From: an uncultured Bacteroidota bacterium
GTDB lineage: Bacteria; Bacteroidota; Bacteroidia; Bacteroidales; 4484-276
Direction of reading: 5' to 3'
Length of the DNA stretch: 49,117 nt
Assembly: GCA_903944895.1 (NCBI GenBank)
Contig: CAJATL010000315.1
Coordinates: forward strand, 1-49,117
Part shown: one piece after another, positions 1-49,117 of the stretch
Numbering within the stretch: position 1 is the stretch's first letter
Layout: every line of letters begins with the position of its first letter
Program-made: the position numbers and the translations under genes
Notes under the pieces: generated by a model
The model's input: the letters and a program-made list of their open reading frames with translations, nothing else
What the model was told of the DNA's origin: nothing
Databases searched by the model: none

Positions 1-125
1 GGACTTATTCGGTTGGTTGGGATGGCTGTCGCGAAGATGGTGAGCGTGTATCTTCCGGTGTTTATTTTTATCGGATCGAATCAAACGATGATATCGAAAC
101 AAGACAATTGATGTTTTTGAAATAA
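1..125 (+). CDS. 3' end of a T9SS-secreted protein (C-terminal sorting domain only)
   Basis: Partial gene that enters from outside the window and stops at TAA 123-125. The 40 visible codons (frame starting at base 3) encode the last half of a type A type IX secretion C-terminal sorting domain, with SSGVYFYRIES and a final RQLMFLK. The stretch 1-127 is base-for-base identical to 2243-2369, the end of the next gene, so this is an upstream paralogue with the same sorting domain. Known of the family: the CTD directs export across the outer membrane and is removed at the cell surface. Nothing can be said of the passenger domain. Confidence 0.85.
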   Translation, partial: TYSVGWDGCREDGERVSSGVYFYRIESNDDIETRQLMFLK

Positions 126-252
126 ATTAAGATTTAAATGCAGGGTATTTATTATCTACCATTGAAAAGAGTTTGAAGGTCTGAAAATCAAAGATAGAGA
201 ATCTATCCTGATCAACAAGTAACAATTTAACCATAATAAATGGAGGTGTATT
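126..252. other. Short intergenic spacer between two T9SS cargo paralogues
   Basis: This 127-bp gap separates the upstream partial gene from the next secreted protein. It ends with a clear Shine-Dalgarno-like GGAGG at 242-246, six bases before the ATG at 253, which is uncommon in this phylum. I see no terminator and no convincing TAnnTTTG box, so the two paralogues could be cotranscribed. Confidence 0.5.
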
Positions 253-2367
253 ATGAAAAGTCGTTTTTTACTAATGTTTTCAATTATTGTTGTTTTAATT
301 CCGACGTTTATTAATGCCCAGGATTTCTGGGAAAAAACAAACGGGCCTTACAGTGGGAAAATTTATTGTTTTACCACCAATTCGAATAACGACATCTTTG
401 CAGGGACTTATCTGAGCGCTTTCCGGTCAACCGACAATGGCGATTCCTGGGAACCAATCAAGTTTGGTCTGGTTTATTATGTTGATGTTTATGCACTTGC
501 CGTCAATTCGAACGATGAAATTTTTGCCGGTACCAGTGTAGGTATCTTTTATTCGGCCGACAACGGGAATTATTGGGAAAAAGTTGGCCTGGAATTTATA
601 GAAGTAAGGGCGCTTGCTATAAATTCCAGTGATCAGATTTTTGCAGGAACCCTGAATAATGGTGTTTATCGCTCGACCAACAATGGGAATTCCTGGACTC
701 AGATAAATGCTGGTATTTACAATACCGCCGATATTGTTTCACTGGCAATCAATTCCAATGGCCACTTATTTGCAGGATCATTTAATGGTGACGTTTACCG
801 TTCGACCAATAATGGTGGTTCCTGGACATTACTTAATTCACAAGATATTATCCAATCGCTTATTGTTAATCATAATGATGATATTTTTGTCGGGACATGG
901 GGAGGTGGCGTATTTCGTTCGACCGATAATGGCGATACCTGGGAACAGGTTAATACAGGCCTGAACACACTTTACACCCGCTCCCTTGCTGTGAATTCGA
1001 ATAACGATGTTTTTTTGGGGACTCCAGCGGGTGATATGTTTCGTTCGACCGACAATGGCAACTCCTGGGCAATAATCAATACTGACTTTAATTTTTATGA
1101 TATCCGATACATCGCTGTCAGTTCAAGCGATATACTCTTTATTGCAACCTGGGGTGAGGGAATTTTTCGTTCAGTTAACAACGGGGATTCCTGGATGCAG
1201 GTCGGCCTGGACTATAATTGTTACGTTTACTCATTCGTTGTAAATTCTAATAACGACCTGTTTGCAGGATGTAGCAATGGAGTTTATCGGTCGGTGGATT
1301 ATGGCCAGTCATGGGCACATAGTATTAATAGTGAGTTAAATGGAAGTAGCGTGAGGACTCTTGCTGTTAATTCCGACGACCATCTTTTTGCGGGAACCTA
1401 TGCTGGAGGCGTTTTTCGCTCGACTGACAATGGTGACACCTGGACAAGAATTAATGAAGGTTTGACCTCCGATTTTATCTGGTCGTTGGCCATCAAATCA
1501 AATAACATGATCTTCGCCGGTACCGATGCCGGCGTTTATCAATCGGTCGATAATGGAGATTCCTGGACTTATTCAGGCCTTAATACGTACCGAATTCAAA
1601 GTCTTGCAGTAAATTCATACGACCAGCTATTTGCAGGAACCAATACCGGAGGTATTTATCGTTTTAATGAAGGTAATAATACATGGACACAGTGCATTAT
1701 CGGACTGACAAACATGAACGTCATGGCCCTGTCAGTAAACGCTAATAACCAATTATTTGCAGGAACTTATGGTGGAGGCATTTTCCGTTCGGTTGATAGC
1801 GGTGATTCATGGACTCAGATTAATTCAGGCCTAACCTGCACCGACGTAAGGTCGATTACCTTTACTTCTGACAATTACATATTTGCCGGCACTGGTGTAG
1901 GAGGTGTTTATCGTTCGCTTGATGTTGGTGATTCATGGACACAAGTAAATGCCGGCCTTACAAATATCAATATCAATTCGATAATTGCTGATAAAAATGA
2001 CTTCCTGTTTGCCGGAACTGATGGAAGAGGGATTTTCAAAACAATCCAACCAATCACAGGGATAAAGGAAACCGTAAATCCTCAAAATCGTACTTTTTCA
2101 CTGGATCAGAATTATCCCAATCCATTCAGTCAATCAACAACCATAAATTTTCAATTGCTGAACCAGAGCGACGTCAACTTATTTATTTTCGATGCTTTCG
2201 GGCAAAAAGTAAGTACTTTGATTGATGGAAATCTAAAACCAGGGACTTATTCGGTTGGTTGGGATGGCTGTCGCGAAGATGGTGAGCGTGTATCTTCCGG
2301 TGTTTATTTTTATCGGATCGAATCAAACGATGATATCGAAACAAGACAATTGATGTTTTTGAAATAA
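253..2367 (+). CDS. T9SS-secreted Asp-box (BNR/sortilin-like) beta-propeller protein
   Basis: Predicted secreted protein of 704 aa. Residues 1-22 form a Sec signal peptide ending in INAQ. Residues about 25-600 carry roughly 13 repeats of about 43 aa, each with an Asp-box such as STDNGDSW, SVNNGDSW or SLDVGDSW, plus a following LAVNSND..FAGT strand; one copy (FNEGNNTW) is degenerate. This pattern is typical of BNR/sortilin-type beta-propellers. The last about 80 residues (SLDQNYPNPF to RQLMFLK) are a type A T9SS sorting domain, so the protein should be exported and anchored at or released from the cell surface. No catalytic residues of a glycosidase are evident; binding or adhesion is more likely, but the ligand is unknown. 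The start is supported by GGAGG at 242-246. Its last 125 coding bases are identical to the preceding gene fragment. Confidence 0.85.
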   Translation: MKSRFLLMFSIIVVLIPTFINAQDFWEKTNGPYSGKIYCFTTNSNNDIFAGTYLSAFRSTDNGDSWEPIKFGLVYYVDVYALAVNSNDEIFAGTSVGIFYSADNGNYWEKVGLEFIEVRALAINSSDQIFAGTLNNGVYRSTNNGNSWTQINAGIYNTADIVSLAINSNGHLFAGSFNGDVYRSTNNGGSWTLLNSQDIIQSLIVNHNDDIFVGTWGGGVFRSTDNGDTWEQVNTGLNTLYTRSLAVNSNNDVFLGTPAGDMFRSTDNGNSWAIINTDFNFYDIRYIAVSSSDILFIATWGEGIFRSVNNGDSWMQVGLDYNCYVYSFVVNSNNDLFAGCSNGVYRSVDYGQSWAHSINSELNGSSVRTLAVNSDDHLFAGTYAGGVFRSTDNGDTWTRINEGLTSDFIWSLAIKSNNMIFAGTDAGVYQSVDNGDSWTYSGLNTYRIQSLAVNSYDQLFAGTNTGGIYRFNEGNNTWTQCIIGLTNMNVMALSVNANNQLFAGTYGGGIFRSVDSGDSWTQINSGLTCTDVRSITFTSDNYIFAGTGVGGVYRSLDVGDSWTQVNAGLTNININSIIADKNDFLFAGTDGRGIFKTIQPITGIKETVNPQNRTFSLDQNYPNPFSQSTTINFQLLNQSDVNLFIFDAFGQKVSTLIDGNLKPGTYSVGWDGCREDGERVSSGVYFYRIESNDDIETRQLMFLK

Positions 2368-2369
2368 AT
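2243..2369 (+). repeat. Exact direct repeat of window bases 1-127
   Basis: Bases 2243-2369 match bases 1-127 without a mismatch, including synonymous positions, the stop codon and two bases after it. They diverge immediately afterwards. Because the first copy begins at the window edge, the repeat may extend further left. The repeat encodes the distal half of the T9SS sorting domain. Confidence 0.9.
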
Positions 2370-2393
2370 CAAACTTGTAAAAGAAATAAATTC

Positions 2394-2425
2394 AAAAGCC
2401 CTGGTGATTTAATCAGGGCTTTTTA
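2394..2425. terminator. Rho-independent terminator, probably bidirectional
   Basis: A perfect 10-bp stem (AAAAGCCCTG at 2394-2403 with CAGGGCTTTT at 2414-2423) encloses a 10-base loop. T-rich tails on both strands suit termination of both the upstream plus-strand propeller gene and the minus-strand lplA gene ending at 2505. Confidence 0.8.
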
Positions 2426-2504
2426 ATTAAGATCTGGCAAATATTTTAACTTCTTAAATCTAAAAATCCAGATTAACCATGAATTTCAAGCCTTCGTATT
2501 CCTG

Positions 2505-3485
2505 TTAAAACATCCCTCTGATTAATTCATCTTTGGTGACGTGCTTGAAATAAAGGTCAATGTCGACGTTGGCAAGTTTTTGTGAGATGATTTCAGGATT
2601 GTGTGGTTGGTTTACCAGCAATTCCTCAATTTCGGCGGTGTCGCGCAGACTGAAATAATCGCCATAAATTTTTGCATTTTCGATCATCCCGTTTTTCACT
2701 TCCAGGTTTACCTCGATATTTCCGCCGTCAGCCTTGAATTGCCTTCTAAAATTGTACTGCGGCGAATAGCCGAAATTCCATTCCCAGGTGTTGTATTTCG
2801 TTTTTACCAACTCATCAATCCTGGTTTTATCGGCATCAGAAAATTGATAAAACGTAATATCGTCAAACTTCTCGTTCAGATAATTCTGGATAAGATCTCT
2901 GAATTCGGCAACATCCATTGGTTCTTTAAGATGCTCGCTGATATTGGTAACGCGGCTTCTTACCGATTTTACAGCTTTATCTCTGAATTTAGACGGGTCA
3001 ACTTTAAGTGCATTGCTTAAATTGCTGAGTTCCGACGAAAAAAGAAGGGTGCCATGATGTAAAACCCTGTTCTTGTGCACATGTTCGGCGTTTCCGGAAA
3101 ACTTCCGGCCATCGATGGTTAAATCGTTGCGGCCTTCAAACTTTGCTTCGATGCCCATTTTTTGAAGAACTTCGAGGATTGGTTCCGTAAACTTCCTGAA
3201 ATTGACGAGTTTGTCGTTTTCCCCGTTTTTGATGAAGGTAAAATTCAGATTTCCCAAATCATGAAAAACAGTTCCGCCGCCGGTAATCCGCCGTACAACC
3301 GGAATCTTGTGTTCCGAAACATAATCCATATTTATCTCGGCCAGTGTATTTTGATGTTTCCCCACGATGATGCAGGGTTCGTTACGCCAGAGCATAAAAA
3401 CGTCGTCGCCGAATTCTTTCAAAACATATTCCTCGGCGGCGATATTAAAATAAGGATCAGTTATCGTTCTTTCGATGCAAAGCAT
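2505..3485 (-). CDS. lplA: Lipoate-protein ligase A
   Basis: 326-aa cytoplasmic ligase that activates lipoate with ATP and attaches it to the lysine of lipoyl domains (2-oxoacid dehydrogenases, GcvH). Recognition rests on the biotin/lipoate ligase fold signatures: ITDPYFNIAAEEYVL near the N-terminus, WRNEPCIIVGKHQN, the RRITGGGTVFHD loop, and DGRKFSGNAE with the conserved lysine. An extended C-terminal accessory domain is present. I chose the start at 3485 rather than the longer frame (3533): the protein then begins MLCIERTITDPYFN like the family, and a TAnnTTTG -7 box on this strand (3504-3511) lies upstream of 3485 but inside the longer reading frame. It is transcribed alone and ends at the shared terminator near 2400. 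Lipoate ligases accompany sHdr sulfur-oxidation loci, but this gene is 40 kb from the Hdr-like operon and looks like the ordinary housekeeping form. Confidence 0.9.
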   Translation of the reverse strand: MLCIERTITDPYFNIAAEEYVLKEFGDDVFMLWRNEPCIIVGKHQNTLAEINMDYVSEHKIPVVRRITGGGTVFHDLGNLNFTFIKNGENDKLVNFRKFTEPILEVLQKMGIEAKFEGRNDLTIDGRKFSGNAEHVHKNRVLHHGTLLFSSELSNLSNALKVDPSKFRDKAVKSVRSRVTNISEHLKEPMDVAEFRDLIQNYLNEKFDDITFYQFSDADKTRIDELVKTKYNTWEWNFGYSPQYNFRRQFKADGGNIEVNLEVKNGMIENAKIYGDYFSLRDTAEIEELLVNQPHNPEIISQKLANVDIDLYFKHVTKDELIRGMF

Positions 3486-3503
3486 GTAGTTAAATTTAGG
3501 GCG

Positions 3504-3511
3504 CAAAGTTA
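3504..3511 (-). promoter_or_regulatory. -7 promoter box of lplA (TAACTTTG)
   Basis: On the minus strand the sequence reads TAACTTTG, matching the Bacteroidota -7 consensus TAnnTTTG, about 18 bases before the chosen ATG. No clear -33 TTTG was seen at the usual 19-21-base spacing. Confidence 0.5.
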
Positions 3512-3587
3512 TCGGGATTCGGTTATTCAGCATCCGCTAAATAGTGTATTTACAATAATTTAACAATGCCAGCCGGGATTATTCTAC

Positions 3588-3622
3588 ACAAAAAAAGCAA
3601 CCCCCAGACCAGGATTGCTTCT
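3588..3622 (-). terminator. Rho-independent terminator after the small acidic protein gene
   Basis: Read on the minus strand, a 9-bp stem (AAGCAATCC with GGGTTGCTT, one G-U pair) is followed by a run of seven T. It lies about 60 bases past the stop codon at 3683. Confidence 0.65.
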
Positions 3623-3682
3623 TATCTAAAAATCGTTGTATGATTGTTACGGCAAATGCAAAACAGCACCTAAAATCCGGCA

Positions 3683-3991
3683 CTATTCATCGCTGCTGTC
3701 GTTATCGCTAACCTCAACGGCCTCATCAATGGCCGAATCTTCGGTATCGTGGTCAAAATCATCTTCTTTGGCAAATTTCTCCAGATCTTCAATCGAATCC
3801 ACCTTAACATTTACTTTTATCATGTATGATGTATCATCGGTATCAACCGTGATTGCATGAAAAAACTCATTGTTTCCTTTATTGACGCGGATTACGTGGT
3901 TTGCCCAACCATCCGGATACTTTTTCTTTACCATTTCCATCACCTCAGCGCTGATGTTTTCCATACTTTTTATGACGCGTTTCTTTTCCAT
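3683..3991 (-). CDS. Small acidic conserved hypothetical protein
   Basis: About 102 aa if started at the internal ATG (3991), 107 aa from 4006. It begins MEKKRVIKSMENIS, has a mixed alpha/beta core (YPDGWANHVIRVNKGNNEFFHAITVDTDDTSYMIKVNVKVD) and ends in an extremely acidic tail rich in Asp, Glu and Ser. The family looks familiar from other Bacteroidota genomes, where I know of no characterised member. No signal peptide or membrane segment, so probably cytoplasmic. It is monocistronic, with its own terminator. Function unknown. Confidence 0.75.
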   Translation of the reverse strand: MEKKRVIKSMENISAEVMEMVKKKYPDGWANHVIRVNKGNNEFFHAITVDTDDTSYMIKVNVKVDSIEDLEKFAKEDDFDHDTEDSAIDEAVEVSDNDSSDE

Positions 3992-4182
3992 ATCGGATAA
4001 AATCAATTTGAAATATTAATCAATTGAATGAGTTGCATTTAACAAAATTATCAGAACTAAATTTATTACCGGCAAATTAACCTACAACTTTTGAAAATTG
4101 CAAGTATTGGAAACATATTTTTAAAAAATAAATTGTCTGGTTTAAAAAATATTGCTGTGTTTTTTATTCTAACGGGAATTAA

Positions 4183-4944
4183 TCATTTGTTGACCAAGAT
4201 TTCGGGCCAGTTGTAATCGACCGAATGGAGGAACAATCCCTGCGCCGGTACCGAAAATCCGGCCAAACCACGGTTTTTCCCTTCGATAATTTCTTTAAAA
4301 TTTTCGATGGTCAATTGATGCCTCCCAACCTTTATTAAGGTTCCAACAATAGCCCGCACCATATTTCGCAGGAAACGATCGGCAGTAATGGTAAAAACCA
4401 GTTTCCCTGCCTCTTCCTCCCAAACAGCCTGCATAATACGGCAATTGTTTGTTTTGGCATCGGTATGAAGTTTTGAGAAGCTGGTAAAATCGCTGTACTC
4501 AAAAAGTGCTGCCGCCGCCTCATTCATTTTTTCGATGTCGATATCCCGAAAAACAAACCATGAAAAGTGATGTAAAAACGGGTCCTTTTCCCTCGAAATG
4601 TAATATTTATAGGTGCGCGAAACCGCGCTGAAGCGGGCATGCGCTTCAGCTTTTACGGGAAATACAGCCTGAACGGCGATATCATGCGGTAAAAAGCTGT
4701 TCAAATCGAAAACCAGTTTCTCACAACCCAAAACGTCCAATGATTTTTCGAGATCGAAATGGGCAAAGAAATTACGTGCATGAACGCCGGTATCCGTGCG
4801 TCCACAACCAGTCAATATTTCCTTCACCCCTGCTTTAAAATGCAGCGCCTCTACCATTTTCGACTGGACAGAAATTGCATTTTCCTGCATCTGCCAGCCA
4901 TGATAAGCCGCCCCATTAAACGAAAACTTTATAAAATACCTCAT
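4183..4944 (-). CDS. truA: tRNA pseudouridine(38-40) synthase
   Basis: 253-aa cytoplasmic enzyme that isomerises uridines 38-40 in the anticodon arm of tRNAs. The catalytic motif GCGRTDTGVHA with nucleophilic Asp51 is intact. Other family signatures are YHGWQMQ near residue 14, the VSRTYKYYI strand, the FTSFSK loop and RFLRNMVRAIVGTLI in the C-terminal half. Length is normal for TruA. The start MRYFIKFSFNGAAYHGWQ matches the family's usual beginning. It lies divergent from the hydrogenase operon, separated by 334 bp. Confidence 0.95.
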   Translation of the reverse strand: MRYFIKFSFNGAAYHGWQMQENAISVQSKMVEALHFKAGVKEILTGCGRTDTGVHARNFFAHFDLEKSLDVLGCEKLVFDLNSFLPHDIAVQAVFPVKAEAHARFSAVSRTYKYYISREKDPFLHHFSWFVFRDIDIEKMNEAAAALFEYSDFTSFSKLHTDAKTNNCRIMQAVWEEEAGKLVFTITADRFLRNMVRAIVGTLIKVGRHQLTIENFKEIIEGKNRGLAGFSVPAQGLFLHSVDYNWPEILVNK

Positions 4945-5278
4945 TTTTTAAACTTTTGAGACATCGAAAATAGCATAAAGTTGAATTTGGAAGGATTTTA
5001 TTTTTCGATTACTGCTTTCTATCAAAATGAATCAGCTTTTAAGGAATGTAGTATTCGTAAAATCTTCCATAATTGGTTATTATTTAATCTGTTACAGATA
5101 CATGCTATTTAAAATTCTTCTAAATTTTAGACAATTATTGGTTTAACATAATTAAGGATTAGTTTTGCATTGTTAATTTTTTCACAATACAAAATATTTC
5201 ATATTTAAATAGAACAATATCAACGTAATAAATTGAATTTCAAATCTTCGATTGCATTAACACTAATCAAAAAATTTT
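4945..5278. other. Divergent intergenic region between truA and the hox operon
   Basis: AT-rich 334-bp spacer. It holds a good promoter for the hox operon (5138-5167) and a poorer candidate for truA on the other strand (TATTTTCG near 4961-4970). About 110 bp lie between the hox -7 box and the hoxF ATG, leaving a leader of about 100 nt; I see no riboswitch-like structure in it. Confidence 0.5.
5138..5167 (+). promoter_or_regulatory. Bacteroidota-type promoter of the hox operon
   Basis: TTG at 5138-5140 (-33 element) is followed, after exactly 19 bases, by TAGTTTTG at 5160-5167 (-7 element, consensus TAnnTTTG). Spacing and both boxes agree with the sigma-ABfr promoter architecture described for Bacteroides. 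The predicted transcription start is near 5173-5175. Confidence 0.65.
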
Positions 5279-7087
5279 ATGGCAACAAGCGTACAGAACA
5301 TCATCGAAAAGTACAATAAGGACAAAACCAGACTCATGGATATCCTTATTGATGTTCAATCAGAACGGGGGCACATTCCAAAAGCAACAATCACACAGAT
5401 TGCCAATGCTTTGGATATCTCACATGTTGACGTGGAGCAGACAATGTCGTTTTATCATTTTTTCTCAGACAAACCTACGGGTAAATTCGCCATCTACCTT
5501 AACGACAGTGCAGTGGCCAACATGATGGGGCGTCAAAAGGTTAAGGAAACCTTCGAAAATGAAACCGGAATTAAGTTTGGGGAAGTAACACCCGATGGTT
5601 TGATTGGATTGTTCGACACCGCATGCATCGGGATGAACGACCAGGAACCTGCTGCCCTGATTAATGGCCAGGTTTTTACAAACCTCACTCCTTTCAGGGT
5701 TAAAGAGATTGTTCGTGATATCAAAGCAGGCAGGCCACTTGATGATATGTTTACTGCTGCTTACGGCGACGGAGAAAACCGCAATGAACTTATCAAATCG
5801 GTTGTAGTGAACAACATCCGAAAAAAAGGTCCTATTTTGTCAGAAGACTATACACCGGGTATCGTAATCTGGAAAAAACTTCCACAAATGTCGCCGGAAC
5901 AGGTAATTGATGAAATTAAAAAATCGAACATCAGAGGTCGGGGCGGCGCTGGTTTCCCAACCGGATTAAAATGGGAGTTTTGCCGTAAAGCACAGGGCGA
6001 AAAGAAATATATTTTCTGCAATGCCGATGAAGGCGAACCTGGAACTTTTAAAGACAGGGTTATCCTAACCGAACGCCCAAAACTGTTGTTCGAAGGAATG
6101 GTAATCGCAGGTTACGCAGTTGGTGCGAGCGAAGGGATTGTTTACGTACGACATGAATATAAATATCTGCAGAAATATCTCGAAAACCTCTTGCAAGGCG
6201 CACGCGACCGCAATTTGCTGGGTAAAGATATTGGCGGAATCAAAGGTTTCGATTTTGATATCCGCATCCAGTTTGGAGCCGGAGCTTACGTTTGTGGCGA
6301 GGAATCGGCACTTATCGAATCGGCTGAAGGCAAACGTGGCGAACCCCGCGACAGGCCACCATTCCCCGTCGAAAAAGGTTATCTCGACATGCCAACCGTT
6401 GTAAATAATGTTGAAACACTTTGCGCTGCTGTTAAGGTTTTACTCAATGGTGGCGATTGGTACCGGAACTTTGGAACCAAAGATTCGACAGGAACAAAAT
6501 TATTGAGTGTTTCTGGTGATTGCAAATATCCGGGCGTTTACGAAGTTGAATGGGGATTTTCGGTTAGTGATATCCTCGAAATGGTTGGCGCAGATGAAAA
6601 ACAGGTACAGGCTGTGCAGGTTGGAGGTCCTTCAGGCTCAATCATAGCTCCCAACGAGTTTAAAAGAAGTGTTTGTTTTGCCGATCTTGCAACGGGTGGA
6701 TCACTCATAATCATTGGCCATCATCGTGATATCCTGACTGACATCGTGCTGAATTTTACTGAGTTTTTCATCGAAGAATCCTGTGGATCGTGTTCAACAT
6801 GCCGCAATATTCCTTATCTGATGAAAAATAAACTGGAGAAAATCCTTGATGCAAGAGGTGTCAAAAAAGACATCGACGACCTGGTTGCATGGGGAAAGAT
6901 TTTAAAAGTAAGCCGTTGTGGCCTCGGACAAACTGCCGGGAATCCTATCCTGACAAGCATCAAAAATTTCAGGCATTTATATGACGAGAAAATCCAGAAA
7001 GACAAAGATTTCGACAGCGCTTTTGATATGTCACTTGCAGTTAAAGAGTCGTGCATCGCTGCAGGAAGAATTCCAACATTGAATTAA
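5279..7087 (+). CDS. hoxF: NAD-reducing hydrogenase diaphorase subunit HoxF
   Basis: 602-aa flavoprotein that exchanges electrons with NAD(H) in the bidirectional [NiFe]-hydrogenase HoxFUYH. Residues 1-155 are a NuoE/HoxE-like thioredoxin-fold domain; residues 175-600 are NuoF-like. Visible sites: GRGGAGFPTGLKW at 220-232 (FMN), NADEGEPGTFKDR at 248-260, GAGAYVCGEESALIES at 333-348 (NADH region), and a [4Fe-4S] site at C502, C505, C508 and C547. The N-terminal domain keeps only one of the four NuoE [2Fe-2S] cysteines (C116), so it should bind no cluster; this is also the state of the soluble hydrogenase HoxF of Ralstonia, which has the same overall length. First gene of the operon, with hoxU 37 bp downstream. 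Confidence 0.93.
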   Translation: MATSVQNIIEKYNKDKTRLMDILIDVQSERGHIPKATITQIANALDISHVDVEQTMSFYHFFSDKPTGKFAIYLNDSAVANMMGRQKVKETFENETGIKFGEVTPDGLIGLFDTACIGMNDQEPAALINGQVFTNLTPFRVKEIVRDIKAGRPLDDMFTAAYGDGENRNELIKSVVVNNIRKKGPILSEDYTPGIVIWKKLPQMSPEQVIDEIKKSNIRGRGGAGFPTGLKWEFCRKAQGEKKYIFCNADEGEPGTFKDRVILTERPKLLFEGMVIAGYAVGASEGIVYVRHEYKYLQKYLENLLQGARDRNLLGKDIGGIKGFDFDIRIQFGAGAYVCGEESALIESAEGKRGEPRDRPPFPVEKGYLDMPTVVNNVETLCAAVKVLLNGGDWYRNFGTKDSTGTKLLSVSGDCKYPGVYEVEWGFSVSDILEMVGADEKQVQAVQVGGPSGSIIAPNEFKRSVCFADLATGGSLIIIGHHRDILTDIVLNFTEFFIEESCGSCSTCRNIPYLMKNKLEKILDARGVKKDIDDLVAWGKILKVSRCGLGQTAGNPILTSIKNFRHLYDEKIQKDKDFDSAFDMSLAVKESCIAAGRIPTLN

Positions 7088-7124
7088 CCAGTTATCAATT
7101 TAGAACAAAAGAAAAATTCATAAT

Positions 7125-7829
7125 ATGAGCACATTAGTAAAATTTAAAATTGATGGTGTTGAATGTATGGCCGAAACCGGCACCTACATTGTTGAAGCTG
7201 CCCGCGAGAATGGAATTTATATTCCGACACTTTGCAACATCAGAGGCGTAAAACCAAGAGGATCGTGCCGGATTTGCACAGTGCTGGTCAACGGACGTCC
7301 GATGACTTCATGCACCACTCCTATCACCGATGGGATGGAAATCGAAAATAACACCGCCGAAATTAATGATATCCGCAAGGCTATTGTTGAGGTTTTATTT
7401 GTAGAAGGCAACCATTTTTGCCCATCCTGCGAAAAGAGCGGCAACTGCGAACTTCAGGCACTCGGATACCGTTTCAAAATGATGGTTCCACGCTTCCCTT
7501 ACAATTTCCCAAAAAGGGAAATTGATGCATCAAATCCAAAAATCATCAAAGATCATAACCGCTGCATCCTTTGCAAACGCTGCATCAGAGCCATAAAAAC
7601 CGACGATGGCAAAACAGTTTTTGCATTTAAGAAAAGAGGTTTGCATCTCGAAATAAATGTTGACCCTGAAATGGGCGATAAATTTACGGATGAAATGGCC
7701 GTTAAAGCTTCCGAAATTTGCCCTGTTGGCGCAATTTTGCTCAGGGAAAAAGGCTACCAGATTCCGATAGGAAAACGTAAATACGACCATGTTGAAATTG
7801 GAAGCGACATTGAAAAAATTAAAATTTAA
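7125..7829 (+). CDS. hoxU: NAD-reducing hydrogenase Fe-S subunit HoxU
   Basis: 234-aa iron-sulfur protein, homologous to the N-terminus of NuoG, which wires the HoxF flavin to the hydrogenase dimer. Three cluster sites are complete: [2Fe-2S] by C37, C48, C51 and C63; a His-Cys3 [4Fe-4S] by H97, C99, C102 and C108; and a Cys4 [4Fe-4S] by C147, C150, C153 and C199 (followed by PVGAIL). Length is that of HoxU proteins. No export signal, so cytoplasmic. The gene sits between hoxF and hoxY with 37- and 12-bp gaps. Confidence 0.93.
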   Translation: MSTLVKFKIDGVECMAETGTYIVEAARENGIYIPTLCNIRGVKPRGSCRICTVLVNGRPMTSCTTPITDGMEIENNTAEINDIRKAIVEVLFVEGNHFCPSCEKSGNCELQALGYRFKMMVPRFPYNFPKREIDASNPKIIKDHNRCILCKRCIRAIKTDDGKTVFAFKKRGLHLEINVDPEMGDKFTDEMAVKASEICPVGAILLREKGYQIPIGKRKYDHVEIGSDIEKIKI

Positions 7830-7841
7830 GGAGAAAAAAAT

Positions 7842-8390
7842 ATGAGTAAACCTATAGTTGCCACAACATCCCTGGCCGGTTGTTTCGGTTGTCACATGTC
7901 GGTTTTGGATATCGACGAAAGAATCCTCGATTTAATCGAACTCGTCGAATTTCACAAATCACCCATCGACGACATTAAAAAATTTACAAAGATGTGCGAC
8001 ATTGGCCTGATTGAAGGCGGATGCTGCAACAGCGAGAATATCCACGTGCTGAAAGATTTCCGCAAAAATTGTAAAATTCTTGTTTCGGTTGGCGAATGTG
8101 CTATCATGGGCGGACTTCCTGCTTTGCGCAATGGAATTCCTATCCAGGAATGTCTCGACGAAGCTTATCTGAATGGCCCGTCGGTTGGACGAAACAAAAA
8201 ACACATTATGCCCAACGATGACGAACTCCCAATGATTTTGGACAGGGTTTATCCTTGCCACGAAATTGTAAAAATTGATTATTACCTTCCGGGATGCCCG
8301 CCAAGTGCCGAGTTGATCTGGAATGCACTGGTTGCTTTGGTTACCGGCGACGAACTTAAATTACCTTATGAAGTTGTGAAATTCGATTAA
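7842..8390 (+). CDS. hoxY: [NiFe]-hydrogenase small subunit HoxY
   Basis: 182-aa small subunit carrying the single proximal [4Fe-4S] cluster. The ligands are C14 and C17 (GCFGCHMS), C86 (VGECAIMGG) and C152 (PGCPPSAE). Its short length and lack of a Tat signal are typical of group 3d cytoplasmic hydrogenases. A strong Shine-Dalgarno-like AAGGAG (around 7828-7833), overlapping the hoxU stop region, sets the start at 7842; such a sequence is uncommon in this phylum and could give high or coupled translation. Confidence 0.93.
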   Translation: MSKPIVATTSLAGCFGCHMSVLDIDERILDLIELVEFHKSPIDDIKKFTKMCDIGLIEGGCCNSENIHVLKDFRKNCKILVSVGECAIMGGLPALRNGIPIQECLDEAYLNGPSVGRNKKHIMPNDDELPMILDRVYPCHEIVKIDYYLPGCPPSAELIWNALVALVTGDELKLPYEVVKFD

Positions 8391-8406
8391 TATTAAAAAT
8401 ACTAAA

Positions 8407-9858
8407 ATGGGACAGAAAATAACAATAGAACCTGTAACCCGGGTTGAAGGCCACGGTAAGGTTACCATTCATTTAGACGAGAAAGCAAATGTTCGTCAGA
8501 CACGCCTGCACATTGTCGAATTTCGCGGTTTCGAGCGGTTTGTTCAAGGCAGACCTTATTGGGAAGCACCCGTGCTTGTCCAGCGTCTATGCGGAATTTG
8601 CCCGGTAAGCCACCATCTGGCAGCAGCCAAAGCCCTCGACGTGATTGTTGGAGCCGGAACCGGCGATGGCCTCACTCCTACCGGCGAAAAAATGCGCCGC
8701 CTCATGCATTATGGACAAATGTTCCAGTCGCATGCCCTCCATTTTTTCCACCTCGCTTCTCCTGATCTTCTCTTTGGTATCGACAGCGATCCTTTGATGA
8801 GAAACATCATCGGTGTTGCTTTGAAACATAAAGATCTGGCCGTTCAGGGTGTGATGATGCGTAAATTCGGACAGGAAATCATCAAGGTCACAGCAGGAAA
8901 GAAAATTCACGGAACCGGAGCTATCCCGGGTGGCATCAATAAAAATTTATCCGTCGAAGAGCGGGATACTTTCCTTAATGGAGCCGATCCGATGAATATC
9001 GATAAAATGGTTGACTGGGCGCAAGCCGCCGTTGATCTTTTTAAAGATTATCACAAAAACAATAAAGAACTCATCGATACCTTTGCGGCATTCCCATCAA
9101 GCCACATGAGCCTTGTACGAAAAGACGGTGCGATGGATCTTTATCATGGCGTTTTAAGGGCTGTTGATGCTGATGGCAAGAAAATCCTCGACGATATCGA
9201 TTATCAGGATTACCTTAATTATATCGAGGAAGACGTAAAATCATGGAGTTACATGAAATTCCCTTACCTGATTCATCTCGGCGCCGAAAACGGCTGGTAC
9301 CGTGTTGGACCATTGGCAAGGCTTAACACCTGCGATTTTATCCCAACACCGCTTGCGCAGAAAGAATTTGAAATCTTTAAAGCTTACACCAACGGCAAAC
9401 CTAACAATATGTCGATGCACATGCATTGGGCGCGGTTGATCGAGCTTTTGCATTCAGGCGAGATGATCAGAGATTTGCTCAACGATCCGGACCTTCAAAA
9501 AGATGACCTTGTAATAAAAGGAACAAAATGCAACGAAGGTGTCGGGTTAATTGAAGCACCGCGCGGGACCCTGTTCCACCATTATCGCATCAACGATCAG
9601 GACCAGATCACCATGGCCAACCTCATTGTTTCGACAACCCACAACAACGAACCGATGAATCGTGCGGTAAATAAAGTGGCTGTTGATATGATGACCGGAC
9701 ACAAAGAAATTACCGAAGGCATGATGAACGCAGTTGAAGTGGCCATCAGAGCTTACGATCCCTGCCTGAGCTGCGCAACACACGCCATCGGCCAGATGCC
9801 TCTGGAAATTTCATTGTACGATGCCAACGAAAATCTCATCGAACAGAAAAGATCATAG
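8407..9858 (+). CDS. hoxH: [NiFe]-hydrogenase large subunit HoxH
   Basis: 483-aa catalytic subunit that holds the Ni-Fe(CN)2CO site and splits or forms H2. The L1 motif RLCGICPVSHH supplies C62 and C65; the L2 motif DPCLSCATH supplies C453 and C456. The 24 residues after H459 are the C-terminal extension normally removed by the dedicated protease after nickel insertion; the protease gene follows directly. N-terminal RVEGHGKVTIHL is the usual family start. Together with hoxFUY this defines a group 3d, NAD(H)-coupled bidirectional enzyme. No hyp maturation genes lie in the window, so they must be elsewhere. Confidence 0.95.
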   Translation: MGQKITIEPVTRVEGHGKVTIHLDEKANVRQTRLHIVEFRGFERFVQGRPYWEAPVLVQRLCGICPVSHHLAAAKALDVIVGAGTGDGLTPTGEKMRRLMHYGQMFQSHALHFFHLASPDLLFGIDSDPLMRNIIGVALKHKDLAVQGVMMRKFGQEIIKVTAGKKIHGTGAIPGGINKNLSVEERDTFLNGADPMNIDKMVDWAQAAVDLFKDYHKNNKELIDTFAAFPSSHMSLVRKDGAMDLYHGVLRAVDADGKKILDDIDYQDYLNYIEEDVKSWSYMKFPYLIHLGAENGWYRVGPLARLNTCDFIPTPLAQKEFEIFKAYTNGKPNNMSMHMHWARLIELLHSGEMIRDLLNDPDLQKDDLVIKGTKCNEGVGLIEAPRGTLFHHYRINDQDQITMANLIVSTTHNNEPMNRAVNKVAVDMMTGHKEITEGMMNAVEVAIRAYDPCLSCATHAIGQMPLEISLYDANENLIEQKRS

Positions 9859-10353
9859 TTGATTAAAAATCCGAAAATATTAATTTATGGATATGGAAAC
9901 CCGGGCCGTCAGGATGACGGTCTGGGTAACCTTTTTGTGGAGCTTACCGAAAAATGGGCAAAAGATGAAGGGCTTACAAATCTTAGTTTCGACTCAAATT
10001 ATCAGCTCAATATCGAAGATTCGGCAAATATTGCTGCCTGTGATATGGTGATATTTGTTGACGCATCCCTCGAAACGATTGAAGATTTCGTACTTACCGA
10101 AATCACTCCTTCACCAAAAGTTGAATTTTCGATGCATGCTGTTTCTGCCGCCTTCGTGGTAAAACTCTGCAATGATATTTACGAAAAAACACCTAAATCG
10201 TTTTTACTGCACCTTAAAGGCTACGAGTGGGATTTCAAATCAGGAATAACACCAAAAGCCCTTGAAAACCTGAATAAGGCTTTCGAGTTTATGAAACCTT
10301 TGATAAAATCTCCGGAGAAAATCGAAACCGCCGTAACAGAGAACAAAATCTAA
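9859..10353 (+). CDS. hoxW: Hydrogenase maturation protease HoxW
   Basis: 164-aa endopeptidase of the HybD/HycI family expected to cut the HoxH C-terminal tail. The nickel-sensing start GYGNPGRQDDG (Asp in place of the family's Glu/Asp) and the central DMVIFVDAS strand with its Asp are present, and MHAVS supplies the conserved His. The only suitable start is a TTG directly after the hoxH stop codon (zero spacing), so translation is probably coupled to hoxH. No ATG occurs before the conserved core. Confidence 0.88.
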   Translation: MIKNPKILIYGYGNPGRQDDGLGNLFVELTEKWAKDEGLTNLSFDSNYQLNIEDSANIAACDMVIFVDASLETIEDFVLTEITPSPKVEFSMHAVSAAFVVKLCNDIYEKTPKSFLLHLKGYEWDFKSGITPKALENLNKAFEFMKPLIKSPEKIETAVTENKI

Positions 10354-10382
10354 ATTTATAAAATCAAATAAAATCAATAAAC

Positions 10383-11363
10383 ATGATGAATACAACAACC
10401 CAATACTTAGGCTTAACACTTAAAAACCCCATCATCGTCGGGAGTTCAAGGATTACCGGAGATTATGAAAAAATCATGGAATGTATCGAATGCGGTGCAG
10501 GTGCAGTGGTTTTAAAGTCGCTTTTTGAAGAGCAGATTATTTCGGATATTGAAGAAAAACTTGCTGACAACCACATGTATTTCTGGTATCCCGAAGCCAT
10601 GGAAACGGTTAAATCGATTTCAAAAGATCATGGCAAAAATGAGTATATCAGGCTTCTGACTAAAGTAAAAGCAAATTCACCGGTTCCGGTAATTGCCAGC
10701 ATCAACTGCATGACCACCCACGAATGGCCTGTTTTTGCCAGCGAACTCGAAAAAGCCGGTGCCGATGCCATCGAATTAAATATTTCGGTTTTCCCTTTTG
10801 ATGAAACCATCACCAGCCTGGACATCGAAGATACCTACATCAATGTTATCAATGAGGTTAAGAAACATGTAACTATTCCGGTGTGTGCAAAAATCGGTTC
10901 ATTTTTCACCAACGTCAACGGCATCGTTTCACGGCTTGATGCTGCCGGAGTTGATGGAATCGTGCTTTTTAACCGCTTTTTTATGCCCGACATCAACATC
11001 AATGATGGGACAATTATTTACAACAATTATCTGAGCGATCCTTCCGAAATGACCCAATCACTGCGCTGGATCGGGCTTTTATCTCCAAAGGTAAAATGCG
11101 ACCTGATTGCTTCGACAGGTATTCATGATTTTGATGCTGTTGTAAAACAGATTATGGCTGGCGCTGCTGCCGTGCAGATTAGTTCGGTGCTTTACAAAAA
11201 AGGAATTCCGTACCTCAAAACCATGCTTTCCGAAATGGAAGAATGGATGAAGAAAAATCACAAACCGTCACTCGATACTTTCAGAGGAAAAATCCTTGCA
11301 GGAAAAGCCCAAAATGCAGCTTTTGAACGCGTTCAGTTTATGAAGAGGACAACGGGGATTTAA
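10383..11363 (+). CDS. Dihydroorotate-dehydrogenase-like flavoprotein, active-site cysteine missing
   Basis: 326-aa TIM-barrel protein of the class 1 DHOD/PreA superfamily: LGLTLKNPIIVGSS at the start, PVIASINCM, AGADAIELNIS, IPVCAKIGSF, GVDGIVLFNRF and the GAAAVQISSVLY phosphate loop. In true class 1 enzymes the loop after strand 4 reads N-x-S-C-P-N with the catalytic base; here it reads NISVFPFDE (Val136), so ordinary dihydroorotate oxidation is unlikely. It follows hoxW by 29 bp on the same strand and is probably the last gene of the operon. A role in hydrogenase-linked redox chemistry is inference from position only. The substrate is unknown; annotation as pyrD would be misleading. Confidence 0.8.
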   Translation: MMNTTTQYLGLTLKNPIIVGSSRITGDYEKIMECIECGAGAVVLKSLFEEQIISDIEEKLADNHMYFWYPEAMETVKSISKDHGKNEYIRLLTKVKANSPVPVIASINCMTTHEWPVFASELEKAGADAIELNISVFPFDETITSLDIEDTYINVINEVKKHVTIPVCAKIGSFFTNVNGIVSRLDAAGVDGIVLFNRFFMPDININDGTIIYNNYLSDPSEMTQSLRWIGLLSPKVKCDLIASTGIHDFDAVVKQIMAGAAAVQISSVLYKKGIPYLKTMLSEMEEWMKKNHKPSLDTFRGKILAGKAQNAAFERVQFMKRTTGI

Positions 11364-11450
11364 ACAAACTAATCCTGTCTGGCAGTCAGGCATCATTAAT
11401 TAAACTATTGTCAGACAGTATTTAAAAAGTTTTTGGTTTTACGCTAGGTT

Positions 11451-11503
11451 GAACGGCCCGTCAGACTTCGATTTGAACTCAGTCGAACGCTGGCGGGCCG
11501 TTC
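11451..11503. repeat. Long imperfect hairpin, REP-like
   Basis: GAACGGCCCGTCAG (11451-11464) pairs with CTGGCGGGCCGTTC (11490-11503) with one mismatch, and the interior holds a second short pairing CTTCGA/TCGAA. Its GC-rich stem stands out from the AT-rich flanks. Inner sequences of the form TTCGA...CTCAGTCGAAC resemble extragenic repeats I associate with many Bacteroidota genomes. Confidence 0.6.
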
Positions 11504-11582
11504 CAAATTTTGGTTCCCACACAAAACAGGGAATTTGATGAAATTAATTTACCTTTTTCAATTTTTGCTGAATGACAAATTC

Positions 11583-11604
11583 AATCCCGATAGCTATCGG
11601 GATT
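11583..11604. repeat. Perfect palindrome around CCCGATAGCTATCGGG
   Basis: AATCCCGATAG followed directly by its reverse complement gives a 22-base perfect palindrome. A near copy, CCCGATAGCTATTGGG, occurs at 22972-22987 in another intergenic region, which suggests a dispersed repeat. Confidence 0.75.
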
Positions 11605-11651
11605 CAAAGTGGCTTTGCAAATGTCGGTCAGCTGTGAACTGACATCATACT

Positions 11652-12221
11652 TTAAAGTAAAGGAGTCGCTTCATCTTTGAGTTTATTCCATAGTTCATTT
11701 ACCTGTAGTTGATTGACCCAATTTTGCAAATAGATCAGGTCAAGTATTTCATACTGAACTTCATAAACACGTAATGCATCCGTAAATTGTTTTTCGCTTC
11801 CGCCTGAAAGTTTTGCCCATCGTAACTTCGCCAAAATGGTATCTTCTGGTTTTGAAATTTTCATTTTAAACCCAAATACGTTTTCTTCATACTTTCGTTC
11901 AAACCTTGATTTGTCGAATGGCTCATCAGTCAAAATCCAAAAATCTGTTTTATCTCCTTCAATAGTGTCAATTAGATTAAACATGCTTTTGTGATCAATA
12001 GCTTCTTTGATGCTGGTAGCATCCAGATAATATTGTGGAGGTGGAAATGCTTTTATCATAGCTGGAATGGACGATTCTTTGATACTTACAACAATATCCA
12101 CATCGTGTGTTGAACGTGGCTCACCTTGTAAACTCGAAACGATTGAGCCGGTTACCATATAATCAATATGGTTGTCGTTTAAAACACTTAAAAGATGACT
12201 TAATAATTTCGGTTGTAGCAT
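11652..12221 (-). CDS. Nucleotidyltransferase-fold protein of a two-gene cassette
   Basis: 189-aa cytoplasmic protein with the polymerase-beta/MNT-type active site: G25-S26 followed by D40-V-D42 (TGSIVSS...HDVDIVV), plus a C-terminal helical part containing KPEDTILAKLRW, as in the AbiEii/DUF6036-like group. The reaction is unknown; relatives transfer nucleotides to protein or tRNA targets in toxin-antitoxin systems. Its start overlaps the end of a small upstream gene by 22 bp, implying translational coupling. I recall similar pairs in many bacterial genomes as a putative toxin-antitoxin or mobile housekeeping module; which partner would be toxic cannot be told from sequence. Confidence 0.7.
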   Translation of the reverse strand: MLQPKLLSHLLSVLNDNHIDYMVTGSIVSSLQGEPRSTHDVDIVVSIKESSIPAMIKAFPPPQYYLDATSIKEAIDHKSMFNLIDTIEGDKTDFWILTDEPFDKSRFERKYEENVFGFKMKISKPEDTILAKLRWAKLSGGSEKQFTDALRVYEVQYEILDLIYLQNWVNQLQVNELWNKLKDEATPLL

Positions 12222-12415
12222 CTGGCAATTCTTTCTAAATACAATTTCTTGATTTCGGTAATACTTTTGAATGGGAACCTTTTTTGCAATCCAATAAAAA
12301 ACAATTGCTTTGTCATTGCTGAAAGTTCAAATGCTTTTGCCAAATGCTGCTCAGGAGTCATTTGTCGTAGTGTTTGCAAATACAAACTGTGGTTGGGATG
12401 TGGTTTTATTTCCAT
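12200..12415 (-). CDS. Small partner protein of the nucleotidyltransferase cassette
   Basis: 71 aa, cytoplasmic, mostly helical: TPEQHLAKAFELSAMTKQLF, then LQKRFP and a C-terminal LYLERIARCYNRNY. Proteins of this kind, ending in a conserved R-C-x-N-R-N-Y, are often found directly before a nucleotidyltransferase gene, as here with a 22-bp overlap. It is probably the regulatory or antitoxin-like partner, by inference from arrangement only. Confidence 0.65.
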   Translation of the reverse strand: MEIKPHPNHSLYLQTLRQMTPEQHLAKAFELSAMTKQLFFIGLQKRFPFKSITEIKKLYLERIARCYNRNY

Positions 12416-12615
12416 ACTTATTTTTATTGCAAAGATATTCCAGTTAAGTGGTTAATTTGTTTTTGTCAAAATCTTTTCTCTTGCCATCAAATAAACTTTC
12501 TGATTTTATGTTTCGATAGCCTTTTCATGATGATGCTACCCGTTTTTTGGCTCAATTATTGCAAAATATTTGATATTATTCATTTAGTATTTTCGATAAA
12601 AAAATTCAAAATATT

Positions 12616-13839
12616 ATGAAAATCAATTCATTGTTTTTACCAGCAGTCTTCCTTTTTTTACTTTTCAGTTGTGAAAAAGAAACCAATCCTGCCAAACATG
12701 AACCCAAAACCATTCAGTTAACCGAAAAATCGCAGCAAGTCATCCAACAAAGCAACAAGTTTGGAATTGATGTTTTTAAGGCTACCTCGCAAGCCGAAAC
12801 AGGCAACCTGATGTTGTCTCCATTGAGTGCAAGTACCGCCCTTACGATGCTGCTCAACGGCTGCGATGGTGAAACTTACAGCCAGGTTCATCAAATGCTT
12901 GGCTACGAAGGAATGACCATTGACGAAATTAATGATTCCTACCAAAACCTCGTAAAACAGCTTCTTGAAGTTGATAATGATGTTCAGCTCGCGCTGGCCA
13001 ACGCAGTTTGGTACCGGCAGGATTTTATCGTAAAACCTCCGTTCCTCAACACCATGGATTCGTCCTTTGCTGCACATGTCGAAAAGCTTGATTTTTCGCT
13101 GCCATCAGCTTTAACAAAAATCAATGGTTGGGCAAGCGAAAATACCAACGGGAAAATTCCAAAAGTGATGGACGAAATTTCTTCCGATGCGGTGATGTTC
13201 CTCATGAATGCGCTTTATTTTAAAGGTACCTGGACGCAGCAATTCGACAAAGATCAAACAAGCATTAGACCTTTTTATCCGGATAACAGCAGCCAGATGA
13301 GCGTTTCGACCATGTATGGTAAAATTCCTTCAAAAGCATATTCCACCAGCGATTATAAGGCCATCGAACTTACCTATGGCCGGACTAACTTTTCGATGGT
13401 TATTATAGTTCCGGTAAACAACCTGGCCGGTTTTCTCGATACTTTCGATAATGATGACTGGCAAAACCTGACCGCTGCTTTTGATGAAAATCCTGATACT
13501 TATGAAAATGAAGTCTATCTCCCAAAGTTTAAATTTTCGTACGAAAAAGTACTCAACGATCAGCTCAAAAGCCTAGGGATGGTTGATGCCTTCGACTCTG
13601 GTTTGGCTGATTTGTCGGGCATTTCGGACAATGATATTTTTGTAAGCTTTGTAAAGCAAAACACCTTTGTTGACGTAAACGAAGAAGGTACCGAAGCTGC
13701 CGCTGTAACTACCATCGGAATTGTCGAAACGAGCATGCCGCTGCCCTTTGAGGTGAATAAGTCCTTCGTTTTTGCCATCCGCGAACGGACCACCAACACT
13801 TTGTTATTTTTAGGAAAAGTGGTTAATCCTGAATATTAA
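12616..13839 (+). CDS. Serpin (serine protease inhibitor) lipoprotein
   Basis: 407-aa serpin with a lipoprotein signal peptide (LFLLFSC, Cys19 as lipidation site), so anchored to a membrane facing the periplasm or cell surface. Serpin signatures are complete: NLMLSPLSASTALTMLLNG, VWYRQDF, TNGKIPKV, LMNALYFKGTW, the hinge EEGTEAAAVTT and the C-terminal FVFAIRERTTNTLLFLGKV. The small-residue hinge (GTEAAA) implies an inhibitory serpin that inserts its loop. By alignment with alpha-1-antitrypsin in memory, P1-P1' falls at about Thr-Ser (VETSMP), which does not point to a trypsin-like target. It could protect cells against proteases in host or community settings, or against their own secreted peptidases. 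Confidence 0.9.
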   Translation: MKINSLFLPAVFLFLLFSCEKETNPAKHEPKTIQLTEKSQQVIQQSNKFGIDVFKATSQAETGNLMLSPLSASTALTMLLNGCDGETYSQVHQMLGYEGMTIDEINDSYQNLVKQLLEVDNDVQLALANAVWYRQDFIVKPPFLNTMDSSFAAHVEKLDFSLPSALTKINGWASENTNGKIPKVMDEISSDAVMFLMNALYFKGTWTQQFDKDQTSIRPFYPDNSSQMSVSTMYGKIPSKAYSTSDYKAIELTYGRTNFSMVIIVPVNNLAGFLDTFDNDDWQNLTAAFDENPDTYENEVYLPKFKFSYEKVLNDQLKSLGMVDAFDSGLADLSGISDNDIFVSFVKQNTFVDVNEEGTEAAAVTTIGIVETSMPLPFEVNKSFVFAIRERTTNTLLFLGKVVNPEY

Positions 13840-13897
13840 AACAGTGCAGGCATTATCTGATTTATTAGATATCAATTAATTATGACTTTTAACGGGT

Positions 13898-14233
13898 ATG
13901 AAAAACTTCAACTTTTTGATAATTGGTTTGTTTGTTCTAATCATTTCTTGTTCAAAAAATAGCCAGGATGATCTATCGGCTTACGCCGGTGCGACCGTTC
14001 TCGGAAAAGGGACAGACTGCGGAAATTCATTTTTGATAAAATTCGATGATGATGTGACGGGATTACCAGAGAATTTTGACCACATATTTTATGAGATCAA
14101 TCTGCCTGATGAATACAAAATTGAAGGAAAGAAAATAAAGGTCCTGTTCAGAGAACCTGAACCAAATGAAATGATGGCTTGCACGACCATGGGAATAAGT
14201 TATCCAGAGATATTTATAATAAAAGTGCGATGA
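13898..14233 (+). CDS. Small lipoprotein, hypothetical
   Basis: 111 aa. Residues 1-18 form a lipoprotein signal ending in the lipobox IISC, with Cys18 to be lipidated. The mature part of about 93 residues contains GKGTDCGNSFLIKFDDD and several acidic stretches; it resembles small Bacteroidota lipoproteins with no known function. First of three short co-directional genes (gaps of 7 and 1 bp), probably one transcript. Confidence 0.65.
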   Translation: MKNFNFLIIGLFVLIISCSKNSQDDLSAYAGATVLGKGTDCGNSFLIKFDDDVTGLPENFDHIFYEINLPDEYKIEGKKIKVLFREPEPNEMMACTTMGISYPEIFIIKVR

Positions 14234-14240
14234 TAAAACG

Positions 14241-14666
14241 ATGAAAGTATTGAGAAAGCTGACTTTTGGGTGTTTGATGATAGTTCTTGCCGGTCAGGCA
14301 TCGTGTCAAAAAAACGCTTTAAAAACAAGCCCTTTAAACGGTACCTGGATTGAAAGCTTAACAAAAAATGATACCATCGTTTTTGCTGCAGAATATGACG
14401 GGCAAAATCCGGTATTTGAACTTAAACGTGGTTTCAGAATAACCGAAGAAGGCTATAAACTCCCGGATTACTATTCAGGACCTTATTCGTACAAACTTTC
14501 AGGTGACAGCATTTCGTTGTATTGGTTCCTCTCCAGCGGCTCATTCCACTCATATTTTTTTGAAAAGATGACTGGTGAAAACAAATTTTTAATAGGAAAC
14601 TTCTTTAAAAACCCCGAAAATTCAGGGAATGAAAATGATACCCTGCTTTTTGAAAGGATACAATAA
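14241..14666 (+). CDS. Small lipoprotein, hypothetical
   Basis: 141 aa with a signal peptide and lipobox-like LAGQASC (Cys22). The mature part begins LNGTWIESLTKNDTIVF and carries strand-rich stretches such as GPYSYKLSGDSISLYW, reminiscent of lipocalin-like small secreted domains of this phylum, though I cannot assign a family. It lies 7 bp after the preceding lipoprotein gene and directly before another. Confidence 0.65.
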   Translation: MKVLRKLTFGCLMIVLAGQASCQKNALKTSPLNGTWIESLTKNDTIVFAAEYDGQNPVFELKRGFRITEEGYKLPDYYSGPYSYKLSGDSISLYWFLSSGSFHSYFFEKMTGENKFLIGNFFKNPENSGNENDTLLFERIQ

Positions 14667-14667
14667 A

Positions 14668-15006
14668 ATGAAAAGAATTTTAATTAATTCGATCTTTACG
14701 GTAATATCATTTTTAGGCTGTAAAAAGGACAATGCTGACCTGGAAATCCCTTTCTGTATCGAAACAAAAATCAACGAATTTAGCCTTGAAGCCTGCGATA
14801 ATGGTGCAAACGTGAAAGAATATCTTTTTCAAAATAAAACAGTTTATGTTTTTGATCCCGGAACCTGTGGTGCCGACATGACCTCCGAAGTTATTGATGC
14901 CGAATGCACCACACTAGGCTTTTTGGGTGGATTTTTAGGAAACATCGTTATTAATGGTGAAGTATTTGATAACGCGGTTTTTGTTAAAACCATCCGGGAA
15001 TTGTAA
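14668..15006 (+). CDS. Small lipoprotein, hypothetical
   Basis: 112 aa when started at the ATG at 14668, which immediately follows the previous stop codon and gives a proper lipoprotein signal (MKRILINSIFTVISFLGC, Cys18). A longer frame from 14629 would put 13 hydrophilic residues before it and overlap the previous gene, so I rejected it. The mature part has four cysteines (FCIET, EACDN, GTCGA, AECTT) that could form disulfides. Function unknown. Confidence 0.65.
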   Translation: MKRILINSIFTVISFLGCKKDNADLEIPFCIETKINEFSLEACDNGANVKEYLFQNKTVYVFDPGTCGADMTSEVIDAECTTLGFLGGFLGNIVINGEVFDNAVFVKTIREL

Positions 15007-15075
15007 AATTACCGTGAGAGATCACCACAAACACAAATCATTCTGAATTTCAAAATCCAATTAGCCTAAAACCGC

Positions 15076-15083
15076 TATTTTTG
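15076..15083 (+). promoter_or_regulatory. -7 box (TATTTTTG) almost touching the mqnA start codon
   Basis: TATTTTTG fits the Bacteroidota -7 consensus and ends only four bases before the ATG at 15088. The transcript would begin at or within a few bases of the start codon, implying a leaderless mRNA. No good -33 element was seen at normal spacing. Confidence 0.45.
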
Positions 15084-15087
15084 CGCC

Positions 15088-15861
15088 ATGATAAATCAAG
15101 AAAATACTGATAAGATAAGGGTTTCCGTTGTTTCTTACATCAATTCATTCCCGTTTATTTATGGAATTATGAATTCGGCTCTGATGGAGAAAATCGTTCT
15201 CACAGATGACATACCTGCTGTTTGCGCCCGGAAATTAATAAATAACCAGGCCGACCTGGGTTTAGTGCCGGTGGCCATTCTTCCGCTCCTGCCCCATTAC
15301 GAAATCATCGGAAATTATTGTATCGGTGCTGTGGGTCCGGTTAAAACGGTCCTTTTGCTTTCGCAGGATAATCCTCATCATCTGCACACCATTTATCTCG
15401 ACAGCGAATCCCGAACCTCGGTGCAGTTGATCAGAATTATCGTGAATGAGTTTTGGAAAAAAGAGGTTATCTGGAAGGATCTGGCTGATTATTCAGGGAA
15501 TTACGATGAGCTAGGCACAGGCTTCGTAATGATTGGTGATAAAACCTTTATTCATGCGCCAAAATTCAGATTTGTGACTGATTTGGCCGGGGAATGGCAG
15601 AATCAAACCTCCCTCCCATTTGTTTTTGCCTGTTGGGTTGCTAACAAAAAACTGCCTGATTCCTTTGTTTCGGAGTTCAACCAGGCTATCGAAACCGGCA
15701 TTTATAACCGGAAAGATTCCATCGTCCTCTCAAAAAATACCGCCATCTCAAACGAAGTGATGATCGACTATCTCGAAAACTCGATCAGTTATGATTTTGA
15801 TGATAAGAAACGAGAGGCTTTGGATTTGTTTCTTGGCTATTTAAAAGCCAAAAGGCTGTAA
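15088..15861 (+). CDS. mqnA: Chorismate dehydratase of the futalosine menaquinone pathway
   Basis: 257-aa MqnA/MqnD-family protein with a periplasmic-binding-protein-like fold but no signal peptide, so cytoplasmic. It dehydrates chorismate to 3-enolpyruvylbenzoate, the first step of the futalosine route to menaquinone. Family motifs: RVSVVSYINSFPFIYG at the start, the QADLGLVPVAILP strand, LDSESRTSVQLIRI and the GDKTFIHAP segment, with FVFACWVANKK near residue 193. Menaquinone would be the quinone for the membrane Hdr-like protein elsewhere in the window. It converges with yidC, separated by a hairpin. Confidence 0.9.
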   Translation: MINQENTDKIRVSVVSYINSFPFIYGIMNSALMEKIVLTDDIPAVCARKLINNQADLGLVPVAILPLLPHYEIIGNYCIGAVGPVKTVLLLSQDNPHHLHTIYLDSESRTSVQLIRIIVNEFWKKEVIWKDLADYSGNYDELGTGFVMIGDKTFIHAPKFRFVTDLAGEWQNQTSLPFVFACWVANKKLPDSFVSEFNQAIETGIYNRKDSIVLSKNTAISNEVMIDYLENSISYDFDDKKREALDLFLGYLKAKRL

Positions 15862-15884
15862 TAACATTATTTACCACAGCCTTT
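15851..15884. terminator. Hairpin between convergent mqnA and yidC
   Basis: AAAGGCTGT (15851-15859) pairs perfectly with ACAGCCTTT (15876-15884) across a 16-base loop. The minus-strand side is followed by TTTT, so it may end yidC transcription. It overlaps the last codons of mqnA. Confidence 0.5.
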
Positions 15885-15907
15885 CGTACAAAAAAAACAA
15901 ATACTTC

Positions 15908-17839
15908 TTATTTCTTTTTGGCAGCATTGGGATTATATCCCTTTTGCTTGGCCATGGCTTCGAGCCTTTCCTGAAACTTGGAAACCTTTACAGGTTTCTT
16001 CTTATTTTCCTGAATCTGCTGGTGAATCTTGGTTTCATCAATGGTTTTACGAATCAGATACATCTGTGCAAACGTGAGCAAATTAGCCAGCAAATAATAA
16101 TAACTCAAACCTGAGGCAAAATTGTTAAACATTCCGAGGAACATAATTGGCATGAGATACATCATGGTTTTCATGCCCGGCATCTGATTGGTCGATCCCA
16201 TCATATCGTTGTTGAGCTTGGTATAAAAGATGGTCGAAATGGTCATGAGCAGCGTAAAAAGACTAACGTGGGCACCGTAAAACGGAATTTCGAAAGGCAG
16301 GTTTAAAATCGAGTCGTAGCTCGACAAGTCGTTTGCCCATAAAAAAGATTGTTGCCGTAATTCGATGGACGACGGGAAAAACCTGAACATGGCGATGAGT
16401 ATCGGAAACTGCAGCAACATTGGAACACAGCCCGCCATTGGATTGACTCCGGCTTTTTTGTAGAGTGCCATCGTTGCCTGCTGTTTTTTCATGGCATCTT
16501 CGGGTTTTGGGAATTTCTTACCCAACTCTTCAACCTCCGGCTTTAGAACTTTCATCTTAGCCGACGATTTGTAAGTTTTATAAGCTATTGGGAAAAGCAC
16601 GATTTTGAGCAGGATTGTCAGGATAAGAATTACAATTCCATAATTCCAGCCATAGCCGCCAAGCCAGTCGAAAACCGGGATAACGGCGTAAATATTAATC
16701 CAGGCCATCAGGAAAAAACTCCATCCCAGCGGCACCTGACGCTCCAGGTCGAGATGAAACTTGCGAAGGGTGTTGTATTTATTTGGCCCGAAATAAAAAT
16801 TCATGGCAAAGTTTTGCTCAGGCTGGTTAAGAAATGGCACCCCGATTTGGGCCGAAAGGGTTTTCAGATAATGTTCTTCGGTGATGCCTTCGTTGGTATA
16901 GGTTTTAACATTGGCGTTGGTGAAGGCCGATTCAGCAATGAGCGAGGCTACAAAAAACTTTGTTTTAAACGATAACCATTTCAGCGAAGTTACCAGCGAT
17001 TCTTCCAGATCTTTGGTTTCGGTAAGATAGTCAACCTCATCTTTTGAATATTTATAATAAATGGTGGCTTCGTTGCGCTCGTTCTCGATGCTTCTCTCCT
17101 GACGGCGCAGGTCGGTTTCCCAGATCAGATCAATTTTATTTACAGGGTCAATCACCTTATTCATCCCTACAAGGTTCATGTCGTACTTCATCATGTAAGT
17201 ATCGCCATAAAGCGTGTAAACGTACTCGATGTACTGATTTTTGTTGATCAAACTATCGCCATTGCTGGTATAAAGCCGCATGGCAAAACGCAGCGAATCG
17301 TCTTCCGTAATAAATAACGAATCTTTATCCTGCCATTTTTTGTCGGTGTAAAAAGGTTCGAAATAAAGGTCGCTGGTGTTAATAATCCGGCTGTTTGAGA
17401 AGAAAGTATAACCGAACTTTGGATTGTTGTGGTTAAAAAGATCCAATGGAAGGGTATCGTAGGTTAGATAATCTTTAAGCCTGACATTAAGGATTTTTCC
17501 ACCTTTTTTCGAAATCCTGATTTTCATGACTTCGTTTTCGATGATAAATTCTTTGTCGTCACCCATTCCTGCATTAGCAAAACGTCCCAGTTTGTCGCGC
17601 ATTTCGCTGGATTCAGCTTGTGTTGGCTGATCTGAAATCAACTGATCTTTGTCAGCCTGCAGGTTACCCTGATCCATTACAATTCTGGCCGAATCGCGCT
17701 TCATCTGAACTAAAGCAAGCGAATCGCGACGCTGCTGGATTTTTTCGAGTTCTTCTTTTGAGGGTTGATTATAAATGGTAAAGCCAATAAAAATGGCAAA
17801 TATCATAACCAATCCTATAATTGTATTTCTGTCCATCAA
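15908..17839 (-). CDS. yidC: Membrane protein insertase YidC
   Basis: 643-aa inner-membrane insertase that integrates and folds membrane proteins with or without the Sec translocon. An N-terminal membrane anchor (residues about 6-22) is followed by a large periplasmic domain (about 80-370), then the conserved five-helix core: WNYGIVILILTILLKIVLFPIAYKTYKSSAKM, NPMAGCVPMLLQFPILIAMFRFF, and the final two helices around MPIMFLGMFNNFASGLSYYYLL. The basic tail ends in KKK. Length is typical of Bacteroidota YidC. It follows pyrG on the same strand with 79 bp between and has its own -7 box. Confidence 0.95.
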   Translation of the reverse strand: MMDRNTIIGLVMIFAIFIGFTIYNQPSKEELEKIQQRRDSLALVQMKRDSARIVMDQGNLQADKDQLISDQPTQAESSEMRDKLGRFANAGMGDDKEFIIENEVMKIRISKKGGKILNVRLKDYLTYDTLPLDLFNHNNPKFGYTFFSNSRIINTSDLYFEPFYTDKKWQDKDSLFITEDDSLRFAMRLYTSNGDSLINKNQYIEYVYTLYGDTYMMKYDMNLVGMNKVIDPVNKIDLIWETDLRRQERSIENERNEATIYYKYSKDEVDYLTETKDLEESLVTSLKWLSFKTKFFVASLIAESAFTNANVKTYTNEGITEEHYLKTLSAQIGVPFLNQPEQNFAMNFYFGPNKYNTLRKFHLDLERQVPLGWSFFLMAWINIYAVIPVFDWLGGYGWNYGIVILILTILLKIVLFPIAYKTYKSSAKMKVLKPEVEELGKKFPKPEDAMKKQQATMALYKKAGVNPMAGCVPMLLQFPILIAMFRFFPSSIELRQQSFLWANDLSSYDSILNLPFEIPFYGAHVSLFTLLMTISTIFYTKLNNDMMGSTNQMPGMKTMMYLMPIMFLGMFNNFASGLSYYYLLANLLTFAQMYLIRKTIDETKIHQQIQENKKKPVKVSKFQERLEAMAKQKGYNPNAAKKK

Positions 17840-17870
17840 TAGGAAATTAAAATGTTATTTTTTCAGGGCG

Positions 17871-17878
17871 CAAAGATA
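17871..17878 (-). promoter_or_regulatory. -7 promoter box of yidC (TATCTTTG)
   Basis: Read on the minus strand the sequence is TATCTTTG, matching TAnnTTTG, 31 bases before the yidC ATG. No clear -33 element. Confidence 0.45.
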
Positions 17879-17918
17879 CTTTTAATTTTTACTTGGAGCG
17901 CCTGGAGAAAGTTCAAAG

Positions 17919-19622
<1,704 letters not shown>

Positions 19623-19721
19623 TTAAAGATTTCGGGGGATAATTCTTCAAAATGAATAAAAAATGGGGATGCTCAAAATCTGAGTCCCCAAATTCTTGTT
19701 GATAAAACATTGCTAATTTCG

Positions 19722-19846
19722 GTTGACAATAACGAGACGTGCACGGTTGGCGAAGTGATCACCTATCAGTCTGCAGTTACTTTTGTTTACGAGCTAAAAC
19801 CGCCCGCAACCCGCTTTAGCTCGCATGCTCGCTATTGTGTGTTAAC
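19722..19846. repeat. 125-bp structured element with inverted ends beside a toxin-antitoxin pair
   Basis: GTTGACAATAACGAG (19722-19736) is an imperfect inverted match of CTCGCTATTGTGTGTTAAC (19828-19846, with a 4-base insertion). Inside, GAGCTAAA (19791-19798) pairs perfectly with TTTAGCTC (19815-19822). The block is richer in G+C than its flanks and contains no gene. It lies just past the 3' end of the toxin gene. Confidence 0.5.
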
Positions 19847-19868
19847 AACAAGTATTTAAATTCGTAAA

Positions 19869-20156
19869 TTAAAGAATATTTTTCAAATCTTGCATTCCAA
19901 CAATTGCCATTATTTCAACTATATCATCATTGATTTTAAAGTAAATACTATCAGATCCACATACACAACGTCGGTATCCATTTTTTATATAATCAACCGA
20001 TTCAAATGCAAATGGTTGTTGGGCAATGATGTCAAAATATTCAAAAAAAGTATTAAAGTATTTGTCAGCTTGAGTCATTCCAAATTTATTGACTCCATAA
20101 TGATGAATTCGTATCAAGTCTTCTTTAGCTTCATTACTTAATTTATATTCAGCCAT
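19869..20156 (-). CDS. RelE/ParE-family toxin
   Basis: 95-aa toxin-fold protein: YKLSNEAKEDLIRIHHYGVNKFG at the start, a central helix pair (ADKYFNTFFEYFDIIAQQPF) and the C-terminal strands RRCVCGSDSIYFKINDDIVEIMAIVGMQD. The pattern is that of ParE-type gyrase poisons more than ribosome-dependent RelE nucleases, but the target cannot be settled from sequence. Its start overlaps the antitoxin gene by 8 bp, the usual antitoxin-first arrangement. Confidence 0.85.
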   Translation of the reverse strand: MAEYKLSNEAKEDLIRIHHYGVNKFGMTQADKYFNTFFEYFDIIAQQPFAFESVDYIKNGYRRCVCGSDSIYFKINDDIVEIMAIVGMQDLKNIL

Positions 20157-20388
20157 TAAGTAAAGATTTTGATTGATTTAAAATCTGTTCTTTACTAACA
20201 TTAGTAAATCCGCTATTTTCAGCTTTCTCTAATTTAGCTTTAATCCAGTCAATTTGGACTTGTTGTTTTCTTGCTTGCCTGATTAAATCATTAACTAGTT
20301 CACTTTTACTTGAGTATTCATTATTATCCATTTGGTTTTTTAACCACTCATCATTGGGTTCTGTGAACGATATGCTTTGTCGAATCAT
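20149..20388 (-). CDS. ParD-like ribbon-helix-helix antitoxin
   Basis: About 79 aa from the ATG at 20388 (85 aa from 20406). MIRQSISFTEPNDEWLKNQM is the DNA-binding strand and first helix of a ParD/CopG fold; EYSSKSELVNDLIRQARK is the second helix with the conserved S-S-x-S-E motif. The C-terminal stretch (residues about 45-79) would wrap and neutralise the toxin. The dimer should also repress its own promoter. The toxin gene follows with an 8-bp overlap. Confidence 0.82.
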   Translation of the reverse strand: MIRQSISFTEPNDEWLKNQMDNNEYSSKSELVNDLIRQARKQQVQIDWIKAKLEKAENSGFTNVSKEQILNQSKSLLNG

Positions 20389-20458
20389 AATCCTTTTTTG
20401 GTGCAAATTTACACCACATATGAATTATTTGCAAGTTTTTTTCAATATTGTTGCTACC

Positions 20459-21907
20459 TTAGTAATACCTGTAACTCTTCACTTTGCCAATATGTTTGGC
20501 AAGACGCACCACCTGCGAGGTGTAGCCAAATTCGTTATCATACCACAGGTACACGATTACCGTTTTGCCGTCGGCAGAAACTTTAGTTGCGGGCATATCG
20601 TAAATGCAGGCGCAGGAATCGCCGATTCCATCCGACGAAACAAATTCGGTTGAATTGCTGTATCTGATTTGCTCGATTAAGGTTCCTTTTAAAGCGGCCT
20701 GAAGGAAAACTTCGTTCACCTGCTCAACGGTAACCGGCTTTTCGACTTCAAGGGTAAGAATGGCCAACGAAACGTCGGGAGTTGGAACCCTTACCGCGTT
20801 GGAGGTGAGAATTCCTTTTAATGAAGGAATAACTTTTGCTGCGGCTGATCCGGCACCGGTTTCGGTGATTACCATATTTAACGGGGCTGAGCGGCCACGG
20901 CGTGATTTTTTATGATAATTATCCAGCAAATTCTGATCGTTGGTGTATGAATGGATGGTCTCGATATGACCTTTGATAACGCCGAAGTTTTCAGAAATTA
21001 CTTTCAATCCGGGAACAATGGCATTGGTGGTGCAGGATGCAGCCGAAAAGATGGTTTCGTTTTCGAGGTCGAGGCTCTGTTGATTTGCACCATACACAAC
21101 GTTTGGAATATCACCTTTTCCAGGAGCTGTAAGCAGAACTTTACTGATCCCCTTCGATTTCAGGTGTTTCGACAGATTTTCCCTGTCGCGCCAAACACCG
21201 GTATTATCAATCAAAAGGGCATCGTTAATTCCGTATTGTGTGTAATCAATGTCTTCGGGTTTGCTGGCGGCAATCATGTGAACAATGTGTCCATTGATAA
21301 TGAAGCAACTATTTTCGATATCCTCGTTTGCAACGCCATTAAAAGGTCCGTGAACGCTGTCTTTTCTGAAAAGGGAAATTCGTTTGTGAATATCTTCTTC
21401 CGAACTGCTTCGTGTAACAATTGCTCTGAGTCTGAGTTGCGTGCCATTTCCGGCCATGCTTATCAATTCGCGTGCAAGCAGGCGGCCAATACGGCCAAAC
21501 CCATACAAAACAACATCTTTGGATTGGTTGCTCCGGGGTGGCGCTCCGACAAATTCTTTGAGTTTATCTAAAATGAATGCCCGTTCGTCATTGTTGTATT
21601 TTTGCTTTTCATCGGTCCATTCTGAATTTAAACGACCAATATCGATGCGGGCAGGCGCGATATTTTCGTTGAGAATAGCTTTTGCAAGTAACAACGAATC
21701 ATACACTTTAACCGGTTTTTTGAGAATTGTTTCAGCGCGAACGTGCTTGTTAAGCACTTTCCCGGCACCACGGTCGAGGAGCTGACTGCGTAAAAGTATG
21801 AGTTCGATAGATTTATCAAACCAGAGTTTACCCACAACATTAATGAATTCGATGGCGATTTTTTCATCGTCCATCCATGATTTCAATGATTTTTCGAATT
21901 TGTCCAT
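20459..21907 (-). CDS. gap: Glyceraldehyde-3-phosphate dehydrogenase, long form
   Basis: 482-aa protein: an N-terminal extension of about 130 residues (helical, unknown role) followed by a complete GAPDH. The nucleotide-binding start is VVLYGFGRIGRLLAREL (residues 132-148); the catalytic Cys292 lies in SAASCTTNAIVPG and the partner His in ETIHSYTNDQN; YDNEFGYTSQVVRL closes the domain. It interconverts glyceraldehyde-3-phosphate and 1,3-bisphosphoglycerate with NAD(P). The extended form is shared with some other bacteria, where it is distinct from the short glycolytic enzyme, so a gluconeogenic or NADP role is possible. Confidence 0.9.
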   Translation of the reverse strand: MDKFEKSLKSWMDDEKIAIEFINVVGKLWFDKSIELILLRSQLLDRGAGKVLNKHVRAETILKKPVKVYDSLLLAKAILNENIAPARIDIGRLNSEWTDEKQKYNNDERAFILDKLKEFVGAPPRSNQSKDVVLYGFGRIGRLLARELISMAGNGTQLRLRAIVTRSSSEEDIHKRISLFRKDSVHGPFNGVANEDIENSCFIINGHIVHMIAASKPEDIDYTQYGINDALLIDNTGVWRDRENLSKHLKSKGISKVLLTAPGKGDIPNVVYGANQQSLDLENETIFSAASCTTNAIVPGLKVISENFGVIKGHIETIHSYTNDQNLLDNYHKKSRRGRSAPLNMVITETGAGSAAAKVIPSLKGILTSNAVRVPTPDVSLAILTLEVEKPVTVEQVNEVFLQAALKGTLIEQIRYSNSTEFVSSDGIGDSCACIYDMPATKVSADGKTVIVYLWYDNEFGYTSQVVRLAKHIGKVKSYRYY

Positions 21908-21990
21908 TTCAAATGTTTTTATTTGATGATAATTGAATTGATTTTTCTTTACCGAATATTAACAAGGAAAGCACTTACGAGCTATTGCTG

Positions 21991-22028
21991 CAAATGTATG
22001 TATTCTTTAAAAAAAAGCAATACTTTTG
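21991..22028. promoter_or_regulatory. Divergent -7 boxes for gap and the ICMT-like gene
   Basis: TACATTTG on the minus strand (21991-21998) serves gap, and TACTTTTG on the plus strand (22021-22028) serves the methyltransferase-like gene. Both match TAnnTTTG and lie only 22 bp apart, so the two transcripts would start back to back. Neither has a clear -33 element. Confidence 0.45.
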
Positions 22029-22060
22029 CCCGCAGTAAAATAAAATAATCTGACAATCAA

Positions 22061-22807
22061 ATGGCACTGCTCCATTCATTCGAATCAAGTGGGAATTTCC
22101 TTTTTCGCAACCGCGGTCATATTCCGGTAATACTGTTCATTCTTGCGGTTCCCATCATTTACATCACCAATATTTCGTACCTTACTCCTACCTGGGAATT
22201 TGTGATTCAAATGGTTGCTGTGTCGATCAGTTTTGCAGGTTTTTTAATCCGGGCCGTAACCATTGGCACCACCCCGGCAGGCACTTCCGGGAGAAACACC
22301 AAAGAAGGTCAGGTTGCCAACGAATTAAATACCACCGGCATTTACAGCATTATCAGGCATCCGCTTTACCTCGGTAATTTTTTAATGTGGATTGGCATCG
22401 TTTTCTTTACCTACAACCTATACTTTGTTATTATCATTTCGTTAGGCTATTGGCTTTATTACGAACGGATTATGTTTGCAGAAGAAAGATTTCTGGAGAA
22501 AAAATTCGGCGATATTTACATCGATTGGTCCATGAAAGCGCCTGCTTTTATTCCTGCTTTTGGAAGTTATAAAAAAGGAGACATTCCATTTTCGGTTAAA
22601 AGCGTCCTTCGCAGAGAATACTCCGGATTTCTGGCTACAGTATTTGGTTTTGTTTTTATCGATAACCTCAGGCAGCTTTTCACTGATGGCACTTTTAACA
22701 TCTTAAGGGCTTCAAACATTGCATTTTTCATAACCCTGATCATCGTGCTGGTTTTGAGAACGCTAAAGCATCACACTACCCTGCTAGATGAATCTGGCAG
22801 GTCTTAA
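22061..22807 (+). CDS. Isoprenylcysteine methyltransferase-like membrane protein
   Basis: 248-aa integral membrane protein with about five or six hydrophobic segments (residues about 20-38, 48-68, 100-140, and 187-240). The motif GIYSIIRHPLYLGNFLMWIG followed by YERIMFAEERFLEKKFGDIYIDW is the cofactor-binding signature of the ICMT/PEMT superfamily (SAM-dependent methylation of lipids or isoprenoid-linked thiols). No prenylated proteins are known in bacteria, so the substrate is probably a small lipid or is unknown. Monocistronic, divergent from gap. Confidence 0.75.
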   Translation: MALLHSFESSGNFLFRNRGHIPVILFILAVPIIYITNISYLTPTWEFVIQMVAVSISFAGFLIRAVTIGTTPAGTSGRNTKEGQVANELNTTGIYSIIRHPLYLGNFLMWIGIVFFTYNLYFVIIISLGYWLYYERIMFAEERFLEKKFGDIYIDWSMKAPAFIPAFGSYKKGDIPFSVKSVLRREYSGFLATVFGFVFIDNLRQLFTDGTFNILRASNIAFFITLIIVLVLRTLKHHTTLLDESGRS

Positions 22808-23079
22808 AGATGCTGATAAATCCGGGAATTTTAGTTCAGATTTTTTTAAATTGTATGCTCATCCTGCGTTCGTGTTCATGCAAAGCAAACAAGAGAAACG
22901 TGAAAATCCTAACCTGGATAAACCAGAAAAAACAAATAATAAATAATTCCTTAATGTAATTTGTTTATTGTCCCGATAGCTATTGGGGGGATGGCTTTTG
23001 TGATTTCTGCCAAAAAAAACGCCAATTTCCAAAATAAGAGCCTAATAAGAGTAGTAACAAAGTTTTAAATCTGACAGAC
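22808..23079. other. Spacer with a degenerate REP palindrome
   Basis: 272 bp without a convincing gene. It contains CCCGATAGCTATTGGG at 22972-22987, a one-mismatch copy of the palindrome at 11583-11604. I see no promoter box of the usual type. Confidence 0.5.
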
Positions 23080-23706
23080 ATGAAAATAAGAAAATTAAGA
23101 ATGACAATGAATTCATCAATCGTTGCTGTAATTATTGCCACAATGTTGTCATTTGGGATTACTGCCTGTAAGCAAACTTCGCAGGATAATCCAAACAATA
23201 AGTTTGCTCAAACTGAAACGACAACTTTTATCACTGAGCAAGAAGTTTTAGATGTACAAAAAGCATGGGGAGATGGCCTAGTAAAAATCGGGAAAGTTTA
23301 TCTCGAAAATGGCGACTACAAAACAGCAGCAATTGAACACATAAATGAATTCTACAATTATCAGGAAGGCAATGTTTTGTTTAAACCAACCTTAGCATCT
23401 GTAAAACAATTTCGCACAGATTTTCAAGGAGCCTTATCCTATTTTGTTGGTGGAAATGAAAACTATCCTGAGGATCATGGATTTGCTGTTAAACCTTGGA
23501 GTGCGGTTCGTTGGGAGAACATAGGAACAAAAATTATCGGGAATATGGCAATTGCTATGGGGAATTATTATTTCAAACCAGCAAAAGGTGGTGATGAAGT
23601 GAAAGTTGAGTTTTCTTTTGCTTACACTAAAAACAAAGATGGTAAATTAAAAATCATTCTACATGACTCCCATGTACCCTATGTACCTGTTGAAAAGCAT
23701 AATTAG
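23080..23706 (+). CDS. NTF2-like lipoprotein of unknown function
   Basis: 208 aa with an N-terminal signal and lipobox (FGITAC, Cys30); the ATG at 23107 is a possible alternative start giving a tighter signal peptide. The mature domain has a conserved AWGDGLVKIGKVYLENGDYKTAA..HINEFY start, FKPTLAS, FRTDFQGALSYFVGG, the WSAVRWEN motif and a final KLKIILHDSHVPY, the pattern of SnoaL/NTF2-like proteins. I recall relatives mislabelled as phosphoribosyl-AMP cyclohydrolase; none of that enzyme's metal-site motifs is visible here. Envelope-located; function unknown. The stop codon TAG is built partly from a repeat element inserted at its end. Confidence 0.72.
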   Translation: MKIRKLRMTMNSSIVAVIIATMLSFGITACKQTSQDNPNNKFAQTETTTFITEQEVLDVQKAWGDGLVKIGKVYLENGDYKTAAIEHINEFYNYQEGNVLFKPTLASVKQFRTDFQGALSYFVGGNENYPEDHGFAVKPWSAVRWENIGTKIIGNMAIAMGNYYFKPAKGGDEVKVEFSFAYTKNKDGKLKIILHDSHVPYVPVEKHN

Positions 23707-23984
23707 GGGTTGCTAAATAATGGATAATGAATTGATAATGATTAAAAAAAGAGGTTGTTGAAAAGAATTGTGTACAGGCATATTCTGAACACAACCTAAA
23801 AAAGCTTGCACTTGAAATTTTAGTGTGTTCTAAAGATTATCCCAAAGGGATAAAATGTTTATAGAAAATGGTTCAAACGTCTGGAAATGCGACCCCATTC
23901 GGGGTCGAACAATCACTCAAATCATCATTTTCTATAAATATGCGACCTCTTTGAGGTCGAAATGAAACCATGCAACCCCTAATT
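23701..23984. mobile_element. Probable MITE, about 274-284 bp, with 13-bp terminal inverted repeats
   Basis: AATTAGGGGTTGC at 23701-23713 and its exact reverse complement GCAACCCCTAATT at 23972-23984 bound a non-coding block. If TA is the target duplication, the element is 23706-23979 with GGGGTTGC ends. Inside are nested inverted repeats: TTATCCCAAAGGGATAA (23837-23853), TTTATAGAAAATG/CATTTTCTATAAA (23858-23870 and 23926-23938), and two near-identical hairpins CGACCCC/GGGGTCG (23890-23907) and CGACCTC/GAGGTCG (23943-23959). No transposase is encoded, so it would move in trans. Removing it with one TA leaves AAT TAA, so the lipoprotein gene would stop at the same codon. Confidence 0.6.
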
Positions 23985-24222
23985 AAAGTTGATTTATTGC
24001 GCTAAAGCATCAATTGCAAACTGGTAGTTTTTTTTATTTCCGACACAATGCAGAAATCGAAGTTTATTGCAGGATAGAAACTTGGTATCGGCTTGATTAT
24101 AAAGCGCTATGAAATCGGCAACGACATACCGCCAAAACGTTGATTTGACTTATCCTGAATTTTTCTTATTCCTGACGCCACTCGCCTACCCGATGGCTTT
24201 CTGGAACTAGGACCTGTTTTCC
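23985..24222. other. Non-coding stretch downstream of the MITE
   Basis: About 240 bp between the repeat element and the 3' end of the lolA-like gene. I see no open reading frame with family features, no RNA gene and no clear terminator. It may be decayed coding sequence, but I cannot show this. Confidence 0.4.
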
Positions 24223-24879
24223 TTATCTCATATCAATTACTTCATAATCCGGGTAATCGGAAGCTTTAAAGCTAAAATCTGTTGGATTAACTTTAAAATC
24301 CGGTTCAAAGATGGTCATGGTGTAGGTGTAAGTGCTTCCATTCTGATCGAAAATGGCAATGCTGTAAAGCTGCATTTTGGCTTTATCAATAAACAAATTC
24401 ACCTTGTCGAATGATTTCTTTTTGTTGGGGGTAAGTTCGAGGGCGTAAACACTTTTGCCGTTTAACTCGGTAATCCGGGTGTTAAGCTTCGATTTAAACT
24501 CATCGTTATAAGATGAAAGCATTTTTGTTGGGGTAAATGAATCCGTTCCCTCGGCAACGTTGTTGATTTGTACTTCTGCGGCATCCGGAATAATCGTCCA
24601 GACTGTTTTCCCATCGGAAATAACGGTCTGTCCCGCCACTTTAAGCTGGTATTTATCGCCGCTAACCAAGGCCTCACCGGTTGTAGTTTCGTTGATGTTG
24701 GCATCAGGGTTTTCCATTTTATAATTAAACTTCAGCTTGATCGATTTGTAGGCTTTGGTTTTATCGGTTACTTCCTGCAAAATTTCGGAGGAAGATTTCT
24801 CTTTCGATTGTGCGAAAACCAGGTTATTGGCTGCAAGCGCAAAAACTAAAATTACAAATGCTATTTTATTCATTTTCAT
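24223..24879 (-). CDS. lolA: LolA-like outer-membrane lipoprotein carrier
   Basis: 218-aa periplasmic protein with a cleavable signal peptide (residues 1-23, ending VFAQ). The mature part fits the LolA fold: AYKSIKLKFNYKMEN, SGDKYQLKVAGQTVISDGKTVWTIIPDAAEVQI and the later KVNLFIDKAKMQLYSIAIFDQNGSTYTYTM strands. It would carry outer-membrane lipoproteins across the periplasm, or act in a related lipid-binding role. It lies 25 bp downstream of ftsK, the order commonly seen in this phylum, and is likely cotranscribed. Confidence 0.85.
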   Translation of the reverse strand: MKMNKIAFVILVFALAANNLVFAQSKEKSSSEILQEVTDKTKAYKSIKLKFNYKMENPDANINETTTGEALVSGDKYQLKVAGQTVISDGKTVWTIIPDAAEVQINNVAEGTDSFTPTKMLSSYNDEFKSKLNTRITELNGKSVYALELTPNKKKSFDKVNLFIDKAKMQLYSIAIFDQNGSTYTYTMTIFEPDFKVNPTDFSFKASDYPDYEVIDMR

Positions 24880-24904
24880 TTGAGATAATAATTAAGTTAA
24901 AAAA

Positions 24905-27466
24905 TTAAAGGTTCATATCTTTCAAAAACTGTTCCAGTTCGATCTCGGTGTGAATTAAAACTTCACGGGCTTTGCTGCCTTCAAAAGGCCCGACAATCCC
25001 GGCAGCTTCAAGCTGATCGATGATTCTTCCGGCACGGTTGTAGCCGATTTTCATTTTCCGTTGCAGCAAAGATGTCGAACCCTGCTGGTTTTGAACGATA
25101 ATCCGGGCGGCATCTTCGAAAAGCGGATCACGTTCGTCGGCATTAAATTCGGTGATGGGTTCATCATTTTCATCAGAAAATTCAGGAAGGTGATAAGCGT
25201 TGGGATAAGCCCTTTGTGAGCCAATAAATTCGGTGAGTTTGTCAATTTCAGGGGTATCAATAAATCCGCATTGCAGCCTGATCAGGTCACTGCCTGTCGA
25301 AAACAGCATGTCACCACGCCCGATAAGCTGGTCGGCACCCTGTGTATCGAGAATTGTCCGGGAATCAATTTTCGAAATAACCCGGAATGCTGCCCTTGCC
25401 GGGAAATTCGCTTTTATCGAGCCTGTAATAATGTTCACCGAAGGCCGCTGAGTCGCAATAATCAGGTGAATCCCGACGGCACGTGCAAGCTGGGCCAGGC
25501 GGGTGAGCGGAATTTCGATCTCTTTACCTGCAGTCATGATCAAATCGGCAAACTCATCGATAACCACGATAATGTAAGGCAAAAAATGATGACCCTGTGT
25601 CGGGTTCAATTTCCGCGAAATGAACTTGGTGTTGTATTCTTTAATATTCCGTACCTGCGCATCTTTTAAAAGTTCGTAGCGGGTATCCATCTCGATACCA
25701 AGCGAATTGAGGGTGCGCACCACTTTTCGTGTATCGGTGATGATGGCTTCTTCGGAGTCGGGCAATTTGGCCAGGTAATGACGCTCGATTTTTGAGAAAA
25801 GGGTTAACTCAACCTTTTTCGGGTCAACCATCACAAACTTAAGTTCCGACGGATGTTTGGTGTATAAAAATGAGGCAATGATGGCGTTGAGACCAACCGA
25901 TTTTCCTTGTCCGGTAGCCCCGGCCATGAGGATGTGCGGCATTTTGGTAAGATCGGCAACAAAAACTTCGTTCGCAATGGTTTTTCCTAAACCAAAAGGA
26001 AGGTCATATTTTGAATTGACAAACTTTTCGGAACCGAGCACCGATTTCATCGAAACAATGTCGGGGTTTTGATTTGGGACTTCAATTCCGATGGTGCCTT
26101 TTCCGGGAATTGGAGCAATTATCCTGATACCAAAAGCCGAAAGACTCAGCGCAATGTCGTCTTCGAGGTTTTTGATTTTTGATATGCGAATTCCCGGAGC
26201 CGGTATAATTTCGTACAAAGTAACCGTCGGGCCGATGGTTGCCTTGATTTTTTGAATCTGAATCTGATAATGATTCAGGGTTTCAACGATGCGGTTTTTG
26301 TTATTTTCAAGCTCATCCTTTTGAACATTGATTTTATCGCTGCCATAATCATTTAAAAGGTCGATGGAAGGCATCTGATAATGCGGCAAATCGAGCCGTG
26401 GATCGTAATCTCCTGAATCGATGGTAAACCTTTTTTCGGGTTCCTGTTTGATTTTTGGAGCTGAAACCGGTGTAATAACATCATCAAATTTCTCTTCAGC
26501 TTTTTCATCAATATTTTCGATGGTAAAATCAACTTCATCCGTTCGTTTTGGCTTTTCGCGATTGGGCTGAATTTTACTTACGGTCGGCGATAAAATGATT
26601 TGCTTGGGCTTTTCTTCTTTTGGTTTATCTATTTTTGGCCAGGTTTGAACGGCCTTTTTTTCGGCAGGCTTTTTATCAGCAAAAAAATCGTCATCGTCAT
26701 CATCATCTTTAACATGGTACTCTACCGTATTGTACTTATCTTCATCTGGCTCGCCTCCATTGCTTTTCTTCTTTTTTGCTGATTCGGTTTTACCGTTTTC
26801 ACCAGCGGACTGAAATGCCGGAATTTTGATTTTGACAAAAGCAAAAAAGCCAACGATAACAAGGAAACTCAAAATGACAAAAAGCAGCAATAAGCCGGCT
26901 CCCGGTTTTCCAAGGACGCTCTCGAGCCAGTTGTTTACAAAAATCCCAAACCATCCTGGCATAAGTTCATTGCTCAGGTAAGGGAGCAGCCACGCCAATG
27001 TTGTCGAAAGCAAAACAAGTCCCAACAAACAGAACTGAGAAGTCTTCCACCCCGAAATTGGTGCTTTTTTCCAAAGTAAGTTGATTCCGGCAACAAAAAA
27101 GAAAATGATAAAAAAGTAAGCCGAAATCCCGAAACCCTCTTTGATGAAAATATTGGCCACGATTGCGCCAATTTTTCCCATCATGTTCTCGGCTTTGATG
27201 GAGTTATCAAACATCAGATCAATAACATCCTTGTTGAAAATCGTATCGTCAGCCTTCCAGGTTGAGAAATATGAAGTAAATGAAAGTGACAGGAATATGG
27301 AAAACAAGATCAAAAACAAGCCTAAAACGTGATGAAATTGCCTGTTTTTAAAGAAACTGATAATCCTGGTAAAGGGATTTTTAAAGGTTCTCTTCTTTTT
27401 TTCGCCTTTTTTTTTGGCTTTCTGTTCTACTTTCTCGTCTTTGAAACGGTTGATTTTTGCCGGCAT
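24905..27466 (-). CDS. ftsK: DNA translocase FtsK
   Basis: 853-aa membrane-anchored, ATP-driven DNA pump acting at the division septum. The N-terminus has four to five membrane helices (within residues about 45-215), followed by a low-complexity linker rich in Lys, Glu, Pro and an Asp run, then the motor: HILMAGATGQGKSVGLNAII (Walker A), YIIVVIDEFADLIMTAGKE (Walker B) and ARAVGIHLIIATQRPS. The C-terminal gamma winged helix (STSLLQRKMKIGYNRAGRIIDQLEAAGIVGP) reads KOPS-type sites. I chose the ATG at 27466 over the longer frame (27493) because a TAnnTTTG box (27492-27499) sits over the latter. Confidence 0.95.
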   Translation of the reverse strand: MPAKINRFKDEKVEQKAKKKGEKKKRTFKNPFTRIISFFKNRQFHHVLGLFLILFSIFLSLSFTSYFSTWKADDTIFNKDVIDLMFDNSIKAENMMGKIGAIVANIFIKEGFGISAYFFIIFFFVAGINLLWKKAPISGWKTSQFCLLGLVLLSTTLAWLLPYLSNELMPGWFGIFVNNWLESVLGKPGAGLLLLFVILSFLVIVGFFAFVKIKIPAFQSAGENGKTESAKKKKSNGGEPDEDKYNTVEYHVKDDDDDDDFFADKKPAEKKAVQTWPKIDKPKEEKPKQIILSPTVSKIQPNREKPKRTDEVDFTIENIDEKAEEKFDDVITPVSAPKIKQEPEKRFTIDSGDYDPRLDLPHYQMPSIDLLNDYGSDKINVQKDELENNKNRIVETLNHYQIQIQKIKATIGPTVTLYEIIPAPGIRISKIKNLEDDIALSLSAFGIRIIAPIPGKGTIGIEVPNQNPDIVSMKSVLGSEKFVNSKYDLPFGLGKTIANEVFVADLTKMPHILMAGATGQGKSVGLNAIIASFLYTKHPSELKFVMVDPKKVELTLFSKIERHYLAKLPDSEEAIITDTRKVVRTLNSLGIEMDTRYELLKDAQVRNIKEYNTKFISRKLNPTQGHHFLPYIIVVIDEFADLIMTAGKEIEIPLTRLAQLARAVGIHLIIATQRPSVNIITGSIKANFPARAAFRVISKIDSRTILDTQGADQLIGRGDMLFSTGSDLIRLQCGFIDTPEIDKLTEFIGSQRAYPNAYHLPEFSDENDEPITEFNADERDPLFEDAARIIVQNQQGSTSLLQRKMKIGYNRAGRIIDQLEAAGIVGPFEGSKAREVLIHTEIELEQFLKDMNL

Positions 27467-27491
27467 TTCAGTTGGGTTGAAAATTTGGAGC

Positions 27492-27499
27492 AAAGGTAA
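27492..27499 (-). promoter_or_regulatory. -7 promoter box of ftsK (TACCTTTG)
   Basis: Minus-strand TACCTTTG matches TAnnTTTG 25 bases before the ATG at 27466. It lies across the alternative upstream start and so helps decide the start. Confidence 0.45.
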
Positions 27500-27664
27500 T
27501 ATTCTGCAATTATTACTTTTGAGAGATTTGTCAGGAGATTAATATTTTTTCCCTGTTTACAAGATTAAAGATGAAATCCGGGAAAACCATCACATGGCTT
27601 GCTTAAGGCTGTCAAAAGCGGAAATCCGGCAAGAAGTTATGCGACGAAAATGTCGGCGGAAAAA

Positions 27665-28354
27665 TTACATGCCGCCAAGCATTTTCATCAGGTTCTCCCG
27701 GGTCGTCATTTCGTAACCTTCAGGAAAATCAAATTCCTTAGCCGGAACCTTTTTGCTGTCGATTTCGGTAACCTGGAAATTCATCATAATTCCCTGTCCT
27801 GTATCGAGCTGATATTCCATTAAAACGCCTTTAACCTGATTGAAAAAGGCATCACTGAAATTGATGTCGGGACTTACTTTTAAGGCAGCGGTGTACCAGG
27901 CAAAAGCATGGGTCGTATCACCGGTTGATCTGTCCTTAAGAGTCACTTTTAACTTTTTACAAGGGTAACCGGCAATATCTTTTGTTTCATCTAAAAACTC
28001 GATGCTTGCTTCGGGCTGCATTCCAAATTCTTTTTTTATTTCTTCGGATGTGCTTTTTATTCCAAACTTTTTTCCCATCAGATCGATGAAACTGGTCTTG
28101 GTTTTTTCGTTCAGATCGAAGATTACACTTTGCTTTCCCATCCCTGTAAACAAAACCTGTTTGGTGATATTTTCGCCTACATACAAACTCATCGTTTTCG
28201 GCATCATTTCGCTTGCCCCTTCAGGAAGGTTTTCGGCATCATAAGAAATCCGGTAGGTTATCTTTCCTCTGAAAGGCTTTTCTTTTGCCGCAAACACATT
28301 ACCTGAAACCGAAATGAGCGCAAAAACCAGCAACCCTAAAAATATTTTTTTCAT
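27665..28354 (-). CDS. DUF4412-like secreted protein, hypothetical
   Basis: 229 aa with a Sec signal peptide (residues 1-22, ending VFAA). The mature protein is strand-rich: FRGKITYRISYDAENLPEG, MSLYVGENITKQV, KKLKVTLKDRSTG and HAFAWYTAALKVSPDINFSDAFF, closing with FDFPEGYEMTTRENLMKMLGGM. This resembles the DUF4412/GLPGLI-type periplasmic proteins of Bacteroidota, which share a fold with LolA-like lipid binders. Function unknown. It follows lepB by 10 bp, probably in one transcript. Confidence 0.7.
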   Translation of the reverse strand: MKKIFLGLLVFALISVSGNVFAAKEKPFRGKITYRISYDAENLPEGASEMMPKTMSLYVGENITKQVLFTGMGKQSVIFDLNEKTKTSFIDLMGKKFGIKSTSEEIKKEFGMQPEASIEFLDETKDIAGYPCKKLKVTLKDRSTGDTTHAFAWYTAALKVSPDINFSDAFFNQVKGVLMEYQLDTGQGIMMNFQVTEIDSKKVPAKEFDFPEGYEMTTRENLMKMLGGM

Positions 28355-28364
28355 AAACCCCGTG

Positions 28365-29942
28365 TTATTTTACAGTTCGTAAACATTTATTCCATCTGAT
28401 TTTGCCATCGAACCAGCCTTTATCTTTATCGAGTGAAAGCCAGACAAATACCGCTTTTCCAACAATATGATCGTTGGGAACAAAACCCCAGAAACGCGAA
28501 TCGGCCGAGTTATCACGGTTGTCACCCATCAGCCAGTAATAGTCTTGTTTAAAAGTATAACTGGTGGCAACTGAACCATTGATAATAATCTTCCCATCTT
28601 TCTCAATCAGGTCATTTCCTTCGTAAACGCCAATGATTTTGCGATAAAGCGCGATATTTTCAGGAGTAATATTTATTGAAGCACCAGCTTTTGGCATTAA
28701 GAGTGGGCCAAAATTATCCTGATTCCAGTTAAAATGGGCTGGGTCGTGCGGGAAAATCGGGGTACTGAGACCGCCCATCGGAATATAATTTATCCCGCCA
28801 GGTTCGAGGCTTTTTTCGATACTACTAATTCTCGGGTTTGATTTTAAAATTGAAGCCTGCTTTTCGGAGAGCGGCATCAGGACTGTGTTTGAAGAATAAT
28901 TCCAGTATTCGCTAACACCAATAGTTTCGGCAAGTTTTGTCATTTCAGCCTGGCTAAAATTCCTGCCTTCCGGAGTGACGATATAATTAAACTGCATGTT
29001 TTCGGGAGTAAAGGCTTTTTTGCCATCAATAAAAACCTGCTTGTCAACAATCAGCAGTGTATCGCCGGGCAAGGCCATGCACCTTTTAATATAGTTTTCA
29101 CGCTTGTCAACCGGACGGGCGGTAATGGTGTATTTATCATACAAATATTTTCTTCCCATTCCGGGCTGATACTGCGCGCCATACTGCTGTTGGAATTTAC
29201 TCTCCGTCTCTCTCAAAATCTGGTAATAGTCCTGATTCTGAACTTCAAGGATTACCGTATCGCCGCTGGGATAATTAAAAACAACGGCATCGTAGCGATT
29301 TACATCACCAAAACCCGGGAAGCGATAATAAGGCAGTTTTATCCATTCGAGATATGATTTCGTGAATTTGGTAAGCGGCAAAGTATGATGCACAAAAGGA
29401 AAAGCGATGGGCGTATTGGGAACTTTCGGGCCATACGATAATTTACTTACAAAAAGGAAATCGCCGACCAGCAAGGATTTTTCCATCGAAGAGGTTGGAA
29501 TGGTGTAAGCCTCCAACATAAAAGTCCTGATAATTGTAGCTGCAACAACTGCAAAAATAATGGCATCAACCCATTCGCGGGTAGGTGTTTTTTTAACGAC
29601 CACCCTTCGATCGGGAGTGATGTATTTTTCGAATTTACTAAATCCCAAAAAAGGAAGGTAGATAAATGGAAAAATTACGGATACAGCCTGGTCTAAAAGG
29701 TTAAATTTCCCGAAGGCTTTGGCTGTTTCGACAATCATCAAAAACACCACAAAGATGTTGATGAAGGGGATAAACAAAATCAGGAACCACCAGACAGGTT
29801 TGTCGATAATTTTGTTCCATTCCCAATAATTCAACATTGGGACAAATGCCATCCAGTTGGGCACACCAGCCTTTTCGAAGATTTTGTAAGCAAACGCCGG
29901 GAAAAAAAGGAAGATCAGGATTAAAGTAGTTAAAACTCCCAT
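28365..29942 (-). CDS. lepB: Signal peptidase I
   Basis: 525-aa membrane protease that removes Sec signal peptides. The N-terminal part (residues about 1-85) holds extra hydrophobic helices of the DUF5684 type, an extension often seen in this phylum. The catalytic Ser lies in YTIPTSSMEKSLLVGDFLFV and the general-base Lys in YIKRCMALPGDTLLI; box E reads GDNRDNSADSRFWGFVP. A long insertion between them (residues about 230-440) is rich in polar residues, making the protein larger than typical LepB. It lies in the parAB-dapB cluster. Confidence 0.93.
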   Translation of the reverse strand: MGVLTTLILIFLFFPAFAYKIFEKAGVPNWMAFVPMLNYWEWNKIIDKPVWWFLILFIPFINIFVVFLMIVETAKAFGKFNLLDQAVSVIFPFIYLPFLGFSKFEKYITPDRRVVVKKTPTREWVDAIIFAVVAATIIRTFMLEAYTIPTSSMEKSLLVGDFLFVSKLSYGPKVPNTPIAFPFVHHTLPLTKFTKSYLEWIKLPYYRFPGFGDVNRYDAVVFNYPSGDTVILEVQNQDYYQILRETESKFQQQYGAQYQPGMGRKYLYDKYTITARPVDKRENYIKRCMALPGDTLLIVDKQVFIDGKKAFTPENMQFNYIVTPEGRNFSQAEMTKLAETIGVSEYWNYSSNTVLMPLSEKQASILKSNPRISSIEKSLEPGGINYIPMGGLSTPIFPHDPAHFNWNQDNFGPLLMPKAGASINITPENIALYRKIIGVYEGNDLIEKDGKIIINGSVATSYTFKQDYYWLMGDNRDNSADSRFWGFVPNDHIVGKAVFVWLSLDKDKGWFDGKIRWNKCLRTVK

Positions 29943-30047
29943 TAAAATTTGTTTTTAGATAAATCGTTAAAACGTCAAAATGATTAAACCCTTATTGTCA
30001 GGCTGTTAATTATTGTTAAATGATAATGCACCGAATGCCGCATGAAA

Positions 30048-30764
30048 TCAGCCAAACAGCAAATCGTCCATCCCAAAAAATCCTTTTTTTCCGATCAAAA
30101 AACCGGCTGCCAGCAGCGCACCTTTGGCAAAACCAATACGGTTTTTTGCGGTGTGTTTAATTTCAATTTCATCTTCATCCGAGAACCAGGTTACCAAATG
30201 AGTTCCCGGAACTTCATCAACCCGGTGAGAAATTATTCCGATTTCATCACTTTGTGAAGTTTCATGATTTACCCATTTTTCTTTTCGATTGACCTGTGAA
30301 ATGATCCCGTTGGCAAGCACTTTTGCCGTGCCACTGGGAGAGTCAGCTTTATGAATATGATGAGTTTCACTGAGTTTAACTTCATAATTGCTTTGGCCAT
30401 TCATCAAGTTGGCTAAATGAAGGCTGATTTTATTAAAGATGTTTACGCCGATGCTATAATTTGCAGCAACAAACATCGTATGATTTCCGCTGAGACATGT
30501 TTCCCTGATATTTTGCAGCTCATTTTCCCAGGCAGTGGTGCCGACAACTACCGGGACGTTTGCGTCAAAACACTTGTGGATATTGGCAATAACGACCTTC
30601 GGGGAGCTAAACTCAATGGCAACATCGGCTTTGCTAAAGGTGTTTCCAAATTTTTCCCAATCTTCCTCAGAATCAATTCTTACAATAACCTCATGCCCAG
30701 CCTCAAGGGCAAGGGTTTCGATGGCTTTACCCATTTTTCCATATCCAATAATTGCAATCTTCAC
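30048..30764 (-). CDS. dapB: 4-hydroxy-tetrahydrodipicolinate reductase
   Basis: 238-aa cytoplasmic NAD(P)H-dependent enzyme of lysine and diaminopimelate synthesis. The dinucleotide-binding start is KIAIIGYGKMGKAIETLA; the catalytic motif is ETHHIHKADSPSGTAKVLA with the conserved His pair, Lys and SGTA. It is shorter than the E. coli protein because of a compact N-terminal domain, as usual in Bacteroidota. It lies 11 bp after the DUF5683 gene and before lepB. Confidence 0.95.
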   Translation of the reverse strand: MKIAIIGYGKMGKAIETLALEAGHEVIVRIDSEEDWEKFGNTFSKADVAIEFSSPKVVIANIHKCFDANVPVVVGTTAWENELQNIRETCLSGNHTMFVAANYSIGVNIFNKISLHLANLMNGQSNYEVKLSETHHIHKADSPSGTAKVLANGIISQVNRKEKWVNHETSQSDEIGIISHRVDEVPGTHLVTWFSDEDEIEIKHTAKNRIGFAKGALLAAGFLIGKKGFFGMDDLLFG

Positions 30765-30775
30765 AAGCGATAATT

Positions 30776-31402
30776 TTAAAATTTAAATCGTAATGTTAAT
30801 GCAGGGGTTGGTCCCCGTGCCCAGTAAATTTCGTTTGAAACCGGCTCAAACCTCAACGAGAGGTCATCACTGACATCAAAATTGTACAAGTTGGCATCAA
30901 CGCTGGCATCGATAATATTCAAAACATATAAAAGCCCTGATAAAATGTAGGTAAGTTCGAGATTATGGCGGTAATAGTTACGCCCTTCCTGTAAAGAAGT
31001 TAAATTATAGTCGTACCTTACAACGTAGGTGTTATCAAAATTTGCCGAATCACCGGTTGCAACAATGTTGTAGGCTTCACGAAAATTGCGGTATTCGGTT
31101 CCGTTCTGAATCATGAAATAGGTTAATACGCCAAAACCAGCATAAATTACCGGGATTTTCCAGTATTTTTTGTTGTAAGCCTGACCCAATCCCGGCAAAC
31201 AAGCCGACATGATTGTAGCTTTTTTGGCAGAATGAACTTCGATGGAATCGACTGGAATCTGGCCGAAAGATTTTGGACTAAAAAAGGTGATCGAAATGAT
31301 CAGGAAGATGAAGAATTTATTCGCGCACAAACCTGGAAAGTAATCACTTGCGGTGTTTATTTTTTGATGATTGATTGTACCAGATTCGAAATTTAGTTGC
31401 AT
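30776..31402 (-). CDS. DUF5683 membrane-associated protein
   Basis: Up to 208 aa. The signature MSACLPGLGQAYNKKYWKIPVIYAGFGVL followed by a membrane helix, and later NLELTYILSGLLYVLNIIDASVDANLYNFDVSDDLS, identifies DUF5683, a conserved Bacteroidota protein of unknown function always found between parB and dapB in the genomes I know. Residues 31-48 look like a signal or anchor, so the listed ATG may be too early; an in-frame TTG about 24 codons later would start directly before the hydrophobic stretch. Location: cell envelope. Confidence 0.75.
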   Translation of the reverse strand: MQLNFESGTINHQKINTASDYFPGLCANKFFIFLIISITFFSPKSFGQIPVDSIEVHSAKKATIMSACLPGLGQAYNKKYWKIPVIYAGFGVLTYFMIQNGTEYRNFREAYNIVATGDSANFDNTYVVRYDYNLTSLQEGRNYYRHNLELTYILSGLLYVLNIIDASVDANLYNFDVSDDLSLRFEPVSNEIYWARGPTPALTLRFKF

Positions 31403-31431
31403 TAAACCAGCTATAAAATAAAAAATCGTTC

Positions 31432-32325
31432 CTACTTTTTTAGCATCGAAACGATTCGTTCCATTTCTTCGTCATTTTTGAACGAAATAACGATACTTCC
31501 GCGACCTTTATTATTACGCTTCATTTCGACGGGTGTTTCTAATTCTGAAGATAGAATTTGTTGGATTTCACGATATTTTACGGGTAACTGGGGAGCTTTT
31601 TTTTCCTTTTTAAAAGTGTCAGGTTTATTGATTTTCTGAACCTTTTTCTCGATTTCTCTAACTGAAAGATTTTCGTTGAGAATCTGTGCAAGCAGGCTTA
31701 ACTGCTCATCTCTGTCTTCGATATTAATAAAAGAGCGGGCATGACCCATGGTAATGAGGCCATCGCGAATGGCAATCTGAACTTCGGCAGGTAATTTAAG
31801 TAACCTGATGTAATTCGAAATTGTCGATCGTTGTTTGCTAACCTTCTTACTCAGCTCTTCCTGCGTTAGTTTGCACTCTTCCATCAGGCGCTGATAGCTG
31901 ATTCCGATTTCGATGGCATTTAAATCCTGACGATGGGTATTTTCGATAAGCGCGAGTTCGAGCATCTGCTCATCGTTGGCAACCCTGATGTATGAAGGAA
32001 TTTCTTCGAGACCTGCCATTCGGGCTGCCTTAAAACGGCGCTCTCCCGAAATAATCTGGTACTTTTCATAACCTAGTTTTCTGACGGTAATTGGCTGAAT
32101 TACCCCTTGTTCGCGAATCGAATCGGCTAACTCCTCGAGTGCTTCAGGCTCAAAAGTATTTCGTGGCTGAAAAGGATTTACCTCAATTTTTTCGAGACTA
32201 AGGTTTGCAATTGCGCCAACCACATAATTTCCCGAGATATCTTTGGAGGTAATATCGGTATCAGGACTTTGCAGAAGTGCCTCAAGGCCCCTGCCCAATG
32301 CACTGCGTTTCTTCTTATTTTCCAT
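31432..32325 (-). CDS. parB: Chromosome-partitioning protein ParB
   Basis: 297-aa CTP-dependent DNA clamp that loads at parS and spreads. Domain order: basic N-terminal ParA-stimulating tail (KKRSALGRGLEALL), the ParB/Srx CTPase region with NPFQPR, GVIQPITVRK and ISGERRFKAARMAGL, then a helix-turn-helix (LTQEELSKKVSKQRSTISNYIRLL) and a C-terminal dimerisation segment. It overlaps parA by 11 bp. I could not find a parS consensus in the window by eye. Confidence 0.95.
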   Translation of the reverse strand: MENKKKRSALGRGLEALLQSPDTDITSKDISGNYVVGAIANLSLEKIEVNPFQPRNTFEPEALEELADSIREQGVIQPITVRKLGYEKYQIISGERRFKAARMAGLEEIPSYIRVANDEQMLELALIENTHRQDLNAIEIGISYQRLMEECKLTQEELSKKVSKQRSTISNYIRLLKLPAEVQIAIRDGLITMGHARSFINIEDRDEQLSLLAQILNENLSVREIEKKVQKINKPDTFKKEKKAPQLPVKYREIQQILSSELETPVEMKRNNKGRGSIVISFKNDEEMERIVSMLKK

Positions 32326-33130
32326 TGATTAAGCCTATTTCGATATCTTTTTGATCAATTTTGGTCATGTTATTTTTTTGAAGGATCTCCCTGGCTAAAT
32401 TCAGATAGTTGATAGCCCCGGTTGATTCGGCATCATGAATGATAATGGTTTCGCCAAAACTGGGAGCCTCTCCCAGCTTGGTGTTCCGATTGATAATCGT
32501 ATCAAAAACCATTTGCTGAAAGTGCATCCTGACCTCTTCGACCACTTGTTTTGAAAGGCGAAGGCGGATATCGTACATGGTGAGCAAAATACCTTCGATA
32601 TCGAGATTTGGATTGAGACGCGACTGAACAATTTTTATGGTGTTGAGCAGTTTGCCGAGACCTTCGAGTGCGAAATATTCGCATTGCACCGGTACAATTA
32701 CCGAATCGGCTGCTGTGAGTGCATTTACGGTAATCAGGCCTAAGGATGGCGAACAGTCGATGATGACAAATTCATAATCATCTTTGATTTTGTCGATCGC
32801 CTTTTTCATCATCTTTTCCCGGTTAGGCAGGTTGATCATTTCGATTTCGGCACCAACCAGGTCGATGTGAGCCGGTAACAGGCTGAGGTTGGGTGTTGTG
32901 GTGGATAAGATGATGCCTTTTGGATCTTCATCATCGATAATACACTCATAAATACTGCTTTGAATGGCCCGTGGATCGTGGCCCAGACCCGAGGTTGCAT
33001 TTGCCTGTGGGTCGGCATCGATAAGAAGCGTTTTGTACTCCAATACGGCAAAACATGCTGCCAGATTAATGGCAGTTGTGGTTTTTCCAACACCGCCTTT
33101 TTGATTCGAAATTGCTATTACTTTACCCAT
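32315..33130 (-). CDS. parA: Chromosome-partitioning ATPase ParA
   Basis: 271-aa deviant Walker ATPase. The motif KGGVGKTTTAINLAA (residues 11-25) carries the signature Lys; DADPQANATSGLG and the Walker B VIIDCSPSLGLITVNAL are present. It positions ParB-bound origins on the nucleoid. A -7 box (33153-33160) precedes the start, so parA probably heads the transcript continuing into parB, DUF5683 and dapB. Confidence 0.95.
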   Translation of the reverse strand: MGKVIAISNQKGGVGKTTTAINLAACFAVLEYKTLLIDADPQANATSGLGHDPRAIQSSIYECIIDDEDPKGIILSTTTPNLSLLPAHIDLVGAEIEMINLPNREKMMKKAIDKIKDDYEFVIIDCSPSLGLITVNALTAADSVIVPVQCEYFALEGLGKLLNTIKIVQSRLNPNLDIEGILLTMYDIRLRLSKQVVEEVRMHFQQMVFDTIINRNTKLGEAPSFGETIIIHDAESTGAINYLNLAREILQKNNMTKIDQKDIEIGLINGK

Positions 33131-33152
33131 TTATTTATTTTTCCTGAGGGGG

Positions 33153-33160
33153 CAAAATTA
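33153..33160 (-). promoter_or_regulatory. -7 promoter box of parA (TAATTTTG)
   Basis: Minus-strand TAATTTTG matches TAnnTTTG, 22 bases before the parA ATG; no convincing -33 element. Confidence 0.45.
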
Positions 33161-33227
33161 CTATTTAAGATTGATCAGCCCTGAAATTATTTCATAAAAT
33201 CTTAAACCTGTCTGGCATAATAGCATT

Positions 33228-33256
33228 AAAAAAGCTGACTATCAGCCAGCTTTTAC
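33228..33256 (-). terminator. Rho-independent terminator after the DUF3276 gene
   Basis: AAAAGCTG (33230-33237) pairs with CAGCTTTT (33247-33254). On the minus strand the stem is followed by a T-run, 25 bases past the stop of the PUR-domain gene. Confidence 0.7.
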
Positions 33257-33280
33257 AATCTAAAATCGATGAAAATACTA

Positions 33281-33640
33281 TTATCGGGCGTTGTCTTTAA
33301 GGTCATCAAAGGCTAAATCATCAGGATCACTTTTATTTTCCTCAACCGAAATTTCTTCGGAGGGACTGGGTTCGGTAATTTTGCCTGTTTCGATAAATTC
33401 AATTACCGCATTTAAGCCATCGGCAAACTTGTCAAAGTCTTCTTTATAAAGGAAAAGTTTGTGTTTTTCATAGAAAAATTTCCCTGATTCATTATCAAAA
33501 AGTCGCTTACTTTCGGTAACTGTGAGGTATTGTTCTTTGCTCCTGGTTTGTTTGACATCAAAAAAATAGGTTCGTTTTCCTGCTCTTACCACCCTCGAAA
33601 AAATTTCCTCCTGGTGATCGTTTCCTGCTGATTCTTCCAT
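33281..33640 (-). CDS. PUR-domain (DUF3276) nucleic-acid-binding protein
   Basis: 119 aa. The core IFSRVVRAGKRTYFFDVKQTRSKEQYLTVTESKR...FYEKHKLFLYKEDFDKFADGLNAVIEFI is the PUR-alpha-like fold conserved in Bacteroidota and Borrelia (BpuR), which binds single-stranded DNA and RNA. The C-terminal 35 residues form an acidic tail. It is probably a small regulator or chaperone of RNA. Single gene with its own -7 box (33669-33676) and terminator. Confidence 0.88.
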   Translation of the reverse strand: MEESAGNDHQEEIFSRVVRAGKRTYFFDVKQTRSKEQYLTVTESKRLFDNESGKFFYEKHKLFLYKEDFDKFADGLNAVIEFIETGKITEPSPSEEISVEENKSDPDDLAFDDLKDNAR

Positions 33641-33668
33641 TGTTCCTGATTTATTAGATTTTACTATG

Positions 33669-33676
33669 CAAAAATA
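33669..33676 (-). promoter_or_regulatory. -7 promoter box of the DUF3276 gene (TATTTTTG)
   Basis: Minus-strand TATTTTTG fits TAnnTTTG, 28 bases before the ATG at 33640. Confidence 0.45.
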
Positions 33677-33773
33677 TGTAATTAAATCCTAATATTTATG
33701 ATGCAGAAGAAAATTAAAATTTCATTCATAACACTTTTGTGATTATTAAAAACTGCCTGTTCCCAAAAAATTA

Positions 33774-33781
33774 TATTTTTG
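33774..33781 (+). promoter_or_regulatory. -7 promoter box of nusB (TATTTTTG)
   Basis: TATTTTTG fits TAnnTTTG, 46 bases before the ATG at 33828. The -33 region has no clear TTTG at 19-21 bases. Confidence 0.45.
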
Positions 33782-33827
33782 CCGAATAATTGGATTTAAC
33801 TATAGTATTTACTTGTTCATACACATT

Positions 33828-34790
33828 ATGCTAAGCAGAAGGCACTTACGAATTAAAGCACTTCAAGCCCTTTACGCGTATTTTATTACCGAAAATCTCG
33901 AAATCATTATTGGTGAAAAGAATATGCTGAGGAGTACCGAAAAGATTTACGGGCTTGTTGCTTACCAACTTTCATTTCTGGTCGAAATAGTAAAATTTGC
34001 CACTAACAGAAGCGAAGAAGCCAAAAAGAAATTCTATCCTACCGAAGACGAATTAAATCCTAACGAAAAATTCTTACACAACCGGTTCATTCAGCAACTT
34101 TCGCAAAACAGGGATTTCATGCGGAAGGTGAATGCCTATAAAATTAACTGGATTGATGAGCAGGACATGGTGCGTAAGATTTTTCTTGAAATCAAAGAGT
34201 CCGGATTATACGAAAAATTCATGAGCTCGGATAAAGATTCGTACGCTGAAGATAAAATTTTCATCACCAAAATTTTTAAACATTTCATCGCACAGTCCGA
34301 ATCTCTTGAATCGTTTTATGAAGAACTGGATATTTACTGGGCCGATGATCTGGATGTAGCCAACATCCTGGTTTTAAAAATTATTAATGGTTTTGATGAA
34401 ACCTGGCATGAACTGCAACCTCTGCCCGAATTATATAGCACCGAAGGTAAAGACGACCCGGAGGAAGACAAGAAATTCCTGCTTCAGTTATACCGCAAAA
34501 CCATTGTAAAGAGCAAGGAATTCGAAAAAATGATCGACGAAAAGGCAAGTAACTGGGAACTTGAGCGCATTGCTTTGATGGATATTATTTTGATAAAAAT
34601 GGCTCTGGCCGAATTTATCGAATTTCCATCAATACCGGTTAAAGTTACCATGAACGAGTATATCGAATTATCAAAATATTACAGTACACCCAAAAGCAGG
34701 GTTTTTATCAATGGCATTCTTGATAATATGATTACTGACCTGAAGAAGGAAAATAAATTGCTGAAAATAGGCAGAGGACTTATCGAATAG
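33828..34790 (+). CDS. nusB: Transcription antitermination factor NusB, long form
   Basis: 320-aa RNA-binding factor that joins NusE (S10) on boxA to allow readthrough of rRNA operons. It starts MLSRRHLRIKALQALYAYF, the usual NusB beginning; the longer frame uses a TTG at 33813 and adds only five residues, so I prefer the ATG at 33828. The conserved C-terminal NusB domain includes NWELERIALMDIILIKMALAEFIEFPSIPVKVTMNEYIELSKYYSTPKSRVFINGILDNM. The long middle insertion is typical of Bacteroidota, against about 140 aa in E. coli. Confidence 0.9.
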   Translation: MLSRRHLRIKALQALYAYFITENLEIIIGEKNMLRSTEKIYGLVAYQLSFLVEIVKFATNRSEEAKKKFYPTEDELNPNEKFLHNRFIQQLSQNRDFMRKVNAYKINWIDEQDMVRKIFLEIKESGLYEKFMSSDKDSYAEDKIFITKIFKHFIAQSESLESFYEELDIYWADDLDVANILVLKIINGFDETWHELQPLPELYSTEGKDDPEEDKKFLLQLYRKTIVKSKEFEKMIDEKASNWELERIALMDIILIKMALAEFIEFPSIPVKVTMNEYIELSKYYSTPKSRVFINGILDNMITDLKKENKLLKIGRGLIE

Positions 34791-34799
34791 TTGTTTGCA

Positions 34800-35561
34800 C
34801 TACATCGATCGTGCATAATCCTTGAGGGCGAGAAGAAAATCATTTCTTTTTCGCACCGATACATCAAGTTCTTCACCGCCTTGCAGAATAACCGAGCCGC
34901 CTTTTCCTTTAACATATCGCTCTACAAATTTCAAATTAATCAGGTGTTTAGAGTGTATTCTCGAAAAAGGCTGACCCGAAAGCATCTTCTCAAAATTATT
35001 TAATGGCTTCGAAGCAAGTAAAGTCCGCTTGTTGGTTAAATAAAACAGGGTGTAAACATCACTGGCTTCCAAACGAATTATATCGTCAAGAACAACAATG
35101 TTTAAGCCGTCGTTGGATGGTATGATAATTTTATGGAAATCGTTATGGAGATTTTCTTTTAAAACACTTAATCTTGCACTCAGCGGCCCCTGCTGCCTCA
35201 CTGCTTTGTACTTTTCCATGGCCTTGTTTAACTCGCTGATCTCGATAGGCTTTAAAAGATAATGAACGGCGGAAAAGTCGAAAGCTTTAATTGCATATTT
35301 ATCATGAGCAGTGGTAAAAATAACTTCAAAGGTGCGTTCTTCGGCTTTGGTCAATACATCAAAACCATCGCCATCAGGCATCGAAATGTCCAGAAAAACC
35401 AGATCGGGTTTGGTCTTGTTAATTATTTTAACTCCTTCGGCTACATTACCTCCGGTGCCAATAATATTGATATTTGGAAAGTTTTTTTCTAATAAATTCC
35501 TTAACGTCAAAATATTAGATCGCTCATCATCAATTAAGACAGTTCTGATTTGATCTTTCAT
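34800..35561 (-). CDS. LytTR-family response regulator, orphan
   Basis: 253 aa. The receiver domain (residues 5-120) has acidic residues D11 and D12, phospho-acceptor D58 (LVFLDIS), the T/S position in FTTAHD and K104 (LLKP). The C-terminal LytTR DNA-binding domain (about 145-245) has IIRLEASDVYTLFYLTNKRTLLASKPL and FSRIHSKHLINLKFVERY. It would bind promoters in response to a sensor kinase, but no kinase gene is adjacent; nusB converges 9 bp away. Targets unknown. Confidence 0.9.
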   Translation of the reverse strand: MKDQIRTVLIDDERSNILTLRNLLEKNFPNINIIGTGGNVAEGVKIINKTKPDLVFLDISMPDGDGFDVLTKAEERTFEVIFTTAHDKYAIKAFDFSAVHYLLKPIEISELNKAMEKYKAVRQQGPLSARLSVLKENLHNDFHKIIIPSNDGLNIVVLDDIIRLEASDVYTLFYLTNKRTLLASKPLNNFEKMLSGQPFSRIHSKHLINLKFVERYVKGKGGSVILQGGEELDVSVRKRNDFLLALKDYARSM

Positions 35562-35719
35562 TTTTTTTGGGTTTCATTGAAAGGTTTTTATGAATCAATT
35601 ATTTCACAAATATAGAAAAATATTAATACAGTAGAAATTTAAAAGATTTACTTTTCAACGGTCTCTAAAAAGTATTAAACTGGCTTGGTCTTAAAAAATG
35701 AAACCACCTGAAATTATGA

Positions 35720-35727
35720 TAATTTTG
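35720..35727 (+). promoter_or_regulatory. -7 promoter box of rlmD (TAATTTTG)
   Basis: TAATTTTG fits TAnnTTTG and ends 23 bases before the ATG at 35751. Confidence 0.45.
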
Positions 35728-35750
35728 CCGGCTCATTAAATAATGTATGG

Positions 35751-37172
35751 ATGGCAAGGTTTAAAAAAGAATATCCTGTTTTGGAAAAGATTGAAATTCT
35801 GGATGCAGGATCTGAAGGTAAAGCTGTGGCAAGGGTTGATAAATTGGTGGTGTTTGTGCCCTTTGTTGTTCCCGGCGATATTGTGGACATTAAAGTTCTG
35901 CAACGGAAGAAATCGTTTTATGAAGGTAAAGCCATAAAATTTCATCACTTATCCGAAAGGCGTGTTGAACCGAGATGCGAACATTTTGGGCTGTGTGGTG
36001 GATGCAAATGGCAAAATCTTAATTATAACGACCAGCTTTTTTATAAACAAAAACAGGTTTTCGATAATTTTACCCGACTTGGGAAATTTGAATTCCCTGA
36101 AATTTTGCCGATAATTCCTGCTCCTGCTCAGTATTTTTATCGCAACAAGCTCGAGTTTACCTGTTCGAACCGCAAATGGCTGGTTGAGCATGATAAAAAT
36201 TCAGAGGTTCGTGAAAGCCTTGATGGAATTGGTTTTCATTTGATCGGCATGTTCGACAGGATTATCGACCTGAAAAACTGTTATCTGCAACCTGAACCGT
36301 CTAATCAAATCAGATTAGCCCTGAGGAAATTTGCTTTGGATAATCATTTCGATTTTTACGACACAAAAGCCCATCAGGGATTTTTGCGAAATCTGATCAT
36401 CAGGACTGCTTCAACCGGCGAATTGATGGTGATTGTCATCTTTTCGAGAAACGACCAGGAAAACGTTAAAAACACGCTTGAGTTCATCGCAAATGAATTT
36501 CCACAGATTACTTCACTGATGTATGTGATTAACACCAAGAAAAACGATACCATCAACGATCAGGAAATATTACTTTACAAGGGCACACCGCATATTTTTG
36601 AAGAAATGGAAGGCCTGCGCTTTAAAATCGGGCCTATCTCATTTTACCAGACAAATTCAACACAGGCTCATAAGCTTTATCAGGTGGCACGCGAGTTTGC
36701 CGGTTTTACCGGAAGCGAAACCGTTTATGATCTTTATTGTGGAACAGGTACGATCACCAACTTTATTGCAAAATCGGTAAAAAAAGCCATCGGAATCGAG
36801 TATGTGCCCTCGGCAATCGAAGATGCCATCAACAATGCAGCGATAAACGAAATTACAAATACCCATTTTATAACCGGCGATATTGCAAAAACACTTAACG
36901 AAGAATTTTTTGCTCAACACGGCAAACCGGATATTATCATCACCGATCCACCCCGCTCAGGCATGCATCCCAAAGTTATCGAGGAGATTTTAAATGCGCT
37001 GCCCGAAAAAATCGTTTATGTTAGCTGCAACCCGGCTACTCAAGCGCGTGACATCGCTTTAATGCAGGAACATTACGATCTGGCAAAAATTCAACCTGTT
37101 GATATGTTTCCACAAACACATCATGTCGAAAATGTTTGTCTGCTGGTCAGGAAAACGAAGAATGTTGTTTAA
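35751..37172 (+). CDS. rlmD: 23S rRNA (uracil-C5)-methyltransferase, RlmD/RumA type
   Basis: 473-aa SAM-dependent RNA methyltransferase. An N-terminal TRAM domain (residues about 5-60) is followed by a [4Fe-4S] site (CEHFGLCGGCKW plus a later Cys), the SAM motif VYDLYCGTGTITNFIA, DPPRSGMHPKV, and the catalytic VYVSCNPATQARD. It most likely modifies U1939 or U747 of 23S rRNA; which uridine cannot be decided. Its 3' end overlaps the 3' end of aroK on the other strand by 26 bp. Confidence 0.9.
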   Translation: MARFKKEYPVLEKIEILDAGSEGKAVARVDKLVVFVPFVVPGDIVDIKVLQRKKSFYEGKAIKFHHLSERRVEPRCEHFGLCGGCKWQNLNYNDQLFYKQKQVFDNFTRLGKFEFPEILPIIPAPAQYFYRNKLEFTCSNRKWLVEHDKNSEVRESLDGIGFHLIGMFDRIIDLKNCYLQPEPSNQIRLALRKFALDNHFDFYDTKAHQGFLRNLIIRTASTGELMVIVIFSRNDQENVKNTLEFIANEFPQITSLMYVINTKKNDTINDQEILLYKGTPHIFEEMEGLRFKIGPISFYQTNSTQAHKLYQVAREFAGFTGSETVYDLYCGTGTITNFIAKSVKKAIGIEYVPSAIEDAINNAAINEITNTHFITGDIAKTLNEEFFAQHGKPDIIITDPPRSGMHPKVIEEILNALPEKIVYVSCNPATQARDIALMQEHYDLAKIQPVDMFPQTHHVENVCLLVRKTKNVV

Positions 37173-37662
37173 TGATTGCTGAAAGTGCAGTTACATCGAT
37201 ATCTTCACCTTTAATGATAATCTGCGCCTGGTTATAAAATTTTTCCCTGTCGGCAAGTTTTTCTTCGATGGATTTCAGCAACGAAACCTCATCAAGTCCG
37301 GAAGTTAATGGCCTTGTTCGTTTTGAATTCAAAAGCCGGAAAAACAACGATTTAGGATGCATTCTAATGTAAACCGAGATTCCATTTTGGTTGATCAAAT
37401 CCATGTTATTAAAAAAGCATGGGGTGCCACCGCCGGTAGAAATTACATGGCTTTCGAGATCTAAAGTTTTTTGGAGAAGATTGTGCTCGATCAACCGGAA
37501 AGCATCTTCATCATATTTTGCAAAGAAGTCAAAAATGGTGATTTTGTATTCTTCTTCAAAAAGCACATCAAGATCAACATGTTCAAAATTGAGCAATTTT
37601 GCCAACTGCCTGCCAACAGTAGTTTTACCGCTTCCCATGTATCCTAAAAGATAAATTCTCAT
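37147..37662 (-). CDS. aroK: Shikimate kinase
   Basis: 171-aa cytoplasmic kinase phosphorylating shikimate on the way to chorismate (which also feeds the MqnA reaction). The P-loop is GYMGSGKT at residues 7-14; the substrate motifs DLD, FR and STGGGTPCF are present, and the lid has RTRPL. I use the ATG at 37662, giving the normal start MRIYLLGYMGSGK; the frame extends to 37698 but adds 12 residues not usual in the family and would crowd the divergent DUF1573 promoter. It overlaps rlmD by 26 bp at the 3' ends. Confidence 0.93.
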   Translation of the reverse strand: MRIYLLGYMGSGKTTVGRQLAKLLNFEHVDLDVLFEEEYKITIFDFFAKYDEDAFRLIEHNLLQKTLDLESHVISTGGGTPCFFNNMDLINQNGISVYIRMHPKSLFFRLLNSKRTRPLTSGLDEVSLLKSIEEKLADREKFYNQAQIIIKGEDIDVTALSAIIKQHSSFS

Positions 37663-37713
37663 TTCGTTTGATTTCGATTCCGGCAAAAATATATCCAAAT
37701 CGGTTAATTATTC

Positions 37714-37721
37714 TAAATTTG
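37714..37721 (+). promoter_or_regulatory. -7 promoter box of the DUF1573 gene (TAAATTTG)
   Basis: TAAATTTG matches TAnnTTTG and lies 21 bases before the ATG at 37743. It falls inside the longer possible frame starting at 37668, supporting the later start. Confidence 0.45.
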
Positions 37722-37742
37722 CAGCAAATTCCGGAATTAAGT

Positions 37743-38213
37743 ATGAGAGATTTTTTTGTTGTCCTGGTGATCTTTTTTTTCACAACCATTTTATTTTCCT
37801 GCAATTCCAGCAACAGTGCTGATGGCAGGCTGCCTTCCGGCATTGTTAATAATCCAAACACGGCCTCCGGTGACGAATCGGACAAAAAATTTCCTGTCAT
37901 CAGTTTTAGTACCGACGAACATGATTTTGGAAAAGTAATCCAGGGCGAAAAAGTGACCTATACTTTCAAATTTGAAAATACCGGAACTGCCGACCTGATT
38001 ATTACTGATGTAACCGCAAATTGCGGTTGCACAACACCAGGTTTCACCAACGATCCAGTAAAACCCGGGGGAACCGGTCTGATAAAAGTTACCTTCGACA
38101 GCAACAACAGGCGGGGATTTCAAAACAAAGCAGTTACCGTAGTTTCAAATACTCAACCCAACAGCAAGGTATTGAAAATTAAAGCGATGGTGATTGTACC
38201 TGAAAATAATTAA
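37743..38213 (+). CDS. DUF1573 lipoprotein
   Basis: 156 aa from the ATG at 37743, giving a proper lipoprotein signal (IFFFTTILFSC, Cys20). The mature domain has ISFSTDEHDFGKVIQGEKVTYTFKFENTGTADLIITDVTANCGCTTP and GLIKVTFDSNNRRGFQNKAVTVVSN, the DUF1573 Ig-like fold common in Bacteroidota and Planctomycetes. Role unknown, probably envelope-associated. It lies 31 bp before yajC. Confidence 0.85.
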   Translation: MRDFFVVLVIFFFTTILFSCNSSNSADGRLPSGIVNNPNTASGDESDKKFPVISFSTDEHDFGKVIQGEKVTYTFKFENTGTADLIITDVTANCGCTTPGFTNDPVKPGGTGLIKVTFDSNNRRGFQNKAVTVVSNTQPNSKVLKIKAMVIVPENN

Positions 38214-38244
38214 AGAGAAATAAATTAAATTATTATTACTAAAA

Positions 38245-38580
38245 ATGAACAACATGTTGAATTTTATCTTCTTAATGGCGCCTACGGAAGGTGCTGAAGG
38301 CGGCAGCACTCAATTTTTTATCATGATTCTTCTGATGATCGTGGTTTTCTATTTTTTTATGATCAGACCTCAGATGAAAAAATCCAAAGAACAAAAGAAA
38401 TTTAAAGAAGGATTGAAAAAAGGTGATAAGATCATTACCATCGGTGGCATACATGGCAAAATCCTTGAAGTTGGTGAAACCACTTTAATTATCGAAACCG
38501 AAGGTCTGGGAAGGCTTAAAATCGAAAAAAGCGCTGCTGCAATGGATTCTTCATCACAGATGACAGAACAAACCAAATAG
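38245..38580 (+). CDS. yajC: Preprotein translocase accessory subunit YajC
   Basis: 111 aa with one membrane helix (residues about 24-42), then the basic motif IRPQMKKSKEQKKF and KKGDKIITIGGIHGKILEV, the standard YajC pattern. It associates with SecDF in the inner membrane. Followed by a strong terminator. Confidence 0.93.
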   Translation: MNNMLNFIFLMAPTEGAEGGSTQFFIMILLMIVVFYFFMIRPQMKKSKEQKKFKEGLKKGDKIITIGGIHGKILEVGETTLIIETEGLGRLKIEKSAAAMDSSSQMTEQTK

Positions 38581-38592
38581 TTTTATAAACTT

Positions 38593-38634
38593 AAAGGCAT
38601 TGGAATTTTTACGCAATGCCTTTTTCTTTTTTTT
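38593..38634 (+). terminator. Rho-independent terminator after yajC
   Basis: AAAGGCATTG (38593-38602) pairs with CAATGCCTTT, followed by a long T-rich run on the plus strand, 13 bases after the yajC stop codon. Confidence 0.8.
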
Positions 38635-38667
38635 AATGATCGGATGGAATAAAATGAAGTTTTCAGG

Positions 38668-39654
38668 ATGAAAGACACTTCCCCGAAGTCAGGACAAAAA
38701 GGCATCAGATTAAATTACAAAATGACCGTTTTTGTGCTTTGTCTGGCTATTTCCACGCTAATCTGGTTTCTGATAAAGCTATCCGATACTTACAATACCG
38801 AACTCAGTTTTCCAATAAGATTAGAAAATCCTCCAGAGGGGAAAATCCTTACCAATGAAGTTGACAGCATGATCAGCATCAAAATTCAGGAGAAAGGATA
38901 CACCATTGCTGCGCTAAAATACCTTCCCCGGAAATCTCCTTTTGTTATCGATCTCTCAAAACTGAAGCTGCACCGCAGGGGGCGGTATTTTGAGAGCAAA
39001 ATAAATACCATCGCTCTTACTCAAAACCTTGAAGAATATTACGGCTTCGAAGGTGATATTTTTTACATTTATCCTGATACGATGTATTTTCTCTTCGAAA
39101 GTCAGGCCAAATCAAAAGTCCGGGTGGTGCCGGATGTTTCATACGAGTTTAGAAAACAGCATTTTTTATACGACTCAATCCGGACCGAACCTGCTGAAGT
39201 GTCTATCAGCGGCCTAAACAGCCAGATTGATACCATAACATTTATCAAAACTGCACACATCGAATTTAAAAACCTCGACGATTCGGTAAATGTCCTGGTT
39301 AAACTTGTAAAACCCAATATTCCCGGCGATTTTGCCACCGATCCTGAACAAGTAAAATTGATTATTCCTGTTGAGAAATTCACTGAATCAGAAATTAGCA
39401 TCCCGATTAACCAACGTAACAATACCACAAATCTGAGGTTGAGGCTTTTTCCGGAAACAGTAAAAATAACCTATTTAGTAGCTCTGAACGACTATAAAAA
39501 GGTAAGTTCGGATATGTTTAGCTGTTTTATCGACGCTTCTGAAGCCAGGGAAAATTCAAACGAAAAAATCCGGGTTACCACCGGCACCTATCCAAAATTC
39601 ATCAAAATTGTCCGTATTCAACCTTCCGAAGTGGATTATCTAATCCTGAAATAA
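38668..39654 (+). CDS. YbbR-like (CdaR-type) membrane-anchored protein
   Basis: 328 aa. An N-terminal membrane helix (MTVFVLCLAISTLIWFLIKL) is followed by repeated YbbR-like beta domains exposed to the periplasm (TELSFPIRLENPPEG; TVKITYLVALNDYKKVSSDMFSCFIDAS). In Gram-positive bacteria YbbR/CdaR regulates the diadenylate cyclase CdaA; no cyclase gene is adjacent here, so that role is only possible. Its stop codon overlaps the coaE start by one base, implying coupled translation. Confidence 0.8.
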   Translation: MKDTSPKSGQKGIRLNYKMTVFVLCLAISTLIWFLIKLSDTYNTELSFPIRLENPPEGKILTNEVDSMISIKIQEKGYTIAALKYLPRKSPFVIDLSKLKLHRRGRYFESKINTIALTQNLEEYYGFEGDIFYIYPDTMYFLFESQAKSKVRVVPDVSYEFRKQHFLYDSIRTEPAEVSISGLNSQIDTITFIKTAHIEFKNLDDSVNVLVKLVKPNIPGDFATDPEQVKLIIPVEKFTESEISIPINQRNNTTNLRLRLFPETVKITYLVALNDYKKVSSDMFSCFIDASEARENSNEKIRVTTGTYPKFIKIVRIQPSEVDYLILK

Positions 39655-40247
39655 TGCTAAAAGCAGGACTTACCGGCAATATCGGCAGCGGAAAATCAAC
39701 GGCATCAAATATTTTCGCAATATTTGGTGTTCATGTTTTTGATGCCGATTATCACGCAAAATCCTTACTCAGCAACCCTGAGATTAAATCGCAGCTAAGT
39801 GGAATATTTGGCTCTTCTATATTTTTAGATGATGAAATTGACCGGAAGAAACTCGCCTCCATCGTTTTTAACGACAAAGCAGCTTTGGAAAAATTAAATT
39901 CAGTAATTCATCCTGCGGTGAGGGTTAAGTTTGAACAATGGACCGGCCAAAACGCTCAAAAACCGTATTTGGTTTACGAGGCAGCCATTATTTTTGAATC
40001 GGGATTTAACCAGCAACTTGATCAAATGATCATGATTTCGGCAAGTGAGGAAATCCGCCTCAAACGGGTGATGAAACGTGATCATGCATCAAAAGAGATG
40101 GTTTTGAGCCGGATGAAAAACCAGTGGACGGATGATAAAAAATGCAGCCTGGCTGATTTTGTTATTTTCAACAATAATGACGAATTGCTCATTCCGCAGG
40201 TATTGAAAGTCCATCAACAATTGCTGGAGTTGAGCAAAACCTTTTAA
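39654..40247 (+). CDS. coaE: Dephospho-CoA kinase
   Basis: 197-aa cytoplasmic enzyme for the last step of coenzyme A synthesis. The P-loop GNIGSGKS lies at residues 8-15; FDADYHAKSLL and VIHPAVR, then VYEAAIIFESG and the lid region RVMKRDHASKEMVLSRMKNQW are typical. Length normal. Overlaps the YbbR gene by one base. Confidence 0.95.
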   Translation: MLKAGLTGNIGSGKSTASNIFAIFGVHVFDADYHAKSLLSNPEIKSQLSGIFGSSIFLDDEIDRKKLASIVFNDKAALEKLNSVIHPAVRVKFEQWTGQNAQKPYLVYEAAIIFESGFNQQLDQMIMISASEEIRLKRVMKRDHASKEMVLSRMKNQWTDDKKCSLADFVIFNNNDELLIPQVLKVHQQLLELSKTF

Positions 40248-40370
40248 TCAGTTTTTAAAGGGATCTTACCGGGTGCTTCACCCCTATTTTCTGACAACCT
40301 GACATCTCAGAATGTCCTTTGTTCAATTTGCATTCATTTACATAGCTTGCTCCTTTTATTCACTAGATTT

Positions 40371-40568
40371 ACTTTCTTTTGTCTTGACACAAAAGAAAGT
40401 AACAAAGAAAAAGTCAAGACTTCATGAAAATTTCCTGTTTTCTACGGTTTGGCTCAGCTACGCGATACAAGCCGCGCCTACACACAGGCCAACCTTTGCT
40501 TCTGTATCGCTTCAAAAGGCCTTCGCTATGAGCCTTCCCTCGAAAACAACGGAAATTTTCATAAGGTC
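40371..40568. repeat. Nested inverted-repeat element, about 200 bp, non-coding
   Basis: Four nested pairings are visible: TACTTTCTTTTG with CAAAAGAAAGTA (around 40371-40402); GTCTTGAC (40381-40388) with GTCAAGAC (40413-40420); a long outer pair 40418-40442 with 40542-40568 around GAAAATTTCC/GGAAATTTTC; and GCGATACAAGC (40462-40472) with GCTTCTGTATCGC (40498-40510). Sequences of this kind recur between genes in Bacteroidota as I remember them. No protein is encoded. Confidence 0.65.
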
Positions 40569-40756
40569 TCCTAAAAATGATTGGTAGTAAATTCTGTTTT
40601 CCTAATCTCTCACAAAGTTATTCTTAATAATATTCAATATGACACTACATAATTGTAGTTTAACTTTTGTTTTTAATCGTCTTACTAAATCATTGATAAC
40701 ATTATTTATTTAAAAAGTGTACTAAGAAAATCAGATTAATAAAAACCCTGGTTTTC

Positions 40757-40795
40757 AAAAAAAAAACACCCTGAAAAAAATCAAGGTGTCCTTTT
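40757..40795 (-). terminator. Rho-independent terminator of the S9 peptidase gene
   Basis: Minus-strand ACACCTTG pairs with CAGGGTGT (one G-U pair) and is followed by a long T-run, 30 bases after the stop codon at 40826. Confidence 0.75.
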
Positions 40796-40825
40796 TAATA
40801 GCTTCAAAAAAACATATTTATCAGG

Positions 40826-42919
40826 CTATTTGAGCCAGCGATCCAACCAGTCAAAGAAAGTTCTCTGCCATAAAATTGCGTTCTGTGGTTGAAGCACCCA
40901 GTGATTTTCATCAGGAAAATATAAAAATTCGGCTGGTAAATTTTTAAGCCTTGCAGCGTTAAATGCCGTCATTCCCTGAGTAAAAACTACCCTGAAATCC
41001 AATTCACCGTGAACAACAAGAATTGGCGTGTCCCAGTTCTGTACAAATTTGTGGGGTGAATAATCATAAGATTCCTGGGCGATTTTATTGTTTTTATCCC
41101 AGAAAGGACCGCCGATATCCCAGTTTTCGAACCACATTTCTTCGGTTTCGAGATATTGGGCTTCTTCGTTAAAGATACCGTCGTGAGCAATAAAAGCTTT
41201 GAAACGTTTATTATGATTTCCTGCCAGGAAATAAACAGCGTAGCCCCCGGCACTTGCGCCAACGGCTCCCAATTTGTCTTTATTTACAAAAGGTTCTTTG
41301 GCCATTTCATCAATGGCGGTAAGATAATCCTTCATATTTTGCCCATGGTAATCGCCGCTGATTTGTTCCTGCCAGGCTTGTCCAAAACCAGAAACTCCCC
41401 TCCTGTTTGGCGCTACTACAATATAATCGTTGGCAGCCATAATCTGATAATTCCAGCGATAATGAAAATCCTGACTCAGCGGACCTTGTGGGCCACCTTT
41501 GCAGTAAAGCAAGGCAGGATATTTTTTATTTGGATCAAAGTGTGGAGGATAAATTACGATGGTAAGCATCTGTTTTCCATCGGTGGTGGTCATCCAGCGC
41601 TCTTCAACCTTGCCCATCGCCAGTTTATCGAGCAAATCCTTGTTGGTAAAAGTTATTTGTGCCGCGGTTCCATCAACCGGGTTAACAGTGTAAAGGTCGG
41701 TAGGCAACGACATCGATTCGCGGGTAGCAACAAGCTTATCGCCGGCAAATCCAAAAGTTCCGTAATCGTGCATTCCTTCGGTAATCTTTTTAATCGAGCC
41801 ATCAGCGAGCGTAAAATTGTAAATCTGAAATGTTCCATGCCAGTCGCTGGTAAAATAAATGTTCTTGCTATCGGAGGTCCAATTCAGGTTCCCGACATTC
41901 TGATCAAAATCTTTAGAAGCATCAGTTTTAATACCCGTTTCGATCTCAAGGAGGAACATCCTGTTTTTATCAGCTTCATAACCATCGCGTTCCATACTTT
42001 CCCAGGCAATATATTTTCCATCAGGCGAGAAAACAGGTGAAATATCGAAACCCATCATTCCTTCGGTCATATTTTTGGTTTCGCCGGTTTCAAGAAAATA
42101 AAAATAGAGGTCCGAGTTTGTTGAAAGTGAGTATTCTTTTCCTTTCATTTTTTTGCTGGTGTAGGCAATTATTTTGCTATCGGGACTCCAGTTAACCTGT
42201 TCCATACCACCGAAAGGTTTTAGCGGGGCATCAAATTCCTGACCGTCAAGAATATCTTTATCGTTCGTCATTTTTACTCCATCATAATCAGCAAAAAACA
42301 CATGGCTGTATGTATCAACCCAGGTGTCCCAATGACGGTACATCAAGTCATCCATGAGCCGTCCGGTAGCTTTGGGCAAGCCTTCGTAAAGCTTTTCGAA
42401 CTTGTTTTTTAAAGGAATTTCTTTGGTGTAAACAATTTTTGTTTGGTCGGGTGAATATTTGAAACCGGTAATTCCGCCTTCGACATTGGAAATCTGAGTT
42501 CTGTCGCTGCCATCAGGGTTCATTTCCCACAATTGCACCGAGCCACTTTCGGAAGTTAGAAAACCAATTTTTTTGCCATCAGGGCGCCAGAGCACATTAA
42601 ATTCGCTTTTCGGGCTTTGTGTGATGCGCTGCAGGCCACTCCCATCAGGATTTACAGCATACAAATCGCGGTTACCTTTGTTTTGTTCGATGCTGTAATA
42701 AGTAACTCCGTAAATTACGGTTTTCCCTTCAGGCGAAACCTGAGGATCGCTGACGCGGCCAAATGCCCACAAAGCTTCGGGAGTCATCCGGTCGCTTTTT
42801 AGTTCGATGTTCGGTTTATCAACGATGGCTTCGGCAGTTTGCTTGGGCTGCTCGGCTTGTGTGCACGAACTCAGGCCGGACAAAAACAATGGAATTATCA
42901 GCCAGGATAGATGTTTCAT
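40826..42919 (-). CDS. S9-family dipeptidyl peptidase (DPP5-like) lipoprotein
   Basis: 697-aa serine peptidase. Residues 1-19 are a lipoprotein signal (LSGLSSC). Residues about 45-430 form a WD40/TolB-like beta-propeller with repeats such as SDPQVSPEGKTVIYG and ISPVFSPDGKYIAWES; residues about 450-697 are an alpha/beta hydrolase with nucleophile S556 (GASAGG), D641 (HGELDFRV) and H673 (DENHW). The architecture is that of DPP5/acylaminoacyl-peptidases such as the periplasmic DPP5 of Porphyromonas, which release dipeptides for amino-acid catabolism. Transcribed alone and ends at the terminator near 40775. Confidence 0.85.
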   Translation of the reverse strand: MKHLSWLIIPLFLSGLSSCTQAEQPKQTAEAIVDKPNIELKSDRMTPEALWAFGRVSDPQVSPEGKTVIYGVTYYSIEQNKGNRDLYAVNPDGSGLQRITQSPKSEFNVLWRPDGKKIGFLTSESGSVQLWEMNPDGSDRTQISNVEGGITGFKYSPDQTKIVYTKEIPLKNKFEKLYEGLPKATGRLMDDLMYRHWDTWVDTYSHVFFADYDGVKMTNDKDILDGQEFDAPLKPFGGMEQVNWSPDSKIIAYTSKKMKGKEYSLSTNSDLYFYFLETGETKNMTEGMMGFDISPVFSPDGKYIAWESMERDGYEADKNRMFLLEIETGIKTDASKDFDQNVGNLNWTSDSKNIYFTSDWHGTFQIYNFTLADGSIKKITEGMHDYGTFGFAGDKLVATRESMSLPTDLYTVNPVDGTAAQITFTNKDLLDKLAMGKVEERWMTTTDGKQMLTIVIYPPHFDPNKKYPALLYCKGGPQGPLSQDFHYRWNYQIMAANDYIVVAPNRRGVSGFGQAWQEQISGDYHGQNMKDYLTAIDEMAKEPFVNKDKLGAVGASAGGYAVYFLAGNHNKRFKAFIAHDGIFNEEAQYLETEEMWFENWDIGGPFWDKNNKIAQESYDYSPHKFVQNWDTPILVVHGELDFRVVFTQGMTAFNAARLKNLPAEFLYFPDENHWVLQPQNAILWQRTFFDWLDRWLK

Positions 42920-43211
42920 AGAATTTTAATTTTTGATGAATATTAAATAATTAAGGTTGCTAAAGTACAAAAATGGAGTAATATGATGAGGTTACTTTTC
43001 GGACTTAAACTTAATTTTTACTTTATCAATGATTATTTCCATTTCATTGATTGAAGGTATTTGAAACTAAATTATCTTTATTGACTCAATAAGTATTTAT
43101 ACGCCAAAAAAAAAGGGTATTAAAGGTCTTGTTCAAAATTTGGCTTCCATCTACTTTTACCTTCGGATTTTTGTATTTATTTGAGATTTTTTTTAACGAA
43201 TAATTTGACGA
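42920..43211. other. Divergent spacer before the Hdr-like operon
   Basis: 292 AT-rich bp between the divergent peptidase gene and hdrC1. It must hold promoters for both, but I found no box that clearly matches TAnnTTTG with a -33 element; TACCTTCG near 43160 is a one-mismatch candidate for the Hdr operon. No other structure seen. Confidence 0.4.
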
Positions 43212-43925
43212 ATGCTGACGATTTATGATCAACTAATGCAGGATGTTCGCATTGTGGAGGGATTGAAATCCTGCATGAATTGCGGCGTTTGCACTGCTAT
43301 TTGTCCTGCTGCCGAATTTTACCACTACGACCCGCGAATGTTGGTTACCATTGTTCAATCGAGGGACGAAGAACGCCTTTTAGAACTGCTTAAAAGCGAA
43401 ACCATCTGGTATTGCGGGCAATGCATGTCGTGCAAATCCCGCTGCCCGAGAGGAAATGTTCCCGGACTGGTGATTATGGGCCTGCGGTATCTTTCTCAAA
43501 AGTTAGGCTATTTCGTCGAATCTGAAAAAGGAAGACAACAATTTGCCATCAAGCGCACGGTTGGTGATAATATTCTAAAATTTGGATATTGTGTTTATCC
43601 CGATTCGGTGGTTCCGGAATTACACCCTGAACAAGGCCCTGTGTGGGATTGGGCTTACCAACATCTCGACGAAATTTACGATCGGATGGATGGAAATTAC
43701 AAGAAAGAGGGTCCGGGAGTTTTCCGGAAAATTTCTGTCGAAACCCTCGATGAGTTAAAAGAAATCTTTAAAGTTACCGGTGGCTCGGATTTGTACCAGA
43801 AAATAGAGGAATTTTCAGAAATCAAAGCTGCCGAAATGGGCATCAATTTTGGCCCGGGCACCGACAACGATTATTTCAGGCATACCTATTTTAGCAATAA
43901 CGGCGAACATACACGCGAAGAATAA
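43212..43925 (+). CDS. hdrC1: Heterodisulfide-reductase-like subunit HdrC1 (di-[4Fe-4S] protein)
   Basis: 237-aa soluble iron-sulfur protein. Two complete ferredoxin motifs are present: C21, C24, C27, C31 (CMNCGVCTAIC) and C68, C71, C74, C78 (CGQCMSCKSRC). Beyond residue 100 it has an unusual long tail with HPEQGPVWDW, KEGPGVFRKISVETLDELKEIFKVTGG and a final GEHTREE, which to my memory matches HdrC1 of sulfur-oxidation sHdr clusters better than methanogen HdrC; this should be tested. It relays electrons within the predicted HdrCBA complex. First gene of a five-gene operon, 8 bp before hdrB1. Confidence 0.85.
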   Translation: MLTIYDQLMQDVRIVEGLKSCMNCGVCTAICPAAEFYHYDPRMLVTIVQSRDEERLLELLKSETIWYCGQCMSCKSRCPRGNVPGLVIMGLRYLSQKLGYFVESEKGRQQFAIKRTVGDNILKFGYCVYPDSVVPELHPEQGPVWDWAYQHLDEIYDRMDGNYKKEGPGVFRKISVETLDELKEIFKVTGGSDLYQKIEEFSEIKAAEMGINFGPGTDNDYFRHTYFSNNGEHTREE

Positions 43926-43933
43926 AAAGTAAT

Positions 43934-45025
43934 ATGGAAAATACGTCAAAAAAAATCATCTGGAAAGAATATCAAAAGGAAATCGCTGACGACCATTTCT
44001 TTTATGTCAGAAGTTGCATCAGACAGACCTTTTTTCCAGGATCTGAAAGCTTTTTTCTCAAATTTATGCGCGACGAATTAGGCAAAGATGTCTTTGAAGA
44101 TGCCCGTCATACAACCTGCACAGGCATTGGATTCCATGGAGACGTGGTGCCACAGGATACCATCATGACCGTTGTTGCGCGCCATTTCGCACTGATGACA
44201 GAAGCTGGTTATAAAAATATTGCAATTTCCTGTGTGACCTCTTTTGGCATTTATTCCGAAATTCTCGAAACCTGGAAACATTTCCCCGAAATCGAAGTGC
44301 GAATCAGGGAAAGCCTGAAAAAAGCAACCGGCAGGGAGTTTGAAATCCCTGAAACCATCGCCCACACCTCTGATATTATCTACAAATTCAGGGATGAAAT
44401 TGCAGCAAAAGCCAGATTTCCGCTAATCAATAAAAATACAGGCGCTCCTTTAAACATTGTCGAACACATCGGTTGTCACTATTCTAAAATGTTTCCTGAA
44501 TATGGCGTTGGCGGAGCCGAATTCCCGCAAGTTTTGGTCGGGATGATTAAAGCCTGGGGAGGAAAAGTGATCGATTATCCTGAGCGCCGCCATTGCTGCG
44601 GGTTCGGATTCAGGCAGTACCTCATTCAGGCAAACAGGGGGTATTCGGTTTCAAACTCCAAAAAGAAATTCGATTCGATGAATCCATACAAACCCGATGC
44701 GATAATTGCAAATTGCCCTGGATGCTCCATGTTTATGGACAAATGGCAATACACCATTGCTGAGATGGAAGGAACAACTTATGGAAATGAAGGTTTGGGT
44801 ATTCCGGTGCTGACCTATGAAGAATTTGCGGGACTGGTTTTAGGCTACGACCCCTGGGATCTGGGTTTGCAGATGCATCAGGTGCAGATCGAAACATTGC
44901 TCGATAAAATGGGAATTCCTTATGACGCGTCAAAAAAATACAAAACAAAGGATGGTAAAGATATTGGGCAACCAGTAATTCCGGATTTACTTAAAGTTGG
45001 CCAAACAATACACTCATGCTGTTAA
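43934..45025 (+). CDS. hdrB1: HdrB-like subunit with one degenerate CCG domain
   Basis: 363-aa soluble protein of the CCG family that in HdrB holds non-cubane [4Fe-4S] clusters at the disulfide-cleaving site. The second CCG domain is intact: C181, C221-C222-G, C261-x-x-C264. The first is not: it keeps C28, then C62-T-G instead of CCG, and C100-V-T-S instead of CxxC, leaving three of five cysteines. One normal non-cubane cluster is therefore expected. The final residues are HSCC. Partner of HdrC1 and HdrA by operon position; the true substrate is unknown. Confidence 0.82.
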   Translation: MENTSKKIIWKEYQKEIADDHFFYVRSCIRQTFFPGSESFFLKFMRDELGKDVFEDARHTTCTGIGFHGDVVPQDTIMTVVARHFALMTEAGYKNIAISCVTSFGIYSEILETWKHFPEIEVRIRESLKKATGREFEIPETIAHTSDIIYKFRDEIAAKARFPLINKNTGAPLNIVEHIGCHYSKMFPEYGVGGAEFPQVLVGMIKAWGGKVIDYPERRHCCGFGFRQYLIQANRGYSVSNSKKKFDSMNPYKPDAIIANCPGCSMFMDKWQYTIAEMEGTTYGNEGLGIPVLTYEEFAGLVLGYDPWDLGLQMHQVQIETLLDKMGIPYDASKKYKTKDGKDIGQPVIPDLLKVGQTIHSCC

Positions 45026-45062
45026 AAGGTTTCAGGATGATTAATTTTTCGAAATTCATTTT

Positions 45063-46100
45063 ATGATCCAAAACAAAATTGCAGTTATTGGCGGTGGTAT
45101 CGCCGGAATGGAAACAGCAATCCAGCTTGACCGGCTTGGCTATTCGGTTGATTTAATCGAAAAAGAAAATGCACTGGGCGGCCATGTGAAAAATTGGTTC
45201 AAACTCTTCCCAGACCGCAGGCCTGCAAGCGAAATTCTCGAAATCCTGTTTTCGAAATTAAAGCTGTCAAACGTCAATATAAAAACATCGGCAATCATCA
45301 AATCTTTCGAAAACAAAAACGATAAAATCCTTCTTTACGACCATGAAAATGAAGTAAAATCGTATGATGCGCTTGTTTTATGTACGGGTTTTGATTTGTT
45401 TGATGCAAGACGCAAGGAAGAATACGGTTTTGGAATTTATGAAAATGTCATCACTTCAGCCGGACTGGAAGAGTTGTTTACCACGGGCGAAATCAGGACT
45501 AAACAAGGGAATATTCCAAAGCGGGTCGGTATTGTCCACTGCGTTGGTTCACGCGATGAGCAGTGCGGAAACCATTATTGTTCGAAATCATGCTGTGTGA
45601 GTGCTGTGAAGCAGGCTATCGAAATCCGTGAAATGCTTCCGGCTACCGAAGTATTTTGTTTTTACATGGACCTGCGCATGTTTGGGCCTCATTATGAAGA
45701 ATTATACCGCGAATCCCAGGAAAAATGGGGCATTCAGTACATTCGTGGCCGTGTTTCGGAAGCCGCCGAAAATGCCGATGGAAGTATTCAGGTTAAAGCT
45801 GAGGACACCCTCACAGGTCGCCCCTTAAAAATGAATGTTGATATGCTCGTTTTGATGGTCGGAATGGAACCCGGAAAAGATACGCAGGAAATAGCTCGTG
45901 AGTTATCGTTAAAAACAGGCGATAACAGGTTTTTCAGGTCGTCGGATGAACATTATCATACAAACTTTTCGGGACAGCATGGAGTGTTTTTTGCCGGAGC
46001 TGCTTCGGCACCCATGAATATCACCGATTCGATTAACCATGCAAGGTCTGCCGTTTTGGAAGTCGATAAATTTTTAAAGGGAAAATTAACCTCCAATTAA
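45063..46100 (+). CDS. hdrA: HdrA-like FAD protein, short form
   Basis: 345-aa flavoprotein. The FAD-binding start is IAVIGGGIAGMETAIQL; an HdrA-type cysteine cluster follows: C160 (HCVGSRDEQ), C168, C173, C177 and C178 (YCSKSCC). It lacks the N-terminal insertion and the two C-terminal ferredoxin modules of methanogen HdrA (over 600 aa), so it matches the length of sHdrA-type proteins. No bifurcation partner such as MvhD or FlxABCD is encoded nearby. It would pass electrons between a bound flavin and the HdrC/HdrB iron-sulfur chain. 37 bp after hdrB1. Confidence 0.85.
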   Translation: MIQNKIAVIGGGIAGMETAIQLDRLGYSVDLIEKENALGGHVKNWFKLFPDRRPASEILEILFSKLKLSNVNIKTSAIIKSFENKNDKILLYDHENEVKSYDALVLCTGFDLFDARRKEEYGFGIYENVITSAGLEELFTTGEIRTKQGNIPKRVGIVHCVGSRDEQCGNHYCSKSCCVSAVKQAIEIREMLPATEVFCFYMDLRMFGPHYEELYRESQEKWGIQYIRGRVSEAAENADGSIQVKAEDTLTGRPLKMNVDMLVLMVGMEPGKDTQEIARELSLKTGDNRFFRSSDEHYHTNFSGQHGVFFAGAASAPMNITDSINHARSAVLEVDKFLKGKLTSN

Positions 46101-46109
46101 TTATTCATT

Positions 46110-46478
46110 TTGGAAACACCTGAAAATAATAAAACCCGGTTTGGATTTGGCCTGACGAAAGGCCGGCAAATTGATTACGACGCCAACGACAAAAAACTCT
46201 GTCGGTTTGTTGTCGAAAATGAGCCATCGCTGCTGTTGTGCATCGGTTGCGGAGGATGCACGGCCACTTGCACCGCAGCAGGTTTTACCGATTTTAATTT
46301 CAGGAAACTTCATCATTTACTCCGGCGCGGCGAAGTCTTCAATCTCGAAAAGAGCATGAAAAACTGCATGCTCTGCGGCAAATGCAAACTTGTTTGTCCA
46401 CGCGGGGTAAATACCCGAAATGTGATTTTTTCACTAAAACGGGCTTTTAAAATGACTGATTTTTCGAAAACCCAGTAA
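46110..46478 (+). CDS. hdrC2: HdrC2-like di-[4Fe-4S] protein
   Basis: 122 aa. Two cluster motifs: C44, C47, C50, C54 (CIGCGGCTATC) and C86, C89, C92, C96 (CMLCGKCKLVCPRG). No hydrophobic segment. The only plausible start is the TTG at 46110, since no ATG precedes the first cysteine in this frame and it begins 9 bp after hdrA. It probably links HdrA to the membrane-anchored subunit that follows after 78 bp. Confidence 0.82.
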   Translation: METPENNKTRFGFGLTKGRQIDYDANDKKLCRFVVENEPSLLLCIGCGGCTATCTAAGFTDFNFRKLHHLLRRGEVFNLEKSMKNCMLCGKCKLVCPRGVNTRNVIFSLKRAFKMTDFSKTQ

Positions 46479-46556
46479 ACAAAACTTAAAATTCATGGTC
46501 AAAGCTTTGATGAAAATTGGACAATCTGAACCTTTCAAATACATTTTTGAGCTAAG

Positions 46557-48416
46557 ATGAAATACTACGATCCGTTTATTTTGCCTTTTACCATTGGCCT
46601 TTATTTCATTTTTACTTTTTTGGTTGTAAAATATGCAATCTGGATTTTCCGTCTCCCCAAACCAGATCTCATAAAAATTGGAAAAGGATTTTTTACGGTA
46701 AAAACCTTTTCGGCAACTAAGGAAGTTTTCATGGAAAGCCTCCTGCATCGCAAGGTTTTCAAGGTAAATCCGGTGTTAGGATACATGCACATGAGCCTTG
46801 CAATGGGTTGGTTTTTGCTTATTCTCTTTGGAAAAATCGGGACCTTATCCTTTAGCCAGGATTTCTTTAACCCTGTTCACTATGCCATTTTCTTTAAATT
46901 TTTCGAACCTGAGGATCCACATTTCTTCTACTCGAAAACGTATTATTTTTTAATGGATACTTTCCTGCTTTTTATACTTACAGGGGTAGGACTGGCGGTA
47001 TTCAAAAGATTCAGATCAAAAATTTTTGGGTTAAAGAAAACCACAAAAACAAAATTGGGCGATAAGTTTGCGCTTTCGGCATTGTGGCTGATTTTCCCTT
47101 TCAGGCTATTGGCAGAGAGTTTTACCAGCGGATTGCACCATTCGGGGCATTATCTCACCGGCAGCCTTGGTATTTTCTTTGCAGGATTTTTACCCCTCGA
47201 AATGCTTGTTTATCCTTCCTGGTGGGCTTACAGCCTGGCGCTGGGCGTTTTTTTTGTGGCCTTGCCATTTTCCCGCTACACGCACATCCCAACCGAGATG
47301 TTCCTGATTTTCCTGCGGAATTATGGGATTAAAACCGGAAATGAATTTTCGGGTTTCAGCCAGGCAGAAATCCTTTCCTGCTCTCGTTGTGGAATTTGTA
47401 TCGATAAATGCCAATTGACGGTTGCAGGTTGTGAAAATGCCCAACCTGTTTATTTTTTACAGGATTTAAGAAACAACGAACTAACCCCTGAACTTGCCAT
47501 GAACTGCCTCCAGTGTGGGCGGTGTGAGGAGTTTTGCCCCGTTGGCATCGACATCAAAAAGCTTCGACTGATCCCCCGAAATGAACTGACCTCCGATAAT
47601 GCTGATTTCGGTTATCTGCCTGCTGCCGAAACCCGGAAGGCTGAAGTTGTTTTCTTTGCAGGTTGTATGACGCATCTTACACCTGGCATAAAAAAAGCCA
47701 TGAAAAATATCCTTGACCAGGCTGAAATTGATTATTGGTTTTTGGATGAAGATGGAGGAGTTTGCTGCGGAAGGCCGCTGATTCTTGCCGGTGAGATGGA
47801 TTCTGCGCGCCAACTGATCGATTACAACCGGAAGTTGATTTTCGACTCAGGGGCAAAAATCCTGGTCACCTCCTGCCCTATTTGCTTAAAAGTGTTTAAA
47901 AAGGAATATCATCTTGATGTCGAAATCCTGCATCATTCTGAGTTTATCCTGCGACTTGTCGAACAAGGACAAATCAGGTTGAATAAACAGCTCACGAGAA
48001 TTGCTTACCATGATCCTTGTGAACTTGGAAGAGGAAGCGGAATTTATGATGAACCTAGAAATCTGATTAACAAAACCGGAACGCTTGTCGGATCGGAAAC
48101 CGAAAGAGAACAAGCATTGTGCTGTGGCAACAGCCTGGGAAGTTTCCGGTTATCGGCCGCTCACGCCGATCATATCATGAAAGATGCCCTGGATTCGTTG
48201 TCAACCGGTAATCCCGATATTTTGGCAACTTCATGCCCTCTATGTAAAAAGACCTTTTCGAAAGCCGGAAAAATTCCTGTAAAAGACATTGCGGAACTTA
48301 CCGCAGAAGCGATGTCCAGCAACAAAGATTCGATTCCTGAAAAGAAAGATTTTCCGGAAAAAAATATGGATTTTGCTGAATGCCGTGTATGTGAGTTGGA
48401 AGAAGAAATTATTTGA
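46557..48416 (+). CDS. Membrane-anchored HdrE/HdrD (DsrMK, EtfD-like) fusion
   Basis: 619-aa fusion protein. Residues 1-250 have about five membrane helices (8-31, 74-96, 128-150, 169-190, 203-240) of the NarI/DsrM/HdrE type with histidines suited to heme b and quinone binding (H78, H108, H194, H195, H198, H243). Residues 270-330 hold two [4Fe-4S] motifs (C275, C278, C281, C285; C317, C320, C323, C327). Residues 365-565 hold two complete CCG domains (C370, C403-C404-G, C440xxC443; C488, C522-C523-G, C560xxC563). The architecture is that of EtfD/FeSBCP and fused HdrED, which connect soluble donors to menaquinone. A further CxxC occurs near the C-terminus (C609, C612). Last gene of the operon. 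Confidence 0.85.
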   Translation: MKYYDPFILPFTIGLYFIFTFLVVKYAIWIFRLPKPDLIKIGKGFFTVKTFSATKEVFMESLLHRKVFKVNPVLGYMHMSLAMGWFLLILFGKIGTLSFSQDFFNPVHYAIFFKFFEPEDPHFFYSKTYYFLMDTFLLFILTGVGLAVFKRFRSKIFGLKKTTKTKLGDKFALSALWLIFPFRLLAESFTSGLHHSGHYLTGSLGIFFAGFLPLEMLVYPSWWAYSLALGVFFVALPFSRYTHIPTEMFLIFLRNYGIKTGNEFSGFSQAEILSCSRCGICIDKCQLTVAGCENAQPVYFLQDLRNNELTPELAMNCLQCGRCEEFCPVGIDIKKLRLIPRNELTSDNADFGYLPAAETRKAEVVFFAGCMTHLTPGIKKAMKNILDQAEIDYWFLDEDGGVCCGRPLILAGEMDSARQLIDYNRKLIFDSGAKILVTSCPICLKVFKKEYHLDVEILHHSEFILRLVEQGQIRLNKQLTRIAYHDPCELGRGSGIYDEPRNLINKTGTLVGSETEREQALCCGNSLGSFRLSAAHADHIMKDALDSLSTGNPDILATSCPLCKKTFSKAGKIPVKDIAELTAEAMSSNKDSIPEKKDFPEKNMDFAECRVCELEEEII

Positions 48417-48463
48417 GTTTTACACCGGTTTTTCTTCTCAAACTCAACCGGGATTGTATTTTT

Positions 48464-49117
48464 TTATTTCACCAGCGAAGTAATCGGAAACGCCAGGTTC
48501 TTTGCTCCTGTAAAAACAGCTTTTACTGACCCGACCAAAATTTTGGCTTCGACAAGGATGGGAATTTTATTTCGGTCATCGGTAATCCAGACAAATAAAT
48601 CTTCACCACCACTAAAAATTGTTCCCGGCACCAGCAGGGCAGCAAACTTATGGCAGCGATAAATGCTGCCATCATAATTTTCGATGGTTTCGATTCCGAG
48701 ATATTTTCCATACAAATCACAAACTTCACCGTCGATAACCATTCTGAAAGGGATTTTTTCGCCAACAAACATCCCTGAATAATCGAGTGTACGGGCATAA
48801 TAAACGGCTGTTTGAACATCCAGAACAAAGCCATTCAAATCGAGAGTCTGGCTTGAAAGTGGTTTGTTGGAATTTTCGGTTTTGGTGTGAATTTTCGAGT
48901 TTGGATAATCAAATTCAACAATTTCTTTAGCGTAATAATCGCCTTCAAAACTTTGCCTGGAATAGCTTAAAGGCACCAGAGTTTTGGCATCGGCAACCGA
49001 TTCGAACTGTTCGCGAACCTTGTAAATCCAGTCGTAGGCTATAATTGACCTGCCTTCACTTTTAAAATGGAAAACCGGTTTTTCGTTAATCTTCTCCTTT
49101 TCAACTTCAAAGCTTAC
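48464..49117 (-). CDS. DUF3108 domain protein, 5' end beyond the window
   Basis: Partial: the frame is open to the window edge at 49117 (218 codons visible). The visible part reads FHFKSEGRSIIAYDWIYKVREQFESVADAKTLVPLSYS and continues with FEGDYYAKEIVEFD and AVYYARTLDYSGMFVGEKIPFRMVIDGEVCDLYGKYLG, the pattern of DUF3108, a periplasmic beta-rich domain of unknown function in Bacteroidota and Proteobacteria. A GTG at 48976 is not the real start, because the conserved domain begins upstream of it. It converges with the Hdr-like operon, 47 bp apart. Confidence 0.8.
   Translation of the reverse strand, partial: VSFEVEKEKINEKPVFHFKSEGRSIIAYDWIYKVREQFESVADAKTLVPLSYSRQSFEGDYYAKEIVEFDYPNSKIHTKTENSNKPLSSQTLDLNGFVLDVQTAVYYARTLDYSGMFVGEKIPFRMVIDGEVCDLYGKYLGIETIENYDGSIYRCHKFAALLVPGTIFSGGEDLFVWITDDRNKIPILVEAKILVGSVKAVFTGAKNLAFPITSLVK

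Follow-up and report, generated by a model that had tools for sequence, protein, structure and literature searches.

The window analysed here, a 49,117-nucleotide contig of an uncultured Bacteroidota bacterium, carries genes for relatives of heterodisulfide reductase (Hdr) subunits that look like a union of parts of sulfur-oxidizing enzymes with a membrane subunit resembling that of methane-forming archaea. We asked whether these genes form a conserved unit, to which of the known Hdr-type systems their products are related, and where electrons handled by such a complex might go.

Five Hdr-like genes form an operon that is conserved across the order

ORF calling on the window yielded five co-directional plus-strand ORFs, C1-B1-A-C2-M, at positions 43212–48416 (Table 1). 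Five adjacent Hdr-like genes had been claimed in a preliminary description of this DNA, and they are present at these coordinates with the families then named: two HdrC-like proteins, one HdrB-like protein, one short HdrA, and M, with a dicluster ferredoxin domain and two CCG domains. The exact start of C2 is uncertain, because it is called from a TTG codon. In the window the operon is neighboured by genes for a Dpp5 peptidase and a DUF3108 protein. A promoter and terminator scan was uninformative (9 promoter-like sites vs 10.9 expected; 9 terminator-like sites vs 5.7 expected).

Table 1. Coordinates of the operon genes and of the CCG domains in the window.
Feature	Position	Strand	Length	Basis or detail
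C1, HdrC1-like	43212..43925	+	237 aa	ORF call, HdrC models, conservation in 54 sequences
B1, HdrB1-like	43934..45025	+	363 aa	ORF call, HdrB models, HdrB alignment, conservation, HdrB fold match
B1, single CCG (PF02754) match	44465..44737	+		C-terminal half
A, short HdrA (sHdrA type)	45063..46100	+	345 aa	models, conservation, 6tjr match, tree
C2, short HdrC2-like	46110..46478	+	122 aa	ORF call, HdrC models, conservation
M, membrane HdrE-HdrD-like fusion	46557..48416	+	619 aa	models, conservation, predicted structure, EtfD fold match
M, first CCG domain	47646..47897	+		C370, C403, C404, C440, C443; domain match, conservation
M, second CCG domain	48000..48257	+		C488, C522, C523, C560, C563; domain match, conservation

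The order C1-B1-A-C2-M was complete in 73 of 80 related loci, and the other seven stop at contig ends. These 80 were the best of 509 confirmed stretches, so that the count covers the loci closest to the window's B1. M followed C2 in all 73 complete loci, and the gap between A and C2 exceeded 400 bases in only three of them. Of the 295 genomes sampled from the order, 91 had B1, 89 had M and 88 had both, i.e. 88 of the 92 genomes having either; the genomes with B1 only are G459, G636 and G651. Similarly, full-length matches to the short HdrA (at least 42% identity) and matches to M (at least 42%) picked out the same 17 genomes among 59 relatives, hereafter the carriers, the M of one of them (G001) being a fragment at a contig end. 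B1 and M also stayed together where the arrangement varied: in G012 the operon is split, with B1-A and C2-M on separate contigs and both B1 and M still present, and G585 has the permuted order C1-C2-M-B1-A. All five genes are found in a cultured, named strain, Butyricimonas synergistica DSM 23225; a literature search combining Butyricimonas with heterodisulfide reductase returned no paper. A chance neighbourhood is ruled out by the order kept in 73 of the 80 loci; the operon is real and conserved, and the expectation of the preliminary description that the five genes would co-occur in relatives with their order kept was borne out. Beyond the five genes, no neighbour family occurred in more than 35 of 96 loci (a set into which one genome entered twice, as L039 and L058), and the neighbours therefore name no substrate. 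The commonest other family, in 35 of the 96 loci, is a protein of ~1,230 aa, by eye PurL.

The soluble proteins form an sHdr-type core

Residue conservation was counted over 54 sequences, the window plus the 53 of 96 loci in which all five ORFs had the expected length. C1 contains two CxxCxxCxxxC motifs (C21–C31 and C68–C78) together with invariant C127 and H138, and C2 contains two [4Fe-4S] motifs whose eight Cys are kept in 98–100% of the sequences. The description of B1 as HdrB-like held for the family, and the predicted structure of B1 matched the HdrB fold (5odc_B); it has to be refined in that only one CCG site is complete. The C-terminal noncubane site is intact (C181, C221, C222, C261, C264), whereas the N-terminal cluster site is degenerate, with three invariant Cys (C28, C62, C100), an invariant H68, and T61 and S103 aligned where methanogen HdrB has Cys. 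Comparison of B1 extended to its Picosynechococcus counterpart, a protein from an Acidithiobacillus plasmid and the HdrB of methanogens; the B1 tree had very long branches, and no claim is based on it.

A has an FAD/NAD Rossmann fold with invariant cluster Cys (C160, C173, C177, C178). It is colinear with residues 3–334 of 6tjr, which we take to be the Hyphomicrobium sHdrA, at 36% identity over 325 aligned residues; the match takes in all of 6tjr, whereas with long HdrA forms it is mainly confined to their core. In the HdrA tree, A, 6tjr and Picosynechococcus A shared a clade of 16 rows (support 99/92), which did not contain the long HdrA-like proteins found in this order; 6tjr is the sole sHdrA sequence in this tree and sits on a long branch, so that its exact place is uncertain. 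By tree and colinear match, what had been noted simply as a short HdrA is of the sHdrA type. A full-length HdrA of the methanogen HdrABC type was rejected, as A is without the flanking cluster domains and the best HdrA model scored 264 bits on it vs a cut-off of 1100.

The sHdr system of Hyphomicrobium denitrificans and others (hdrC1B1A-hyp-hdrC2B2 plus lbpA) shares with the window operon the C1-B1-A-C2 order and the short HdrA clade. In contrast to sHdr, the window operon has no hyp gene, since A and C2 are separated by only 9 bases; its C2 has only 122 aa, and a membrane fusion occupies the place of B2. No soluble B2 was found in the five-gene operon at any of the 73 complete loci, an absence that refers to the operon; elsewhere, the search with PF02754 covered the window's own genome only. 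A plasmid-borne Hdr cluster of Picosynechococcus sp. PCC 7003 (L038, 253-kb plasmid) has the same order C1-B1-A-C2, with A 46% and B1 41% identical to the window's proteins and a similarly degenerate B1 site, but continues with a soluble two-site B2 and then an SQR-like flavoprotein (best model sulfide:quinone reductase, 83 bits vs a cut-off of 525) where the window has M. This cluster and the cysteine patterns support the earlier suggestion that M fills the HdrB2 slot.

M is a one-chain membrane subunit distinct from EtfD

M begins with a helical part (predicted structure m899b612ed854), which the ferredoxin and CCG domains follow. It carries two [4Fe-4S] motifs and invariant H64, H78 and H243; its ten CCG Cys are kept in 98–100% of the 54 sequences, and both five-Cys noncubane sites are complete. 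Read from its sequence, M would be a single chain in which an HdrE/NarI-like membrane part is combined with two ferredoxin clusters and with paired noncubane sites of the HdrD kind.

The best fold matches of M were EtfD, a LutA model and HdrB chains, with Mycobacterium smegmatis EtfD (9ojn) first (query TM-score 0.70 for the whole chain of the predicted structure). EtfD, the ETF:menaquinone oxidoreductase of mycobacteria, has the same overall fold as M: a single chain with a membrane part, two ferredoxin clusters, two CCG domains and His at matching positions (invariant His 78/243 of M vs heme ligands 78/241 of EtfD, matched by residue number rather than by alignment of the membrane part). For EtfD, PMC13083937 names Thr539 and His583 as residues of the shielded clusters: the Thr stands where the first CC pair would have its second Cys, and the His is an additional ligand. 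M instead has C404 and I442 at the aligned positions. The window operon is also without ETF genes; etfAB was not found among the window neighbours, nor was any ETF recognised among the listed neighbour families of the 96 loci. An EtfD-type ETF oxidoreductase was rejected for want of the two substitutions.

In methanogens, HdrDE consists of an HdrE-like membrane part and an HdrD-like two-site part. M resembles it in its putative HdrE-like and its HdrD-like part and in its two complete CCG sites, a likeness at the level of architecture; it differs in being one chain, not two, and would work with an HdrA/B1/C1/C2 core. No CoM-S-S-CoB is expected in the bacteria that bear the operon. QmoABC shares with the window operon HdrA- and HdrC-like parts and a membrane subunit, which in Qmo is quinone-linked, but it has two HdrA-like chains and no noncubane sites. 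QmoABC was rejected with C1 at 42 bits on the QmoC model (cut-off 300), and DsrMKJOP with M at 73 bits on the DsrK model (cut-off 400). With these cut-offs missed widely and the EtfD residues absent, the proteins lie outside QmoABC, DsrMKJOP and EtfABD, as the preliminary description had proposed. Because of the HdrA clade, the B1 sites and the M sites, we describe the operon as an sHdr-type core plus a one-chain HdrD/HdrE-like membrane subunit replacing soluble B2.

A proposed route from thiols to menaquinone

The five proteins very probably assemble into one complex. A link of this complex to quinone, which the preliminary description had already put as menaquinone, is probable, a sulfur compound or thiol as its substrate only slightly less so, and we lean, by a little, toward the oxidative direction. 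Judged from sequence, it most likely carries electrons between menaquinone and a substrate that is a thiol or contains sulfane sulfur. The full combination, one membrane-bound complex in which an sHdr-type core docked on M passes electrons from thiol or sulfane-sulfur oxidation to menaquinone, is our preferred reading, put forward tentatively as a near-even call. In its favour are the kept gene order, the pairing of B1 with M, the place of A beside 6tjr, the B1 signature common to the window and Picosynechococcus, the complete sites of M with its invariant His, the sulfur genes near a C1-B1 paralogue pair in G037, and the quinol exit proposed for Acidithiobacillus. Counting against it are the missing association of the operon with TusA, DsrE and menaquinone markers, neighbour families that point to no substrate, the scarcity of sulfur genes at the paralogue loci, and a heme reading based on residue numbers. 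A thiol or sulfane-sulfur (persulfide) substrate would be oxidized at B1, on its single complete noncubane site, and the electrons would pass through the C1 clusters to the FAD of A, from A via C2 to M, and through the clusters and heme b of M to menaquinone. M would thereby stand in for the soluble HdrB2, and perhaps also for LbpA, of sHdr sulfur oxidizers. The Hdr-like complex of Aquifex aeolicus is reportedly membrane-associated.

The complex might instead run in reverse, with menaquinol reducing a disulfide, persulfide or polysulfide, much as HdrDE does with CoM-S-S-CoB, which would make it a membrane disulfide or sulfur reductase. Such a quinol-driven disulfide sink would suit the carriers, whose order consists mostly of anaerobic bacteria, and the two complete Hdr-type sites in M and its best fold matches are in line with it. 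We consider this reversal unlikely nonetheless: the HdrA with which A groups is of the sulfur-oxidizing type, and M by itself would suffice for an HdrDE-like reductase, leaving the soluble core unexplained.

Since HdrA proteins bifurcate in methanogens, the FAD of A might split electrons between menaquinone or a disulfide and ferredoxin or NADH, and two branches, B1-C1 and C2-M, could be imagined around one flavin. However, A groups with 6tjr and is without the flanking cluster domains of bifurcating HdrA, and the operon has no gene for an NADH or ferredoxin module; flavin-based bifurcation or confurcation is thus improbable.

Paralogues of C1-B1 lie near NifX-like and ATPase genes and, in one genome, sulfur genes

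C1-B1 paralogues were read at eight of nine loci (by eye except at L189 and L177; L183 and part of L182 left out). A NifX-like gene lies at seven of these eight loci and Mrp/MinD-type ATPases at five, and sulfur genes only in G037. There the paralogue pair is near TusA, a YeeE/TsuA-like transporter, rhodanese-like proteins and a QmoC-like protein (202 bits vs a cut-off of 300); two HdrA-like genes beside the QmoC-like gene fall outside the clade of A. That several genomes place the paralogues beside NifX-like proteins and ATPases of the Fe-S carrier type would fit a module for detoxification or repair (e.g. scavenging of sulfide or reactive thiols, or maintenance of proteins with metal clusters) that contributes little to energy gain. 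So would a suggestion made in PMC11129491 for Black Sea strains, Lentimicrobiales apparently among them: their heterodisulfide reductase genes may relieve the toxicity of sulfide. Against this, an electron wire in a membrane subunit is suggestive of respiratory coupling, and the listing of neighbour families around the five-gene operon included no recognised ATPases of the paralogue type; we regard such a module as hardly probable.

A wider form of the preferred reading, from thiol or sulfane-sulfur oxidation to menaquinone, would give the order, which includes the cultured genus Butyricimonas, a widespread sHdr-type respiratory complex that is coupled to quinone and independent of lipoate. 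In it, HdrB2 and LbpA would both be replaced by an HdrE-HdrD fusion, and the oxidation would feed menaquinone directly; the C1-B1 half would in addition occur by itself, as a cassette within islands of metal-cluster and sulfur genes. We offer it as possible, with more reserve than the narrower proposal.

Lipoate carriers and the exit of electrons

Two differing proposals have been made for the exit of electrons from sHdr: that part of them pass via lipoate on LbpA to NADH (PMC6067878), and that they leave via the quinol pool, an exit proposed for the Hdr-like complexes of Acidithiobacillus (PMC6335251). In a natural variant that shows no sign of LbpA and has its membrane subunit built in, the sulfur chemistry of the core would be uncoupled from the exit of electrons, which would open the way to a direct test. 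It may represent a new route by which electrons pass from sulfur compounds to the membrane of the cell or back, and would add a respiratory complex to a large bacterial group (by B1, 91 of the 295 genomes sampled in the order).

GcvH-family proteins had no match on the window contig and were absent from three of the 17 carriers (G015, G029 and G058; 98, 99 and 94% complete). A second small, free-standing GcvH-like protein was not seen in any of the 17 (match list read by eye). Extra GcvH-like domains occurred in G001, G033 and the window's own genome, in proteins of ~240 and 560–590 aa; the other extra matches were only weak and partial (G033, G053, G054). The two extra matches of the own genome lie on another contig, in proteins of 239 and 587 aa that adjoin, by eye, ferredoxin-type and polytopic membrane proteins; they were not counted as LbpA because of these sizes, neighbours and location. 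An ordinary sHdr-LbpA sulfur-oxidizing system with its lipoate protein encoded elsewhere, though suggested by the C1-B1-A-C2 order, the sHdrA-type HdrA and the extra GcvH-like domains, is very improbable, because three carriers are without the GcvH family, no second small GcvH-like protein was found in the carriers, the operon has neither hyp nor a soluble B2, and TusA is absent from 10 of the 17; it is contradicted unless the lipoate carrier is of another family, as the glycine-cleavage H protein could serve in 14 carriers only.

Between the 17 carriers and 42 non-carriers, the operon showed no association with TusA (7/17 vs 15/42), DsrE (9/17 vs 20/42), GcvH absence or the menaquinone markers menA and PF02621 (13/17 vs 34/42). 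Both menaquinone markers were unmatched in the carriers G012 (99% complete) and G001 (84%). The window's own genome is without a TusA match and has one match to DsrE.

A conserved five-gene Hdr-like operon

The five co-directional ORFs proposed in the preliminary description were borne out with their coordinates, encoding HdrC1-like (C1), HdrB1-like (B1), short HdrA-like (A) and HdrC2-like (C2) proteins and a membrane HdrE-HdrD-like fusion (M). The window is the entire contig C315 of a genome of 7.17 Mb (424 contigs, 96.39% complete). Since the genes flanking the operon, for a Dpp5-type peptidase upstream and a DUF3108 protein downstream, both lie on the opposite strand, the operon stands alone in the window. 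None of the five proteins comes near the curated cut-off of any named model listed.

Features of the window and of related loci
Feature	Location	Strand	Basis or remark
C1	window 43212-43925	+	ORF; HdrC-type two-cluster models
B1	window 43934-45025	+	ORF; HdrB models
A	window 45063-46100	+	ORF; HdrA models
C2	window 46110-46478	+	ORF; HdrC-type two-cluster models
M	window 46557-48416	+	ORF; CCG-protein models of LdhH, TfrB, GlpC, DsrK type
PF02621 protein	window 15088-15861		family match
Apparent soluble NAD-type [NiFe] hydrogenase genes	window 5279-9858		NuoE/NuoF-like fusion, NuoG N-terminal-like protein, nickel hydrogenase large subunit
Split M, genome G047	L146 7861-8563		end of contig C76
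Picosynechococcus cluster	L038 10128-15868		plasmid, strain PCC 7003
HdrB-like protein, Acidithiobacillus ferrooxidans NFP31	L144 3150-4490		plasmid
GcvH-like domains, own genome (G000)	contig C21 24143-27381		L140, L141
Sulfur gene island, genome G037	L177 2193-19315		contig C67; order QmoC-like, two HdrA-like, two TusA, YeeE/TsuA-like transporter, rhodanese-like proteins, C1-B1 pair
Paralogous C1-B1 pair	L178 8791-10578		by eye
Paralogous C1-B1 pair	L179 9105-10858		by eye
Paralogous C1-B1 pair	L180 9708-11479		by eye
Paralogous C1-B1 pair	L182 from 8962		by eye
Paralogous C1-B1 pair	L189 3064-4808		by eye; Pfam
Paralogous C1-B1 pair	L190 8307-10670		by eye

The proposed operon held together in relatives, in order as well as in co-occurrence. 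A scan of genome contigs with B1 confirmed 509 relatives, and the best 80 of these, whose titles name Bacteroidales and other Bacteroidota, chiefly MAGs, were analysed; they include the cultured Butyricimonas synergistica DSM 23225, and also Butyricimonas sp. Marseille-P3923. The order C1-B1-A-C2-M was complete in 73 of the 80 loci, the contig ended at most 400 bases from the last gene detected in the other seven, and a different order was found in none. Median identities to the window proteins in this set (B1 73%, C1 60%, C2 53%, A 52%, M 50%) make B1 the most constrained of the five. When 395 genomes were drawn from across the phylum, with five others of the same order among the genomes listed, B1 was found at E 1e-40 in the window's own genome only. 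Among 295 genomes of the order, B1 was found in 91, M in 89 and both in 88; B1 occurred without M in G459, G636 and G651, and M without B1 in G023, whose B1 is truncated by a contig end (L041). Likewise, among 59 relatives, full-length short HdrA and M matches (each at least 42% identity) fell in the same 17 genomes, hereafter carriers (M of G001 is a fragment at a contig end). One other genome, G047, has part of M at the end of a contig, but short HdrA was not detected there. Fisher p values were 2e-70 for B1/M (295 genomes) and 6e-14 for short HdrA/M (59), related genomes not being independent. The operon is broken up in G012 (B1-A on contig C3, C2-M on contig C98) and permuted in G585 (C1-C2-M-B1-A); even there, B1 and M remain together. 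In G047, the C-terminal half of M lies in two overlapping frames, from a frameshift, decay or an assembly error.

Cofactor sites and kinship

Conservation was counted over the window and the 53 of 96 loci in which every ORF had the expected length (n = 54). The eight cluster cysteines of C1 and of C2 (one of the latter at 98%), C160, C173, C177 and C178 of A, and the eight ferredoxin cysteines and both five-cysteine CCG sets of M were all kept at 98–100%. In B1 the C-terminal set is complete (C181, C221, C222, C261, C264) and the N-terminal set is reduced to C28, C62 and C100. The alignment shows (T/S)C and CxT(S/T) in B1, in contrast to CC and CxxC in methanogen HdrB, the lost positions being T61 and S103. 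By our own matching through alignment numbering, S103 falls at HdrB Cys81, the bridging cysteine of the first catalytic cluster according to the available text of PMC13083937. The same kind of loss was seen in Picosynechococcus B1 and was absent from Picosynechococcus B2 (soluble HdrB2), methanogen HdrB and M; B1 is thus of a one-site type and M of a two-site type. The predicted structure of B1 (mean pLDDT 82.9) matched methanogen HdrB (5odc_B) with a TM-score of 0.85 by target length. A B1-like degenerate N-terminal site was also seen in the HdrB-like protein of the A. ferrooxidans plasmid, near genes for a GcvH-annotated protein, hemerythrin-domain proteins and a DUF2249 protein.

Residues 5–332 of A match residues 3–334, the whole length, of PDB 6tjr, which we take to be sHdrA (of the sulfur-oxidation Hdr-like system) of Hyphomicrobium. 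Methanogen HdrA is matched mostly over the core and again, briefly, at the N-terminal nucleotide-binding motif. The HdrA tree suggested in the preliminary description (36 rows) grouped A with sHdrA-type 6tjr and Picosynechococcus A in a 16-row clade (support 99/92). Rows of long HdrA-like proteins from this bacterial order fell outside it; three adjoin the clade at lower support (91/76), and the long 6tjr branch leaves the precise branching order uncertain.

Proposed electron path and rival readings

The conserved gene set probably encodes an apparently uncharacterized membrane complex, a new form of sHdr in which a single-chain HdrED-like subunit is attached. B1 would oxidize a thiol or persulfide at its sole complete site, electrons would run from B1 via C1 to the FAD of A and on through C2, a wire read from conserved motifs, and M would hand them to menaquinone, occupying the place of soluble B2, and perhaps also of the lipoate protein LbpA, of sHdr. 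The strongest rival is the reverse direction, in which menaquinol would drive reduction of a disulfide or persulfide. As to quinone markers, the genome of the window has two PF02621 (MqnA/MqnD type, futalosine pathway) proteins, one in the window (15115-15846) and the other on another contig. menA or PF02621 scored above cut-off in 13 of 17 carriers versus 34 of 42 non-carriers; neither matched in G001 (84% complete) or G012 (99%), and G045 and G052 had menA-like matches below cut-off only. We guess that quinone scavenging could explain G012.

Oxidation by an sHdr-LbpA system proper was rejected. In the parts of the sources available, LbpA is described as essential to sHdr and its genes as inevitably associated (PMC6067878), and all but a very few shdr-bearing genomes are said to encode it (PMC10332631). 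The GcvH family had no match in the window contig or in 3 of the 17 carriers (G015, G029, G058), TusA had none in 10 of the 17, and neither TusA nor DsrE was enriched in carriers over the 42 non-carriers; the sHdr-type core thus seems to work without its usual partners. Extra GcvH-like domains in the own genome, G001 and G033 lie in larger proteins (~240 and 560–590 aa), and matches in G033, G053 and G054 are weak and partial; neither kind is read as LbpA. In the own genome, the two domains (proteins of 239 and 587 aa) lie beside an apparent ferredoxin-type and an apparent polytopic membrane protein, and similar pairs occur in G001, G005, G010, G018, G024 and G033.

EtfABD, against which the preliminary description proposed a check, was ruled out for M. 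By fold, the top solved relative of the M model (mean pLDDT 90.2) was M. smegmatis EtfD (query TM-score 0.70), followed by a LutA model and then HdrB chains. In the available text of PMC13083937, the first CC pair of EtfD has Thr at its second position, which makes the first cluster a linear [3Fe-4S]; the second cluster, termed non-catalytic by the authors, is completed by His583 from a CxHC motif. In contrast, alignment and conservation place C404 and Ile442 at these positions in M. The same text gives His78 and His241 as heme ligands and a putative quinone close to Phe85 and Phe230; invariant His64, His78, His243, Trp85 and Phe232 of M resemble these in residue number, a match of numbers and not of alignment.

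Judged by titles and the starts of abstracts, none of the matches listed for Hdr in the Bacteroidota/Bacteroidales literature, few subscription journals being in scope, describes this gene set. According to the available part of PMC11129491, Black Sea isolates, Lentimicrobiales apparently among them, have a complete set of heterodisulfide reductase genes, which its authors suggest helps ease sulfide toxicity; gene layout and a membrane subunit are absent from that account. Membrane binding and quinol exit both have precedents among Hdr-like complexes, namely the membrane-bound complex of Aquifex aeolicus (a title in a reference list) and the quinol exit in Acidithiobacillus models (available part of PMC6335251).

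Sulfur leads and C1-B1 paralogues

The Picosynechococcus plasmid carries C1-B1-A-C2-B2 followed by a flavoprotein nearest the sulfide:quinone reductase model (83 bits, far under the cut-off of 525); its existing annotation goes no further than generic labels of the Fe-S, HdrB-related and FAD kind. Eleven of the 91 genomes with B1 carry a second B1. C1 was visible in 7 of 8 such loci inspected (L181 begins inside B1), and A, C2 or M lay beside the paralogous pair in none of the eight. The pair of G037 sits in a sulfur gene island. That of G498 adjoins DUF134, DUF5320, a NifX-like protein, a CGGC protein, a corrinoid adenosyltransferase and MinD-type ATPases with ferredoxin inserts; by eye, a NifX-like gene was present in 7 and Mrp/MinD-type ATPases in 5 of the 8 loci. 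The G037 context favours a sulfur role; the G498 and NifX-ATPase contexts do not. The six tabulated pairs outside the G037 island lie among NifX-like genes, with no A, C2 or M, and most have DUF134-like, MinD-type ATPase, Mrp, radical SAM or corrinoid adenosyltransferase genes nearby.
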